Notes under the pieces: model-generated
The model's input: only the letters and a program-made list of their open reading frames with translations
Told to the model about the DNA's origin: nothing
Databases searched by the model: none
Made by a program: the position numbers and the translations under genes
NCBI GenBank assembly: GCA_023653075.1
Contig: JAMNXQ010000006.1
Span: 1 to 64,000 of the forward strand
Length of the DNA: 64,000 nt
Reading direction: 5' to 3'
Origin: Algoriphagus sp.
GTDB taxonomy: Bacteria; Bacteroidota; Bacteroidia; Cytophagales; Cyclobacteriaceae
In this document: positions 1 through 64,000 of the stretch, piece after piece
How the letters are laid out: each line of letters starts with the position of its first letter
Numbering within the stretch: position 1 is the stretch's first letter

Positions 1-84
1 AGCTTGAAGTACTTTTGATTCATTTGGATTAGTTCTCAGGTTTTAAAAATAAGCCTTACTTTTGCCAAAATACTAAAATTTCTA

Positions 85-861
85 ATGGCTACCTATACAA
101 CGGAAATTGCTTCAGATAAGTTGATTAGTGACAATCCCATTCATCAACGCTTATTGAAAGCCTATATTGCTGCCAAGCCATGGGTCTCTGGAAATTTGCT
201 AGAGATCGGTTGTGGAGAAGGAAGGGGTGTGGAGGAATTATTGCCTCATGCGGAACAGTACCTAGGCTTGGATAAAATTGGTGAAGTGATTCAAACCCTC
301 CAAAGCAAATACCCAGGCATTGAATTCAAACAAGCAGTGATTCCACCCTTTGAAGGAATTGTCGACGATACTTACGATACCATTGTAAGTTTTCAAGTGA
401 TCGAACATATCGCTAACGATCGACTTTTTCTACAAGAGATTTACCGAATGTTGAAGCCTGGCGGAAAAGCAATTATTTCTACCCCAAACAATACCCATAC
501 GCTTTCTCGAAATCCATGGCACGAACGGGAGTATGTGCCCCAGCAGCTTATCGATTTGGCAAAGCTAATTTTTGACCGCATCGAAGCCAAAGGAATTGGA
601 GGGAATGACAAAGTATGGACCTATCACGAAGCCAACCGCAAGTCTGTCCAAAAAATCATGCGATTTGATGTGCTTGACCTTCAGCACAAATTGCCTAATT
701 CCGTATTGAGATGGCCTTACGAATTCCTGAACCGTATCAATCGGAATCGCCTGCATCGTAGTCAAGGCACATCGGTGGTAGAAATTTCCCATGAAGATTA
801 CCTCCTGGTAGAAGATCCCAAGGATGGACTCGATTTATTTTATATCCTTTGGAAGAAGTAA
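85..861 (+). CDS. class I SAM-dependent methyltransferase
   Basis: 258 aa; LLEIGCGEGRG motif I, SFQVIEHI, LKPGGKAIISTPN. Confidence 0.85.
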   Translation: MATYTTEIASDKLISDNPIHQRLLKAYIAAKPWVSGNLLEIGCGEGRGVEELLPHAEQYLGLDKIGEVIQTLQSKYPGIEFKQAVIPPFEGIVDDTYDTIVSFQVIEHIANDRLFLQEIYRMLKPGGKAIISTPNNTHTLSRNPWHEREYVPQQLIDLAKLIFDRIEAKGIGGNDKVWTYHEANRKSVQKIMRFDVLDLQHKLPNSVLRWPYEFLNRINRNRLHRSQGTSVVEISHEDYLLVEDPKDGLDLFYILWKK

Positions 862-950
862 ATCGTCGATAGACGACTGTCCACGGTCCACTGCTCGCTG
901 ACTTGAACTTCAAAATTCATCCCTATCCTATTTGGTGATAGCAGCTAACG
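861..950 (+). repeat. partial copy of dispersed intergenic repeat (same family as 4607-4752)
   Basis: aatcgtcgatagacgactgtccacggtccactgctcgctgacttgaacttcaaa resembles the core of the copy at 4661-4710; termini absent. Confidence 0.6.
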
Positions 951-967
951 ATAAAAATTAAATCCAT

Positions 968-1006
968 AAAAAAGGCCGGCAGAATTAATTCTGCTGGCCT
1001 TTTTTT
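968..1006. terminator. bidirectional intrinsic terminator between convergent genes
   Basis: aaaaaggccggcagaatt/aattctgctggcctttttt stem with flanking A and T tracts. Confidence 0.8.
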
Positions 1007-1081
1007 AATGTATCTTCAGGACTTTGAGCCAAAGTAACTAAAGGAGAAGTTCTATTTACTGAGCCGTGGACCAGTGTTCAA

Positions 1082-4078
1082 TTACCTTTTTCTGAGGGTA
1101 CTAGGCTCCTCACTTTCTTGACCAATTAAACTTTCCAAACGTTTCTTCAAGTCTATCGCTTTTTCTTGGTAGCCTCGCTCTTCCAATAGGGGGATAAAAT
1201 ACTTGATCATCTCAATGGAAACGAGCAATTCTCTATCGTAGCCCAGCTCATTTTCGGTATAATAGGCGATCATCTCCAAGGAGCGCTTCGAAATTTTATC
1301 CACAATTTCCAATGCTTTTTCATCTTCCCCAACCTCAAAAAATAGGGGAACAGATTGTCCACTGCTCAGATCGTAAGGAACAGCCTTGTCAGGAATCGTT
1401 GCCAATCCAAAATTAAGAAGCTTGGCAGCATCTTCCATTCGATTTTCGTCCAGAAGTGCTAAGGCTATGGAATTGAGCGCACTTCTATGGTTGGAAGTAA
1501 ATCTTCGGTACTCTTCATCCAAGTACACATCAGGATCATTCATGCCTCTAAAGGCAAAGTTTTCCATGTAATTCTTCAGTGCTAAATCGGTGTTTACCAA
1601 CTCCTCACGAAGGCTTTCGGGCTTGCTAATGGGAAGCAAGCGATAGGTCAAGCCTTCCATGACTACATGCTCACTGATATTAAGGCCTATAGTCGATAGG
1701 GAGGTATTGTTGAAGTAGATAGGTCTTTCCCAATTGTTGCTCACAATCAAATCCAAAAGCATCAAGGTTCCTTTGGTTACATAATTTCCACTGACCTGCA
1801 GGTTCATCTGGGAAACAAATAGATTCTTGAATTGTGCTGGAACGATTTCATCATTTGCTAAGAAACTGCTGTCCACCTCCAAAATCAAATTTCGGGAAGG
1901 TACCATGTTGATCACGGTTTTTCCTGAAGTCTTCATCTGGAGCAATTCCGAACCGCTATTGATCAGATTGAGGTATTCCTTTGCAGAAATGGCATTCAGT
2001 CCTTCTTTTTCCATGACATAAAGCACGTCATTGGTGCCTTTTTGATAGCGCTGTGGTGCCAGTGAGAAAGGAAGCTTCTCGGATTCATTGATCTGTCGGG
2101 TCATTTGCTCCACATACCAGTCAGTATCAAAGTAACTCAATACGACTACGCGCACATCCGTCCGGAAATTTTCCACCTCCTGTACATACCAAAGCGGGAA
2201 GGTATCATTATCACCACCCGTGAATAGGATTGCATTTGGTGCACAAGATGCCAAGAAATTCCGAGCTGCATCCACAGAAAAATACCTGCCCTTACGGTTG
2301 TGGTCGTCCCAGTTTTCGGAGGCCATCAAGCCCGCAATAGGCAAGGTTAGCAGTGTGGCAGCCAATCCTGCTGTCGCTAGGTTTTTAGTAAACTTGTTGA
2401 GTCCATGTGCTAGGGCTAAGGCTCCTAATCCAATCCAAATCGCAAAGGCATAAAAGCTACCCACGTAAATGTAATCTCGTTCTCTAGGTTCGATGGGAGG
2501 GGAGTTGAGGTAGAGCACCAGCACCACACCCATCATCAAGAAGAGCATCAAATTCACATAAAAGTACTTTTGGTCTTTCTTTGCTTGGAAGAAAAAGCCA
2601 ACTAACCCTAAGATCAAGGGCAGCATGAGGTAATTGTTGTGTGCTTTATTTTCCTTGATGTAATCTGGGAAGTTGTCCGAAAGGGCATCCCCGAGGCCTA
2701 TCCAATTCGCATCTGAAAAGTCACTTTCTCGACCAGAGAAGTTCCACAGAAAGTAGCGCCAGTACATGTGACCGAGCTGGTGGCTAAATAGGAAATACAA
2801 GTTGTCCCCAAAGGTAGGTTCTTGCCCTTCTTTCAAGCCCAATTTGGCACGGTAAATCCGTTTGTGACTTTCTTGGGTAGAATAAATACGCGGAAGAATG
2901 GTTGTTTTTTCTGGGTCGTAGGTATTCTTTAAATCATAGTCTACAATCTCATAAGAATTTTTGCCCTTCATGTAGATGGGGTCTCCCTCTTCTTGATCAG
3001 TCAACGAGGCGGTGAAATATTGGCCGTGCAGCAGGGGTCTGTAGCCGTACTGCTCTCGCTTCAAATAAGAGACGTAGCTTATGATGTCCTTTGGTGCGTT
3101 TTCATTGATAACCGGGTCCTGATTGGCCCGCACCACAATCAATGCATAGCTTCCATATCCGATTAGAATAAAGGTGAGGGAAAGCAAAATGGTGTTGAAG
3201 ACCGCCATTTCTCTTTGGATAGAAATTCGGAATGCCACCACGAGCGCACTTACAACTAGCAATCCAAAAAATACGATTCCAGATCCAAAAGGTAATCCTA
3301 AAGTGTTGACCATCCAGATTTCCATCGAACCAGCAAGGCTTGGAAGTCCAGGGATGATGAGATTGTTGATGATGATCAAGGCTACACCACCCAGGAACAT
3401 GGCGAAAATTGAACCTTTAATAGTAGGTTTGGGGTACTTTTTAAAGTAATAAATGAGGGCTAAGGCTGGGAGGGTAACCAAGTTGAGCAAGTGAACCCCG
3501 ATAGAAAGGCCCACCAAATAGGCAATAAATACCAGCCATCTGTTTTCTTCTTTAGGGTCTCGGATGACATCCCACTTCAAAAAAGCCCAAATCACAATGG
3601 CCGTAAAGAAGGAGGACATGGCATATACTTCTGCTTCAACTGCAGAAAACCAGAAACTATCCGAAAAGGTATACACCAAAGAGCCAACCAATCCTGCTCC
3701 CATTAAAACGATGGTCTGGCCCTTGGTTTCTTCACCTTCTACTACAGTAAAGAGGCGCTTGCCCATCAAAGTAATTGACCAGAAGAGGAATAGAATGGTA
3801 AAACCAGAGAAAAGAGCACTCCCAATATTCATCCAATAGGCCACCTGCAAGGGGTCACCAAGGGCTAGAAAGCCAAACATGCGGTAGACCAAGAGCATAA
3901 AAGGGGCTCCAGGAGGATGGGGTACCTGCAATTTGTAAGAAACGGCCACAAACTCTCCTGGATCCCAAAAACTAGCCGTTTGCTCAACGGTAAGAACGTA
4001 AACGAGCGTAGAAATGGCGAATACGAGCCAGCCACTAAGGTTATTGATTTGCTTGTAAGTGAGCATTAATTCGGTCAA
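1082..4078 (-). CDS. DUF2723 family multi-TM membrane protein (TMEM260-like)
   Basis: 998 aa; WDPGEFVAVSYKLQVPHPPGAPFMLL N-terminus, about 12 hydrophobic segments, C-terminal helical repeat region. Confidence 0.85.
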   Translation of the reverse strand: MTELMLTYKQINNLSGWLVFAISTLVYVLTVEQTASFWDPGEFVAVSYKLQVPHPPGAPFMLLVYRMFGFLALGDPLQVAYWMNIGSALFSGFTILFLFWSITLMGKRLFTVVEGEETKGQTIVLMGAGLVGSLVYTFSDSFWFSAVEAEVYAMSSFFTAIVIWAFLKWDVIRDPKEENRWLVFIAYLVGLSIGVHLLNLVTLPALALIYYFKKYPKPTIKGSIFAMFLGGVALIIINNLIIPGLPSLAGSMEIWMVNTLGLPFGSGIVFFGLLVVSALVVAFRISIQREMAVFNTILLSLTFILIGYGSYALIVVRANQDPVINENAPKDIISYVSYLKREQYGYRPLLHGQYFTASLTDQEEGDPIYMKGKNSYEIVDYDLKNTYDPEKTTILPRIYSTQESHKRIYRAKLGLKEGQEPTFGDNLYFLFSHQLGHMYWRYFLWNFSGRESDFSDANWIGLGDALSDNFPDYIKENKAHNNYLMLPLILGLVGFFFQAKKDQKYFYVNLMLFLMMGVVLVLYLNSPPIEPRERDYIYVGSFYAFAIWIGLGALALAHGLNKFTKNLATAGLAATLLTLPIAGLMASENWDDHNRKGRYFSVDAARNFLASCAPNAILFTGGDNDTFPLWYVQEVENFRTDVRVVVLSYFDTDWYVEQMTRQINESEKLPFSLAPQRYQKGTNDVLYVMEKEGLNAISAKEYLNLINSGSELLQMKTSGKTVINMVPSRNLILEVDSSFLANDEIVPAQFKNLFVSQMNLQVSGNYVTKGTLMLLDLIVSNNWERPIYFNNTSLSTIGLNISEHVVMEGLTYRLLPISKPESLREELVNTDLALKNYMENFAFRGMNDPDVYLDEEYRRFTSNHRSALNSIALALLDENRMEDAAKLLNFGLATIPDKAVPYDLSSGQSVPLFFEVGEDEKALEIVDKISKRSLEMIAYYTENELGYDRELLVSIEMIKYFIPLLEERGYQEKAIDLKKRLESLIGQESEEPSTLRKR

Positions 4079-4234
4079 TTAGAACTACGAAACTATGAAA
4101 TTTTAGACCAACTCGGGAATTTTTGAAATTTTTAACCTCCTAAAACCCATCCATCTTGGTCTTGTGACAAAGATTACTGTTAGTTCCTAGGGCTACATCG
4201 TAGTTTTGTAAGGTAATTGGAAAATTAAACCAAC

Positions 4235-4555
4235 ATGCTTCCACAAACTAAAACATTTCAAGAACTGATCGAAGGGGATACCCCGGTATTGGTTGATTTC
4301 TTTGCCGAATGGTGTGGGCCATGCAAAATGATGCAACCCATTTTGGAGGATACCTCCAAGCAATTGGGCGGTAAAGTAAAAATTCTAAAAGTGGATGTAG
4401 ATAAAAATCCACTGGCAGCAAGTAAGTTTCAAGTGAGAGGAGTTCCTACGCTTGTTTTATTTTCAAAAGGAAAAATGGTATGGCGGCAGTCAGGAGTAGT
4501 TCCTACCCACCAGCTGGTACAAATCATAAAAAATAGGGTTTTGGCTAAAGCTTAA
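4235..4555 (+). CDS. thioredoxin
   Basis: 106 aa; VDFFAEWCGPCKMMQP, GVPTLVLF. Confidence 0.95.
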   Translation: MLPQTKTFQELIEGDTPVLVDFFAEWCGPCKMMQPILEDTSKQLGGKVKILKVDVDKNPLAASKFQVRGVPTLVLFSKGKMVWRQSGVVPTHQLVQIIKNRVLAKA

Positions 4556-4606
4556 GTTCATGTGACAAAAGTCATTTAACTTAAAAAAGTCAACTTTTAA
4601 TTTTAT

Positions 4607-4752
4607 GATTATCCGCAATCACTCCAGTAGCTTAAAACATCCTTGAATTTCTGTGGATAATCGTCGACAGACGACTGTCCACAGACCACAGCTCACCTAA
4701 AGGAACTTCAAACCTTACTTTTCTTTGGGTACTGGTAACAAAGCGGATAATC
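4607..4752 (+). repeat. 146-bp intergenic repeat with 10-bp perfect inverted termini, copy A
   Basis: Begins GATTATCCGC (4607-4616), ends GCGGATAATC (4743-4752); interior similar to 7405-7550. Confidence 0.8.
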
Positions 4753-4799
4753 AGTTTTATTTTTACTAAAACTATTGAAAACACTACAAGAAAATAGAT

Positions 4800-6221
4800 A
4801 TGAAAATCGAACAAATCTACACCGGATGTTTGGCACAAGGTGCCTACTACATTGAATCAGACGGAGAGGCAGCAATCATTGATCCACTTCGTGAGGTGCA
4901 GCCTTACATCGAAAAAGCGGCACGTAGAAATGCGAAGATCAAGTATGTGTTTGAGACGCACTTTCATGCGGATTTCGTGTCTGGCCACAAGGATTTGGCA
5001 GCTAAAACCGGCGCCAAAATTGTATACGGTCCAACCGGAATGAAGATGGGATATGATGCCATAACTGCAGAAGATAATCAAGAATTTACATTAGGAAAGA
5101 CTAAAATCAAAGTAATTCATACACCTGGCCACACCACAGAATCCGTTTGTTACTTAGTGACTAACGAAGAAGGAAAAGAGGAGGCTATTTTCACGGGAGA
5201 TACCCTGTTTATCGGTGATGTGGGACGTCCAGATCTTGCACAGAAAGTGGTAAAAGACCTTACACAGGAGAACTTGGCTGGTTTCCTTTATGATTCGTTG
5301 AGAAACAAATTATTGCCTCTTTCGGATGATTTAATTGTATATCCAGCTCACGGAGCAGGTTCAGCATGTGGCAAAAACATGAGCAAGGAAACCTCCGACA
5401 CCTTGGGCAACCAAAAGAAGGTCAACTATGCCTTGCAACCAATGACCAAAGAAGCGTTTATCAAGGAAGTATTGCATGGCCTTACACCTCCTCCCGCATA
5501 TTTCCCACAAAACGTGATGATGAACATCCAAGGATACGATAGCATTGATTTGGTATTGGAAAGAGGAGTGAAACCCCTGAGTCCAGCAGAATTTGAGGCT
5601 GCAGCGAATGAAAGGTCTGCTTTGATTTTGGATACTCGCAATGCGCAAGAATTTGCGAAAGGATTTGTTCCAAACTCCATCAACATCGGGATCGATGGGA
5701 GCTTTGCCGTTTGGGTTGGGGCGATGATTCCGGATTTGAAGCAGGAGATTTTGGTTGTAGCAGAAGAGGGTAGAGAAGAAGAAGTGATTACTCGATTGGC
5801 TCGCGTAGGGTACGACTACGCAATCGGGTACCTAGCGGGTGGATTTAATGCTTGGAAAAACGACGGCAGAGAAGTGGATTCCATCAACTCCATTACCGTA
5901 GATGAACTAGCAAAGATCAAAGAAGGGGATCCAAGTATCCACATTCTTGATGTACGGAAAAATTCAGAATACCTTTCTGAGCATGTGTTAGGAGCTGAAA
6001 ACGCTCCTTTAGATTACATCAATGATAGCATGTTGAAGGTAGATAAAAACAAAACCTACTACGTACATTGTGCGGGTGGCTATCGATCCATGATATTCGT
6101 TTCCACCTTGAAAGCTAGAGGATATGAAAACCTAATTGATTTGGCTGGAGGCTTTAAGGCAATCAAAGAATCAGAAAAGATGGAAGTATCTGCTTACGTT
6201 TGTCCAAGCACCTTACTTTAA
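4800..6221 (+). CDS. CstB-like persulfide dioxygenase: MBL-fold domain, degenerate rhodanese, active rhodanese
   Basis: 473 aa; ETHFHADFVSGH, HTPGHT, TGDTLFIGDVGRPDL; first rhodanese lacks active-site Cys (VAEEGRE), second has VHCAGGYRS. Confidence 0.9.
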   Translation: MKIEQIYTGCLAQGAYYIESDGEAAIIDPLREVQPYIEKAARRNAKIKYVFETHFHADFVSGHKDLAAKTGAKIVYGPTGMKMGYDAITAEDNQEFTLGKTKIKVIHTPGHTTESVCYLVTNEEGKEEAIFTGDTLFIGDVGRPDLAQKVVKDLTQENLAGFLYDSLRNKLLPLSDDLIVYPAHGAGSACGKNMSKETSDTLGNQKKVNYALQPMTKEAFIKEVLHGLTPPPAYFPQNVMMNIQGYDSIDLVLERGVKPLSPAEFEAAANERSALILDTRNAQEFAKGFVPNSINIGIDGSFAVWVGAMIPDLKQEILVVAEEGREEEVITRLARVGYDYAIGYLAGGFNAWKNDGREVDSINSITVDELAKIKEGDPSIHILDVRKNSEYLSEHVLGAENAPLDYINDSMLKVDKNKTYYVHCAGGYRSMIFVSTLKARGYENLIDLAGGFKAIKESEKMEVSAYVCPSTLL

Positions 6222-6281
6222 ATTTGACTAACTTGGGTGTAAAGACTTAAAAAGATTTTAACAAAAAAGCAGTAACTTCTT

Positions 6282-6863
6282 ATGAATCAATTTATTGAAT
6301 GGGTGTCCCAGCCTTGGCCATGGTACGTGGCAGGACCCATGATCGGGCTTACGGTTCCTGCATTACTCGTCTTAGGTAACAAAGCCTTTGGGATTTCTTC
6401 GTCCTTGCGCCACATCTGCGCTGCCTGCGTTCCTTCAGGAATTCCTTTTTTTACTTACAATTGGAAGAGAGAAATCTGGAACCTTCTTTTTGTTTTAGGA
6501 ACTGCTATTGGTGGTTTCATTGCGATGAATTTTCTAGCTAATCCAGAAACTATTGTGATTTCAGAAGCCACTCAAGCGGATTTGACAGCTTTGGGAATTA
6601 CAAACTTCACGGATTTAATGCCAGTAGAAATTTTCAATTGGAATACAGTCTTCACGGGAAAGGCTGTTTTATTCTTTGTAATCGGAGGCTTTCTTGTTGG
6701 GTTTGGAACTCGCTATGCAGGAGGCTGTACCTCCGGTCATGCCATCATGGGGATCAGTGCATTGCAGTGGCCGTCTCTAGTAGCGACCATTTTCTTTATG
6801 GTGGGTGGGTTTTTCATGACCCATGTATTGCTTGAGCCTTTAATGAAATTAGTAGGATTTTAA
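6282..6863 (+). CDS. YeeE/YedE family half-transporter
   Basis: 193 aa membrane protein; [18 protein letters not shown] motif. Confidence 0.88.
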
Positions 6864-6875
6864 TCGCTGGAACCC

Positions 6876-7370
6876 ATGACAACAAATCAATCAAAAATGG
6901 ATTCAGCAGTGGATCCAAATTGCGTAGCTCCTAATTCGAGCCAGACCCAAGACAAAGGCTTTGCCTTGTTGAAGTATGTCATTATTGGTATTGTTTTCGG
7001 AATTGTATTCGTGAAAGCAGAAATTATTTCTTGGTTCAGAATTCAAGAAATGTTCCGCCTTCAGTCTTTTCACATGTATGGAGTGATCGGTTCTGCCATC
7101 CTTACCGGCATCATTTCTATTCAGCTTATTAAACGTCTGAATATCAAATCCATTCATGGAGAAACCATAAATATCCCTACCAAAGTCTTTAAAAAAGGAC
7201 AACTTATCGGTGGCTTTATTTTCGGTTTGGGATGGGCTATTACAGGAGCATGTCCTGGTCCTCTTTTTGCTCAAATTGGTAGCGGGTATACGGTAGTTCT
7301 GGTGACCCTAATCTCAGCTTTGGCAGGAACTTGGGTGTATGGAAGATTTGAGAAATATTTTCCGAATTAA
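6876..7370 (+). CDS. YeeE/YedE family half-transporter, second subunit
   Basis: 164 aa; GFIFGLGWAITGACPGPLFAQIG motif; 12 nt downstream of the first half. Confidence 0.88.
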   Translation: MTTNQSKMDSAVDPNCVAPNSSQTQDKGFALLKYVIIGIVFGIVFVKAEIISWFRIQEMFRLQSFHMYGVIGSAILTGIISIQLIKRLNIKSIHGETINIPTKVFKKGQLIGGFIFGLGWAITGACPGPLFAQIGSGYTVVLVTLISALAGTWVYGRFEKYFPN

Positions 7371-7404
7371 AGGAGCAGGAGCTTAGATTAAAAATTTTCA
7401 ATTT

Positions 7405-7550
7405 GATTATCCGCAATCATGCCAGTAGCTCAGCTCGACTATTTAAAACATGCGGATAATCGTTGACAGACCACAGCCAACGGTCCACAGCTCATCTAAT
7501 TGAACCGCAAACCTTTTTTTCTATGGTTAGTGGTGAAAAAGCGGATAATC
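7405..7550 (+). repeat. 146-bp intergenic repeat with 10-bp perfect inverted termini, copy B
   Basis: GATTATCCGC (7405-7414) ... GCGGATAATC (7541-7550), extra internal GCGGATAATC at 7452-7461; same orientation and length as copy A. Confidence 0.8.
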
Positions 7551-7591
7551 AAAATTTTCAAAATGCCACTTTTTCAAAAAGATGACATTTT

Positions 7592-7672
7592 TTAATCGAA
7601 CACTTTTTTAATAATGAATCGTATAAAAATGATAATGGTGAGCAATATAACCCCTACAATGACAAATTCCAT
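7592..7672 (-). CDS. candidate 26-aa single-TM microprotein
   Basis: Reverse strand reads MEFVIVGVILLTIIIFIRFIIKKVFD*; hydrophobic helix plus basic tail; below the ORF-track cutoff. Confidence 0.4.
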   Translation of the reverse strand: MEFVIVGVILLTIIIFIRFIIKKVFD

Positions 7673-7792
7673 AGTTGTAATTTTTGGTTCAACACCGCAT
7701 AGTGGGGAATAGTTTTAGGCGTTCAGAGATTGAACCTCTTTTTCTTTTGCTTTCTCTGTACATTTGCTCCGTTTTAAGGCAAGATAGTCTAC

Positions 7793-8959
7793 ATGAATTA
7801 CCTTTCTAAACGTCGAATTGCTCTCGGGGCCATGTTTTTCTTTATGGGCATTTGCTTTGCAAGTTGGGCCGCTCGAATTCCTGATATACAAACCAAGTTT
7901 CAACTTTCTGAAGGGGAATTAGGGACCTTATTACTTTGCCTTCCAATTGGCTCCATGCTGGGCTTGCCTATTGCAGGCTGGTCCGTACATCATTACGGGA
8001 GTCGAATTGTTATTTTGATTTGCAGTTTTGCCTATGCTTTGACTTTGCCCTTGATTGGGTTGGCACCTAGTATTTGGGTTATCGTTCCTGTTTTAGCCAG
8101 CTTTGGACTTTTGGGAAATATCATGAATATCTCCTTAAATACCCAAGCCCTGGGCCTGGAAGATCAGCTCGGTAAAAGTATTTTGGCTTCCTTTCATGGC
8201 CTATGGAGTATGGCTGGTTTTACAGGTGCAGGAATTGGTGCAGGGATGATTTTCCTTCAATTTTCTCCAGCGGCTCATTATGGGGTTGTTGCTCTCCTTT
8301 CGGTGGTGCTTATTCTTTTTTCACAAAAATATGTGATTAAGGACAAGCGAGAAGAGACTGAATCAGGAGGGTTGGTGCTCAAAAAGCCTGATCAATTGTT
8401 GCTCCGCGTAGGACTAATTGCATTTCTGGGAATGATGGCTGAAGGATGCATGTTTGATTGGAGTGGGGTATACTTTAAAAAAATTGTGGAGGCTGAACCG
8501 GCCCGGGTGTCTGCTGGTTATGTGTGGTTTATGGGAGCAATGGCTGCCGGAAGATTTGTGACCGATAAGGCGACCAACCGCTATGGAAAATTACCCATCC
8601 TACAAGTGAGTGGAGTCTTGATTTTTATAGGCTTGTTGCTGGCTGTCCTTCTTCCAAACCTTTACACGGCTGCATTTGGATTTTTACTGGTTGGTTTTGG
8701 AGTTGCCTCTATCGTGCCCGTGGCCTATGGAATTGCTGGAAGATCTAAGTTGTATAGCCCAAGTGTTGCCTTAGCCTTGGTGTCTACCCTTTCCTTTTTT
8801 GGATTTTTAATTGGCCCTCCAGTCATTGGATTTATTGCTGAACTGTTTAACCTGAAGGTTTCCTTTGCGCTCATTGCTTTGAATGGAATTGGGATTTTAG
8901 TCTTGAGTAGTTTTGGTAAGCAGGTATTCTATGCTCAAGAAAGCCCTTCAGGAACATGA
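7793..8959 (+). CDS. MFS transporter (sugar/fucose permease-like)
   Basis: 388 aa, about 12 TM; FFFMGICFASWAARIPDIQ. Confidence 0.85.
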   Translation: MNYLSKRRIALGAMFFFMGICFASWAARIPDIQTKFQLSEGELGTLLLCLPIGSMLGLPIAGWSVHHYGSRIVILICSFAYALTLPLIGLAPSIWVIVPVLASFGLLGNIMNISLNTQALGLEDQLGKSILASFHGLWSMAGFTGAGIGAGMIFLQFSPAAHYGVVALLSVVLILFSQKYVIKDKREETESGGLVLKKPDQLLLRVGLIAFLGMMAEGCMFDWSGVYFKKIVEAEPARVSAGYVWFMGAMAAGRFVTDKATNRYGKLPILQVSGVLIFIGLLLAVLLPNLYTAAFGFLLVGFGVASIVPVAYGIAGRSKLYSPSVALALVSTLSFFGFLIGPPVIGFIAELFNLKVSFALIALNGIGILVLSSFGKQVFYAQESPSGT

Positions 8960-9678
8960 GCTTGCCTGAGAATTTTCAATTTGAAAAATCGTTTGAAGTT
9001 GGTGCTTTTCAGGTACATCCCAATGGAAACCTAAGTTTACATGCTTTGGCTGATCTTTTCCAAGAAATTGCTTGGAAACATGCGGATTCTCAAGGGTTTG
9101 GTAGGAATTTACTAGATCAACAGTTGATGTGGGTGCTTTCACGATTGGAAATAAAAGTAAGCCAATTTCCCCGCTGGGGAGATTCCCTTCGAATTTTCAC
9201 GGGTGGGAGAGGACAGGCTGGAGCTTTTGCATTCCGGGAGTTTTTGGTGTGGGATCAACACGAAGGGGTAGTGGCTCGAGCCATGTCTTCTTGGCTACTG
9301 GTTCATATCGAGAAAAAAAGAATTCTCAAGCCAGAATCTGTACTTCCTAATTCTCTTTTCGATCCTCAGGCGGCACCTGCTTGGCAGCCTGCCAAATTGG
9401 AGGCTTTAGGTCCAAAAATTGCCTGTAGTATCATTCAGGTACAGCATTCAGACTTGGACTTGTACAACCATGTCAACCATACCAGTTACATCCGATGGGT
9501 GGAAAATAGTGTTGCAGATCGTGGCCTTTTTCCCAACTCAATTTCGGTTAATTATTTAGCAGAGTGCAAAGGTTTGGATGAGGTCAGTTTAACCCTGATC
9601 GGAGATGATTCCTCCCCATTCATCCAAGGCAGGGTGGAGGGTAAATTGGTTTTTGAAGCCCAGGTAAATTTTGAATAG
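8956..9678 (+). CDS. acyl-ACP thioesterase
   Basis: 240 aa; hotdog-fold motifs VLSRLEIKVSQFPRWGD, DLDLYNHVNHTSYIRWVEN; ATGA overlap with upstream gene. Confidence 0.85.
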   Translation: MSLPENFQFEKSFEVGAFQVHPNGNLSLHALADLFQEIAWKHADSQGFGRNLLDQQLMWVLSRLEIKVSQFPRWGDSLRIFTGGRGQAGAFAFREFLVWDQHEGVVARAMSSWLLVHIEKKRILKPESVLPNSLFDPQAAPAWQPAKLEALGPKIACSIIQVQHSDLDLYNHVNHTSYIRWVENSVADRGLFPNSISVNYLAECKGLDEVSLTLIGDDSSPFIQGRVEGKLVFEAQVNFE

Positions 9679-9743
9679 CCCTATTTTAAAAGCTTTTGAT
9701 CTGGAAAACTTGTTAGTTGGGTGACCGTAGTCACTGGAAGTAA

Positions 9744-9773
9744 TTGGGGTTCTAGCCCAACTTTGTATCTTTC
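9744..9773 (+). promoter_or_regulatory. Bacteroidetes-type promoter upstream of the TsdA-like gene
   Basis: TTG (9744-9746), 19-bp spacer, TATCTTTC (9766-9773). Confidence 0.5.
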
Positions 9774-9791
9774 TCACAGAATCTGATTCGG

Positions 9792-10844
9792 ATGATGCAG
9801 CCCTTCCTTAAATTAATTGTGCTTGTCCATGCTCTCCTGAGTTTGGCTGTTGCCTTAATTGCTGTGGTGGGGCTTTTATTTTTTCTTTCGGTTTCAGGGG
9901 TACAATTGCCAAGCCTTTCCAAGGGTGAGCAAGAAGCTACTGCATTAGAAGTTGAACTCTCTGTAGTGAAAGCTTTAGTGGACCCAGCATCACTTTGGCA
10001 TGCACCCGATTTTGCCTTGATAGACCAAGAACCCAATTCTGAAGATTTGCATTATGGTAAGGAACTGGTGGTGAATACAGCCGAGTACCTTGGTCCCAAG
10101 GGCAAGGTGTTGGCCATGTCTAATGGAATGAACTGTCAAAATTGTCATTTAAAAGCGGGTACGGTTCCTTTTGGGAACAACTATGGGGCTGTAGCTGCTA
10201 CCTATCCAAAATTTAGAGCTCGGTCTGGAACAGAAGAGGATATTCAAAAGCGAATCAACGATTGTTTTGAGCGAAGTCTCAATGGAAAGGCATTGGAACG
10301 GAACTCCAAGGAAATGAAAGCCATGGTCGCCTACATCAATTGGGTCGGCAAGGATGTGCCCAAAGGTGAAATCCCAGCCGGTTCAGGGATTTATGAAGTT
10401 CCGCTTTTAGATCGCGCTGCTGACCCAGCCAAAGGTAAAATTGTTTATGAGAATCAATGCGCATCTTGCCACCAGGCCGGTGGCAAAGGAATGGCCAAGG
10501 CAGATGGGTCGGGATATGTATATCCTCCGCTTTGGGGTGAGGCTAGTTACAACCACGGAGCAGGTCTCTACCGAATTACTCGTTTTGCTGGTTACGTGAA
10601 AGCGAATATGCCCTTGGGTGCCACCTTTGAATCACCCATCTTAAGTGACGAAGATGCTTGGGATGTGGCAGCTTATGTCAACAGCATGGAGCGACCGAAG
10701 AAAGACCTTTCCAAGGACTGGCCCGACATTTCTAAGAAACCTATGGATCATCCTTTTGGGCCTTTTTCTGATGAATTCACCGAGGAACAACATAAGTTTG
10801 GACCCTTCAAGCCCATCAAAGCCGCTAAATCGAGCAGCAAGTGA
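9792..10844 (+). CDS. tsdA: TsdA-like dihaem cytochrome c (thiosulfate dehydrogenase/tetrathionate reductase)
   Basis: N-terminal TM anchor; CQNCH and CASCH haem sites; RINDCFERSLNGK, YPPLWG.ASYN.GAG, NMPLG, DVAAYVNSMERP, KP.DHPFGPF.DEF.EEQHKFGPF. Confidence 0.85.
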   Translation: MMQPFLKLIVLVHALLSLAVALIAVVGLLFFLSVSGVQLPSLSKGEQEATALEVELSVVKALVDPASLWHAPDFALIDQEPNSEDLHYGKELVVNTAEYLGPKGKVLAMSNGMNCQNCHLKAGTVPFGNNYGAVAATYPKFRARSGTEEDIQKRINDCFERSLNGKALERNSKEMKAMVAYINWVGKDVPKGEIPAGSGIYEVPLLDRAADPAKGKIVYENQCASCHQAGGKGMAKADGSGYVYPPLWGEASYNHGAGLYRITRFAGYVKANMPLGATFESPILSDEDAWDVAAYVNSMERPKKDLSKDWPDISKKPMDHPFGPFSDEFTEEQHKFGPFKPIKAAKSSSK

Positions 10845-12211
10845 GGGGTAAAGTTTTCTTTTTATTCTTTATAGGAATTACATTTTTTCCTGAGGCAGTT
10901 CATTCGCAAACTGAGGAGAAAGAAAAAAAAGTAATTTTTCTGCCGGAATTAAGCTTCCGAAGCTTTTGGATGAATACCTCGTATTCCAATGAGGCGCTTC
11001 GATCGGATTATGCGCTGGGACTAAGCTCTCTTATTGGGGGGAAATTGACCTTTCAAAAAAAGTGGGAGGTTCAGACAGGCTATCGCCTTTTTGCCAATGC
11101 GATCAGTTCTGATTTTTGGGAACCTGATCCAGCTACAGGTCAAGCCAATCGCTACGAATCGGGTTTATTTAATTTAGTAGAACCTAATGACCGATTTTTT
11201 GGCAGGTTGGAATTGCTTTCATTAGCATGGATTCAACCGAAGTTTGGTGTTAAGGTGGGTAAAATGGGAATTCAGTCCGATTGGATAAATGCCCAGGATG
11301 GACGACTCTCTCCAACCGTAGTGGAAGGGATTCATGCCTACTATGTACCAAAAGCCAATTGGAAAGTTAGTGCTTGGGGGATTACTCGAATGACTATTCG
11401 AGGATCTAAGGATTGGCTTCCAATCGAAGAGACGATTGGACTATATCCACAGGGTAGAAGTTACTCAGGTAAATCATCTGCTTATTTTGGAAATACATCG
11501 AGTTCTTGGTTGGGAATTTGGGAATTGGAAGGAAAGGTTAAGGGAGGGAAGATGCTACGGTTCTCACAAACCTTTGCAGCCAACTTGTTTTCGACCTACT
11601 GGGCGACATTCGAAAAAACAACCAAAATCAACCTAGGGAATTGGACATCAGGAATTCAAGGGGGGTTCCAACATGGATTAAGGGAAGGTGGAAATCCAAT
11701 TATTGAGAAGCAATACAAGAATCCAAAAGACCTCAACTTTGTAGTTTCAGCCAAATTGAACTGGAAAAAGGATGCCTGGGAGGCGCAACTTAGTGCTACG
11801 CAACTAGGAGGGAAGGGGCGTTGGTTAAACCCTCGGGAATGGGGGAAGGATGCCTGGTATACCTTTATTCCTAGAGAACGAAACGAAGGATTTGAAAAGG
11901 TCACAGCGGTGGTGGGCTATGCTTCGTATCGTTTTAAAAAACTTCCCCTTCAACTGTACACCTATATGGGGATCCATGTTTTACCTCAACTAGAAGACAC
12001 TGCTGCCAATAAATACAATTTCCCAAGTTACCGACAGCATACTATAGGCTTAAGGTATGCTCCCAAAAAATTCAAAAATCTAGAATTTCAATTGATAGGG
12101 GTTGCAAAAGAGCCGCTGACAACTAAAAAACTTCTTCCGATACAGCAATACAATAAGGTGGACCTGTGGCATTTCAATGGACTTATCAATTGGAAATTCG
12201 CCAAAGACTAA
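10841..12211 (+). CDS. outer-membrane beta-barrel protein/porin
   Basis: 456 aa; signal peptide FFLFFIGITFFPEAVHSQ, alternating beta strands; GTG start overlapping upstream TGA. Confidence 0.7.
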   Translation: MRGKVFFLFFIGITFFPEAVHSQTEEKEKKVIFLPELSFRSFWMNTSYSNEALRSDYALGLSSLIGGKLTFQKKWEVQTGYRLFANAISSDFWEPDPATGQANRYESGLFNLVEPNDRFFGRLELLSLAWIQPKFGVKVGKMGIQSDWINAQDGRLSPTVVEGIHAYYVPKANWKVSAWGITRMTIRGSKDWLPIEETIGLYPQGRSYSGKSSAYFGNTSSSWLGIWELEGKVKGGKMLRFSQTFAANLFSTYWATFEKTTKINLGNWTSGIQGGFQHGLREGGNPIIEKQYKNPKDLNFVVSAKLNWKKDAWEAQLSATQLGGKGRWLNPREWGKDAWYTFIPRERNEGFEKVTAVVGYASYRFKKLPLQLYTYMGIHVLPQLEDTAANKYNFPSYRQHTIGLRYAPKKFKNLEFQLIGVAKEPLTTKKLLPIQQYNKVDLWHFNGLINWKFAKD

Positions 12212-12519
12212 ATTCGTGTCCTGCCGTTATTTGCCTCATACATTAGGAATTCTCGTTTTATTAGCGCAGCTTTGTTTGTCGGAAAAATGTTTTCGATACT
12301 TGTCAACAAGTTTAGCATCGGCGATTCACCTGCCACAAGTAGCAAATCAAGAGTTCTCCAACACAGGTTTTACTTCTTTTTCTTCTACTTTTTTAATTCG
12401 ACAGAAGATCTTCTTTTTTGAGTTAAAACCTGCAGTTAACAATCTTTAGAGAACCCAGATTTACCAGTACCTACCAAAACAATCACCCCATTAAGACCAT
12501 TCGATTTTCTGATTCAGCC

Positions 12520-13590
12520 TTGTCTGAATTCTCCCTCACCCTCAGAAGCAGAGTCAACGCTTATTTCACTTCTACCCAGCAAACCAAGTTTGCTACTACT
12601 GAAATGAAGTTCAAGACGGTGTTCATGTTGAGCCTTTATTTCTTGCCCATACTCCTGATTAGTTTAGGTGTATTTGACCAAACATGGCAGCTTTTTGCCT
12701 GTTTCGTAGCAAGTGGCTTTGGTATGGCAGGAATTGGAATGGGAATTATGCACGATGCCATCCATGGTACCTATTCGCAGAATTCAAAAATCAATAAATT
12801 GCTTGGCTATACGCTCAATCTCGTAGGAGCCAATGCTACGGTTTGGAAAATTCAACACAACGTGTTGCATCATTCGTATACGAATATACCTGAAGGGGAC
12901 GATGACATCAATGCGCCTTTCTTCCTTCGATTTTCCCCTCATGCTCCCAAAAACAAGATGCATAAATTCCAACATTGGTACACTTGGATCTTTTATGGCC
13001 TATCTACCGTGTCTTGGGTTACCTCAAAGGATTTTATCCGATTTGATCGGTACTACAAAATGGGATTGTTTAAGGGAAAGAACATATACCGAAATACCGT
13101 CTTAAAAATTATTGCTTGGAAACTGGTATACTACACGTTTATCCTTGGCTTACCTATCGCATTTTCTCCTTTCGGAGTAGGTTCAATTTTGCTCGCGTTT
13201 TTGCTCCTTCATTTCATTACTGGTCTCAGCATTTCCCTCGTGTTTCAAACAGCCCACATCATGCCGGAGGTGTCCTTTCCTCAAGCCAATGAACAGGGTA
13301 TCGTGGAGGGAGAACGCATGCTGCACCAATTGGTCACCACCTCAAATTATTCCGAAAATAGTCCGCTCTTCTCCTGGATGATTGGTGGGTTGAATTACCA
13401 AATAGAGCATCATTTATTTCCGGATATCTGTCACGTACACTACCGAAATATCGCTCCGATTGTGAAAGCAACCGCTGCCGAATACAATATTCCTTACTAC
13501 ACAAAAAAGACATTTTTTGACGCTTTGAAGGCCCATGCTAAGATGCTGTACCAACTTGGTCACCTCGAAATGCAGCCTATTAAAGCCTAA
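12520..13590 (+). CDS. membrane fatty acid desaturase / acyl-CoA desaturase
   Basis: Histidine boxes HDAIHG, HNVLHHSYTN, QIEHHLFP; TTG start in the track, in-frame ATG at 12604 also possible. Confidence 0.9.
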   Translation: MSEFSLTLRSRVNAYFTSTQQTKFATTEMKFKTVFMLSLYFLPILLISLGVFDQTWQLFACFVASGFGMAGIGMGIMHDAIHGTYSQNSKINKLLGYTLNLVGANATVWKIQHNVLHHSYTNIPEGDDDINAPFFLRFSPHAPKNKMHKFQHWYTWIFYGLSTVSWVTSKDFIRFDRYYKMGLFKGKNIYRNTVLKIIAWKLVYYTFILGLPIAFSPFGVGSILLAFLLLHFITGLSISLVFQTAHIMPEVSFPQANEQGIVEGERMLHQLVTTSNYSENSPLFSWMIGGLNYQIEHHLFPDICHVHYRNIAPIVKATAAEYNIPYYTKKTFFDALKAHAKMLYQLGHLEMQPIKA

Positions 13591-13599
13591 AACCTACTT

Positions 13600-14793
13600 A
13601 TGAATCAATTTACCAAAAAGAATACCAAATCATCTGCTCCAGCTCGAGGTGCAAACCCTGATCGAAGACAGGTGAAAAAGAAAGAGTCCACCCTTGACCC
13701 AAGGCTGTTTGTAAAAAAAGCGCAGCCAAGCGGGCAAGAAGGATTTCGTACTGAAAAATCATTTGCTGAACTAGGCCTAAGCGCCAAGTTGCTTCAAAAT
13801 ATTTTAGCCAAAGGCTACCAAACCCTTACTACGATTCAGGAACAATCCATCGAGCCACTTCTTCATGGAAGAGACGTGATGGCAATTTCAAAGACTGGAT
13901 CGGGTAAGACTGCTGCCTTTTTGATTCCTATCATTGAACATGCGCTCAAGGATCCTCGGAATTACACCGCCTTGGTCGTGACCCCCACTCGTGAGCTAGC
14001 CCTTCAAATCGAAGAGGAGTTTAAAAGCTTGAGCACAGCCATGAACTTGTACTCTGCTACCTTCATTGGAGGAACCAATATCAACTCGGATATCCCTAAG
14101 TTGGAGCGTAAGCTCCAAGTGATTGTAGGCACACCAGGAAGGCTATTAGACCTTTCGGATCGCCGTGTACTGGATCTTAGAAAAGTCAACACGCTTGTTT
14201 TGGATGAGTTTGACCGAATGTTGGATATGGGCTTTGTACTCGATGTCAACAAATTAGTCAACAGAATTGGAGCAAGAGACCAAACCCTCCTGTTCTCCGC
14301 CACGTTAGAACCAGGACAGAAAAAGTTGATCGATGGTTTATTGTCCAATCCGGTAGAGGTGAAAGTATCGACGGGAGCCACTACCAACGAGAATATCGAA
14401 CAACAAACCATTCGGGTACCCGAAGGTCAAGATAAGTTTGAGGTGATGGCAGATTTGTTTGCTAATCCAGAGTTGGAGAAGGTGATTTTATTCACCGAAA
14501 CCAAAAGATTAGCCGATCGATTGGCGAAAAAATTAATTCAAGCTGGCATCAAAGCCGGTCAGATTCACGGAGATAAGTCCCAGAATTTTCGAAATAGAAT
14601 GATCGAAGAATTCAAGAATGGGGAAATTCGGGTGTTGGTAGCTACGGATGTTGCTGCCAGAGGGATCGATGTAGCTGATGTGAGCCATGTGATCAATTAT
14701 CAGCTACCGATGACCATGGATGCTTACATCCATCGTATCGGAAGAACGGGAAGGGCCGGAAAAGTAGGCCATGCCATCACATTTGTAAACTAA
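13600..14793 (+). CDS. DEAD-box RNA helicase (RhlE-like)
   Basis: SKTGSGKTAAF, PTRELALQ, VLDEFDRML (variant DEFD), FSATLEP, HRIGRTGRAGK. Confidence 0.93.
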   Translation: MNQFTKKNTKSSAPARGANPDRRQVKKKESTLDPRLFVKKAQPSGQEGFRTEKSFAELGLSAKLLQNILAKGYQTLTTIQEQSIEPLLHGRDVMAISKTGSGKTAAFLIPIIEHALKDPRNYTALVVTPTRELALQIEEEFKSLSTAMNLYSATFIGGTNINSDIPKLERKLQVIVGTPGRLLDLSDRRVLDLRKVNTLVLDEFDRMLDMGFVLDVNKLVNRIGARDQTLLFSATLEPGQKKLIDGLLSNPVEVKVSTGATTNENIEQQTIRVPEGQDKFEVMADLFANPELEKVILFTETKRLADRLAKKLIQAGIKAGQIHGDKSQNFRNRMIEEFKNGEIRVLVATDVAARGIDVADVSHVINYQLPMTMDAYIHRIGRTGRAGKVGHAITFVN

Positions 14794-14802
14794 ACCACTT
14801 GC

Positions 14803-15063
14803 ATGTCAAAAAATCAAAACACATTTATCAAAAAACAGAAGGCGGAACTAAAGAAGAGAAAGCAGAAAGATAAACTTGAAAAGAAACTAGAGCGAAAAGG
14901 ACAACCCAAAGATGGAAGTCTAGACAATATGATCGCTTATGTGGATGAATTCGGGAATATCTCAGCCACTCCTCCCGAACCACCTGTAGAGAAAAAATTT
15001 AATTCAAATCAGTCCAATCAAAACCGAGTAAAAAACAATCAAAATTTCAAAAATCATGAATGA
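14803..15063 (+). CDS. small Lys-rich protein resembling the N-terminal half of Bacteroidetes cold-shock proteins
   Basis: 86 aa; basic N-terminus then DNMIAYVDEFGNISATPPEPP; 8-nt overlap with the csp ORF. Confidence 0.7.
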   Translation: MSKNQNTFIKKQKAELKKRKQKDKLEKKLERKGQPKDGSLDNMIAYVDEFGNISATPPEPPVEKKFNSNQSNQNRVKNNQNFKNHE

Positions 15064-15250
15064 AGGAACAGTAAAATTCTTTAACACAACCAAAGGCTTT
15101 GGATTCATTACCCCATCTGATAACAGTGAGGACGTATTCGTTCACCACACTGGTTTGGTGCACGAAATCCGTGAAAATGACAAGGTGGTTTACGAACTAG
15201 TACAAGGAAAAAAAGGCATTAATGCCGTTAATGTAAAAGTGGTGAAGTAA
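15056..15250 (+). CDS. cold-shock domain protein
   Basis: 64 aa; GTVKFFNTTKGFGFITP...DVFVHHTGL. Confidence 0.95.
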   Translation: MNEGTVKFFNTTKGFGFITPSDNSEDVFVHHTGLVHEIRENDKVVYELVQGKKGINAVNVKVVK

Positions 15251-15271
15251 TCACTACATCCCTTGAGGTAA

Positions 15272-15306
15272 AATCCCCGGGCGATTTCTGTTCGTTCGGG
15301 GATTTT
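15272..15306 (+). terminator. intrinsic terminator after cold-shock operon
   Basis: AAATCCCCG...CGGGGATTT followed by a T-rich run. Confidence 0.75.
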
Positions 15307-15404
15307 TTATTTTTTTTTTCAAAAGAGAAACTTAGCTTTAGCTTTCAATTTTACCTGTTGTAAAGCGACTGAAGTTTAAGTCGTCCTCGCCTAATTTATT
15401 TGCT

Positions 15405-15839
15405 ATGAAGAATTACCCAATCTATCTCTTTGTATTTTTAGTGCTACTTTCCTGTGCCCCAAAGCAGACTGAAGAAGCTACCGATTCAAGTTCTGCATCC
15501 CAAACCAGCATAAAAAACCCTATCATGCCTGACTCTGTACTTCGCCATGTGGTCTTGTTTGGATTTAAAGCTACTTCCTCTCCGCAAGACGTAGAGAAAA
15601 TTGTTGCTGGCTTCCAAGCACTTCCTGGAAAAATCTCTGAAATCAAAGGCTTTGAGTGGGGTGTCAACTCTAGCCCGGAAGGGCTCAACCAAGGCTTGAC
15701 ACATGCGTTCACGGTCACTTTTCATTCCAATGCAGACCGTGATGCCTACATTCCTCACCCTGCCCACCAGGAATTTGTGGGCCTTTTAAGCCCGCATCTG
15801 GATAAGGTAACGGTATTGGATTATTGGACCAAAGAATAA
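15405..15839 (+). CDS. Dabb-family (stress-responsive A/B barrel) lipoprotein
   Basis: Lipobox LVLLSC; LRHVVLFGFK, HPAHQEFV. Confidence 0.85.
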   Translation: MKNYPIYLFVFLVLLSCAPKQTEEATDSSSASQTSIKNPIMPDSVLRHVVLFGFKATSSPQDVEKIVAGFQALPGKISEIKGFEWGVNSSPEGLNQGLTHAFTVTFHSNADRDAYIPHPAHQEFVGLLSPHLDKVTVLDYWTKE

Positions 15840-15901
15840 ACCAATTCATCGGTTTAACGTACCACTTGTCTTGGATTTAACCGAGTTGACTTGAAGATGA
15901 G

Positions 15902-16519
15902 TTGATTGCTATGCAGTATTCGCTTATACCTCAGGAATCCAGTAACCTACTTCCATTTCAAGGTGAAGTAAGTTTTCATCCCCATTTTTTTTCAAGTGCG
16001 GAAGCAGATGAATTATTTCAAGTCTTTCATGATCGATTATCCTGGCAGCAGGAACCGATCTGGATGTTTGGTAAGCAAGTGCTCCAACCTAGACTAACTG
16101 CGCTGTATGGGGACCCTAAGGTGCCGTATAGGTATTCAGGGATTGCGATGGAAGCAAGGCCTTTCACGGATGAACTAAAACTAATCAAGAACCGTCTGGA
16201 AGCCTTTACCAAACAGGAGTTAACGCATGTGCTCTGCAATTATTACCGAGATGGGATGGATAGCATGGGTTGGCATCGTGATAATGAGCCGGTATTGGGT
16301 AATAATCCAGCGATTGCCTCGCTGACCTTTGGTGCTACCCGATCTTTTCAATTGCGCCCCTACGGAAAAAAGGAGCCTAAATTGAGCCTTGAACTTTCGC
16401 ATGGAAGTCTTTTACTAATGGGCGGTGAAAGCCAGCATTTCTGGGAACACCAGCTTCCCAAAACCAAAAAGGTATTGGCTCCTCGTATCAACCTCACTTT
16501 TCGAAAATTAATCGCTTAA
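15902..16519 (+). CDS. AlkB-like 2OG-Fe(II) dioxygenase
   Basis: CNYYRDGMDSMGWHRDNEP, SLTFGATRSFQLR, HGSLLLMGGESQHFWEH, PRINLTFR. Confidence 0.92.
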   Translation: MIAMQYSLIPQESSNLLPFQGEVSFHPHFFSSAEADELFQVFHDRLSWQQEPIWMFGKQVLQPRLTALYGDPKVPYRYSGIAMEARPFTDELKLIKNRLEAFTKQELTHVLCNYYRDGMDSMGWHRDNEPVLGNNPAIASLTFGATRSFQLRPYGKKEPKLSLELSHGSLLLMGGESQHFWEHQLPKTKKVLAPRINLTFRKLIA

Positions 16520-16548
16520 TTGGAGATGAAGTAGGTTTTAGATAGGAG

Positions 16549-17661
16549 TTAGTTGACCACCCAAAGGTAGTCACCGTATCCTGCAGCTTGCATTTCTGAT
16601 TTAGGAATAAACTTCATTGCCGCAGAATTCATGCAGTAGCGCAATCCCGTTGGTGCAGGACCGTCGTTGAAAACATGCCCTAGGTGAGAGTTTCCTAGCT
16701 TACTACGCACTTCTACACGTAGCATTCCCAGTGTACGATCTACTGGCTTATCAATCACGCGTGCATCGATGGGTTTGGTAAAGCTAGGCCATCCAGAGCC
16801 TGATTCGTATTTGTCCTTGGAGCTAAATAAAGGAGCACCTGTAACGACACAAACATAGATTCCCTCTTCCTTATTTCCGTTGTAGGCGTTATTGAAGGCA
16901 AATTCAGTGGCTCCCTCCATCGTCACTTCGTACTGCATCTCATCCAACTCTTTTTTGAGATCGCCTTTGGATGGAGCAGGGTATTTTTTGGCACTTAGCT
17001 CAGGCCAATGCTTTTGAATAAAAGCATCTCTGCCAGATCCTTTGTGGTACGCATAGTAATCTTGAGGACTCTTTTTGTAGTAATCTTGGTGGTAATCTTC
17101 CGCAGGGTAGAAATTCGTAAACTTGATGATGGGAGTAGCTACTGGCTTGGAAAATCGTTTGGATTGATCCAGGCGCTTTTTGCTTTCTTCTGCTACCTTC
17201 TTTTGCTGGTCGTTGTGAAAGAAAATAGCGGACTCGTATTGAGTTCCTCGATCAAAAAATGAGCCACCCACATCTGTAGGGTCATAGGTTTGCCAGAATA
17301 TATCTACCAATTCGGCATAGCTGATGACTTCAGGGTCAAAGGTGATTTGCACGGATTCACGGTGAGAAGTTTTGCCTCCTGATACTTCGCCATAGGTAGG
17401 ATTTTTTTCCTTTCCTCCTGAATAGCCAGAAATTACTGAAATAACTCCATCTAAGTCCTCAAATGGAGCTTCTACACACCAAAAACAACCTCCTGCGAAG
17501 GTAGCAACCTGTTGGGATGCTGAAAAAACTTCTTTTGGAGATTCTTCGGCGCTATTTTGAAAATCAGGTGAGGGAGTAGATCCCCCGCCACAAGCAAGGA
17601 AAAGTGAGGCAATCAAAGCGAACATGGGATAGCTGAATTTTGAGTTTATTTTCATTTCCAA
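16549..17661 (-). CDS. msrAB: MsrA-MsrB fusion methionine sulfoxide reductase, exported/lipoprotein
   Basis: FAGGCFWCVEAPF (MsrA), SGSGWPSF and GLRYCMNSAAMKF (MsrB); lipobox LFLAC. Confidence 0.92.
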   Translation of the reverse strand: MEMKINSKFSYPMFALIASLFLACGGGSTPSPDFQNSAEESPKEVFSASQQVATFAGGCFWCVEAPFEDLDGVISVISGYSGGKEKNPTYGEVSGGKTSHRESVQITFDPEVISYAELVDIFWQTYDPTDVGGSFFDRGTQYESAIFFHNDQQKKVAEESKKRLDQSKRFSKPVATPIIKFTNFYPAEDYHQDYYKKSPQDYYAYHKGSGRDAFIQKHWPELSAKKYPAPSKGDLKKELDEMQYEVTMEGATEFAFNNAYNGNKEEGIYVCVVTGAPLFSSKDKYESGSGWPSFTKPIDARVIDKPVDRTLGMLRVEVRSKLGNSHLGHVFNDGPAPTGLRYCMNSAAMKFIPKSEMQAAGYGDYLWVVN

Positions 17662-17879
17662 GGATTTCCGAGCAGTAGTTGATTTACCCTCCGGTTATAT
17701 TGTTTCAACACGAAACCAGGTAGGGCTGTTTCAAAAATAGAGGATTATTTTAGGGGAAGCCATTTAAGTCTTTTAAAGCCGCCACTAATTTTTATTTCAG
17801 TCATGGATTTTTGATAAAAGAGGGCGAAAAATTGAAGAACTCTTCTAGATTTGTATAAACTGAAGGGTCATCTCCTGCT

Positions 17880-18542
17880 ATGAAATCACTACTCCTACGC
17901 AACTTTTGGGTTGTACTTGCGCTGTTTTTTAGCCTTTCGGTAGGTTCATTACACGCCCAGGAACCCGGTTTTGTTTCCCTATTTGATGGACAAAGTTTGA
18001 CAGGGTGGGTGGGCAACAAAACTTCCTACCACGTCAAAGAGGGGATGATCGTCATCGAACCGAAAGGAGAGGGGGGTGGAAATCTATACACAGCGAAGGA
18101 ATACGGGAATTTTGTGCTACGATTTGAGTTTCAACTCACTCCAGGAGCAAATAATGGATTAGGAATTCATGCACCCCTGGAAGGTGATGCGGCCTATGTG
18201 GGTAAGGAATTTCAGATTTTGGATAATGAAGCCGAAAAATATGCAGGCCTTCAAGTTTACCAATACCATGGTTCCCTGTATGGAGTAATGCCTGCCAGGC
18301 GGGGTTTTTTACGGCCAACAGGAGAATGGAATCAGCAGGAGGTACGCATCACTCATCCCTATGTGACCGTAATTTTGAATGGAGAAGTGATCTTGGAAGG
18401 CAATTACCTAGAGGCGAGCCAATTCGGCACGCTTGACAAAAAAGAACATCCAGGCCTATCGCGTAGTCGAGGACATATTGGATTTCTGGGCCACGGTGAT
18501 CTGGTCCGATTCCGAAATATCCAAATCAAAGAATTACCTTAA
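17880..18542 (+). CDS. DUF1080 / 3-keto-disaccharide hydrolase-type protein
   Basis: Signal peptide; FVSLFDGQSLTGWVG...GIHAP...EFQILDNE. Confidence 0.88.
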   Translation: MKSLLLRNFWVVLALFFSLSVGSLHAQEPGFVSLFDGQSLTGWVGNKTSYHVKEGMIVIEPKGEGGGNLYTAKEYGNFVLRFEFQLTPGANNGLGIHAPLEGDAAYVGKEFQILDNEAEKYAGLQVYQYHGSLYGVMPARRGFLRPTGEWNQQEVRITHPYVTVILNGEVILEGNYLEASQFGTLDKKEHPGLSRSRGHIGFLGHGDLVRFRNIQIKELP

Positions 18543-18568
18543 ACCCAAGCCCAAGCCCCCGTTTACCC

Positions 18569-19918
18569 ATGAAAAAAAATTATCAAGTTATCGACAGAAG
18601 AGATTTTTTTAAAAAAACAGCCCTAGGTATTGCGGGACTTTCCTTGGCTCCTTCGCTGTTGGCCAATGTTCCCACCTCTGGCAAACTTAGAACCGTACAC
18701 ATCGGTCTTGGAGGAATGGGAATGGAAGATTTAAAAGCAATTGCTAGCCATGCAAGCGTAGAAGTTGTGGGACTTTGTGATGTGGATACCAATGCCTTGA
18801 GCAATGCTACAGCCCTTTACCCTCAAGCAAAAACCTACAGCGACTATCGCCTGCTGTTGAAAGAAATGGAGGATCAGTTTGATGCAGTGGTGGTATCCAC
18901 GCCTGATCATACCCATGCTCCAGCTTCTTTGATGGCGATGGAAATGAATAAGGCGGTGTACTGCCAAAAACCATTGACACACCATGTGACGGAGGCCAGA
19001 GCCATGAAAAAAATGGCCGAGGAGAAGAAATTGGTTACCCAAATGGGAATTCAGGTGCACTCGTTTTACGATTACAAATTGGCTACGCTGCTTATCCAAT
19101 CTGGAATCATCGGTAAGGTGCACACCGTACGTGCCTGGTCACCTAAAAATTGGGGTTTTGATGGAAAAGAACCCAATGGGAAAGATGCGGTACCCAGCAA
19201 CTTGAACTGGAATTTGTGGCTTGGCACAGCCCCTGAGCGTGATTACAAGGAAGGCGTCTACCATCCGGGTAATTGGAGAAAGCTTCTAGATTATGGCTGT
19301 GGAACTTTGGGAGATATGGGTGTACATATTTTTGACACCCCTTACAATGCCCTGCAATTGGATGTACCGCGGACCATTGTCAATCAGTGCAGAAAGCCAA
19401 CGGGTTTTGGTTTTCCAGAGAATAATATCGTGACCTACGAATTCCCTTCGACGCCGTATACTACGGATACCTTGAAGTGGGTGTGGTACGATGGACCAGG
19501 AGCACCTGAACAGCACGAGGATTTGAGGCTTCCTAATGGGGACAAGCTTCCCGACCAAGGAGCGATGTTTATGGGTGAAAAAGGAAGATTATTGCTACCA
19601 CACTTCCAACAACTTCCAAGATGGATTGTGAATGGAGTGTACAAGCAATTTGATGTGACACCATTCAATTTGGGTGCCCCAGTTAAGGATTATGTGGGCG
19701 AAAGCAAGAAGCATTACCACCAATTTGTGGATGCTTGTTTGGGCAAGGGTGAGTGTACCGCTTCTTTTTCGTATTCAGCACGCTTGACCGAAACTATTCT
19801 TCTTGGGGTGATTGCGGGTCGTTTTCCAAATGAGACCTTACACTGGAATAGCAAGAAGGCAAAATTTGCGGAGCGGAAAGCCAATAAATTTCTTGGCGGT
19901 AAGTACCGTAAATTCTAA
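18569..19918 (+). CDS. Gfo/Idh/MocA family oxidoreductase
   Basis: RRDFFKKTALGIAGLSLAP Tat-like signal; VHIGLGGMGMEDLKA; CQKPLTHHVTEARAM. Confidence 0.92.
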   Translation: MKKNYQVIDRRDFFKKTALGIAGLSLAPSLLANVPTSGKLRTVHIGLGGMGMEDLKAIASHASVEVVGLCDVDTNALSNATALYPQAKTYSDYRLLLKEMEDQFDAVVVSTPDHTHAPASLMAMEMNKAVYCQKPLTHHVTEARAMKKMAEEKKLVTQMGIQVHSFYDYKLATLLIQSGIIGKVHTVRAWSPKNWGFDGKEPNGKDAVPSNLNWNLWLGTAPERDYKEGVYHPGNWRKLLDYGCGTLGDMGVHIFDTPYNALQLDVPRTIVNQCRKPTGFGFPENNIVTYEFPSTPYTTDTLKWVWYDGPGAPEQHEDLRLPNGDKLPDQGAMFMGEKGRLLLPHFQQLPRWIVNGVYKQFDVTPFNLGAPVKDYVGESKKHYHQFVDACLGKGECTASFSYSARLTETILLGVIAGRFPNETLHWNSKKAKFAERKANKFLGGKYRKF

Positions 19919-19920
19919 TT

Positions 19921-19964
19921 TTCAAGTCGAGAAAGGGGGAGCATTCCCCTTTCTTGAATTTTTT
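19921..19964 (+). terminator. intrinsic terminator
   Basis: TTCAAG tcga GAAAGGGG gagcatt CCCCTTTC TTGAA TTTTTT nested stem plus T tract. Confidence 0.75.
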
Positions 19965-20051
19965 AGCAAAGTAGAGCCTATTTGGCTAAGAATCATTTTT
20001 AAACTACCCTGCTGGAGGTTGGGCTTCTATGCAGTTCATTTTTTTTCAACT

Positions 20052-20414
20052 ATGCATACAGAAAAGCGTTTTTGCCGCTCTTGTGGACAAATTCTACATG
20101 GGAGATCAGACAAAAAATTTTGTGACGATGGCTGTAGAAATACCTTCAACAATCAGCAAAATTCCATTCAAAATAAGGAGATACGCAATATCAATTCGGT
20201 TTTGAAGCGAAATCGAGCAATTTTGTTGGCCAAACTTCCAGAAGGTAAAAAACAATTAAAAGTTTCCAAGGATCAGCTGTTGGTGATGGGGTTTAACTTG
20301 AGGTACATGACCCATCAGTTGGTACTGCCAAGTGGCTTAACCGCACAGTTTTGCTACGAACTGGGATGGGTTAGTTTGGATGAAGATTGCTACTTGATTG
20401 TACGGGATTTGTAA
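20052..20414 (+). CDS. small zinc-ribbon protein
   Basis: ATG at 20052 (track ORF start at 19812 overlaps upstream gene); MHTEKRFCRSCGQILHGRSDKKFCDDGCRNTFNNQ. Confidence 0.8.
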   Translation: MHTEKRFCRSCGQILHGRSDKKFCDDGCRNTFNNQQNSIQNKEIRNINSVLKRNRAILLAKLPEGKKQLKVSKDQLLVMGFNLRYMTHQLVLPSGLTAQFCYELGWVSLDEDCYLIVRDL

Positions 20415-20433
20415 CCTTCGAAAAAAGTTGGGG

Positions 20434-21702
20434 TTAACATGGCTTTGTAAGTACCTCCTCAAAAAGGTTATCGGTAACCACGGCAATAGCCCCGATTAAT
20501 CCCACTTCATTTCCGAGTTGATAGAGCGCTAGCTGTGTTTTTTCTCTCGATTTGGCCATGCTGTACACATTGAGCGCCTGCTGAATCGGTGTCAAAATGT
20601 ACTGATTTGCTTCTGCTACCGCTCCTCCCAAGACGATGAGTTCTGGATTGAGCAACTGGATCAGCATGGAAATGCCTCTACCGAGATTCAGGCCCACATC
20701 CGATAAGATGGTAATCGCCCGCTGATCTCCTTCCTTGGCTGCTTGGACTACTAAGTTCGGATCGAGTGGTCCTTTGTAAGATTTTGCCATTCGAGCTAGG
20801 ATACTATCCTTGTCCAGCAGTAAGGCTTCCTCTGCCATGCGTACGATGGAAGTGCCTGAGGCAATGGCCTCTAGGCAACCCTTTTTTCCACAAGTACAAT
20901 TGATTTCCTGAGATTCAAATAGGGGGGAGTGTGCAAATTCTCCAGCAAACCCGGAGGTACCTTGGTACAGCTTTCCATCGATGATAATGCCTAATCCGAT
21001 TCCCCAACCTACAAAAATTCCCAATACGTTTTGTGCATATTTTGCGGCACCAAATTTGAATTCTGCTAGGGTCATCGCTCGCGCATCATTTTCAAGAAAT
21101 ATTGCTTGTGGAAACCTGCTTTCGAGGTGGGCTTGCAAACTTTTTCCTCCAAAATTGAGGTAGGTATGGTTGATTCCTGCTTTGGAATCAATCAGTCCTG
21201 GCATGGAAATACCGATGGCAATGATTTTTTGGCTTGAAAGGCCAGATGTTGAAATGTAGGTTTCTAGGTGAAGACAAAGTTGCTCAAAGGTATCCGCTTC
21301 ATTGTTCAGTACTAGTTTGTGACTGACCTTGTCCTTCACTTGTGTGTGTTGGCAGTTGTAAAGCGCTAGGCTTACGGAAAACTTGCTTAAATCCACTGCT
21401 AGTACATAAAAGGCATCAGGTGCCAAGCGGTACAAATCGGGTTTTCTACCGCCTTGGGAAGCTGCTCGACCCTGTTTGATCACTTCTCCTGATCGAATCA
21501 AATCCATGAGGAGGGTATTGACCGTCGGTAAGGAAATCCCCATGCTTCCACAGATTTCATTGGCCGTAGAAGCACCTTTTTGATAGAGGTTTTTGATTAG
21601 TCGGATCTTAAGTAGGTAGTTTTTTACTTCTACAAGGCCATCAATTTTGGAAAGTGCCTCTTGGGGATGGATTAGGTGCATGGGGCGAATATGTGCACTC
21701 AA
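20434..21702 (-). CDS. ROK-family transcriptional regulator/kinase
   Basis: N-terminal HTH (ANEICGSMGISLPTVNTLLMDL); CTCGKKGCLEAIASG zinc motif; GLGIIIDGKLYQG. Confidence 0.9.
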   Translation of the reverse strand: MSAHIRPMHLIHPQEALSKIDGLVEVKNYLLKIRLIKNLYQKGASTANEICGSMGISLPTVNTLLMDLIRSGEVIKQGRAASQGGRKPDLYRLAPDAFYVLAVDLSKFSVSLALYNCQHTQVKDKVSHKLVLNNEADTFEQLCLHLETYISTSGLSSQKIIAIGISMPGLIDSKAGINHTYLNFGGKSLQAHLESRFPQAIFLENDARAMTLAEFKFGAAKYAQNVLGIFVGWGIGLGIIIDGKLYQGTSGFAGEFAHSPLFESQEINCTCGKKGCLEAIASGTSIVRMAEEALLLDKDSILARMAKSYKGPLDPNLVVQAAKEGDQRAITILSDVGLNLGRGISMLIQLLNPELIVLGGAVAEANQYILTPIQQALNVYSMAKSREKTQLALYQLGNEVGLIGAIAVVTDNLFEEVLTKPC

Positions 21703-21849
21703 ATACGTTAAAAATTAACGGCTTAAAAAATACTTTCTAAATAAAATCAAGGAAGCTACTCGTAATTCAGTTAAGAAAATAGGGAAGTAGGTAAAGTTAC
21801 TCCTGCCTAGGGCTTGTGCACGGCATGGATCAATTTTAAGGTCTTCCAA

Positions 21850-21877
21850 TTGAAAATTCTAAAATTGTCTATCTTTG
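21850..21877 (+). promoter_or_regulatory. Bacteroidetes-type promoter
   Basis: TTG (21850-21852), 17-bp spacer, TATCTTTG (21870-21877), 21 nt before ATG 21899. Confidence 0.55.
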
Positions 21878-21898
21878 ATTTCTTTTTCATGTAAGTCA

Positions 21899-22420
21899 AT
21901 GAAACCACTTATTCTTTCACCCAATTTGGGCAAATCCCAGCTTGCGGCTCTTGTAGAGCGCTACTTAATAGATGCTGGATTTTTGATATCCAACAAAGAT
22001 TTGGAGCGTCCTTGGGGCGGGTTTTTTGTTTTGGATGAAACCCAAATCCGAAAATTTAAGGATACCTTTTTTCCTGAGGTAACCCTTTCAGAAGAGCAAT
22101 ATGCTCAGAAGTTGAGCCCTAAGTTTCTATTGGTTGCACCTGGTGCCCGACTTTCTTGGCAATACCATTTCCGCCGAGCAGAGTTGTGGACTTTGGTGGC
22201 AGGTGATGCCGCCATCAGTAGAAGCATGGACGATAGCCAAGGTCCAGTGCTTTCGATGGTAGTAGGAGAGGTGATTTCCTTGCTACAGGGTGAGCGTCAT
22301 CGCTTGATTGGTACAGAAGAATGGGGGATTGTTGCTGAAATCTGGATGCATTCCGATGCAAGTCAGCCCTCCGATGAAGATGATATTGTCCGATTGCAGG
22401 ACGATTACGCTAGGAAGTAA
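21899..22420 (+). CDS. cupin protein, phosphomannose-isomerase type II-like
   Basis: ERPWGGFFVLDE, VAPGARLSWQYHFRRAELWTLVAG, EVISLLQGERHRL; ATG 21899 preferred over track start. Confidence 0.75.
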   Translation: MKPLILSPNLGKSQLAALVERYLIDAGFLISNKDLERPWGGFFVLDETQIRKFKDTFFPEVTLSEEQYAQKLSPKFLLVAPGARLSWQYHFRRAELWTLVAGDAAISRSMDDSQGPVLSMVVGEVISLLQGERHRLIGTEEWGIVAEIWMHSDASQPSDEDDIVRLQDDYARK

Positions 22421-22422
22421 GT

Positions 22423-22593
22423 TTACCCCTTAGGTAGCGCATCAATTTTCTTAGCCACTTCCTCCGCCTCAGCCATCAATTTGTCTGCAGCAGTTCGGTT
22501 GCTATGCGACAGTTTATGCGCATCTGACATCATTTTGGCGTAAGTTTCCTGGAGTTTTTCCTTCTCGCTTTTCTTTTTAAATATTCCAAACAT
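22423..22593 (-). CDS. Lacal_2735-like small protein
   Basis: 56 aa read from minus strand: MFGIFKKKSEKEKLQETYAKMMSDAHKLSHSNRTAADKLMAEAEEVAKKIDALPKG*; missed by the track cutoff. Confidence 0.8.
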   Translation of the reverse strand: MFGIFKKKSEKEKLQETYAKMMSDAHKLSHSNRTAADKLMAEAEEVAKKIDALPKG

Positions 22594-22635
22594 GGGTTTC
22601 GGTTTTGGTAGTAAACTGAGCCAACCGAGGATTGT

Positions 22636-24201
22636 TTAACGCAGACTTGTGCGCTCACTTGGATAGCGAATCTCATCATCTTTGAATTGGATGAGGTCTT
22701 CTAGTCTACCTGCAGAATTGTAAAATTTCCAAGGCCCCTGTTTCTTACCATCCCTCATCTCACCTTCCGAGGCTTTGCGGCCAGATTCATGGTAATACAT
22801 CCAAAGGCCGTCTGCTTTGCCCGAGAGGTAATTTCCTTCAGATTCTTTTTGACCAGTTACATAATAGGTGATGCGAGTTCCAGTGCCACCTTTTAAGGTA
22901 CCGGCATCTCTGGTTTCCTTTCCATCAAAGGAATAGTAAGGGCCTACATTGAGTAAACGTCCATTGTCCCAGAACTCCTCTTGAGTCAATTGCTTGTTGT
23001 CGTAAAAAAGTCCCCAAATACCATCTTCAAATCCAAGATTGAATCGGCCTACAGACTTGAGCTGTCCTCCATCGTAGTAGTACACCCATTGTCCATTTTC
23101 CATGCCGAGTAAATATTCTCCTTCGGCTATCAGGACACCGATTTTATTGAAGTATTTCCATAATCCTGTTTTGAGGTCATTTTTGTACTCTCCAAGTGCA
23201 TAGAGTTGTCCATCTGGATAAAAGTTTTTCCATACTCCCACTTTAGCTCCGCCTTCGTATTGACCTTGTACAGAAGGTTTGCCCGAACTATGATTTTCCA
23301 CATAGTCTCCTTCGGGAACGCCAAGAACATAGGTTTTACGTTTGGAAATTTCTTTGTTGGGAAAGTATTCTTCCCAAACGCCTACAGCTACATTGTTTTC
23401 ATACCGTTCTTTTCGTGCAAGTCGGCCGGTTTCGTAGTAATAATTCCACTCTCCAATTCGGTTTCCAAAGTCATCGTACACTTCTTCTGATTCGGGGATT
23501 TTTGTACCTGGATAGAAACTTTTCCAAGGGCCAATTTTTACTCCATTTTTGTAATTGCCTGTTTGTAGGGGAACATTTGGTAAGGAAAAGGTTTTAAAAA
23601 CTCCGTCGAATTGCCCTTTTTTGGCCGTTGCTTCTGCCAAGACATTTCCTTCGGGGTCAAATTCGAAGTAAGGACCTTCTCGTAATCCTCCTACGTAAAA
23701 TTCTCGAACTGCAAGTTCACCACCTGGAAAATAGGACAACCATTGCCCTTCTTTCTTTCCTTCTTGGTAGTTCCCCTCCAACTTAAGTTGACTGGGATCG
23801 ATGTAGTAATCGCTCGGTTCACTTCCGTAGTATTCGCTGTACTTCCCCACTAAAACGCTGTCCTGAAAGATCATTTCTTTCACTAAAAATCCATTGCTGT
23901 CAAAAAAACGTGCCGGGCCGAATAGCTTCCCTTCTCGGTAATCGGCTAGTTCTTTTCGCTTGCCATTGGCATGGTAACTCGTCCATTGCCCATCCCGAAG
24001 CCCATTTTTAAAAATTCCCTCTGTAACAAGGGTGTTGGTTTTGGTGGTGTAGAATTTCCATAGACCACTGGGAAGATTTTTCTCCACTAATCCAGTGCCA
24101 ACAATCGATGAATCACTGGAATAGCGTACAGCAACTTTAGAAGTCTGTGCAGCGAGCGAAAAATGCAAAAGGGACAAGAGTACAATCAGCGCATACTTCA
24201 T
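22636..24201 (-). CDS. MORN_2/YwqK-type repeat protein, exported
   Basis: 521 aa; signal peptide; many YYxxGxLxxxGxYxxGxxxGxWxxY repeats. Confidence 0.9.
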   Translation of the reverse strand: MKYALIVLLSLLHFSLAAQTSKVAVRYSSDSSIVGTGLVEKNLPSGLWKFYTTKTNTLVTEGIFKNGLRDGQWTSYHANGKRKELADYREGKLFGPARFFDSNGFLVKEMIFQDSVLVGKYSEYYGSEPSDYYIDPSQLKLEGNYQEGKKEGQWLSYFPGGELAVREFYVGGLREGPYFEFDPEGNVLAEATAKKGQFDGVFKTFSLPNVPLQTGNYKNGVKIGPWKSFYPGTKIPESEEVYDDFGNRIGEWNYYYETGRLARKERYENNVAVGVWEEYFPNKEISKRKTYVLGVPEGDYVENHSSGKPSVQGQYEGGAKVGVWKNFYPDGQLYALGEYKNDLKTGLWKYFNKIGVLIAEGEYLLGMENGQWVYYYDGGQLKSVGRFNLGFEDGIWGLFYDNKQLTQEEFWDNGRLLNVGPYYSFDGKETRDAGTLKGGTGTRITYYVTGQKESEGNYLSGKADGLWMYYHESGRKASEGEMRDGKKQGPWKFYNSAGRLEDLIQFKDDEIRYPSERTSLR

Positions 24202-24313
24202 AGCGAATTGGGATTCTTAAGGTAGGTTGGCAACAGTTTTCAGTACTCAGATTTGGATGATTTTTTTATACCTACGTAGAAAATCATTTCCTGTTTAAAA
24301 GTACATCAAATCC

Positions 24314-24865
24314 TTAGATTTTGATTCCCAAATAGGGTTTAACCTGAAGAATTTTATTCACTTCTTCTACCAATAACTGAAGGCCTAGATTCTTTTCAGC
24401 TGGAAGTTGAATTCTCTTAACCCATAGGCTAGCCCCTTGCTCATGACCCAGGTTGGACTTGGATTTTCTGATCCATTCCATTTGTGCCGGCAGATCCCAT
24501 GGGGTATTTGGGTCGCCCAGTTGATATCCCCCTTTCAAAAATGGTTCAGGAGGAAATTTTAAATTTTTCCCAAAAAACACACAACAAAAAAGCCCATGAC
24601 CAAACCAGCTAACCAAACGAATGTTACAGCCTGAATCCAACTTAAAATCTCGAATTAGATCAAGCACAAAATAGGGGAAACCCTGCAATTGATTTCCTTT
24701 AGAGATCTTTTTACCCTTCGAATTTGGAAAAAAATGAGTCAATTCCGCATTGGTAACAGAGTTGCCAAGTTGCTCAAAAAGATCCAAGAAATCAGCCTTC
24801 AGTCGGTTTTGCCGCTGAATGAGCGATGGGTCCAACCAAAGATCTAGGTCAATTTCTTTTTGCAT
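24314..24865 (-). CDS. hypothetical protein
   Basis: In-frame Met (MQKEIDLDLWL) at 24865 avoids the overlap with the KAS III gene. Confidence 0.6.
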   Translation of the reverse strand: MQKEIDLDLWLDPSLIQRQNRLKADFLDLFEQLGNSVTNAELTHFFPNSKGKKISKGNQLQGFPYFVLDLIRDFKLDSGCNIRLVSWFGHGLFCCVFFGKNLKFPPEPFLKGGYQLGDPNTPWDLPAQMEWIRKSKSNLGHEQGASLWVKRIQLPAEKNLGLQLLVEEVNKILQVKPYLGIKI

Positions 24866-24870
24866 GGAGT

Positions 24871-25896
24871 TTACCAACGCAATACCGCCGATGCCCAAGA
24901 AAATCCCGATCCAAAGGCAGCCAAACATATCAGGTCATTTTCCTGGAGGCGACCCTGTTCCCAAGCTTGAGACAGTGCGATAGGGATGGTGCCTGCTGTG
25001 GTATTGCCGAGGTGCATGATATTATTAAATACCTTCTGGTCTGGCAATTCCAATTTTTGCTGAATGTACTGGGAGATGCGCAAATTTGCCTGGTGGGGCA
25101 CCAGAAGATCGATATCGTCCTTGGTCAATTGATTGAAGTCCAAGGCCTCCTGAATCACTTCCATAAATCGAACCACAGCATGCTTGAACACCGCATTTCC
25201 ATTCATTTTCAGGAAAAAGTCTCCTCGCTCAATCAACTCTTTGGAAATTCGTTCTTTCCCACTGGAGCTTGGAGCGATGCAGTAGAGCTCTTCGGCATGG
25301 GATCCTTCAGAGTGCAAGTGGGTGCTGATTATTCCGGCTTGTCCAGCATCCGCTCTTCCTACCACTACAGCTCCTGCACCGTCAGCAAAAATCACGGCAC
25401 TCGATCTTCCTTCATCGCTTTTATCCAAGGCAGAGGATTGAATTTCGGCACCTACTACCAATATTTTTTGGTACATGCCTGTTTTGATAAACTGATCGGC
25501 AATAGAAAGTGCATAAATAAAGCCTGAACAGGCATTTCGAATATCTAGGGCACCGATGGTTTTAAAGCCCATTTCCCGCTGAAGCAGAACCCCATTGCCA
25601 GGTAAGAAGTAATCAGGGGTGATGGTTGCGAATATGATAAAGTCAATGTCATCCTGCTGCACTCCTGCACGATCCATGGCCATTTTACTTGCTTTGGCGG
25701 CCATGTTGGTTACCGTGTCTACTCCAGGAGTATACCAACGTCTTTCTTGAATCCCGGTACGCTCCATGATCCACTCGTTGGAGGTATTCATCATTTGGGA
25801 AAGTTCATCATTGGTGACAATACGATCTGGAACATAATGTCCGGCAGCGAGCACGCGTGAGGTATACATGGGTAGGTGGGGTAAGGTTCTGGCCAA
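24871..25896 (-). CDS. 3-oxoacyl-ACP synthase III family (FabH-like)
   Basis: NACSGFIYALSIADQ, PHQANLRIS, HLGNTTAGTIPIAL (Cys-His-Asn triad). Confidence 0.93.
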   Translation of the reverse strand: MARTLPHLPMYTSRVLAAGHYVPDRIVTNDELSQMMNTSNEWIMERTGIQERRWYTPGVDTVTNMAAKASKMAMDRAGVQQDDIDFIIFATITPDYFLPGNGVLLQREMGFKTIGALDIRNACSGFIYALSIADQFIKTGMYQKILVVGAEIQSSALDKSDEGRSSAVIFADGAGAVVVGRADAGQAGIISTHLHSEGSHAEELYCIAPSSSGKERISKELIERGDFFLKMNGNAVFKHAVVRFMEVIQEALDFNQLTKDDIDLLVPHQANLRISQYIQQKLELPDQKVFNNIMHLGNTTAGTIPIALSQAWEQGRLQENDLICLAAFGSGFSWASAVLRW

Positions 25897-25960
25897 CTAA
25901 AATCCCTGCAATATCGGGACTTGGGTTTAGTGTACCAACAAAAACAAAGGACTTGGAATT

Positions 25961-26656
25961 TTAACCAAACAAGGTGTAGTTCCCAAATTGATCCATGGGT
26001 GAAGTTTTTCGAAGGACCGATTGGGAATCATTTTGCACAGAATTGACTAGGGGGGATACGGTGAAGCCCAGCATCAATTCAGTTGGGTAGGGGTTCAAAA
26101 GTGTCAAAAGTTCAGCTTCAGAACTGTAGCCATCCAGCCATTTTTTTTCATGTTCCCGCTTTAAAATCACCGGCATGCGATCGTGAACTTCCGAAACAAC
26201 CTCATTGGGGCTCGTCGTTAAAATCAAGAAGGTATGCTGAGATTCCCCTGATACCGTTTCATATTCCTCCCAAATGCCAGCAAAAGCAAAAAGTTCTTCC
26301 TCACGGAGTGTAAAGCGATGCGGTATCTTGGTTTTCTTTCCCACTTTCTTCCATTCGAAAAAGCCATCTGCAGGGATCAAGCACCTTCTTTTTTGGAAGG
26401 AAGGTTTGAAGGAAACTTTTTCATGGACGGACTCAGCCCGTGCGTTGATCAACTTTGCCGATACGGGTTTATTTTGTCCAAAGTCAGGGGTAATGCCCCA
26501 ATAAAAAAAGGAGAATCCTTTAGGACTATCGGAAGTGATGACGGGCACCAGCTGCGTAGGAGCAATGTTGTACCGTGGTGAAAAATCTACCAGCATTTCT
26601 GCTTGGAAGCGTTCTTCAAGTTCAATTTTACTTTTGGCGAGTGAATATCTTCCACA
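25961..26656 (-). CDS. SOS response-associated peptidase (SRAP/YedK/HMCES)
   Basis: MCGRYSL start at 26656 gives catalytic Cys2; NARAESV, RRCLIPADGFFEWKK, HDRMPVIL. Confidence 0.93.
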   Translation of the reverse strand, partial: CGRYSLAKSKIELEERFQAEMLVDFSPRYNIAPTQLVPVITSDSPKGFSFFYWGITPDFGQNKPVSAKLINARAESVHEKVSFKPSFQKRRCLIPADGFFEWKKVGKKTKIPHRFTLREEELFAFAGIWEEYETVSGESQHTFLILTTSPNEVVSEVHDRMPVILKREHEKKWLDGYSSEAELLTLLNPYPTELMLGFTVSPLVNSVQNDSQSVLRKTSPMDQFGNYTLFG

Positions 26657-26688
26657 CATGGTTGCAGTTACAGCTAATTTGTTCGAAG

Positions 26689-27648
26689 TTAGGAATCCTG
26701 GCAAATAAATTCAACTGCTCGTGTTTCTGAATAAAGCCTTTTAGTTGAATTAGAACTCATGAATCCCACATGACCTCCATGGCTAGGGAATTCAAAGTAT
26801 ACCTGGTTGAGCGTTTTTGCCAACTCGGTTGGATAGCAGGAGGGACTTAAGAACGGGTCGTTTTTTGCATTTAAAATAAGCGTTGGAACCGAGATTCCAA
26901 CTAAAAATTGGAGGGACGAATTTTTTTGGTAGTATTCTTCCGCATCACCAAATCCATGCAAGGGCCCGGTAAAGGTATTGTCAAAGTCGCGCAGCGTTCG
27001 GATGGAAGAAAATTTAGTTAAGTTGTATTCAGCGGGAAATGATTCCGCTTTTTTTTCAACTTTTTGCCGTAGCGTTTTTAGAAATCGTTGGGTGTACAAG
27101 CCAAATCCTGTCCTTGAAATTTGATCACAAGAACTACCCAAGTCCAGGGGTACGGAGATTGCAACCCCTTTTTTGATTTTTTGGGTTCGCTCTCGCTTTT
27201 CGCCCAGGTATTTGAGGACCAGGTTTCCACCCAAACTAAAGCCAATTAGAAAAATCTCTTCATACTTTTTGGAGGCATGCTGAATGATCGTTTCTAAATC
27301 GTAGGTAGCGCCACTGTGGTAAAAAATAGCCTTACGATTGAGTTCTACCCCACAGCCTCGGTAATTCCATGCCAAGACATCAAATCCATTTTTCAAGGCT
27401 TCTTTGGCCATTCCCAAAATGTATGCCCGGCTACTATTACCTTCTAACCCGTGACTAATAACTACCAGTTTTGAGTTTCCTCTTTGATGCCAATCGATTT
27501 CTAAAAAATCCCCATCATGCGTTTCTATACGTTCTTTTTGTGTGGGTATGAGTTCTACTTTTCTAAAAATTGCGGGATAAACTGTCTCTAAGTGTCCGTT
27601 AAAGAGGTATTTAGGCCTTTGGTAGGTACTGGATTGAAGTAAGGGCAT
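26689..27648 (-). CDS. YheT-like alpha/beta hydrolase
   Basis: VISHGLEGNSSRAY, AWNYRGCG, IGFSLGGNLVLKYLGE. Confidence 0.9.
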   Translation of the reverse strand: MPLLQSSTYQRPKYLFNGHLETVYPAIFRKVELIPTQKERIETHDGDFLEIDWHQRGNSKLVVISHGLEGNSSRAYILGMAKEALKNGFDVLAWNYRGCGVELNRKAIFYHSGATYDLETIIQHASKKYEEIFLIGFSLGGNLVLKYLGEKRERTQKIKKGVAISVPLDLGSSCDQISRTGFGLYTQRFLKTLRQKVEKKAESFPAEYNLTKFSSIRTLRDFDNTFTGPLHGFGDAEEYYQKNSSLQFLVGISVPTLILNAKNDPFLSPSCYPTELAKTLNQVYFEFPSHGGHVGFMSSNSTKRLYSETRAVEFICQDS

Positions 27649-27692
27649 GGAGGCAAGCGGTCGAAACGGATCGGAAAATACAGCATATAAAT

Positions 27693-27723
27693 TTGAATAA
27701 AGCGTTTTTAAAAACTATTTTTG
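27693..27723 (+). promoter_or_regulatory. Bacteroidetes-type promoter upstream of E2 gene
   Basis: TTG (27693-27695), 20-bp spacer, TATTTTTG (27716-27723). Confidence 0.55.
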
Positions 27724-27755
27724 GGCACTTTAAAAACTACAAGCGCGAATAGAAC

Positions 27756-29402
27756 ATGGCCGAAATTATTAGAATGCCAAAAATGAGTGACACCATGGAA
27801 GAAGGTGTGATTGCATCCTGGTTGAAAAAAGTAGGTGATACTGTCAAGCCTGGAGACATTCTTGCAGAGGTGGAAACGGATAAAGCTACCATGGAGTTGG
27901 AATCTTACGAAGAGGGGATTTTGCTTTACGTAGGAGTAAAAGAAAAAGATTCGGTTCCTGTCAATGGAATCATCGCAATAATCGGAGAGAAGGGAGAAGG
28001 GTTCCAACATTTGCTGTCTGGAGCACCAGCAGATGCAACCAAAGCAGAGGAAGTAAGTCCGGCACTTACACCTTCACCAGCATCCGCAGTGGCTGATGTA
28101 AAAGCACCTGCAGCATCTACGGCATCTATTCCTGCCATCGTGGTGACCATGCCCAAAATGAGCGACACCATGCAAGAAGGAACCATCGCAACCTGGTTGA
28201 AAAAAGTAGGCGATCCCGTTAAATCGGGAGAAATCATAGCAGAAGTAGAGACGGATAAGGCCACTATGGAATTGGAGTCTTACGAAGATGGGGTCTTGTT
28301 ATACATTGGTATAGAAGCAGGAGGAAGTGTTCCTGTTGATGGAGTCATTGCCGTGATTGGAGAAAAAGGTGCCGATTACCAAAACCTTTTGGCAGCGCAT
28401 CAGGGTGGGGGATCTACGTCTGTCCCTGTCGAAGTAGCCAGTCCTGTAGCACTTGCAGCAGTTAGCGCATCTGCTCCAGAAGTACCTCAAGCACCAGTTG
28501 TAGCTGCAGTTGCTAGTTTGACTGGAAACGAGCGTGTTAAAGCATCTCCCCTTGCTAAGAAAATAGCCTCTGACAAAGGGGTAGATATCCGTCAAGTAGC
28601 CGGAAGTGGTGAAGGTGGACGTATTATTAAAAGAGATATTGAGACCTTTGTACCAGCTGCACCAGCCTCTAGTCCTCAAGTTTTCGCCTCCCAAGCAGTG
28701 GCTAGTCCAGTATTGGGTCAGGAAAGCTTCCGAGAAGAGAAGGTTTCGCAGATGCGTAAAACAATTGCCAAGCGATTGGCTGAAAGTAAATATTCGGCTC
28801 CTCACTTCTACTTGACCATGGAGATCAACATGGACAAGGCGATCGAGGCGAGAAAGAGCATGAACGAGTTTGGTACTGCAAAGATATCTTTCAATGACTT
28901 GGTCATTAAAGCATCTGCAGCGGCATTGCGTCAAAATCCTAAAGTAAACTCCAGCTGGTTGGGAGATAAGATCCGCTACAACGACCATATTCACATTGGA
29001 ATGGCGGTAGCAGTAGAGGAAGGCCTCTTGGTTCCAGTGATCCGCTTTGCAGATCAGCTGTCCTTGAGCCAGATTTCGAATCAAGCCAAATCTTTAGGCC
29101 AAAAGGCAAAAAATAAAGAGCTACAACCCAAGGATTGGGAAGGAAATACCTTTACCATCTCCAATTTGGGCATGTTTGGCATCGATGAATTTACCGCCAT
29201 CATCAATCCACCAGATGCCTGTATCTTGGCAGTGGGCGGAATTAAGGAAACGGTAATTGTGAAGGAAGGCCAACTGAAAGTGGGCAACGTGATGAAGGTG
29301 ACGCTTTCCTGCGACCACCGCGTGGTGGATGGAGCTGTAGGCTCGGCATTCCTTCAGACGCTGAAGGGCTTGTTGGAAGATCCAGTGCGTATCCTTATCT
29401 AA
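27756..29402 (+). CDS. pyruvate dehydrogenase E2 (dihydrolipoamide acetyltransferase), two lipoyl domains
   Basis: Two ETDKATMELES lipoyl motifs, E3-binding domain, SCDHRVVDGAVG catalytic motif. Confidence 0.95.
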   Translation: MAEIIRMPKMSDTMEEGVIASWLKKVGDTVKPGDILAEVETDKATMELESYEEGILLYVGVKEKDSVPVNGIIAIIGEKGEGFQHLLSGAPADATKAEEVSPALTPSPASAVADVKAPAASTASIPAIVVTMPKMSDTMQEGTIATWLKKVGDPVKSGEIIAEVETDKATMELESYEDGVLLYIGIEAGGSVPVDGVIAVIGEKGADYQNLLAAHQGGGSTSVPVEVASPVALAAVSASAPEVPQAPVVAAVASLTGNERVKASPLAKKIASDKGVDIRQVAGSGEGGRIIKRDIETFVPAAPASSPQVFASQAVASPVLGQESFREEKVSQMRKTIAKRLAESKYSAPHFYLTMEINMDKAIEARKSMNEFGTAKISFNDLVIKASAAALRQNPKVNSSWLGDKIRYNDHIHIGMAVAVEEGLLVPVIRFADQLSLSQISNQAKSLGQKAKNKELQPKDWEGNTFTISNLGMFGIDEFTAIINPPDACILAVGGIKETVIVKEGQLKVGNVMKVTLSCDHRVVDGAVGSAFLQTLKGLLEDPVRILI

Positions 29403-29414
29403 AAACTACCTGTC

Positions 29415-29442
29415 AAAAAGTCCTATGCAACGAGGACTTTTT
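29415..29442 (+). terminator. intrinsic terminator
   Basis: aaaaagtcct atgcaacg aggacttttt. Confidence 0.75.
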
Positions 29443-29514
29443 GCTTTTGTATGGTTTTTGAAATGCATATTGAACTTGGGTTCTACACTGGAACACTAGA
29501 AATTTAAATTTTCC

Positions 29515-30057
29515 ATGGAAAAAATTAAATCCACGACCGTCGTAGCCATTCGGCACAAGGGGGAAGTAGTCATCGGTGCCGATGGGCAAGCAACCCAAGG
29601 CAATACGGTAGCCAAAAGCACAGTGAAGAAGATCAGAGTTCTCCAAGGAGGGAAGATCGTAACTGGTTTTGCAGGTTCCACAGCGGATGCATTTACCCTC
29701 CTGGAGAAGTTTGAAGAGAAGCTTGGCGCTTTTGGAAATAACATGAAGCGGGCGGCTGTAGAACTTGCCAAAGAGTGGCGCATGGATCGCATGCTCAGCC
29801 GCTTGGAAGCCATGATGATCGTAGCCGATAAAGATGATATTTTGATTATCTCTGGAAATGGGGATGTGATCGAGCCCGATATGGAAATTGCTACTATCGG
29901 TTCGGGTAGCGTGTATGCACAGTCTGCTGCACGTGCGATGAAGAAGTTTGCCCCCCAACTTACTGCTGAAGAGATGGTACGCGAAAGCCTGCATATCGCA
30001 GCGGATGTCTGTATTTACACCAACCACAATTTGGTTGTTGAAAAGGTTACTACCTGA
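29515..30057 (+). CDS. hslV: ATP-dependent protease subunit HslV
   Basis: TTVVAIRHKGEVVIGADGQATQGNTV, TGFAGSTADAFTLLEKFE. Confidence 0.95.
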   Translation: MEKIKSTTVVAIRHKGEVVIGADGQATQGNTVAKSTVKKIRVLQGGKIVTGFAGSTADAFTLLEKFEEKLGAFGNNMKRAAVELAKEWRMDRMLSRLEAMMIVADKDDILIISGNGDVIEPDMEIATIGSGSVYAQSAARAMKKFAPQLTAEEMVRESLHIAADVCIYTNHNLVVEKVTT

Positions 30058-30074
30058 TCTACCCCGTTCACCCT

Positions 30075-30106
30075 AAAAAAGTCGGAAAGAATTCCGACTT
30101 TTTTTT
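30075..30106 (+). terminator. intrinsic terminator
   Basis: aaaaaagtcgga aagaa ttccgacttttttt. Confidence 0.8.
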
Positions 30107-30165
30107 ATTTCCAGCAAACCAGATCGGCTGTTTTTAAGTTAAGGAAGTATACTTTACGATTTCAA

Positions 30166-30831
30166 ATGGACACAGCAACTGCAAAAAAGACGGGTAAAAA
30201 AGATTACCAACGATTGATTTTAGAAGGGTTTATTTCGCATGTGCTGGAGTATGGCAATGAACCTACTTCTATTTTCAAGTTTGCCAAAGATTTAAAAATC
30301 AAAGAAGCAGAGCTTTACACGTATTATACCTCTTTTGAAGCCATAAAATCGGCGATATGGGTAGCCTTGTTTGAAGAAACCAAACGTCAATTGGAGGAGC
30401 AAGAGGTGTACAAGGAATATGCAGTACGCGAAAAATTCCTCTCCTTCCTATTTACTTGGGTGGAGGAACTGAAGAAAAACAGATCCTATCTCTTGTCCCT
30501 CTACAAGGACAAGACGACTACCTTCAAGAACTTGCCTTCCGACACACGAGACTTCAAGGAACTTTTTAAGGAATTTGCATCTGAACTGATTTTAGAAGGC
30601 AAAGGAACGCAGGAGATTGCTTCCCGTCCCTTGATTACTGAGAAATACGACGAAGCCTTGTGGTTGCAAGTGGCCTTTGTGTTTCGCTACTGGTTGGACG
30701 ACAACAGCCCACGATTTGAAAAAACAGACGCTGCCATCGAGAAGACGGTCAATTTTGCATTCGACTTGATGGGGAAAAGTGCCTTAGATTCTTTTTTAGA
30801 CTTAGCGAAGTTTCTATACCAAACCAAATAA
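30166..30831 (+). CDS. TetR/AcrR-like regulator
   Basis: 221 aa; ILEGFISHVLEYGNEPTSIFKFAKDLKIKEAELYTYYTSFEAIKSAIW HTH-like N-terminus. Confidence 0.75.
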   Translation: MDTATAKKTGKKDYQRLILEGFISHVLEYGNEPTSIFKFAKDLKIKEAELYTYYTSFEAIKSAIWVALFEETKRQLEEQEVYKEYAVREKFLSFLFTWVEELKKNRSYLLSLYKDKTTTFKNLPSDTRDFKELFKEFASELILEGKGTQEIASRPLITEKYDEALWLQVAFVFRYWLDDNSPRFEKTDAAIEKTVNFAFDLMGKSALDSFLDLAKFLYQTK

Positions 30832-30834
30832 GGA

Positions 30835-32154
30835 ATGTCTGACAAGGTGAAAGAGCAGGGATCTATTCCTGTTTCTAAAGTTCAGCGTGCGGCTAAATTT
30901 ATTTCTACAGGAGCGAAGGTAGGGGGGAATTACGTCAAACATTATGCAAAAAAGATGGTCAATCCCTCGCTCAACCGGGAGGAATTGCACCAGGATAATG
31001 CTTCGGATATTTACAACTCCCTGAGTGAACTTAAGGGTTCTGCGCTCAAAGTGGCACAAATGATGTCCATGGATAAAAATTTGCTTCCTCGAGCCTATCA
31101 GGACAAGTTTACTATGGCGCAATATTCTGCCCCTCCCTTGTCTTATCCTTTGGTGGTGAAGACTTTTCAAAAATATTTTCAAAAAACACCAGATCAGCTT
31201 TTTGATACCTTCACTCGCGCCGCAGTAAATGCCGCGTCTATCGGGCAAGTGCATCAGGCTAGTAAGGGGGATAAAATTTTTGCTGTAAAAATTCAATATC
31301 CCGGTATAGGACAGTCTGTAAGTTCGGATTTGAAACTCGTCAAGCCCATTGCCTTGCGTATCCTCAATATGAATGCGCAAGAGTTGGATCATTACATGCA
31401 GGAAGTGGAGGAGCGCCTCTTAGAGGAAACAGACTATCTTCTGGAAGTGCAACGCTCGAGAGAAATATCTGAAGCATGTGCCCATATTCCCAATATTCGC
31501 TTTCCCAAATACTACGACTCCTTGAGTTCGGAACGCATCATCACGATGGATTGGATAGAAGGGAAGCACATCAAAGAATGGATGGATACCCAGCCCTCGC
31601 AAGAAGCCAGAAATAAGGTGGGGCAGGCCCTATGGGATTTTTACCATCACCAAGTACACCACTTGAATCAAGTGCATGCCGATCCCCATCCAGGTAATTT
31701 CATCATCACAGAAAATGATACGCTTGGCATCATTGACTTTGGTTGTGTGAAAGTAATTCCAAAAGACTTTTACACCGGATACTTTTCGTTGATTAAGCGT
31801 GATTTATTGATCAGTGAAGCTGAGTTGAACCAAATTTTCTTTGATTTGGAATTTATCTCAGACAAGGATTCTGATGCTGAAAAAGCATACTTCAGTGCTG
31901 TTTTTTCAGAGATGATTGCACTTCTAGGCACGCCTTTCCATGTTGCTAAATTTGACTTTTCGGATAACGAGTTTTTCAACGCGATTTTCCAATTAGGAGA
32001 TCGGATTGCTAATGATAAAATGTTTAAAAAGTCAAACCAAGCCCGAGGTTCTCGTCATGGGCTCTATGTGAATAGAACCTATTTTGGAATTTATAACTTG
32101 CTCAACCAACTTCGGGCAGAGGTGGTCACTACTAAGCCGGCTTGGTTAAGTTAA
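30835..32154 (+). CDS. AarF/ABC1/UbiB-family kinase-like protein
   Basis: KGSALKVAQMMSMD, NAASIGQVHQA, QVHADPHPGNF, LGIIDFGCVK. Confidence 0.92.
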   Translation: MSDKVKEQGSIPVSKVQRAAKFISTGAKVGGNYVKHYAKKMVNPSLNREELHQDNASDIYNSLSELKGSALKVAQMMSMDKNLLPRAYQDKFTMAQYSAPPLSYPLVVKTFQKYFQKTPDQLFDTFTRAAVNAASIGQVHQASKGDKIFAVKIQYPGIGQSVSSDLKLVKPIALRILNMNAQELDHYMQEVEERLLEETDYLLEVQRSREISEACAHIPNIRFPKYYDSLSSERIITMDWIEGKHIKEWMDTQPSQEARNKVGQALWDFYHHQVHHLNQVHADPHPGNFIITENDTLGIIDFGCVKVIPKDFYTGYFSLIKRDLLISEAELNQIFFDLEFISDKDSDAEKAYFSAVFSEMIALLGTPFHVAKFDFSDNEFFNAIFQLGDRIANDKMFKKSNQARGSRHGLYVNRTYFGIYNLLNQLRAEVVTTKPAWLS

Positions 32155-32306
32155 AAAAGCTTGACTCCAGAACGTGATGATTTCTTAAATGGTCCTTAGG
32201 GATACCCATTCGTAGGCGGATTTGTGGGGAGTAATGCTTATCTTGTTTAGGTTCCCTTCCGCCTGGTGGGCAAATTCCCTTACTTTACTCTTCAAAAAAT
32301 TCACTT

Positions 32307-32657
32307 ATGCTAGACACGCTTACTCTCCTCGCCCAGTTTGTTATTGCTCTCTCTATTGTTATCGTTTGGGTTTTCCGCTTTGACAACATTGTTTTAGAAT
32401 TTAAACAGTATGGACTTAGTACCCTTATTCGTTCCCTAGTAGGGTTTTCAAAAATTGTATTGGCTACTTTGCTGGTGGTAGGTGCTTGGTACCCTTCTTT
32501 AGTAGTAATCCCTGCTCTTTTGATGGGTCTATTGATGATGAGTGCACAATACTTTCACTTCAAAGTCAAGAATCCTTTTCACAAACGAGTTCCTTCTTTG
32601 TTCTTACTGATTCTTTGCTTTTTTGTCGCTGCCACTTCCTTAAATTGGTTCGCTTGA
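32307..32657 (+). CDS. DoxX-like membrane protein
   Basis: 116 aa, 4 hydrophobic segments. Confidence 0.65.
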   Translation: MLDTLTLLAQFVIALSIVIVWVFRFDNIVLEFKQYGLSTLIRSLVGFSKIVLATLLVVGAWYPSLVVIPALLMGLLMMSAQYFHFKVKNPFHKRVPSLFLLILCFFVAATSLNWFA

Positions 32658-33001
32658 TGGGAATACATGAAGTACTAGTGCTTAGCTCTAGTTTTTCTTT
32701 TTTTGCCTATGGAATTGCGTATTTTAGTTCACCCAAAATGAAGGAAGAGTTTATTCGTTTTGGCCTAGCCAAATTTGGGACACTCACCGCAGTACTCGAG
32801 ATTTTTGGTGCTTTGGGATTAGTGATTGGCCTTACTTTTACCCCATTGCTTGTCTTTTCCGCAGGTGGACTCTCACTATTGATGTTGCTCGGAGTAGCTG
32901 TAAGGTTACGAATCAATGATCCCTTATTGGTGATAGTGCCAGCTTTCTCGTTTTTTATACTGAATGCTTACCTCTTTTTTAAGGCACTTCAATCACTGTA
33001 G
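32657..33001 (+). CDS. DoxX-like membrane protein
   Basis: ATG at 32657 overlaps upstream TGA by 1 nt; 114 aa, 4 TM; track start at 32486 is inside the upstream gene. Confidence 0.65.
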   Translation: MGIHEVLVLSSSFSFFAYGIAYFSSPKMKEEFIRFGLAKFGTLTAVLEIFGALGLVIGLTFTPLLVFSAGGLSLLMLLGVAVRLRINDPLLVIVPAFSFFILNAYLFFKALQSL

Positions 33002-33084
33002 GGGAGCATCTTGGCTCATCCTCGGCTTGGGTTGTTGCTGAAATCCTTTTAACTGCCTATTATTCCTTTTTACCAGTTAGTTTA

Positions 33085-33180
33085 CGTTGATCGATGACTA
33101 ATCGTTCACAGACTACAGCTCACCCAAAAGAACTTCAATCCTAAATTTCTTTCGTTACTCGTAACAAATTGGAAAAATCG
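33085..33180 (+). repeat. diverged copy of dispersed intergenic repeat
   Basis: gttcacagactacagctcacccaaaagaacttcaatcctaaatttctttcgttactcgtaacaaa aligns with 4676-4741. Confidence 0.65.
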
Positions 33181-33254
33181 AATAAGCTAACTGGATACAG
33201 CTAGTTGGCAAGTAGTTTTTTATTTTCGAATGAAGGATCTCGTTCAATTCCATC

Positions 33255-34445
33255 CTATTGCCGGGTGTAGGTTACCCGATAGATGCAGTTGGCCATATCA
33301 TCCGAGATGAGCAGGCTACCGTCCTTCAATTCCTGGACATCTACTGGTCTTCCCCAGGCTTCCTGACTTTCGGAATCTAGCCAACCCGCTACAAAAACTT
33401 CTTGGCCTGTTACTATTCCAGTGGAATCCATTCGCACCAGGACCACCTCGTAACCTGACTTTTTACTTCGGTTCCAGCTTCCATGTTTTGCAATGAATAG
33501 TTGGTGCTTGAAACTTGCTGGAAACTGATCACCTTCGTAAAAACGGATTCCCAAAGGCGCAGTATGGGCACCTAATTTGCTTGCTGGGGCGGTGTAAAAC
33601 GAAGCTTCTTTGCCTTCTGTGCCTACTTCTGGGTCCTGGATCGTACCTGCATGCCAGTAGGGATATCCAAAATGCTGGCCAAGTCTAGTGGCTCTATTGA
33701 GCTCGCAATCTGGCATATCGTCCCCAAGCATATCACGGCCATTGTCAGTAAACCACAATTCTTTGCTGATTGGGTGCCAATCCATACCTACCGAATTGCG
33801 TACCCCATGGGAATAGATTTCAGGTTTAGCACCTGGCTTGTTCACATCTAATCGGGTGATGCTCGCAAAAATGGGGTCTTTAGACACACAGATATTGCAA
33901 GGAGCACCGACAGGAATGTAGAGTAAGCCATCGGGACCAAAGGAGATAAACTTCCAGCCGTGATGGGCTTCCTCGGGATAGCCCTCATAGACCACCTCAT
34001 AAGTTGGGTTTTCTAGGTTCTTCTCAATGTCTTTGAATCGTAGAATTCGGGAAACTTCGGCTACATACAAGTCTCCATCCTTGATTGCCACCCCATTGGG
34101 CATGTTGAGGTCATTGGCAAGGATGTATTTGCTGTCTGCCTTGCCATCGCCATTTTCATCCACGAGGGCAAATACATTTTTTTCTTGTCGATTACCTACG
34201 AAGACAATCCCACTTTCGGAAGTCGCCATCGATCGTGCATTCGGGACATCTGCTGCCCATACCTCAATCTTAAACCCTTCTGGGAGTTGGAGTTTGGCCA
34301 ATTGCACCTCCGCTTTAGTTGCCGAAATTGAGATTTTGGACCCTACAGGAGTAGTAGAGGTGGCTGACTTTTCTTCGCTGCAAGCGAATAGGCTTACTAG
34401 AAGAACAGCAGTAAGAGGCGGTAACAAACGAAGAAGTCGAATCAT
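33255..34445 (-). CDS. PQQ-dependent sugar/sorbosone dehydrogenase-like lipoprotein
   Basis: Lipobox VSLFAC; LPEGFKIEVWA, NGVAI, SHGVRNSVGMDWHP, WFTDNGRD. Confidence 0.88.
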   Translation of the reverse strand: MIRLLRLLPPLTAVLLVSLFACSEEKSATSTTPVGSKISISATKAEVQLAKLQLPEGFKIEVWAADVPNARSMATSESGIVFVGNRQEKNVFALVDENGDGKADSKYILANDLNMPNGVAIKDGDLYVAEVSRILRFKDIEKNLENPTYEVVYEGYPEEAHHGWKFISFGPDGLLYIPVGAPCNICVSKDPIFASITRLDVNKPGAKPEIYSHGVRNSVGMDWHPISKELWFTDNGRDMLGDDMPDCELNRATRLGQHFGYPYWHAGTIQDPEVGTEGKEASFYTAPASKLGAHTAPLGIRFYEGDQFPASFKHQLFIAKHGSWNRSKKSGYEVVLVRMDSTGIVTGQEVFVAGWLDSESQEAWGRPVDVQELKDGSLLISDDMANCIYRVTYTRQ

Positions 34446-34526
34446 GGGCTTGAATTTTGGGTAAAATTAACCGAATAGTTCTGAGAATGATTCAGATTAG
34501 AGTGGAGTATTGGTTATTTTTGCGGC

Positions 34527-36458
34527 ATGTTATCCATCAGTAACCTCTCTTATTTTATCGGCGGTCGTGCATTGTACGAAAATGCCAACCTACACATCAA
34601 GCCCAAGGATAAAATTGGCCTAGTCGGTCAAAATGGCACGGGTAAATCTACCTTGCTGAAAATCATCCATGGAGATTACCTGCCTACTACAGGAGAGGTG
34701 CAAAAGGCCAAAGACTGCAGCCTTGGATTTTTGAATCAGGACTTGCTTTCTTACCAGTCGGATGACTCTATTTTGGAGGTGGCTTTAGCCGCATTCAAGG
34801 AGACCTTGGCGATCCAGGATGAAATCGACAAGGTCTTGAAATTGATGGAAACGGATTATTCGGAGGAAATTATAAACCGACTAGCCCATCTACAGGATCG
34901 ATTTGAATCCAATGAGGGCTATACGATCAAAGCCAAAGCAGAAGAGGTATTGGAGGGGATTGGATTTCAAACCAACGACCTACAAAAGCCATTACGCCAG
35001 TTTTCTGGAGGGTGGCGTATGCGCGTGATGCTCGCCAAATTACTTTTGGAAAAGCCAGCCTTGCTGATGCTCGATGAACCGACCAACCACCTGGATTTAC
35101 CTTCCATTCAATGGGTGGAGAATTACTTGAAAAATTACGAAGGTGCAGTAGTGGTAGTTTCCCACGACCAGACTTTCTTGGACAACTGCATTAGTACTAC
35201 GGTGGAAGTGGCTAACCAAACCCTGACTTCCTATCCCGGAAATTATTCCTTTTACAAGGAGGAGAAAAAATTGCGGATGGAGTTGCAGCAGAATGCCTAC
35301 GAAAATCAGCAGCAGCAAATCAAGCAGACGGAGCGCTTTATTGAACGGTTCAGAGCGAAGGCTACCAAATCCAATCAAGTCCAATCCCGGATTAAGGCCT
35401 TGGATCGCATGGAGCGGGTGCATGAGGTGGTGAATGACGAGGCTTTCGTAAACTTTAAGTTTAAATTTTCACAAAAATCGGGACGCGATGTGGTCACCAT
35501 GGATCAGGTTTCCAAGGCTTATGGGGACTTGACTATTTTGAAAAATACCACAGCCCGCATTGAACGAGGAGATAAAATTGCACTGATTGGAGCCAATGGA
35601 AAAGGAAAATCCACCTTGCTTCGGATTATTGCAGGTACGGAGGCACTAGCAGGAAAGCGTACGGAAGGGCATAATGTGATCAAGTCCTTCTTTGCACAGC
35701 ACCAATTGGAGGCCTTGACCTTAGACAATGAGATCATTCAAGAAATGTCTCAGGCGGGAAGTGGTAAAACAGAAATGGAGCTTCGTGGAGTTTTGGGATG
35801 TTTTCTTTTCTCAAATGAAGAGGTGTATAAAAAAATTAAAGTGCTGTCGGGTGGTGAGAAGTCTCGTGTGGCTCTTGCCAAAACGCTGATTTCTGAAGCC
35901 AATTTTCTATTGCTAGATGAACCAACCAATCATTTGGATTTTCAATCCGTGAATATTTTGATTCAGGCCTTGCAGCAGTACGAGGGTACTTTTATCACCG
36001 TTTCCCACGATCGACACTTTATCAAGGGAGTAGCCAATAAGATCTGGTACATTGAGCAGCATGAAATCAAAGAGTACCCAGGGACTTACGAAGAGTATGA
36101 GTTTTGGAGAAGTCAACAGGTAGATCAGCTGGCTGCAGCACCCGTTCAAAAACTAGTCAAGGCCGCGGTGATGGCTCCATCTAAAAGTAAAGAAGAAACT
36201 CAGCAAGCCAAAAAGGAATTGAAGAAGCTGGAGGATCAATTACAAAATATCGAAAAAGAAATTCACCAATTGGAAGTACAAAAACAGGATTTGGAAGCCA
36301 AATTGGCTGAACCTTCCCTCTACGGAAATGAGGTGGAGGCTCAGAAAATACAGAAAAGCCACCAGCAAGTTCAGGCATCACTTGAAAAAGTAAATGCCAC
36401 TTGGGAGCAGTTGGTGGATCAAATCTCCTCCTTACAGCAACAAGTGACCCAGGTTTAA
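34527..36458 (+). CDS. ABC-F family ATPase
   Basis: Two Walker A motifs (GQNGTGKST, GANGKGKST), LSGGEKSR, LLDEPTNHLD; C-terminal coiled coil. Confidence 0.95.
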   Translation: MLSISNLSYFIGGRALYENANLHIKPKDKIGLVGQNGTGKSTLLKIIHGDYLPTTGEVQKAKDCSLGFLNQDLLSYQSDDSILEVALAAFKETLAIQDEIDKVLKLMETDYSEEIINRLAHLQDRFESNEGYTIKAKAEEVLEGIGFQTNDLQKPLRQFSGGWRMRVMLAKLLLEKPALLMLDEPTNHLDLPSIQWVENYLKNYEGAVVVVSHDQTFLDNCISTTVEVANQTLTSYPGNYSFYKEEKKLRMELQQNAYENQQQQIKQTERFIERFRAKATKSNQVQSRIKALDRMERVHEVVNDEAFVNFKFKFSQKSGRDVVTMDQVSKAYGDLTILKNTTARIERGDKIALIGANGKGKSTLLRIIAGTEALAGKRTEGHNVIKSFFAQHQLEALTLDNEIIQEMSQAGSGKTEMELRGVLGCFLFSNEEVYKKIKVLSGGEKSRVALAKTLISEANFLLLDEPTNHLDFQSVNILIQALQQYEGTFITVSHDRHFIKGVANKIWYIEQHEIKEYPGTYEEYEFWRSQQVDQLAAAPVQKLVKAAVMAPSKSKEETQQAKKELKKLEDQLQNIEKEIHQLEVQKQDLEAKLAEPSLYGNEVEAQKIQKSHQQVQASLEKVNATWEQLVDQISSLQQQVTQV

Positions 36459-36472
36459 CTTAGAATAGGCAC

Positions 36473-37741
36473 ATGAAAGCTCAGGCACTGCTCTTATTTT
36501 TTCTCGTTCTCTCATTTAAGGGAAATGCACAGGTGCTTGAGGACAAGGTTTATGCAGACCATATCCTTTCGGTACGAATGTTTCCTCAAGGGGGAGATGT
36601 AGAAAGCCAGCTGAATGCGCCTGTAGTTTCTTTGTCTGATTCCAAATCCTTGGTGGTTTGGTTTGATGATGTATCCTTTGATCCGGAGTTGTATACGGCC
36701 AAACTGGTTCACTGCGATACAGATTGGAAGAAGTCGGGATTACGGGATACTGACTTTTCTCTAGCATTCAATGAGTACACTTTATCGGACTATGCCTATT
36801 CGGTCAATACGCGGATGCCTTACATTCGGTATTCCTTTACCCTTCCTCGGGTAAGTAAATCCGGGAATTACCTACTTAAGGTGTACAAAAACCGGGATGA
36901 AAATGCAGTCATTTTTACGAGGCGATTTATGGTGGTAGAGAATAGTGCTGCTGTAGCAGCTCAAGTGGTGCCCCCTGCTCAGACCGAGGATCGCCGCACT
37001 TTGCAGCAAATCAATACCTCAGTCAATTACAGTAATCTGGAAGTGATTGATCCTCAAGTACAAATCAAGGTGGTAATTCGTCAGAACCAGCGTTGGGATA
37101 ATGTTAAAGTTTTGAACAAGCCCACCTTTTTGAACCAAAATTCCAAGCTTCTTCGGTACGAACCTTTTCAGGGGGAAAGTACCTTCCGTGCTGGAAACGA
37201 GTTTCGGTTTATCGACTTACGCTTTATCCGTGCCACAGGAGTCAATGTAGCCTCTGTGAAGGTAGAAGAAACTCTGGTGACTGCGGAAGCACGAGTGGAT
37301 TTACCAAGGCCAGGTGGAGCCTATGCACAATATTTAGATCTCAATGGGTTTTATGTGGTTCAAACGAATGATCGACCAGGGGGAGACCCTGAAGTAGAAA
37401 GTGAATATGTATTTACCACTTTTTACCTCGATGATGTACCAGGAAAAAACATCAAGTTGATGGGAGCGCTCAGTCAATGGGGAAAAGCACCTGAAGCGAC
37501 GATGGTGTACGATCCCAAAAAGCGCTTGTATTCCACTTCGCTTTTAGTGAAGCAAGGGTGGTACGATTACCAATTTGCTTATGCAAACGAAGATGGCTCC
37601 CTTGATTTTGAATCCTTGGAAGGAAGTCACTTCCAAACCGAGAATGAATACGAGGTATTTGTGTACTACAGGGGTCTAGGTTCTCGATACGATCAGTTGG
37701 TAGGTTACGTGTACTTGCAGCCGAATAAGCGAAGGCTATAA
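36473..37741 (+). CDS. DUF5103 / type IX secretion plug-like protein
   Basis: Signal peptide; YADHILSVRMFP, LVHCDTDWKKSGL, DYAYSVNTRMPYIRYSFTLP. Confidence 0.82.
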   Translation: MKAQALLLFFLVLSFKGNAQVLEDKVYADHILSVRMFPQGGDVESQLNAPVVSLSDSKSLVVWFDDVSFDPELYTAKLVHCDTDWKKSGLRDTDFSLAFNEYTLSDYAYSVNTRMPYIRYSFTLPRVSKSGNYLLKVYKNRDENAVIFTRRFMVVENSAAVAAQVVPPAQTEDRRTLQQINTSVNYSNLEVIDPQVQIKVVIRQNQRWDNVKVLNKPTFLNQNSKLLRYEPFQGESTFRAGNEFRFIDLRFIRATGVNVASVKVEETLVTAEARVDLPRPGGAYAQYLDLNGFYVVQTNDRPGGDPEVESEYVFTTFYLDDVPGKNIKLMGALSQWGKAPEATMVYDPKKRLYSTSLLVKQGWYDYQFAYANEDGSLDFESLEGSHFQTENEYEVFVYYRGLGSRYDQLVGYVYLQPNKRRL

Positions 37742-37762
37742 TCCATTTTTTCCCAAAAAATA

Positions 37763-37792
37763 AACCCCAAAAAGAAGGCTCTTTTTGGGGTT
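37763..37792. terminator. intrinsic terminator between convergent genes
   Basis: aaccccaaaaag aaggct ctttttggggtt. Confidence 0.75.
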
Positions 37793-37815
37793 AGCTCGTG
37801 AAATAGTCGAAGGGA

Positions 37816-38706
37816 TTAATACTCCCCTTTGGAGGCTTCAGATTCTTCTTCTGTTGGCGCTACATTTTGGCGAACTCGTTCGCCAGCAGCTTTGTAGGGC
37901 ACGAATCCTTCCCTTTTGAACTTGTAAGGAGTAGTTTTAGTATCAGCAGGATGGGTAGCCAAGTCCATCATACCAAAACCTTTGTGGGTAAAGGCGCCTA
38001 GACCACATTTGAAAACAAAATCTTGTACCTCAGGTGCAGCATAAAGCGTGAAGGGTAACGTGTAGCCTCTCACCTCGTATTTTACATCAAGGTCATAGAC
38101 TGCGTAGATTCGCGCAAATTTTTTCTGTTGTTCTTTCAACTTATTTACATAAACCATGTCTGGTACCACCTGGAATTTAAAGAAGGATTCCATTTGCTCT
38201 GCGGTATACCACCCTGATTTTTCCATGCGCGTGAGCGTAGATTCATATAGTAAATCAGAGAACTCGTCGCTATCAGGATTGATAAATCGCTTCCCCGCTT
38301 CTTCATTGAAGGCTGGCGTGATGAGCACCAAAGGAGAGATGCAGACAAACTTATTGGAAACATCCAAGATAGGTTCGGTCTCTAGCTCGGTGTATTCTGG
38401 GGAAAGAATCAAGTTGCCCAACTCAATTTTTGGGGTCGCAAATACTTGCTCAAGCAAGTAATCGATAAACTCCTCACTCTGAGAGGAAAGGACGAGGGTG
38501 ACTAGGCTGGAGTAATAGTGCAAACCACTACGACTCACTTTTGTTTGTCCTTTTAATCCAGAGAAATTGAAGAAATTATAGTTGAAGAATTCCTCCTTTC
38601 CTCCTTTGACAATGAGTCCCTTGAGGAATTGTGCCAGAATGTACTGGTGGTGAAAAGGCAAAAATGAGCCTTTATTTTTTAAAGAAAATATGATGCGTAC
38701 TCTCAC
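37816..38706 (-). CDS. cas6: Cas6-like CRISPR RNA endoribonuclease (solitary)
   Basis: GTG start gives MRVRIIFSLKNKGSFLPFHHQYILAQFLKGLI; FNFSGLKGQ, LGNLILSPEYTELET, C-terminal Gly-rich CGLGAFTHKGFGMMDL. 296 aa. Confidence 0.82.
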   Translation of the reverse strand: MRVRIIFSLKNKGSFLPFHHQYILAQFLKGLIVKGGKEEFFNYNFFNFSGLKGQTKVSRSGLHYYSSLVTLVLSSQSEEFIDYLLEQVFATPKIELGNLILSPEYTELETEPILDVSNKFVCISPLVLITPAFNEEAGKRFINPDSDEFSDLLYESTLTRMEKSGWYTAEQMESFFKFQVVPDMVYVNKLKEQQKKFARIYAVYDLDVKYEVRGYTLPFTLYAAPEVQDFVFKCGLGAFTHKGFGMMDLATHPADTKTTPYKFKREGFVPYKAAGERVRQNVAPTEEESEASKGEY

Positions 38707-38804
38707 GGGTTTGAAAAATAAAATGAAACAATCCAATTCTTAGTCTTGCCAAGCCTTGGTAATTAAATAACTAAAGTAAAATTACACTAATTTTTTATCA
38801 AAAC

Positions 38805-39902
38805 TCAAACATTGAACCTAAAATGCATGATGTCCCCATCTTGAACCACGTATTCTTTGCCTTCGATCGAGATTTTACCATTTTCTCTACACACTGCCTC
38901 GCTCTTAAATTGTTTGTAATCTGCAAGGCGGATGACCTCCGCTTTGATAAATCCTCGTTCAAAGTCCGTATGAATCACTCCAGCGGCTTGTGGTGCTTTC
39001 CAACCTTTACGGATCGTCCAAGCACGAACCTCCTGCACACCAGCAGTAAAGTAAGTGATTAAGTTGAGAAGGGTATAGGCACCATAAATCAAGCGGTTAA
39101 GACCACTTTCATTCAATCCGTATTCACTTAGAAACATGGCTTTTTCTTCTGGGTCGTCAAATTCGGCAATTTGGGATTCGATGGCCGCACAAAGGACGAT
39201 AACCTCAGCATTTTCTTCTTTTACTTTTTCCCGAAGTTGGGTTACAAAAGCATTTCCTGTGTGAATGCTTGCCTCGTCGACATTGGCCACATAGATCACT
39301 GGCTTGATCGTAAGGAGTTGAAGGTCACGAACGGCATCTAGATCTTCCTTGTCTACTTCGATGGCTCGTGCATTTAGTCCTGTAGTCAAGCCATCTTTAA
39401 ATTGGAGCAAAGTTTCCAATTCACGCTTGGCTTTAGCATCTCCAGATTTGGCCACCTTTTCGATCCGCTGAATCTTTTTTTCGACAGATTCCAAATCCTT
39501 CAACTGCAATTCGGTGTCGATGACTTCTTTGTCAAAAATCGGGTCTACGCCACCAGCGACGTGAACGATGTTGTTATCCTCAAAGCATCGGATGACGTGA
39601 ATGATGGCGTCCACTTCACGAATGTTGGCCAAAAACTTATTTCCCAGTCCTTCGCCTTTTGAGGCACCTTTTACAAGTCCAGCAATATCTACAAACTCGA
39701 TGATAGTAGGAACTACACGTTGTGGATTGACCAAGGCTTCCAATTCCTGCAAGCGTGCATCTGGAACGGAAACTACTCCCACATTGGGTTCGATGGTACA
39801 AAAAGGAAAGTTTGCTGCTTCAGCCTTTGCGCTAGAAAGCGAATTAAACAAGGTAGATTTGCCCACATTGGGGAGACCTACTATGCCACATTGTAATGCC
39901 AT
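38805..39902 (-). CDS. ychF: redox-regulated ATPase YchF
   Basis: [57 protein letters not shown]. Confidence 0.97.
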
Positions 39903-40996
39903 TAAGTCGTTGCTTTAATTTTAAATATTTTGTAGGACTTGTATCCTTTGTAAAATTCCATAACCGATACTCTGAAAATGGTGTAAACGGGTATGGCAAA
40001 AATCATCCCTAAAATTCCTGCGATTTTTGCACCGGCAAAGATAATAACAAAAATTTCAAGAGGATGCGCTTTTACGGATTTGGAAAAAATAAGCGGTTGC
40101 AGGAGTACATTATCCGTAATCTGGACCACTGCAAATACAGAAATGATTTTAAAAAGTAGGAAGCTGTAGTCACTGTCTACCGTATAGTCACCTGTGGATA
40201 CACCTACGATAATGCCAAAAGCAGTTCCTAAAATCGGCCCCGCATAGGGGATAAGATTAGCAATTGCTGCAAAGAGGGCTATAGTCAGTGCATAGTCCAC
40301 GCCTGCCAGGGTAAGTCCAGAAGCAGCGAGCAAGAAAATAGCCAATACTTGAAGTAGAAGTCCAAATAGGTAATTGGAAAGCAATTTTTCGACCTTGGTA
40401 AAGGTCGCTACCGATAACTCAAAATAGGTATTTGGAATGAGATTCAGGAGATTTCTGCGAAGCAGGCCATTTTCTAATAATAAGAAAAAAGTAATGAAGG
40501 CGATGGCCATGGTGCCAATAAACACACTACTTGTCACCGCAATTGCATCAGAAATGAATCCGCCGATGTCAAATTTTTTGAGAACTTCTTGCACAGACAT
40601 TCTGAGTTCCTCAAGAAGGATTCCCTTTTTATTTTCAATGAGTTGGTACTTCATCAAAAACCGTTCTAGTTTTTCTAAGGGAACTTCTAGTTGCAGGTAA
40701 ATACTCTCCAAATCCAACTCACTCAAAAGAATAAGTTGGCGATTGATTAGTGGGAAAAATAGGAGTCCCAATAAAAATACAATGGAAATAACTACCCCAT
40801 ATGAGCCAAGAATGGCAATTCCTCTTGGAATATGCTGTCCTACGATGTGTACTTCATTTATTCTATTGGTCAAGGGACGAAGCAGCGCAGCAAGAATCAA
40901 AGAAACCACCAGGTACAATGAAATAGAAGAAAAATACCAACCAAAAACGAGGAAGGTGAGAAAGAAAAGAATGAGGTAGATGAAAAACCGTTGCAT
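39902..40996 (-). CDS. AI-2E family transporter
   Basis: Multi-[36 protein letters not shown]; start at MQRFF preferred. Confidence 0.88.
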
Positions 40997-41076
40997 GGTA
41001 GTAAAAAGAAAAGGAGGCAGAAGCCTCCTCAAATATATTGGAATTAGAACGTTATCCCCAATGAATTACCGCTGGA

Positions 41077-41406
41077 TTATTCCCAACGCAAGTCATTATT
41101 AACTTCGTTCTCAGATTCTTCATTCTCAAACTGCTCAAAATCGAAGTCAGGAAGCAAATCGATTTTCACATGATCTACGGCTTCATTCAATGCATTGACA
41201 AATTTGAAGAAATCCTCCTTATACAAAAAGATTTTGTGCTTCTCATAACTGAAGCTATCGCCGTCTGTTCTTCGCTTGCTCTCCGTAATGGTCAAGTAAT
41301 AATCGTTGCCACGGGTTGATTTGATGTCAAAAAAATAAGTTCTTTTTCCTGCCTTAACTTTTTTAGAGAAAATTTCATCTCTATCGTATCCTCGGTGATC
41401 TTCCAA
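41077..41406 (-). CDS. DUF3276 / PUR-family nucleic-acid-binding protein
   Basis: IFSKKVKAGKRTYFFDIKSTRGNDYYLTITESKR...HKIFLYKEDFFKF. Confidence 0.88.
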   Translation of the reverse strand: MEDHRGYDRDEIFSKKVKAGKRTYFFDIKSTRGNDYYLTITESKRRTDGDSFSYEKHKIFLYKEDFFKFVNALNEAVDHVKIDLLPDFDFEQFENEESENEVNNDLRWE

Positions 41407-41646
41407 TGTTGTAGGGGTTATTTTTTTGGAACGGTTAAATTGTTGGGCCTAAGATAAAGTAAAAACGGGGTAGAATTCAAAACTAAGACCTGCTTTTTTT
41501 CAAAAATCTGTGAAAAAAGGAGTACAAGTTGGACTAATTTCGATACAAACTTGATAAGCTTAAACAGAAAGTAGGAAAAAAAACTCGGTAAATTTGTGCT
41601 ATGGTATTGATTTTGAATTAAATAAACGGAACGGAAAAAATGCAAA

Positions 41647-41693
41647 AAGGACTGCTTATTGGACCTTCAAGGGGAGCGTTTCCCCAAGTCCTT
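41647..41693 (-). ncRNA. candidate structured RNA / attenuator-like element
   Basis: Minus strand AAGGACTTGGGGAAACGCTCCCCTTGAAGGTCCAATAAGCAGTCCTTTTT: outer 7-bp stem, inner GGGGA/TCCCC stem, T tract. Confidence 0.35.
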
Positions 41694-41697
41694 AGCC

Positions 41698-41728
41698 TAA
41701 AAAAAGCTGTCTTTTTTCAAAACAGCTT
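41698..41728 (-). terminator. intrinsic terminator downstream of ferredoxin gene
   Basis: Minus strand AAGCTGT..ACAGCTT followed by T tract. Confidence 0.6.
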
Positions 41729-41747
41729 ATTTGACTCGTCAAACTAA

Positions 41748-42095
41748 TTATTCTCCGTGTAAGAAGGCTTTCTTAGCAAGTAAGGCTTCTTCACTTTCAC
41801 GGTGATCTGGATCATCGACGCAGCAGTCTACAGGACAAACAGCCGCACATTGCGGTTCTTCATGGAAGCCATTGCATTCGGTACATTTATCGGATACGAT
41901 GTAATAAAACTCATCAGAAATAGGGTTTTGCTTTGTAGTGCCGGCTACAACGGTACCGTCTCCAAGGGTCACTTCTTTTAAATTGGTGCCTCCAGCCCAA
42001 GTCCATTCTACTCCACCTTCATAAATTGCCGTGTTTGGGCACTCAGGTTCGCATGCACCGCAATTGATGCATTCGTCTGTAATCATTATCGCCAT
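41748..42095 (-). CDS. 4Fe-4S dicluster ferredoxin
   Basis: [16 protein letters not shown] and [22 protein letters not shown]. Confidence 0.95.
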
Positions 42096-42202
42096 AGGTA
42101 GTCAAATTTGAGTTCAAAGTTACAATCTCCTAAACACCTTCGCAATAAAAAAGTTGTCATACTAATTAATTTAAATTTATTCCAAAGGGCATTCTTTTTG
42201 GA

Positions 42203-42210
42203 TACCTTTG
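42203..42210 (+). promoter_or_regulatory. TAnnTTTG -7 box immediately before ATG
   Basis: TACCTTTG then caacATG (42215). Confidence 0.5.
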
Positions 42211-42214
42211 CAAC

Positions 42215-43249
42215 ATGCAATTCATTTTTCCGCTTTCTGATCGAATTTCGGCCTTTATTCGCCTAGGAAACCGTCTGTCTGAATTGGAAGGCGACGAAAA
42301 ACAAGCACTTTTTCAGCAAGCCCAAAATCAGAATGCTTGGTTTACTCCGCAGTCTCTGGACCAGTCCTTAAAGGGAATCCAGGTTCTCTTGAATGCCCAG
42401 GCTTTGGAAAAATGGGTGGCCAACTATTCTTTTTCAGAATCGGACCAACCTCAGCAAATTGGGTTAATGCTTGCTGGAAATATTCCTGGGGTAGGTTTTC
42501 ATGATATTTTGGCGGTATTAATTGCAGGTCATTCGGCCTGCATCAAACTTAGTTCCCAGGATTCGGCATTACCACTTTGGTTACTCACCCAATTGAAAGC
42601 TATTGAGCCTCGTTTTGTAACACGCATTTTTGTAGAAGAATTCTTAAAAAACAAGCAGGCCTACATCGCTACAGGAAGTGACAATTCTGCCCGTTACTTC
42701 AATTACTACTTTGGGAAGTACCCACACCTGATTCGTTCCAATCGGACTTCTATAGCCATTCTCCAAGGAAATGAATCTACGGCTGATTTGCAGGCTTTGG
42801 GTCATGATATTTTCGATTACTTTGGTTTGGGCTGTAGAAATGTATCCAAGGTATTTGTCAAAAATCAGGAGCAGTTGACACAACTTCTCGATGCGCTACA
42901 ATCCTTTGAAGGGGTAGCCCATCACCACAAATACTTCAATAATTACGAGTACACGAAGTCTATTTATTTGGTGAATGGAACTCCACACCTAGACAATGGC
43001 TTTCTCTTGCTCAAAGAATCGGCAGACTTGGTTTCTCCTATTGGAGTTCTATTTTACGAGATCTACGAAGATGATCTTGAGTTGCAATCCAAACTTTCAA
43101 CCTTAGCCAGCCAGATCCAATGCGTGGTGGGGAGTTCTAGCCTTGGACTTCCCGGACTGATTCCCTTTGGCCAAACCCAGTGCCCAGCCCCATGGGACTA
43201 TGCGGATGGGGTAGATACCCTTCAATTTTTGTGTGGGTTAGGTTTTTAG
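42215..43249 (+). CDS. LuxC-like acyl-CoA reductase
   Basis: LMLAGNIPGVGFHDILAVLIAGHSACIKLSSQD, GCRNVSKVFV. Confidence 0.85.
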   Translation: MQFIFPLSDRISAFIRLGNRLSELEGDEKQALFQQAQNQNAWFTPQSLDQSLKGIQVLLNAQALEKWVANYSFSESDQPQQIGLMLAGNIPGVGFHDILAVLIAGHSACIKLSSQDSALPLWLLTQLKAIEPRFVTRIFVEEFLKNKQAYIATGSDNSARYFNYYFGKYPHLIRSNRTSIAILQGNESTADLQALGHDIFDYFGLGCRNVSKVFVKNQEQLTQLLDALQSFEGVAHHHKYFNNYEYTKSIYLVNGTPHLDNGFLLLKESADLVSPIGVLFYEIYEDDLELQSKLSTLASQIQCVVGSSSLGLPGLIPFGQTQCPAPWDYADGVDTLQFLCGLGF

Positions 43250-43444
43250 TGAAAATTAGAGCACAGCAAATCTTTTATCTTTCATTCCTACTTTCTAAGG
43301 CAGTTATGATTTGACTAAAAAATCTTGGGAGGCAGTATTAGTTAGGCAACCCTTAAAACGCAATGTTCGTTACCATTTTTGTTGCTTTTTCCTATATTCG
43401 CAATCGGAAATTTGAACCATTTACTCCATAAACTATACAATACG

Positions 43445-45709
43445 ATGGCTTTTGATATCGAAATGATCAAGGAGGTGTATGCACAGATCCCTGTTCGCAT
43501 TGCAGCGGCCAGAAAGGTGGTCGGCAAACCGCTTACATTGACTGAAAAAATTCTTTATGCTCATTTGAGTGAAGGAGCTGCTAGTCAAGCTTTTAAGAGA
43601 GGAACTTCTTATGTTGATTTTCAACCCGATCGCGTTGCGATGCAAGATGCCACCGCACAGATGGCGCTTTTGCAATTTATGCAAGCAGGTCGATCTCAGG
43701 TAGCTGTTCCATCTACTGTTCACTGCGATCACTTGATCCAAGCGGAGATTGGAGCAGATCAAGATTTGAGCAAAGCAAAAGATAAAAACAAAGAGGTCTA
43801 TGATTTTTTGGCCTCCGTATCCAATAAATACGGCATCGGATTCTGGAAGCCAGGAGCAGGGATTATTCACCAAGTGGTATTGGAAAACTATGCTTTCCCA
43901 GGTGGAATGATGATCGGTACGGATTCGCATACTCCCAATGCAGGTGGTCTAGGAATGATCGCGATTGGTGTGGGTGGTGCAGATGCCTGTGATGTGATGG
44001 CTGGATTGCCTTGGGAATTGAAGTTTCCAAAGTTGATTGGGGTGAAGTTGACTGGTAAAATGTCGGGCTGGACCTCCGCAAAAGACGTGATTTTGAAAGT
44101 AGCGGGTATCCTTACTGTAAAAGGTGGAACGGGTGCAATCGTGGAATATTTTGGAGAAGGAGCTCGCTCCCTTTCCGCTACAGGTAAAGGGACTATTTGC
44201 AACATGGGTGCTGAGATTGGTGCCACTACCTCCATTTTTGGTTACGATGAAAAATCTGCCGCCTACCTTTCCGGTACAGGCCGTTCGGATATTGCTACAC
44301 TTGCCAATGGCATCGCTGCGCATTTGACGGGTGACGCTGAGGTGTACGCAAACCCAGAGCAATACTTCGATCAGGTGATTGAAATTAATCTTTCCGAACT
44401 GGAGCCGCATGTAAATGGACCATTCACTCCAGATTTGGCATGGCCGATCTCCAAATTTGCGGCAGCTGTCAAAGAAAATGGCTGGCCTGCCAAGTTGGAC
44501 GTGGGATTGATCGGTTCTTGTACCAACTCTTCCTACGAAGACATTTCTAGAGCGGCTTCTCTTGCGCAGCAAGCGGTAGATAAAAAATTGGTAGCCAAGT
44601 CTGAGTATACCATCACCCCAGGTTCTGAGCAAGTTCGCTTCACTGTGGCTCGTGATGGATTTTTGGACACTTTTGACAAAATGGGGGGTGTGGTCCTTGC
44701 GAATGCTTGCGGACCTTGTATCGGTCAATGGGCTAGACATGGAGCAGAAAAGCAGGAAAAGAACTCCATCATCACGTCCTTCAACCGAAATTTTGCGAAA
44801 CGTGCGGATGGAAATCCAAATACACATGCATTCGTGGCTTCTCCAGAGATTGTAACAGCCCTAGCCATTGCTGGAGACTTGACCTTTAACCCGCTTACGG
44901 ATTCGTTGACCAACTCTGAGGGCAAGCAGGTTCGCTTGGAAGAGCCAAGAGGATTGGAATTACCAACCAAAGGCTTTGCCGTAGAAGATGCAGGATATCA
45001 GGCTCCAGCTGAGGATGGGTCTACCGTTCAAGTGCTGGTATCCCCAACTTCTGATCGTTTGCAACTATTGGATTCCTTTGCAGCATGGGAAGGGGTTGAC
45101 TTGAAAGGAATGAAGTTGTTGATCAAAGCCAAAGGAAAATGTACCACGGACCACATCTCCATGGCAGGTCCTTGGTTGAAATACAGAGGCCATTTAGATA
45201 ATATTTCCAATAACATGCTCATTGGGGCAGTGAATGCCTTCAACGATGCCACTAACTCGGTGAAAAATCAGTTGACCGGTGCATACGGTGAGGTTCCAGC
45301 TACCCAGCGTGCCTACAAAGCAGCAGGAATTGGATCGATTGTAGTTGGGGATGAAAACTACGGAGAAGGATCTTCTAGAGAACATGCAGCTATGGAACCT
45401 CGCTTCCTAGGCGTTCGTGCGATCCTGGTGAAGTCTTTTGCTCGAATTCACGAGACCAACTTGAAGAAGCAAGGCATGCTTGCCTTGACTTTTGCAAACC
45501 CTGCGGATTACGACTTGATCCAAGAGAATGATGTGATCGATATCAATGGCTTGACTACCTTTGCTCCAGGCAAGTCCTTAGAGGTGGTCTTCCATCATGC
45601 GGACGGCACTTCGCACACGGTGGTTGCCAACCATACCTACAATGAAGGTCAAATCGAATGGTTTAAGGCAGGTAGTGCATTGAACTTAATCAAAGCGGCC
45701 AAGGCTTAA
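43445..45709 (+). CDS. aconitate hydratase
   Basis: Start [66 protein letters not shown]. Confidence 0.96.
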
Positions 45710-45727
45710 CTAAACTTAAATTCAAGA

Positions 45728-45758
45728 AAGCCGTAATGATTTCTTCGTTACGGCTTTT
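45728..45758 (+). terminator. intrinsic terminator
   Basis: aaagccgtaa...ttacggctttttt. Confidence 0.8.
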
Positions 45759-45774
45759 TTCACATCCCTAAGCT

Positions 45775-46980
45775 ATGAGGAGGATTCTTTTGGTTCAGTT
45801 TATTAGTAGCTGCTTGACTTTGGCATTTAGCCAATCGCTTAGGGCACAAAATGAATCCGATGAACGATCCTTACTCCAAGTGCAAAAAGGGATTAGTTTC
45901 ACTAAAGATTCCTTGTATAGTCTGAATTTGCGGTTTCGATTGCAAAATCGAATGGGTTTTCGTACGGAAAGCGGAGAGGATTTGGGTTTTGAGCAGACGG
46001 ATTTTCGCGTTCGCAGATTGCGGGTTCGATTGGATGGTTTTGTGTTTAATCCACGTATTCAGTATTACGTTCAGCTAGGATTTTCAAAGTCAGACATGGA
46101 TTTGGATGGGGGAGAGGTAGCCCAACCTATTCGAGATGCCATTCTCTATTACCATTTTAGTCCCAACTTTTATGTGGGGATGGGGCAAGCCAAATTGCCT
46201 GGCAACCGGGAACGCGTCATTAGTTCTGGAAATTTGCAGTTTGCGGAGCGATCCCTTGCCAATTCTTTTTTCACACTGGATCGAGATTTTGGTGTTTTTG
46301 CCTATTTCACGTTCCCTACGCAGGGAAAAGCGATTTACCAATTTAAGGGTGCAATAACTGCTGGTGAAGGTAGAAATCCTTCGATTGGAGATCGAGGCTT
46401 AAGTTACACGGGTAGAATAGAAGTGCTACCTTTTGGAAAATTCACCAATGGAGGAGATTATTCCGAAGGAGATTTGGAATTTGAAACTCGTCCCAAACTT
46501 TCCCTTGGAACCAGTTATAATTTTAATGAAAGTGGTGCCAGAGCAAGAGGGCAGTTGGGGTCAGAACTATTTGAAAAGAGAGATCAGCATGTTTTTATTG
46601 CGGATATGATGCTGAAATATAAAGGATGGGCTCTTTTGGGAGAGTATTTTTCAAGAAACGCTGCCAATCCCATCACCTATAGCCCACCTGGGTTCCGTCA
46701 AGCTGTATGGGTAGGTACAGGCCAAAATCTGCAACTCAGTAAACTGATTTCAAAGCAGGGGGAACTTGCGATCCGTTACGCACAAGTCACACCCAAGCAA
46801 TCTATCCGAAATTGGGAAACGCAGCGAGAGGAGTCCACCTTGGGCTATACCCATTACGTTGGAGGTCACCGGGTCAAGTTGCAGGGGAATTTGGGATATT
46901 CCTGGGCCAACAATCAACCGCTACTTAATCAAACGGCAAACTATTGGTTTGGGCTTTTTCAAGTTGAATTTGGGATTTAA
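45775..46980 (+). CDS. OprO/OprP-type phosphate-selective porin family
   Basis: Signal peptide; RLQNRMGFRT, VRRLRVRLDGFVFNPRIQYYVQLGFSKSD, GQAKLPGNRERVISSGNLQFAERS. Confidence 0.82.
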   Translation: MRRILLVQFISSCLTLAFSQSLRAQNESDERSLLQVQKGISFTKDSLYSLNLRFRLQNRMGFRTESGEDLGFEQTDFRVRRLRVRLDGFVFNPRIQYYVQLGFSKSDMDLDGGEVAQPIRDAILYYHFSPNFYVGMGQAKLPGNRERVISSGNLQFAERSLANSFFTLDRDFGVFAYFTFPTQGKAIYQFKGAITAGEGRNPSIGDRGLSYTGRIEVLPFGKFTNGGDYSEGDLEFETRPKLSLGTSYNFNESGARARGQLGSELFEKRDQHVFIADMMLKYKGWALLGEYFSRNAANPITYSPPGFRQAVWVGTGQNLQLSKLISKQGELAIRYAQVTPKQSIRNWETQREESTLGYTHYVGGHRVKLQGNLGYSWANNQPLLNQTANYWFGLFQVEFGI

Positions 46981-47006
46981 AAAGGGTCATCTCCCCTTTT
47001 GAGTCC

Positions 47007-47942
47007 CTATAGAGCTCTTGCTTTTGTGAGGTATTCCTGCACCAAGTCCATTTCGGGATAGCTGACTGCCAATTCCTCTAGGAAACTCAAGGCCTCCACC
47101 TTTTTTCCCATTAGGGCATAATAAATACCCTTATTTCGAAGTGCAAAGGGGTTTTTGTCATCCATCGCCAAACTTTGGTTGATGTAGCTGAGGCCTTCTT
47201 CCAATTGATTCAAATAAAGGAGGTACAATCCTTGGTTGTTGTAATAATACGCCTGTCGATTGTCTAGCGTAATTGCTTTCTCCACCGCTTTTAGCGCTTC
47301 CCCGTAATTTTTCTCCTCAAATAAAATCATAGACCGCAAGTTGTGTAGGTTAGGCTCTGCTGGATTAATTTCCTCAGCCTTTACCAATATAGATTTAGCG
47401 GATTCGTATTCTTTTTGATAGAAATAAATGGTGGCTTGATTGACCAATAAATCCGAATTTTTAGGAGCTAACTCAGTTGCCTTTTGAAAGGATTTCAAGG
47501 CGTCAGCATAGGACTTTAATTTCTCTTCCGTGAGGCCTTTCAAAAAGTAGGACCGCCAATCCCTTGGGTTTTGGGTCACCATTCGGTCAGCATCTTCCTT
47601 GGCGTTGTAATTGGCTCCTAGGTCTAAATAAGCCAATCCTCTCTGGAAAAGCGCATCCGTATAGTCTGGATTTTTTTGAATAGCAGCACTAAAATCTTGG
47701 ATGGCTGTTTCCAACTGGTTTAAGCGCATATGTGCCATCCCTTTGTTGTAGTAGGCATCTACAAAATTAGAATCTAGGGCAATCGCTTCTTCATAAAATC
47801 CCAAAGCAGTTTTGGGATCATTTTCTTCCATTTTCTTGTTGCCTTTGAGCAGGAACCGGCCTTTTTGGTCTTCGATACTATCACATCCCATCCAGAAAAG
47901 AAGGGTTGCAGCCAGGAAGAGATTAGGAATTTGAATTTTCAT
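47007..47942 (-). CDS. TPR-repeat lipoprotein
   Basis: Lipobox LFWMGC; repeated A/FYNKGMAHMRLNQLETAIQDFSAAIQKNP-type TPRs. Confidence 0.9.
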   Translation of the reverse strand: MKIQIPNLFLAATLLFWMGCDSIEDQKGRFLLKGNKKMEENDPKTALGFYEEAIALDSNFVDAYYNKGMAHMRLNQLETAIQDFSAAIQKNPDYTDALFQRGLAYLDLGANYNAKEDADRMVTQNPRDWRSYFLKGLTEEKLKSYADALKSFQKATELAPKNSDLLVNQATIYFYQKEYESAKSILVKAEEINPAEPNLHNLRSMILFEEKNYGEALKAVEKAITLDNRQAYYYNNQGLYLLYLNQLEEGLSYINQSLAMDDKNPFALRNKGIYYALMGKKVEALSFLEELAVSYPEMDLVQEYLTKARAL

Positions 47943-49023
47943 CGGAAGTAGGTTTGGATGGTGCTGACTTTAGTTCTTCTCCTAGCAGCAAAGCAAAGGG
48001 TTTGGTGGAAGAGGACAAGTCAAAGATTTCACGTAAAATGGCTAAAATAGGGATAATTAAAATCATGCCCGCGACACCCCAGATTGAGGCTCCTAGCAAG
48101 AGTCCCAAGAAGGTGATGAATGCATTCAAATTGACCTGACTCCCCACTATTTTTGGGGTTAGAATGTTGCCTTCCAATACTTGAATGGCTTGGTAAGCTC
48201 CAAGAATCAACAGTGGAGAGAGCAAGTTGTCCATAGTCAAGAGGGCATAACTCATCGGGAGTAAAGCGCCAATTAAGGGACCCACGTAAGGGATGATATT
48301 TAGAATTGCTCCAATAACTCCGAAAAATATGGCATGCTCTACGCCAATTAGGGAATAGGCGGTGATATTAAGAAGGGCAAGAATGACCATGACTTTCCCC
48401 ACTCCAGAGATGTAGTTCAACACTACTTTTCGTAAGCGGATTGTTTGTCCTTTCACTTCTCCAGGATCAGTATCCTGAAAAATGGAAATCAGTACGCTGA
48501 CCAAGTGATCCCGGTAGAGTAAAAAGAAAAACATAAATACGGGAATCAAAATAAGGCTGCTTAAGGATCCGATGGCATTTATCGCAAATGAAGAAATATT
48601 GCTGCTATTTTTGTTAAGAAGGTTAAGCAAAACATCTGGATCCAATTGATCTGCAAGTTTCTGTTTAAACCCGAATTGGGAGCTTGTAAACTGATCTATT
48701 TGCTGAATTAGGTTGGTAATTCGTACTGTTACATCTGCGAAATCTGTAGAAAAACTAAGTAAGTTGCTCACAATAAAACTCAGTAAACCAGCTACTAGGC
48801 CTATCATGATCACCAAAGAAACGATACTAGACAGGATGCGTGGAAACTTGTATTTTTCTAGAAATAGACTCAAAGGAGTGAATAGTACTGCAAAAAATGC
48901 TCCCAAGGCCAATGGAATTAAAATGGCCTTTCCGACAATTAGGATAAACACTACCACTATCAATAGTGACAAAACTGCCAATGCCTTGAGATAGGGTGGG
49001 AGCTGTAGGGATTTTGATGTCAT
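47923..49023 (-). CDS. AI-2E family transporter
   Basis: NIIPYVGPLIGALLPM, VLEGNILTPKIVGSQVNLN. Confidence 0.9.
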   Translation of the reverse strand: MTSKSLQLPPYLKALAVLSLLIVVVFILIVGKAILIPLALGAFFAVLFTPLSLFLEKYKFPRILSSIVSLVIMIGLVAGLLSFIVSNLLSFSTDFADVTVRITNLIQQIDQFTSSQFGFKQKLADQLDPDVLLNLLNKNSSNISSFAINAIGSLSSLILIPVFMFFFLLYRDHLVSVLISIFQDTDPGEVKGQTIRLRKVVLNYISGVGKVMVILALLNITAYSLIGVEHAIFFGVIGAILNIIPYVGPLIGALLPMSYALLTMDNLLSPLLILGAYQAIQVLEGNILTPKIVGSQVNLNAFITFLGLLLGASIWGVAGMILIIPILAILREIFDLSSSTKPFALLLGEELKSAPSKPTSDENSNS

Positions 49024-49054
49024 GAAGAAGGTCCTAGGTTGTGTAAAATAAGGA

Positions 49055-51094
49055 TTAGTTGCTCACTATTAAGCCGCTGCGCTTCAAAAGGGCATCTGGT
49101 TTTGGTTCCCGTCCTCTAAACCGTGCATAGATCAGTGAGGGATGTTCAGCACCTCCAGCAGAAAGGATATTTTTTTCAAAGGAAACAGCGGTATGCGAAT
49201 CGAAAACACCCTTTTCTTGGAACAATTCAAAGGCATCTGCGTCCAAGACCTCTGCCCATTTGTAACTGTAATATCCAGAAGCATACCCCCCTTGGAAGAT
49301 GTGTGAAAAACTGGTGCTGATGCGTGTGTTTTCCACGCTCGGAAGGAGTTCGGTAGCCTTAAGTACCTCCTTTTCAAAAGTTTTGATGTCTTCGATTTGA
49401 TTGGGGTCTTGGCTATGGTAGGCCATGTCCAATAAGGCAAAGCTTATTTGGCGAAGGGTCAAGTAGCCTTGCTGGAAATTGGAAGCTTTCTTTATTTTTT
49501 CAACCAATTCGGTTGGGATCGTTGCCCCGGTTTGGTAATGTCGTGCAAACAGATCCAAACATTCTTTTTCATAGCACCAATTCTCAAAAATTTGAGAGGG
49601 GAGTTCCACAAAATCCCAAAACACGCTCGTGCCGGATAGACTTTCGTAGACCCCTCGAGCCAACATGCCGTGTAGGGCATGACCAAACTCATGGAAAAGC
49701 GTTGTTACCTCATTGAAGGTCAATAAACTCGGGCTCGTTTTGGTCGGTTTGGTAAAATTACATACGATGGAAACGTGAGGTCGGCAATCAGTACCATTTT
49801 CTTTGTATTGACCGCGGTAGGAAGTCATCCAGGCTCCATTTCGCTTTCCTTGTCTGGGGAAAAAGTCTGCATAAAACACGGACAAAAACTGATTCTCGCG
49901 GTCGTAGACTTCATAAGCAGATACCTCGGGATGGTATACAGGAATCTCTGAATTTGGCACAAAGCGAAGTCCAAACAAGCGCGAGGCGGTAGCAAAGACT
50001 CCGGATATTACATTTTCCATGCTGAAGTAAGGGCGAAGTTCCTCTTCGTCAAATGCATACTTTTCCTTTTTGAGTAATTCGGAATAGTAGGCAAAGTCCC
50101 ATTTTTCCAACGATTCCAATTCATCCAACTTTTTGGCAAGTGCTGCAACTTCCTGCACATCAAGGATGGCTTTAGGCTTGGCTTTTTCCAAAAGGGAATG
50201 CAAAAACTCAAATACGGTAGCCGGACTTTTAGCCATGCGCTCTTCCAAGGTGAAGTATGCATGACTTTCGTAGCCCAAAAGTTTTGCCCGCTGCTGTCTT
50301 AAGTACACCAGTCGCTTGATGATGTCTTGGTTATCTAGTTCGTCCCCTTTGGCGCATTTGGTATTGAAAGCCATAAACAAGGTTTTTCTCAAGTCTCTGT
50401 TTTTGGCATAGGTCATCACCGGGATGTAAGAGGGGTAATCCAAAGAAAATGCCCAACTGTCCGCATGCCCCTTTTCTTCGGCAAGTTGTGCTGCCGCCTC
50501 TAGCGATCCTGAAGGGAGACCTTCCAAGTCACTTTTTTGATCTACCAGGTGCAAGAATCGGTTGGTCTCTGCGAGCACATGCTCTCCAAATTGTAGACTC
50601 AATTGAGCAAGTTCTTGATCAATTTTCCGCAGGGTCTCCGCATCTTCAGCCTCCAATTGAGCTCCGTTGCGTACAAAGGATTTGTAAGTTTTTTCTAAAA
50701 GGGTGGATTGCTCCGCGGTAAGTATGAGGCTTTCTTTTTGCTGATACACCTGAGCAATCTGCTGAAATAGTTCCTGATCCAACAAGACATCATTGGAATG
50801 TGCCGTCAAGAGTGGGGAAATCTCCCGAGCAAGACCTTGCAATTCGGCATTCGTTTCGGCTGAATTAAGGTTGAAAAATAGGGCAGATAGTATTCCAAGA
50901 TGCTTCCCGCTTTTTTCCAAGGCTTCTACCGTATTTTCAAAGGTAGGAAGAGACTCCGACTTGATGGCTTCAATCTCCTTTTTGGCTTCTTCAATCGCGG
51001 CGATAAACGCAGGTTGAAAATGAACTGTTGAAATCTCTGAAAATGGTGCTGTTTGGAAAGGTCCGGTAAACGAGGAAAGTAGCGGATTGCTCAT
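49055..51094 (-). CDS. M3-family metallopeptidase (oligopeptidase/Dcp-like)
   Basis: TLFHEFGHALHGML zinc site; NPLLSSFTGPFQTAPFSEI N-terminus. Confidence 0.95.
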   Translation of the reverse strand: MSNPLLSSFTGPFQTAPFSEISTVHFQPAFIAAIEEAKKEIEAIKSESLPTFENTVEALEKSGKHLGILSALFFNLNSAETNAELQGLAREISPLLTAHSNDVLLDQELFQQIAQVYQQKESLILTAEQSTLLEKTYKSFVRNGAQLEAEDAETLRKIDQELAQLSLQFGEHVLAETNRFLHLVDQKSDLEGLPSGSLEAAAQLAEEKGHADSWAFSLDYPSYIPVMTYAKNRDLRKTLFMAFNTKCAKGDELDNQDIIKRLVYLRQQRAKLLGYESHAYFTLEERMAKSPATVFEFLHSLLEKAKPKAILDVQEVAALAKKLDELESLEKWDFAYYSELLKKEKYAFDEEELRPYFSMENVISGVFATASRLFGLRFVPNSEIPVYHPEVSAYEVYDRENQFLSVFYADFFPRQGKRNGAWMTSYRGQYKENGTDCRPHVSIVCNFTKPTKTSPSLLTFNEVTTLFHEFGHALHGMLARGVYESLSGTSVFWDFVELPSQIFENWCYEKECLDLFARHYQTGATIPTELVEKIKKASNFQQGYLTLRQISFALLDMAYHSQDPNQIEDIKTFEKEVLKATELLPSVENTRISTSFSHIFQGGYASGYYSYKWAEVLDADAFELFQEKGVFDSHTAVSFEKNILSAGGAEHPSLIYARFRGREPKPDALLKRSGLIVSN

Positions 51095-51210
51095 GAAAGC
51101 GAATGAAGTAATGTGTTGCGAGTAACTAAAATACTAGTGCAAAATTACCGATTTGCAGGGGATTTAAACCTGAATCCTGCCTCAAATTCCTTTCTTATAC
51201 TATAAAAAAC

Positions 51211-51238
51211 ATAGGCCAGTAAAAACCCTGGCCTATAT
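51211..51238 (-). terminator. intrinsic terminator of metalloprotease gene
   Basis: ATAGGCCAG taaaaacc CTGGCCTAT, T-rich on the minus strand. Confidence 0.6.
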
Positions 51239-51243
51239 TTCAA

Positions 51244-53649
51244 TTAGTGGAAGTCACAAGTCATGGCTTCCATGCCGATGGGTGCCCCATCTGGAATGCT
51301 GAGCACTTGCTGCGGAGTCAATTCCTCAGGAAGACTCAGGTAGGCATCAATCTTTTGCTTTAAGTAATCCCGATGCGCTTGCAGTAAGGTTGAGAATGAA
51401 CCCGTGTTAGTGCTGAGAAGACGCAACTGATTTCGAACCAATGCACGGACGGTTTGAGATGCTCCTGAATTTTTCGACAAGGCAATCAGGTGATCTACTA
51501 ATTTGGCTTCAGTCATCAGTTTGACTTCCACACCCAGGCCTTTTGGCATGGAATTGCTAAATACTTGATTGCTCACCTTTTCCAACACGGTTTCTAAACC
51601 TGGCAAGGATTTATTTTGAAGTTGCTGCAGGTAAATTCGGTTTGCTCTTCCAGCCTCAAAAAGAAAGGTAAAGGTGGCATCCACCACATTTTCTGCAGGA
51701 GCGATGGGATCAAATATGGGTCCGGTACGAGAGGGAAATGTTTCGCGATTTTTGCCATACCCATAAGGTCGCGGTGGAATTAGAGCCAAAATGGATGACG
51801 GGATTTCCAAGTGTTCCGTGCTGATGGACAGCAGCAGTGCATCTAAGGCTTCTTTTTGACTCTTAGCGGGAATCCATTCGTGCGCAGTTTGGTTGTCTCC
51901 TTTGACCTTGTAGGTGTAGTCTAGGCCACCAACCAACTTGCTGGTTGCTTCCAACTGGTAGCGGTGCATCAGGTAGAGGGGTACAAAAACTTCCTCTAGA
52001 ATGGCTTGTGGTTCTCCAGTTTTGATGGCATTGAGTCCGAAGGTTTGCATGCGCTCTTGACGCATATCCAACATGCGCTTGAGTTCTTCCGAAGCGGAAG
52101 CACCATTATCCCAAAGGTGTGAGCGAGGATGTACGCCACTTGGATTTCTAGAATCTGAATCCGTGATGAATTCATAACCCGCAGCATAGGTTGCTTGCAG
52201 GGTTTTTTCTAAAAACTCTTCCTCAGTTTGGTTCGCCGCAGGTTGTCCATAGCCGTAAGTAATCGCTAACTTATCCCATTCTCCGATTTTTAAATCGTAG
52301 GCATCTTCAAAATTTACATTTCCCCTAGCATCTAGGCTAATCAAGGGGTGGGGATAGTCCATCACGGAGGAGCGACCTGTAGCTGAGGTAGCATAGCTGT
52401 GTGCCAAGCCGATGGTATGTCCGATCTCATGTGCGGAAAGTTGCTTCAATCGATTCAATGCAAATTCCATCAACTTTGGATCTGCCTCATTTCCTTGTTC
52501 AAAGGGTTGCAAAAGCCCTTGCGCAATTAAATAATCCTGTCTCACACGTAGGGATCCTAAAGACACCTGTCCCTTTAAAATTTCTCCCGTTCGTGGATCT
52601 TGGATGCTAGAACCGTAAGACCAGCCTCGAGTGGAGCGGTGAATCCATTGGATCACATTGTAGCGTACATCGCTGAGGTCCATTCCTTCAGGGGCAAGTT
52701 CTACTCGAAAGGCATTTTTGAATCCAGCAGCCTCAAAAGCCTGAGCCCACCAGTTGCCCCCTTCAATCAATGCACTGGCGACGGGTTCTGGGGTACCGCG
52801 ATCTAAATAATAGACAATGGGTTCTACCACCTCCGAAACAGCTGCTGCAGGGTCTTTTTTCTCAAGTCGGTGTCTGGAGATAAAACGCTTGACCAAGGGT
52901 TGGTCGATGGGAGTGGTGTAATCTTGATAGCTAATAAAGAAATAACCTGCCCGCGGATCAAATTTGCGCATAGCATAAAGCGGTGGCAACTCAATAAAGG
53001 AATGTCTCATGCGTACAGTTACAGCATCCGGACTTGGGGTGACAGAGCGTAAATTTGCCCCCGCGCCCGATCCTGTAAGCGTGACGATCGCTTCAACCTC
53101 CGTGTTTTTAGGGAAATTCTTGGTTGTAGGATAATACAAGGCAGATCGACTTGCATCTACTTTGTACGTTCCTTGCTTAGATCTTGCAAGCGTTTCACTC
53201 ACTCCATGCATATCTTGTAGGAAAAAATTAGTAGCGTCCACCAAGTTGGTTGCTCCTTCCGTTTTTACCACCTCAAATCCCCAAAGCGTAGATTCTGCGA
53301 AAGCATCTTGAATGGATTTGGCTTCGTAAGCATTTTTGGTGTAGGCACGGTAGTCGTAATTTTTATGAACCATCAGGATTTTAGTTCCTGCTTTTCGAAA
53401 TTCGATTACTCGGGTGTCGCCCAGTTGTCCGCGATCCAATCCAATATCATTGGATCCAATACCGGCTGTCAACGCATTCACATAGAGTAATTCCTGGTTG
53501 AGGCCAGTGATTTCCAAGTAAATCTTTCCTTTTTCTTCGTCTAGGTAGAAAGGAATAAATCCTTCTTTCTTAGTCATTTTTGAAAAATCTTGAGCTTGGA
53601 GCCAACTAAATTGAAGGAGAAGAAGGAGGAGTAGACCAATTCTTTTCAT
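51244..53649 (-). CDS. exported zinc-dependent metalloprotease (DUF5117/DUF4953 type)
   Basis: Signal peptide MKRIGLLLLLLLQFSWLQAQ; SAHEIGHTIGLAHSYATS zinc motif. Confidence 0.88.
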   Translation of the reverse strand: MKRIGLLLLLLLQFSWLQAQDFSKMTKKEGFIPFYLDEEKGKIYLEITGLNQELLYVNALTAGIGSNDIGLDRGQLGDTRVIEFRKAGTKILMVHKNYDYRAYTKNAYEAKSIQDAFAESTLWGFEVVKTEGATNLVDATNFFLQDMHGVSETLARSKQGTYKVDASRSALYYPTTKNFPKNTEVEAIVTLTGSGAGANLRSVTPSPDAVTVRMRHSFIELPPLYAMRKFDPRAGYFFISYQDYTTPIDQPLVKRFISRHRLEKKDPAAAVSEVVEPIVYYLDRGTPEPVASALIEGGNWWAQAFEAAGFKNAFRVELAPEGMDLSDVRYNVIQWIHRSTRGWSYGSSIQDPRTGEILKGQVSLGSLRVRQDYLIAQGLLQPFEQGNEADPKLMEFALNRLKQLSAHEIGHTIGLAHSYATSATGRSSVMDYPHPLISLDARGNVNFEDAYDLKIGEWDKLAITYGYGQPAANQTEEEFLEKTLQATYAAGYEFITDSDSRNPSGVHPRSHLWDNGASASEELKRMLDMRQERMQTFGLNAIKTGEPQAILEEVFVPLYLMHRYQLEATSKLVGGLDYTYKVKGDNQTAHEWIPAKSQKEALDALLLSISTEHLEIPSSILALIPPRPYGYGKNRETFPSRTGPIFDPIAPAENVVDATFTFLFEAGRANRIYLQQLQNKSLPGLETVLEKVSNQVFSNSMPKGLGVEVKLMTEAKLVDHLIALSKNSGASQTVRALVRNQLRLLSTNTGSFSTLLQAHRDYLKQKIDAYLSLPEELTPQQVLSIPDGAPIGMEAMTCDFH

Positions 53650-53717
53650 GGGAGTGTATTTTTTCGTCAATTTATCAAAAAGGATGGCGGGGATACTACC
53701 ACTCGTGAAAAAAAATA

Positions 53718-55799
53718 CTAAAGCGAATAACGAAGGACCAGTACGGTCTCGGTTTGTTTGGGGCCTGTAATCTCTTGCATGCCCGAACTGATCAAATCTC
53801 GATCAGCATAGCGAGATTGTGCAATTCGGAGGTAGCCTGTTAGTTTGGGATGAATTCGGTACTGAACCAAGAGGTATTTTCGGCTTCCTTTTCCAGAAAA
53901 TGCAGGAATAGCAAAGGTCCCTAGGGCATTGTGTTCGTAGGTATAGAGCCTATTATCAAAAGTTTCGGTATCAAAAAGTGCCATTCGAGCAATTAATTTC
54001 CATTTTTCTTGTTTGAAGGAAATGTCTTGAATTAGCATCCAGCCCTGAGTATTCGCTTGATTCAGAATGACTTGATTCCAAAGAATTCGGGACTGGAAAG
54101 AGAATTCAGGTGAGACCTCTAGTTCGAGGGTTGCCTGAACTTGGTTTTTCGAAATTGGGAGCAGTGTGTAGGTTGGGGAAGTGGACTCTTTGGTCGTCGA
54201 ATTTCTCATTTTCCGCTCTTGCTTCACTTGTACTGAGGCCAGTAGATTCTTTTGTGGTTGGTAACTCAAGCGTGCAAGCCATTCCTGTCCTAGGGAAGGA
54301 GCGTACATCCGGAATTTGAGCCAGGGAAATCGAAAGTAGTCCAGGTAAGCGTTGAGTTTAACTGTTGAGGAAGGTTTGATTTGTATTCCTAGGTAGGTAC
54401 CCTGTTCATTGATGGGTCGGGTGCTTTCAGCAAATGCTGTAGCATAAAAACTATGGAAGTCGCGGTCGTAGCGCCTCCAGAATAAGGAAAAATCAACCGT
54501 TTTGCTCAGGCTACTGATAAATCCAACCACGGTACCTTGACCTTGACTGCTAGACCGAGCAGATTCTCCAAAAAAGGAGAAGTTCTTCCATAACAAATTA
54601 ACGTACATACTCCCCACGGTATTGCTGCGGCCTGAAAATTCAAATTGATTGTACCGATTTGGAGTTCGATTCCAAGGGATACTGAATTGAGTATGCAAGG
54701 CATTGATTCCAGCCGACCATTTGCCAGATTTGGCTTGGAACTGGATGTTTGTCCCCAGGTTCGTTTCATGAAGTTGGTTTTTGGTAGAGAGCTCGCTTTG
54801 GCTCCGGTGTAGTCCTGATTGAGAAAGGCTAGTGAGTTCTGGACTTGGATTGCCGAGAGTATCTGATTGCGTTGCCAATCGCCCGTCTTTTCCAATCGAG
54901 GAGAAAAGCAGGGTGCTTTGCCAGGAGCCAAGTTGCCTTGTGATTCCCATGCCCCGAAAAAAGCCCGATTCTAAGCTTGATGTGTAGGGAAGAATGCCCA
55001 AGGTGCTTCTTTTTACTGTTGGAACAGTTTCTGCACCTTTACCCAAACTAAATCCAGCCCCAAAGACCAGCCCTTGCCCAAAACTGGCTTGGAAATCCCC
55101 TAGACTCAGCGTTTTCCATTTTCCTAAATTGTAGCGCGTATGATGGAAGGATGCGAAATTAAATCCATAGCGACTGGTTTTTGGATCCCAGGCCAAGACT
55201 TCTCCTGCATCTTTTTCGAGCAAAAATCCTAGACTAAAATCCTTGGCATGTTGAATTCGAAAACGAAGGAGTAGGTCATTCTGATCTCCAAGGTACCTGT
55301 GAGTTGGATTCAACGTGGGGTCGATTTGGTATCCTCTTCGTAATTCAAGGGTGCGCCGATGTCGGAAAAGGAGGTGCCTATTTTCTTCACTTCGCAGGCG
55401 ATCCAGAAAGGATTTGGGGCTTGATTTCTCAGTTTCTAGGGTAAGAAAAGGAAGGACGATATCCAAGGTAGTAGCATCCCAATGGGGGAGGGATTGGAGT
55501 TCGTACAAGGAAAGGAATTCACCCGATTGACTACGGTGGTCCAAAAAAGACTGAATCTGTGGAGGGGAAAGTAGGTAAGTTCCTGCCAACTCCTCCCCAG
55601 TTACTCGGTTGATGTCCAATGGGTTTTGATAGAGTTCTGTAAGTAATTCGAAGAGTGCATCGTAATCCACTTCTTCCTCTTGAACTGGAAAAAGTCGCTC
55701 CACTAACTGTTGGATATCCAAGGGATTTGGTGTCCTATCTTGACCGATAGTGGGAAGGGAAAAAAGCAGGAGGAGTACTAAATTAAAGATTTGTTTCAT
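53718..55799 (-). CDS. exported helix-hairpin-helix protein with C-terminal beta-barrel-like region
   Basis: Signal peptide; NPLDINRVTGEELAGTYLLSPPQIQSFLDHRSQSGEFLSLYELQSLPHWDATTLDIVLPFL (ComEA-type HhH), then about 500 aa beta-rich. Confidence 0.75.
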   Translation of the reverse strand: MKQIFNLVLLLLFSLPTIGQDRTPNPLDIQQLVERLFPVQEEEVDYDALFELLTELYQNPLDINRVTGEELAGTYLLSPPQIQSFLDHRSQSGEFLSLYELQSLPHWDATTLDIVLPFLTLETEKSSPKSFLDRLRSEENRHLLFRHRRTLELRRGYQIDPTLNPTHRYLGDQNDLLLRFRIQHAKDFSLGFLLEKDAGEVLAWDPKTSRYGFNFASFHHTRYNLGKWKTLSLGDFQASFGQGLVFGAGFSLGKGAETVPTVKRSTLGILPYTSSLESGFFRGMGITRQLGSWQSTLLFSSIGKDGRLATQSDTLGNPSPELTSLSQSGLHRSQSELSTKNQLHETNLGTNIQFQAKSGKWSAGINALHTQFSIPWNRTPNRYNQFEFSGRSNTVGSMYVNLLWKNFSFFGESARSSSQGQGTVVGFISSLSKTVDFSLFWRRYDRDFHSFYATAFAESTRPINEQGTYLGIQIKPSSTVKLNAYLDYFRFPWLKFRMYAPSLGQEWLARLSYQPQKNLLASVQVKQERKMRNSTTKESTSPTYTLLPISKNQVQATLELEVSPEFSFQSRILWNQVILNQANTQGWMLIQDISFKQEKWKLIARMALFDTETFDNRLYTYEHNALGTFAIPAFSGKGSRKYLLVQYRIHPKLTGYLRIAQSRYADRDLISSGMQEITGPKQTETVLVLRYSL

Positions 55800-55802
55800 G
55801 CC

Positions 55803-56615
55803 TTAATGGGTTAAAAAAATAGAGAGGTGATGTGTACTTCCTAGTGCAGTAGTTTGGCCTAGTGCATAGTCTAAGCCATACTTTTTCTTTCGAATTCCAA
55901 TGCCGAAATGCAAGGAATTGGGAGTGGAGTGGATGCCAGTACGCAGGAAGATCCAGTTTTCAAGTTGGTACTGCAGCCCAAGTTTAAAGAGGGGAGGATG
56001 GTCCAGATCCTTTTCCAGTTCGCTATGGATTTCGAGGTTTTTGGCAGGCAGGTAGGTGATGCCGAGTGTAAGTAGGGCAGGAATAGGTTGGGAAGATTGC
56101 TTGCTAACTTTGGCTTGGTTCAAATTGGAAAGGTGTACGCCAAAGAAAAATCTAGGACCTAGTTCAGCCAGGCCACCCAGAGAGAGCAATAGGGCATTAC
56201 TTGTACCAAATCCTTCGATATGAGTTTGAAACCAGGCTGCTTTTGCACCAAAACTCAGGATGCCTCGGGTGGTGGATAGACCGAATTCCAAACGGTGTTG
56301 CTGGAAAAGTTCCCCACCAAAACGAGCGACCCCAAATCCGAAGCTCCCACCTGGTTTTTTGAAAGCCAGGGAAAGGGCGGCAGTGCTTAATTCTTGGATA
56401 CCATAGCGTTGATCCAAGGCGACTCCTAGTTCGGAATCTTCCATTCGATCCAGGGATCCTACATTGTTAAACAGGCTCCAGGCATCTTGTGAATATAATT
56501 TGACTGCTCCTAGGCCTTGAGATTTTGCTCCAAAGGCTTGGGTGGTTAGGTCGATTTGGGCAGATGTAATCAAGGGGAACATCAGCCAGAAGCTAAAAAT
56601 TAGGCTAAACTTCAT
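55803..56615 (-). CDS. outer-membrane protein (PorQ/FadL-like barrel)
   Basis: Signal peptide; AFGAKSQGLGAVKLYSQDAWSLFNNVGSL; beta-rich; 3 nt from next gene. Confidence 0.6.
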   Translation of the reverse strand: MKFSLIFSFWLMFPLITSAQIDLTTQAFGAKSQGLGAVKLYSQDAWSLFNNVGSLDRMEDSELGVALDQRYGIQELSTAALSLAFKKPGGSFGFGVARFGGELFQQHRLEFGLSTTRGILSFGAKAAWFQTHIEGFGTSNALLLSLGGLAELGPRFFFGVHLSNLNQAKVSKQSSQPIPALLTLGITYLPAKNLEIHSELEKDLDHPPLFKLGLQYQLENWIFLRTGIHSTPNSLHFGIGIRKKKYGLDYALGQTTALGSTHHLSIFLTH

Positions 56616-56867
56616 GTAAAAAATAGATTAAAAAGTGATTGTTGAATTTATTCGATTTTTTAGAGTTTACCAAAAAAAGGTTGAAATGAAAGTAAAAGAA
56701 AATTTCTTAGTTGCACCAAAAATTGAGCACTAGATCGGACCTTTCAAACTCTTAAAAAAAGGCTTTATTTTGATTTATAGGCATGCCGAATATTATTTTG
56801 AAAATTTTTCGCAATCGATTGTTTGAAGAGAATAAAACATTTTCTATTTTTCGGAAGTATTCATGAA

Positions 56868-56898
56868 TTGAATATCTACAATAGGTTTAATAGGTTTG
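56868..56898 (+). promoter_or_regulatory. Bacteroidetes-type promoter
   Basis: TTG (56868-56870), 20-bp spacer, TAGGTTTG (56891-56898). Confidence 0.45.
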
Positions 56899-56906
56899 AG
56901 AGCAGG

Positions 56907-56938
56907 AAAAGGTCGGAATCATATTCCGGCCTTTTTTT
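56907..56938 (+). terminator. strong hairpin plus T8 in the 5' region of the NUDIX gene
   Basis: AAAAGGTCGGAAT CAT ATTCCGGCCTTTT with T tract. Confidence 0.7.
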
Positions 56939-57002
56939 TGTTAGTTGCTGGAGAAATCTTTGTATTCCATGCGATATTTACTCTTAAAAATTCGAGTTGT
57001 CT

Positions 57003-57641
57003 ATGCCCCTTGAAAAACTTCGTGCGCAATTGCTTTTGGCCTTTCAAGGTGCACTTCCTGGTCAGGAGGCACAACTGCGCATGGCACCTCAACCCATAGA
57101 TTCCCGTCGAATTGCTGAAGTGGTGCCTGAGAGTCATCGAAAAAGTGGAGTTTTACTCTTGTTTTACCCAGACGCCTCCACGATCTATTTTCCCTTGATC
57201 AAGCGCCCCTTGTATCCCGGTACACATAGTGGGCAAGTGGCATTGCCTGGGGGAAAAGTGGAGGAGAGGGATCCAGATGTGGTGTTTACAGCGCTTCGGG
57301 AGGCGGAGGAAGAGATTGGGATTGATTCTACCAAGGTGGAGGTGATCGGTAGCTTAACCGAGATTTACATTCCAGTTAGTAATTTTTTGGTTTCACCGAT
57401 CGTGGGTTTTCTGGATCACAAGCCCACTTTCGTCCCTGAAAAGCGGGAGGTGGCCAGGATCATTCCTACGGCCTTGAATCACTTGATTCAACCTGAGATT
57501 GTCAAAAAAAAACCTCTTTCCTTAGGAGGAGGGAAGTACTTGGAAACTCCTTATTTTGACATTGCTGGGGAGGTGGTTTGGGGAGCAACTGCCATGATTT
57601 TGAGCGAACTCATTCAGGTATTGAAGCAAAAAGGAGAATAA
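57003..57641 (+). CDS. NUDIX hydrolase (CoA pyrophosphatase-like)
   Basis: GQVALPGGKVEERDPDVVFTALREAEEEIG; ATG 57003 preferred. Confidence 0.9.
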   Translation: MPLEKLRAQLLLAFQGALPGQEAQLRMAPQPIDSRRIAEVVPESHRKSGVLLLFYPDASTIYFPLIKRPLYPGTHSGQVALPGGKVEERDPDVVFTALREAEEEIGIDSTKVEVIGSLTEIYIPVSNFLVSPIVGFLDHKPTFVPEKREVARIIPTALNHLIQPEIVKKKPLSLGGGKYLETPYFDIAGEVVWGATAMILSELIQVLKQKGE

Positions 57642-57694
57642 GCGTTGGTCTTTTTGACAAAACTGGGTATTGTTGTACCCACTAATTAATTGCT

Positions 57695-58951
57695 ATGGAG
57701 GAAAGTGCAAGTCCCTTATTGACCAATGATGCCGTAGTTTTTGGCTTATTGATGGCCACTTTGGCTTTTATTTTCGCCTCTTCCTCGAGCAAGCATCCGT
57801 TTTGGCTGAAGTTTTACAGGTATGTTCCAGCGGTGTTGCTATGCTATTTTATTCCAGCAGTTTACAACTCTCTAGGATTGATTTCTGGGGAGTCTTCGAA
57901 TTTGTACAAAGTTGCCTCTCGTTACTTATTGCCCGCTTCCTTGGTGCTCTTTACGATCAGTGTGGATTTGAAAGGCATTCTTCGCTTAGGTCCCAAGGCT
58001 TTGATTCTATTTCTCACAGGTACAGTGGGGATTGTATTTGGTGGTCCAGTAGCCTTACTCATCGTGGGGGCGATTCAGCCAGATTTGTATGCAGGCACAG
58101 GTCCGGATGAGTTGTGGAGGGGCTTATCTACGATTGCCGGGAGTTGGATTGGAGGGGGGGCCAACCAAACTGCTATGTTGGAGGTCTTTGGTGCAAGCCC
58201 GGTTTTGTTTGGGCAGATGATAGCCGTGGATGTGTTGGTGGCAAATTTCTGGATGGCTATTTTGTTGTATTGGGCAGCCAAACCTGAGAAAATAGATATA
58301 TTCTTAAAAGCAGATACTTCGGCTATATACCAATTAAGGGACCGAATTGCGAGGGCTAGAGAAGCCCGTGTAGCTATTCCTAGCCTAACAGATATTTTAC
58401 TGATTCTTGGAATAGGTTTTGGGATCACCGGGTTATCGCACTATTGTGCTGATTTTCTTGCTCCTTGGTTTGAAACCCATCATCCTGAATGGAACCAATA
58501 TTCCTTGAATTCAGCCTTCTTTTGGATTGTGGTCATTGCCACCGCGCTGGGATTGGTTCTATCCTTTACCAAGGCCAGACATTTGGAAGGGGTGGGGGCT
58601 TCCCGATTGGGTTCAGTGCTCCTTTACGTCATGGTGGCTACAATTGGGATGCAAATGGACTTGGGTGCAGTTCTCGACAATCCCATTCTTTTTTTGATTG
58701 GAATTATTTGGATTTTATTTCACGTCTCCCTGATGCTTTTCGTTGCTTGGCTGATCAAAGCTCCCTTCTTTTATGTAGCGGTGGGTTCCCAAGCCAACGT
58801 AGGAGGAGCCGCCTCAGCTCCCATAGTAGCCTCTGCTTTTGATGCATCCTTGGCGTCGGTGGGTGTGCTTTTAGCCGTATTGGGCTATGCATTAGGTACC
58901 TACGGTGCCTACATCAGTGGCTTGATTATGCAGTGGATGTCAAACCAGTAA
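57695..58951 (+). CDS. DUF819 family membrane protein
   Basis: IAGSWIGGGANQTAM, VGSQANVGGAASAPIVASAF. Confidence 0.88.
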   Translation: MEESASPLLTNDAVVFGLLMATLAFIFASSSSKHPFWLKFYRYVPAVLLCYFIPAVYNSLGLISGESSNLYKVASRYLLPASLVLFTISVDLKGILRLGPKALILFLTGTVGIVFGGPVALLIVGAIQPDLYAGTGPDELWRGLSTIAGSWIGGGANQTAMLEVFGASPVLFGQMIAVDVLVANFWMAILLYWAAKPEKIDIFLKADTSAIYQLRDRIARAREARVAIPSLTDILLILGIGFGITGLSHYCADFLAPWFETHHPEWNQYSLNSAFFWIVVIATALGLVLSFTKARHLEGVGASRLGSVLLYVMVATIGMQMDLGAVLDNPILFLIGIIWILFHVSLMLFVAWLIKAPFFYVAVGSQANVGGAASAPIVASAFDASLASVGVLLAVLGYALGTYGAYISGLIMQWMSNQ

Positions 58952-58969
58952 TTCCAGGTTTCAGTTTAC

Positions 58970-59290
58970 TTAAGGTTTATAAACTTTCACAGCGGTGCCA
59001 CTGACAGTGACCATGAGCATGCCTTCTCGGATGGTTTCGTAGTCTAGGTCTATGCCCAGGATTGCATTCGCTCCCAGCTGCCTTGCTTGCATCTCCATTT
59101 CACCCATGGCTGTTGCTTTTGCTTCCCGCAACACCTGTTCGTAAGCCGAAGACCTCCCTCCCACAATGTCCGTGATGCTTGCGAAGAAATCTTTGAAAAT
59201 GTTGGCGCCAATGATGGTTTCCCCAGATACGATGCCGAGGTAATTTTCTACGTGATGGCCTTCAAGAGTGGAAGTAGTGGAAAGAATCAT
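58970..59290 (-). CDS. YbjQ/UPF0145 family protein
   Basis: [48 protein letters not shown]. Confidence 0.93.
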
Positions 59291-59502
59291 AAATTAGTTT
59301 TTAGTGATTGAGAGGAAAATGAAATTACGAGAAATTTTACAAATGGGTTTCAAGAACGGTACAAGAATTAGGCACATAGTTTGTTAGTTGCTGATATTAC
59401 CCTAGAATCATCAAAAAATAAACAGGGAATTTCAGTGATTTACCGGTTAAATTGCCATTTCCCCTTAATTTCACCTAGCCTTTTTTGGCAATGCCTTAAC
59501 CT

Positions 59503-60813
59503 ATGCTGCATAGACTCGTCCTCATAGTTTCGCTATTTCTTGCAGGAGCCAGTCTTCAGGCTCAAGGGTTTTTAACGAATCGTTCCACGCTGTATGCTTT
59601 GACGGGTACCTCTGGAGCAAACTTGAGCCAATTCAATACGCTACTCAAGGAACGGGGTCAACTTCCCATTCCCAATCGCTACAATTCCTTTGGCTTGGGT
59701 TATCAGGCTAGATTGAATGATTTTATTTTTGGATTAGAAGTCACCCAACACCAAAGCCGAACGGCTGATTTGGGAATGCATCGCTTTCAATACCGAACTT
59801 CTCGCGCTTTGGTGAACCTGGGCTATTCGCTTACCGAAGAAGGGAAGTTTCAACTGATCCATTATTTATCCATGGGATTGGGTTACATGAATGTACAAAT
59901 GCTTCCTCAGGTGCAATCTAAAGATCTGAAAACTTTCCTCAAAGACCCAGGACAAGGGTTTGTCTTGCGAGAGCATGATATCCAACGTGGAACTTCCAAT
60001 TACGGCAACTTCTTGACTGAAATTGGATTTCAAATCTCCTATGATTTCCCCATTCCCCATCGAAAAGAGGCCTTGGAAATTATAGCCAAGGCTGGGTATT
60101 CCTTCAGTCCTTTTGAGAACGGGTGGGACCTGAATGGAATTTCCTTTGATAATGCACAAGCCGGAGCCTTTTTCCGAGTAGGAACCGGTATTAGTCTTCC
60201 TGACCGCAATTTTTTCTACAAGGATGCTACGATCGGAGCTTCTCTGATTCGTGGAATCCACTTTTCCAAACCCGAGAAGTTTAATTCCTATTTGAAAGAG
60301 CAGGGATACAAGACTTTCGAAGGTAGGCCATCTCAGTTAGGGCTACGAATCTTGGGGGAAACAGATGGCTTCCTCTATGGGATGGATGTATTTAATGTGG
60401 CCCTAAATGGACGCGCCAGTAGCACCCAAACTCACAGTTTGAACAGCTTGCGGATCTATGCCAACGTGGGAAAAAAAATCTTTCAATACAAAAATTGGGG
60501 GATAGGAGGGCTAGCGGGGCTGGGCTATGGCAACCTGCGTTATTCCTTGCTAAAGGATCAAAAACCAGATTTTCCAGCTTTGCTCGATCAACGAAATTTT
60601 GATGGGTACCTCCGGAAGTCCGGTATTTTTCTCAAACCAGAAGTGCACCTAGAATATGGGTTGCCGATGACCAAAGGCAAGTTGTTTGACCTGGTATTCA
60701 CTACCTCTGCAGGTTATGAACAGGCATTTCCTGGTTTCAAGTTGGGTGGAATCTCCATGAACTCTTACCAGTCGGGTCCATTTGTGACTTTTGGGATGGG
60801 AATTCGTCCCTAA
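59503..60813 (+). CDS. exported protein with two-fold internal duplication, predicted OM barrel
   Basis: Signal peptide; two related halves. Confidence 0.6.
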   Translation: MLHRLVLIVSLFLAGASLQAQGFLTNRSTLYALTGTSGANLSQFNTLLKERGQLPIPNRYNSFGLGYQARLNDFIFGLEVTQHQSRTADLGMHRFQYRTSRALVNLGYSLTEEGKFQLIHYLSMGLGYMNVQMLPQVQSKDLKTFLKDPGQGFVLREHDIQRGTSNYGNFLTEIGFQISYDFPIPHRKEALEIIAKAGYSFSPFENGWDLNGISFDNAQAGAFFRVGTGISLPDRNFFYKDATIGASLIRGIHFSKPEKFNSYLKEQGYKTFEGRPSQLGLRILGETDGFLYGMDVFNVALNGRASSTQTHSLNSLRIYANVGKKIFQYKNWGIGGLAGLGYGNLRYSLLKDQKPDFPALLDQRNFDGYLRKSGIFLKPEVHLEYGLPMTKGKLFDLVFTTSAGYEQAFPGFKLGGISMNSYQSGPFVTFGMGIRP

Positions 60814-60909
60814 CAATCTTCTGTTTTTTTTAGAAAAAACTAGTATTTACCAAGTGAAAAAGGAACTACATTCTGGTTTATTCAAATTTTTGCCTTACTT
60901 TTACACTAA

Positions 60910-61009
60910 CTTATCGAGAAAGACCGAGGGAAGGGCCCTATGACGTCTTAGCAACCTGTAAACAAGGTGCTAACTCCCCTCCTGGATTATGCCAGGAACA
61001 GATGAGATG
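60910..61009 (+). promoter_or_regulatory. SAM-I (S-box) riboswitch
   Basis: CTTATCgag...GAGGGAagGGCCC tatGacgtcttaGCAACCtg...AGGTGCTAact...GATGAG; P1 CTTATC/GATGAG; upstream of metH. Confidence 0.88.
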
Positions 61010-61072
61010 ATTAGTACGAATACCTACTTTTCTCCGTGTTTTGCTCGATTCGTTTTTTCAACTTAAACAACC

Positions 61073-62131
61073 ATGAGACAAAACAGAACGGAACTACTGC
61101 TTCAAGCGGTCAATTCCAGGGTTTTAATTTTAGATGGTGCCATGGGTACCATGATTCAGCGTTACACGCTGTCCGAAGATGATTTTCGAACTCCTGGGTT
61201 AAAAGATCATCCTAAGGCTTTAAAAGGCAATAACGACCTGCTTTCCCTAAGTAGACCCGATATCATTCGTGACATCCACTTGGAGTATTTGAAGGCAGGT
61301 TCTGATATCATTGAAACAAATACTTTTTCCGGAACCACCATCGCCCAGGAGGATTATGGATTGCCTCACTTAGCGTATGCGATCAATTTTGAATCGGCCA
61401 AACTTGCACGGGAAGTAGCAGATGCCTACAGCCAAACCACTCCGGATAAGCCTCGCTTTGTGGCAGGTGCCATGGGACCTACCAACCGGACCGCATCCAT
61501 CTCTCCAGATGTAAATGATCCCGGCTACCGAGCCATCACTTTTGACCAATTGGCCGAAGCTTATGCGGAGCAGGTTCGGGGGCTTTTGGACGGGGGAGTA
61601 GATATCATCCTAGTGGAGACAATCTTCGATACCCTCAATGCCAAAGCGGCGCTCTATGCCATCCAAGCGGTGTATGAGGAACGAAATATTCCCCTAGATC
61701 CCAAAGAGGGAGGCATTCCCATTATGATTTCTGGCACCATCACGGATGCCTCAGGGCGAACCCTCTCAGGACAAACCACCGAAGCCTTTCTGATTTCTGT
61801 TTCCCACGTACCCTTGTTCTCTGTCGGCCTCAATTGTGCCTTGGGAGCAAAGGAATTGCGCCCCTACCTGAAAGTATTGGCACAAGAGGCACCATTCTAT
61901 GTCTCTGCCTATCCAAATGCTGGCCTTCCAAATGAATTTGGTGCCTATGACCAGGGAGCTAGTGAAATGGCAGACCAGGTACGAGACTTTTTGAAAGAAG
62001 GAATGCTCAATATTTTGGGAGGATGTTGCGGCACTACTCCAGACCATATTCGTGCACTAGCAAATCTGGCAGTAGACTATTCCCCACGAAAAATTGATCA
62101 GCTAACGGAAGAGGAGGAGCATCATGCCTAA
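61073..62131 (+). CDS. metH: homocysteine-binding module of methionine synthase (split MetH, N-terminal part)
   Basis: [55 protein letters not shown]. Confidence 0.93.
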
Positions 62132-64000
62132 GCAAAATTATTTGAAACTCTCCGGCCTTGAGCCTTTGGTCTTTACCCCTACGCTCAACTTTGTGAATGT
62201 AGGAGAGCGAACCAATATCACCGGCTCCAAGAAATTTGCCCGCCTAATCCTCAATGGGCAATACGACGAGGCCCTCGATATCGCCTTGGATCAAGTTCGA
62301 GGAGGTGCTCAAATCCTGGACGTCTGCATGGACGAAGGAATGCTGGACGGGGAATTTGCGATGGTACGTTTCCTGAACCTGATTGCTTCTGAACCTGAAA
62401 TCAGCCGGATTCCCATCATGATTGATAGCTCCAAGTGGAGCATCATCCTGTCAGGATTAAAGTGTGTGCAGGGAAAAGGCATCGTCAACTCCATTTCCCT
62501 AAAGAATGGAGAGGAGGAATTTATCCATCAAGCCAAAACCATCAAAAAATTTGGGGCCGCAGTGGTGGTCATGGCCTTTGATGAATTAGGACAGGCAGAC
62601 ACCTACGAGCGACGCATCCAAATCTGTGAACGCAGCTACCGAATCCTCGTAGATCAGGTGAAATTTAATCCACAGGACATCATTTTTGACCCGAATATCT
62701 TCCCAGTGGCTACAGGCATGGAGGAGCACCGCAAGAATGCCCTTGATTTCTTCCATGCCACACGCTGGATTAAGGAAAATCTTCCAGGAGCCAAGGTCAG
62801 TGGGGGCGTGAGCAACGTATCCTTTTCTTTCCGTGGAAATGACCCTGTACGTGAAGCCATGCACGCAGCCTTTCTGTACCATGCCATCAAGCATGGGATG
62901 GATATGGGTATTGTCAATCCAACGCTTTTGGAAGTGTACGACGACATTGACAAGGAACTACTAGAGCGGGTAGAAGATGTATTGTTTGACCGGAAAGAAG
63001 ATGCTACCGAACGCTTATTGGACTTTGCAGAGACTGTAAAGTCAGCAGATAAAAAAGAAGTAGTCAACGAGGCCTGGAGATCAGCACCTGTAGCCAAGCG
63101 AATTGAACATGCGCTAGTCAAAGGGATCTTGGACTTTATCCTCGAGGATACCGAGGCAGCACGACTTGAATTGGTCAATCCTTTGAAAGTGATCGAAGGT
63201 CCTTTGATGGATGGGATGAATGTGGTGGGGGACTTGTTTGGGGAAGGAAAAATGTTCTTACCTCAGGTAGTGAAGTCTGCTCGGGTAATGAAGAAGGCCG
63301 TGGCCTACCTCGAACCATTCATGCCACTTCCTGAAGAGGGGCAAGCCGCTTCTTCCTTGAAGAAGATCTTATTGGCTACCGTCAAAGGTGATGTGCACGA
63401 TATCGGTAAAAATATCGTAGGGGTGGTTTTGGCTTGCAATAGCTACCAGATCATCGACCTAGGAGTGATGGTGGATGCTCAAAAAATCATCGACGAAGCC
63501 GTCAAAAACAAGGTAGATATCATTGGCTTGAGTGGTTTGATCACTCCTTCCCTAGATGAAATGGTGAATGTGGCCTCCGAAATGGAGCGCCAAGGCCTTA
63601 GGATTCCCTTGTTGATTGGTGGAGCCACTACTTCAAGAATTCATACCGCGGTAAAGATTGACCCCGTCTATTCGGGTCCCGTAGTGCACGTGAGTGATGC
63701 GAGTAAGTCTGTGCCCATTGCTGGAGAGTCAATTTCTCCAGATACTAGGGATTCCTTCCGCGTGCAACTCAAGGAAACCTACCGACAATTGCGTGTTGAG
63801 CATGAGGCAAAGCAAACAATCAAGCAGTTGATCTCCTACACCGAAGCCAAGCGAAACCCAGTTTCCATTCAATGGGAGGGATGCCAACCTGAAGCCCCGA
63901 AGGTGTTGGGTAGAACGGTCCTTGATGACTTAGACTTGAACATCATTCGCAATTACATCGACTGGACTCCATTTTTCAGTACTTGGATGCTGGCAGGGAA
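62124..64000 (+). CDS. metH: methionine synthase pterin-binding + cobalamin-binding part, truncated by window end
   Basis: ATG 62124 overlaps upstream stop by 8 nt; [44 protein letters not shown]. Confidence 0.93.

Follow-up and report, generated by a model that had tools for sequence, protein, structure and literature searches.

The 64-kb window analysed here, the whole stretch of 64,000 nucleotides taken from an Algoriphagus metagenome-assembled genome (MAG), encodes a Cas6 protein that is retained irrespective of CRISPR type or CRISPR-marker presence. The gene, core cas6, is normally a single-copy chromosomal gene of the Cytophagales with a conserved housekeeping neighbourhood, and we consider it likely that it is a vertically inherited, exapted Cas6 standing outside CRISPR immunity. 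Our best reading is that the protein acts on a host RNA, which it may bind without cutting.

The window gene is a Cas6 by sequence

The gene and the flanking features discussed below are as follows.

34527..36458, plus strand: ABC-F ATPase gene, member of the ancestral block
36473..37741, plus strand: convergent neighbour downstream of cas6, which we take to be a DUF5103 (“T9SS plug-like”) gene
37765..37790, no strand assigned: inverted repeat CCCCAAAAAGA..TCTTTTTGGGG in the gap where cas6 and DUF5103 converge, read from the sequence
37816..38706, minus strand: core (CRISPR-independent) Cas6 homologue, 296 aa, GTG start, with profile matches
38776..38806, minus strand: promoter-like element of cas6, box TAATTTTAC plus upstream TTTTG, from an alignment of related species’ upstream regions
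38805..39902, minus strand: ychF, upstream neighbour co-directional with cas6, present in 70 of 70 related loci and in several deep Cytophagales families
39902..41032, minus strand: AI-2E family transporter gene, member of the ancestral block
41077..41406, minus strand: DUF3276 gene, member of the ancestral block and presumably of the nucleic-acid-binding PUR family

A first-pass annotation of this DNA had called a Cas6-like frame at 37816-38706, and that call is exact: the frame lies on the minus strand, and profile searches with Pfam, NCBIfam and PADLOC models, together with comparison to PDB sequences, support it. The GTG start aligns with an ATG at the same residue in many relatives. Curated Cas6 models from all three collections match the window protein, namely Pfam PF01881 (Cas_Cas6_C) with E=5.6e-21 and 76 bits against a cut-off of 23, NCBIfam TIGR01877 with 66 bits against a cut-off of 58.65, and the PADLOC Cas6b profile with 3e-27 over residues 1-249. 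All 23 of the 23 order-wide core Cas6 members tested match both the Pfam and the NCBIfam Cas6 families. When the core-family profile was searched against PDB sequences the best match was 5YI6 (8.7e-14), followed by 3UFC, 3QJP/3QJJ and then PfuCas6 3PKM/3I4H, and a profile-profile alignment with Cas6 proteins from CRISPR operons of the same order spanned 243 columns with a probability of 99.4. The window gene is a Cas6 by sequence over almost its entire length. Its scores above the curated cut-offs and its glycine-rich RAMP loop point to membership in the Cas6 family by descent, and the protein is predicted to adopt the double RRM-like Cas6 fold. An AlphaFold model was of low confidence (pLDDT 43.6) because its input alignment contained near-identical sequences from close relatives only.

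The canonical catalytic residues are missing from the core family

The catalytic residues of PfuCas6 are Tyr31, His46 and Lys52 (PMC3652601). Mapped onto the core family by reading the HMM alignment, Tyr31 corresponds to core residue 29, which is variable order-wide (K, E, N, Q, D, S, M, T or R), His46 falls in a stretch that is missing because the His helix is deleted, and Lys52 corresponds to core residue 44, which is also variable. In Cas6 proteins from CRISPR operons of the same order, Tyr29 and His44 are invariant at the corresponding places. The residues that are invariant across the order in the core family are R2, R4, H20, K52-G53-Q54, K195-K196-F197, R199, E211 and R213-G214-Y215, along with the glycine-rich loop; the tail after residue 250 varies freely. 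The C-terminal RAMP loop G-x-G..GFG, noticed in the first-pass annotation, is kept, with G235, G237, G243 and G245 invariant.

Loss of the triad is no proof of lost cleavage, since a Cas6 that has no His can still cut: SsoCas6, which has no catalytic His, cuts using basic residues, and such enzymes have been proposed to be chaperones as much as enzymes (PMC3652601). Loss of the catalytic Tyr and His and deletion of the His helix would also suit a protein that has kept nothing of Cas6 but the fold, as a structural or protein-interaction domain, and is no longer an RNase or RNA binder. We regard this as unlikely, given that the glycine-rich loop is retained and that 7 of the 42 invariant core residues are Arg or Lys.

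Core cas6 is retained with and without CRISPR markers

An orthologue with 84-97% identity is found in 60 of 61 genomes of the genus, the exception being a fragmented MAG that is 81% complete. We then surveyed 214 Cytophagales genomes, filtered to at least 95% completeness with the source genome (G000) exempt, and core Cas6 was present in 111 of them at 265-437 bits, including 37 of the 39 genomes of its own family; these counts come from related genomes and are not phylogenetically independent events.

The source genome is a 2.18-Mb MAG that is 67% complete. Its sole detected Cas1 (G000:C61:71543-72226) lies inside a complete type II-C locus (L071 7147-14365, G000:C61) with cas9 (1346 aa), cas1, cas2 and 23 copies of a 47-bp repeat with a 77-bp period; the listed cas2 frame overlaps cas1. 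Type II CRISPR is not known to use Cas6. The window gene is the sole Cas6_C gene found, and RAMP or Cas5 genes were not found in this 67%-complete assembly. The absent third of the MAG may hide a class 1 locus, and the argument for independence from CRISPR therefore rests mainly on relatives.

Among these, class 1 markers (counted by marker genes alone, namely high-scoring Cas1, RAMPs and Cas5) were found in 39 of 111 carriers and 30 of 103 non-carriers (p=0.38). There are 47 carriers with no Cas1, RAMP or Cas5; the conservation check in CRISPR-less relatives that the first-pass annotation proposed thus came out positive for genomes free of these markers. No Cas3-HD match over the cut-off was found in those 47; there were weak matches, most of them to frames 520-560 aa long, and these we take for HD domains of RNase Y. 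In 43 of the 47, Cas6_C is represented by the core protein alone. The other marker-free carriers, G086, G490, G567 and G590, have a second Cas6_C and may hold decayed or unusual CRISPR loci. Within the genus, Cas1 was found in 17 of 61 genomes, and one single-contig genome (G033) has core cas6 and no Cas1.

The proposal that the gene serves a distant CRISPR locus, one of two offered in the first-pass annotation, did not survive these data. There is precedent in principle for a Cas6 that serves unlinked arrays in trans, and core Cas6 could process pre-crRNA for unlinked class 1 loci; 39 of the carriers do bear class 1 markers, and in G046, G063, G075, G082, G094, G096, G504, G514, G516 and G540 the core protein is the sole Cas6_C despite the presence of RAMP genes. 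Against this, class 1 markers are not significantly commoner in carriers, and orthologues stand in dozens of genomes that lack them. The class 1 loci of the six carriers tested (G046, G063, G075, G504, G508 and G516) have a Cas6b of their own, matching PF17262/PF17955, with G082, G094, G096, G514 and G540 falling outside that test, and the genus has type I-like loci that include a Cas6 bearing the catalytic Tyr and His. The source genome shows only type II-C with its sole cas1, and the core family has lost the canonical catalytic residues. We rejected service to a distant CRISPR locus on the co-occurrence data and on the presence of dedicated Cas6b or Cas6 in the tested class 1 loci, and we hold the trans-acting explanation to be very unlikely. 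The locus of G046 (L156 4739-18758), from the same genus, is type III-like with Cas6b, RAMPs and Cas1, and the gene after its cas1 matches BT4734-like_N at the N-terminus.

When type II-like Cas1 is included, any cas marker is found in 64 of 111 carriers versus 32 of 103 non-carriers, an excess that we attribute to clade structure and that led us to consider whether core Cas6 assists type II-C systems, for example in repeat or tracrRNA handling. Genomes with only type II-like Cas1 make up 25 of the 111 carriers and 2 of the 103 non-carriers, and the source genome is itself type II-C. This excess is probably confounded by clade, most carrier genomes of the genus have no Cas1, and type II systems are served by tracrRNA and RNase III; we judge such assistance to be more improbable still.

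Core cas6 has a probable ancestral slot among housekeeping genes

The first-pass annotation had placed the gene between a T9SS plug-like gene and ychF and had seen no further cas gene or repeat-spacer array in the 64 kb, and both observations hold. An array scan of the 64-kb window was empty, while the same script recovered the array of this genome’s CRISPR locus as a positive control, and core cas6 had no cas genes for neighbours here or in the loci examined from relatives, the one exception being a Cas1 in G094 at a distance of about 9 kb. In that case (G094:C1:13982-24481, L162) unrelated genes intervene and we take the proximity as coincidence. A 146-bp repeat mentioned in the first-pass annotation was not recovered, either as a direct repeat of at least 60 nt or as a tandem repeat. 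The window does contain two direct repeats of 234 nt (27774-28007 and 28149-28382) that are 74% alike and 375 nt apart.

The ancestral block has the order DUF3276 - (AI-2E) - ychF - cas6 - convergent DUF5103 - ABC-F. It is found whole or in part in families f1, f5, f7, f10, f16, f17, f18 and f20, and core cas6 is relocated in other families. In all 70 close loci (the genus and close allies) ychF lies 74-105 bp upstream of core cas6 in the same direction. A box TAnnTTTT(G/A) upstream of core cas6 is conserved across Algoriphagus and its allies and is putatively a promoter, which we take to be of the Bacteroidota type; no conserved hairpin that could be autoregulatory or a substrate was seen by eye in the ychF-cas6 gap, which holds only this promoter-like box and an AT-rich leader. 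The inverted repeat at 37765..37790 is a probable bidirectional terminator of cas6 and DUF5103. An Rfam scan of the window returned only a SAM riboswitch (RF00162, 60908-61008, plus strand, 79 bits), far from cas6.

A maximum-likelihood tree separated 29 core proteins from six CRISPR-operon Cas6 proteins by a 100/99 branch. The core clade largely tracks host families and inheritance is vertical: families f1, f2, f4, f5, f17, f19 and f20 are recovered, and f9 and f16 are not. Core cas6 is under very strong purifying selection. Across the 70 close loci, median identity to the window protein is 87.7%, compared with 86.0% for ychF and 80.8% for ABC-F, and dN/dS is 0.015 against the nearest relative, synonymous sites being saturated against nearly all others. 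Two genomes of its own family, G641 and G619, lack core cas6; the rest of the block is intact and ychF directly faces DUF5103. The gene is also absent from the sampled members of f11 and f14, where parts of the block remain. We read this pattern of a block intact or partial minus cas6 as loss from an ancestral slot. Sampled f12 members are also without it, and these losses together indicate that core cas6 is dispensable in some contexts.

In a sample of 395 genomes from across the phylum, the 9 genomes with strong matches all belong to the gene’s own family, and none of the other 386 scored above 92 bits. Scanning GTDB species genomes with two motifs found 405 stretches that encode a relative of core Cas6; the best 80 of the 405 are mostly from Algoriphagus, Belliella, Aquiflexum and other Cyclobacteriaceae. 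Four MAG records (L079 and L083-L085) titled “Spirosoma fluviale” have loci 95-96% protein-identical to this Algoriphagus gene, and their names look wrong. Core Cas6 was absent from phage records, and one plasmid record has it, a 602-kb non-mobilizable Bernardetia replicon in which the gene is annotated “CRISPR-associated endoribonuclease Cas6” and flanked by methylmalonyl-CoA mutase and oxidoreductase genes. A defence factor independent of CRISPR, such as one that binds phage RNA, would fit a family of origin made up of defence proteins, and is the least probable explanation that we considered, with ychF-like constraint unlike arms-race evolution, a conserved housekeeping neighbourhood and this near absence from phage and plasmid records all against it.

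A possible role in host RNA metabolism

The second proposal of the first-pass annotation, a domesticated RNase that processes host RNA hairpins, divides into two parts: domestication is strongly supported, and RNase action on hairpins is only inferred, the canonical catalytic Tyr and His being missing. We infer RNA binding from the family, the glycine-rich loop and the basic invariant residues. The loop and residues R2, R4, K52, K195, K196, R199 and R213, with H20 and E211, would hold a specific host RNA, and the part held may be a short stem or a single-stranded segment. Core Cas6 could then be a chaperone or binding protein; alternatively it could cut slowly and site-specifically, using a non-canonical active site of basic residues like that of SsoCas6 (PMC3652601). 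The sole hint to a pathway is the company of ychF, ABC-F and DUF3276, and translation-linked RNA would, as a guess from these conserved neighbours, be the first place to look. We give about an even chance to an order-wide housekeeping ribonucleoprotein in which the exapted Cas6 would mature or chaperone a conserved host RNA of the Cytophagales and would have either a new active site or no active site.

Cas6 proteins have been treated as parts of CRISPR systems, and here one has become a cellular gene conserved across hundreds of species. Because the NCBI equivalog model names it “CRISPR-associated endoribonuclease Cas6”, a cellular gene is filed under immunity and will swell the tally of orphan cas genes. 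If it handles a host RNA, the case shows general RNA metabolism recruiting a protein from a family that processes crRNA, and core Cas6 would offer a handle for finding new bacterial RNA. A search confined to open-access papers found none that describes a Cas6 working independently of CRISPR and none that discusses Cas6 in Cytophagales or Algoriphagus; a host-RNA role, if true, would as far as we found be the first CRISPR-independent role for Cas6.

Comparison with known systems

Core Cas6 shares with canonical PfuCas6 (TIGR01877/PF01881), which acts in type I/III crRNA maturation, homology over most of its length, the glycine-rich loop and a P-F/Y-x-H-Q motif. It differs in having no cas context and no conserved counterparts of Tyr31, His46 and Lys52, and in being vertically inherited under housekeeping-level constraint. 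The Cas6 paralogue PfuCas6nc (3UFC) and the related PH0350 (3QJJ/3QJP) are among its best PDB sequence matches. Both are archaeal proteins from hosts with CRISPR, whereas core Cas6 is bacterial, order-wide and retained in genomes without CRISPR markers. 3UFC has been called non-catalytic (PMC3652601). SsoCas6 (PMC3652601) is a precedent for a His-less Cas6 that works through basic residues, possibly as a chaperone, but it is an active crRNA enzyme, and its key lysines need not correspond to the core invariants. The class 1 Cas6b proteins (PF17955/PF17262) of the same order share a superfamily and genomes with core Cas6, but form another subfamily and lie within cas operons.

Linkage to cas genes or arrays, co-occurrence with type I/III systems and a canonical active site, which mark the CRISPR-associated Cas6 class, were not observed for core Cas6, the last point not being decisive since SsoCas6 also lacks the His. 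The gene lies outside cas loci, is inherited vertically and occurs in CRISPR-marker-free genomes, as expected of a solo cas gene. The closest conceptual precedent is solo-Cas4 (PMC5704561), a cas-family gene that is found outside CRISPR loci, is mainly vertical, occurs in CRISPR-less genomes and branches separately from its CRISPR counterpart; solo-Cas4 is a widespread nuclease of the adaptation module, whereas the solo Cas6 described here is specific to one order.
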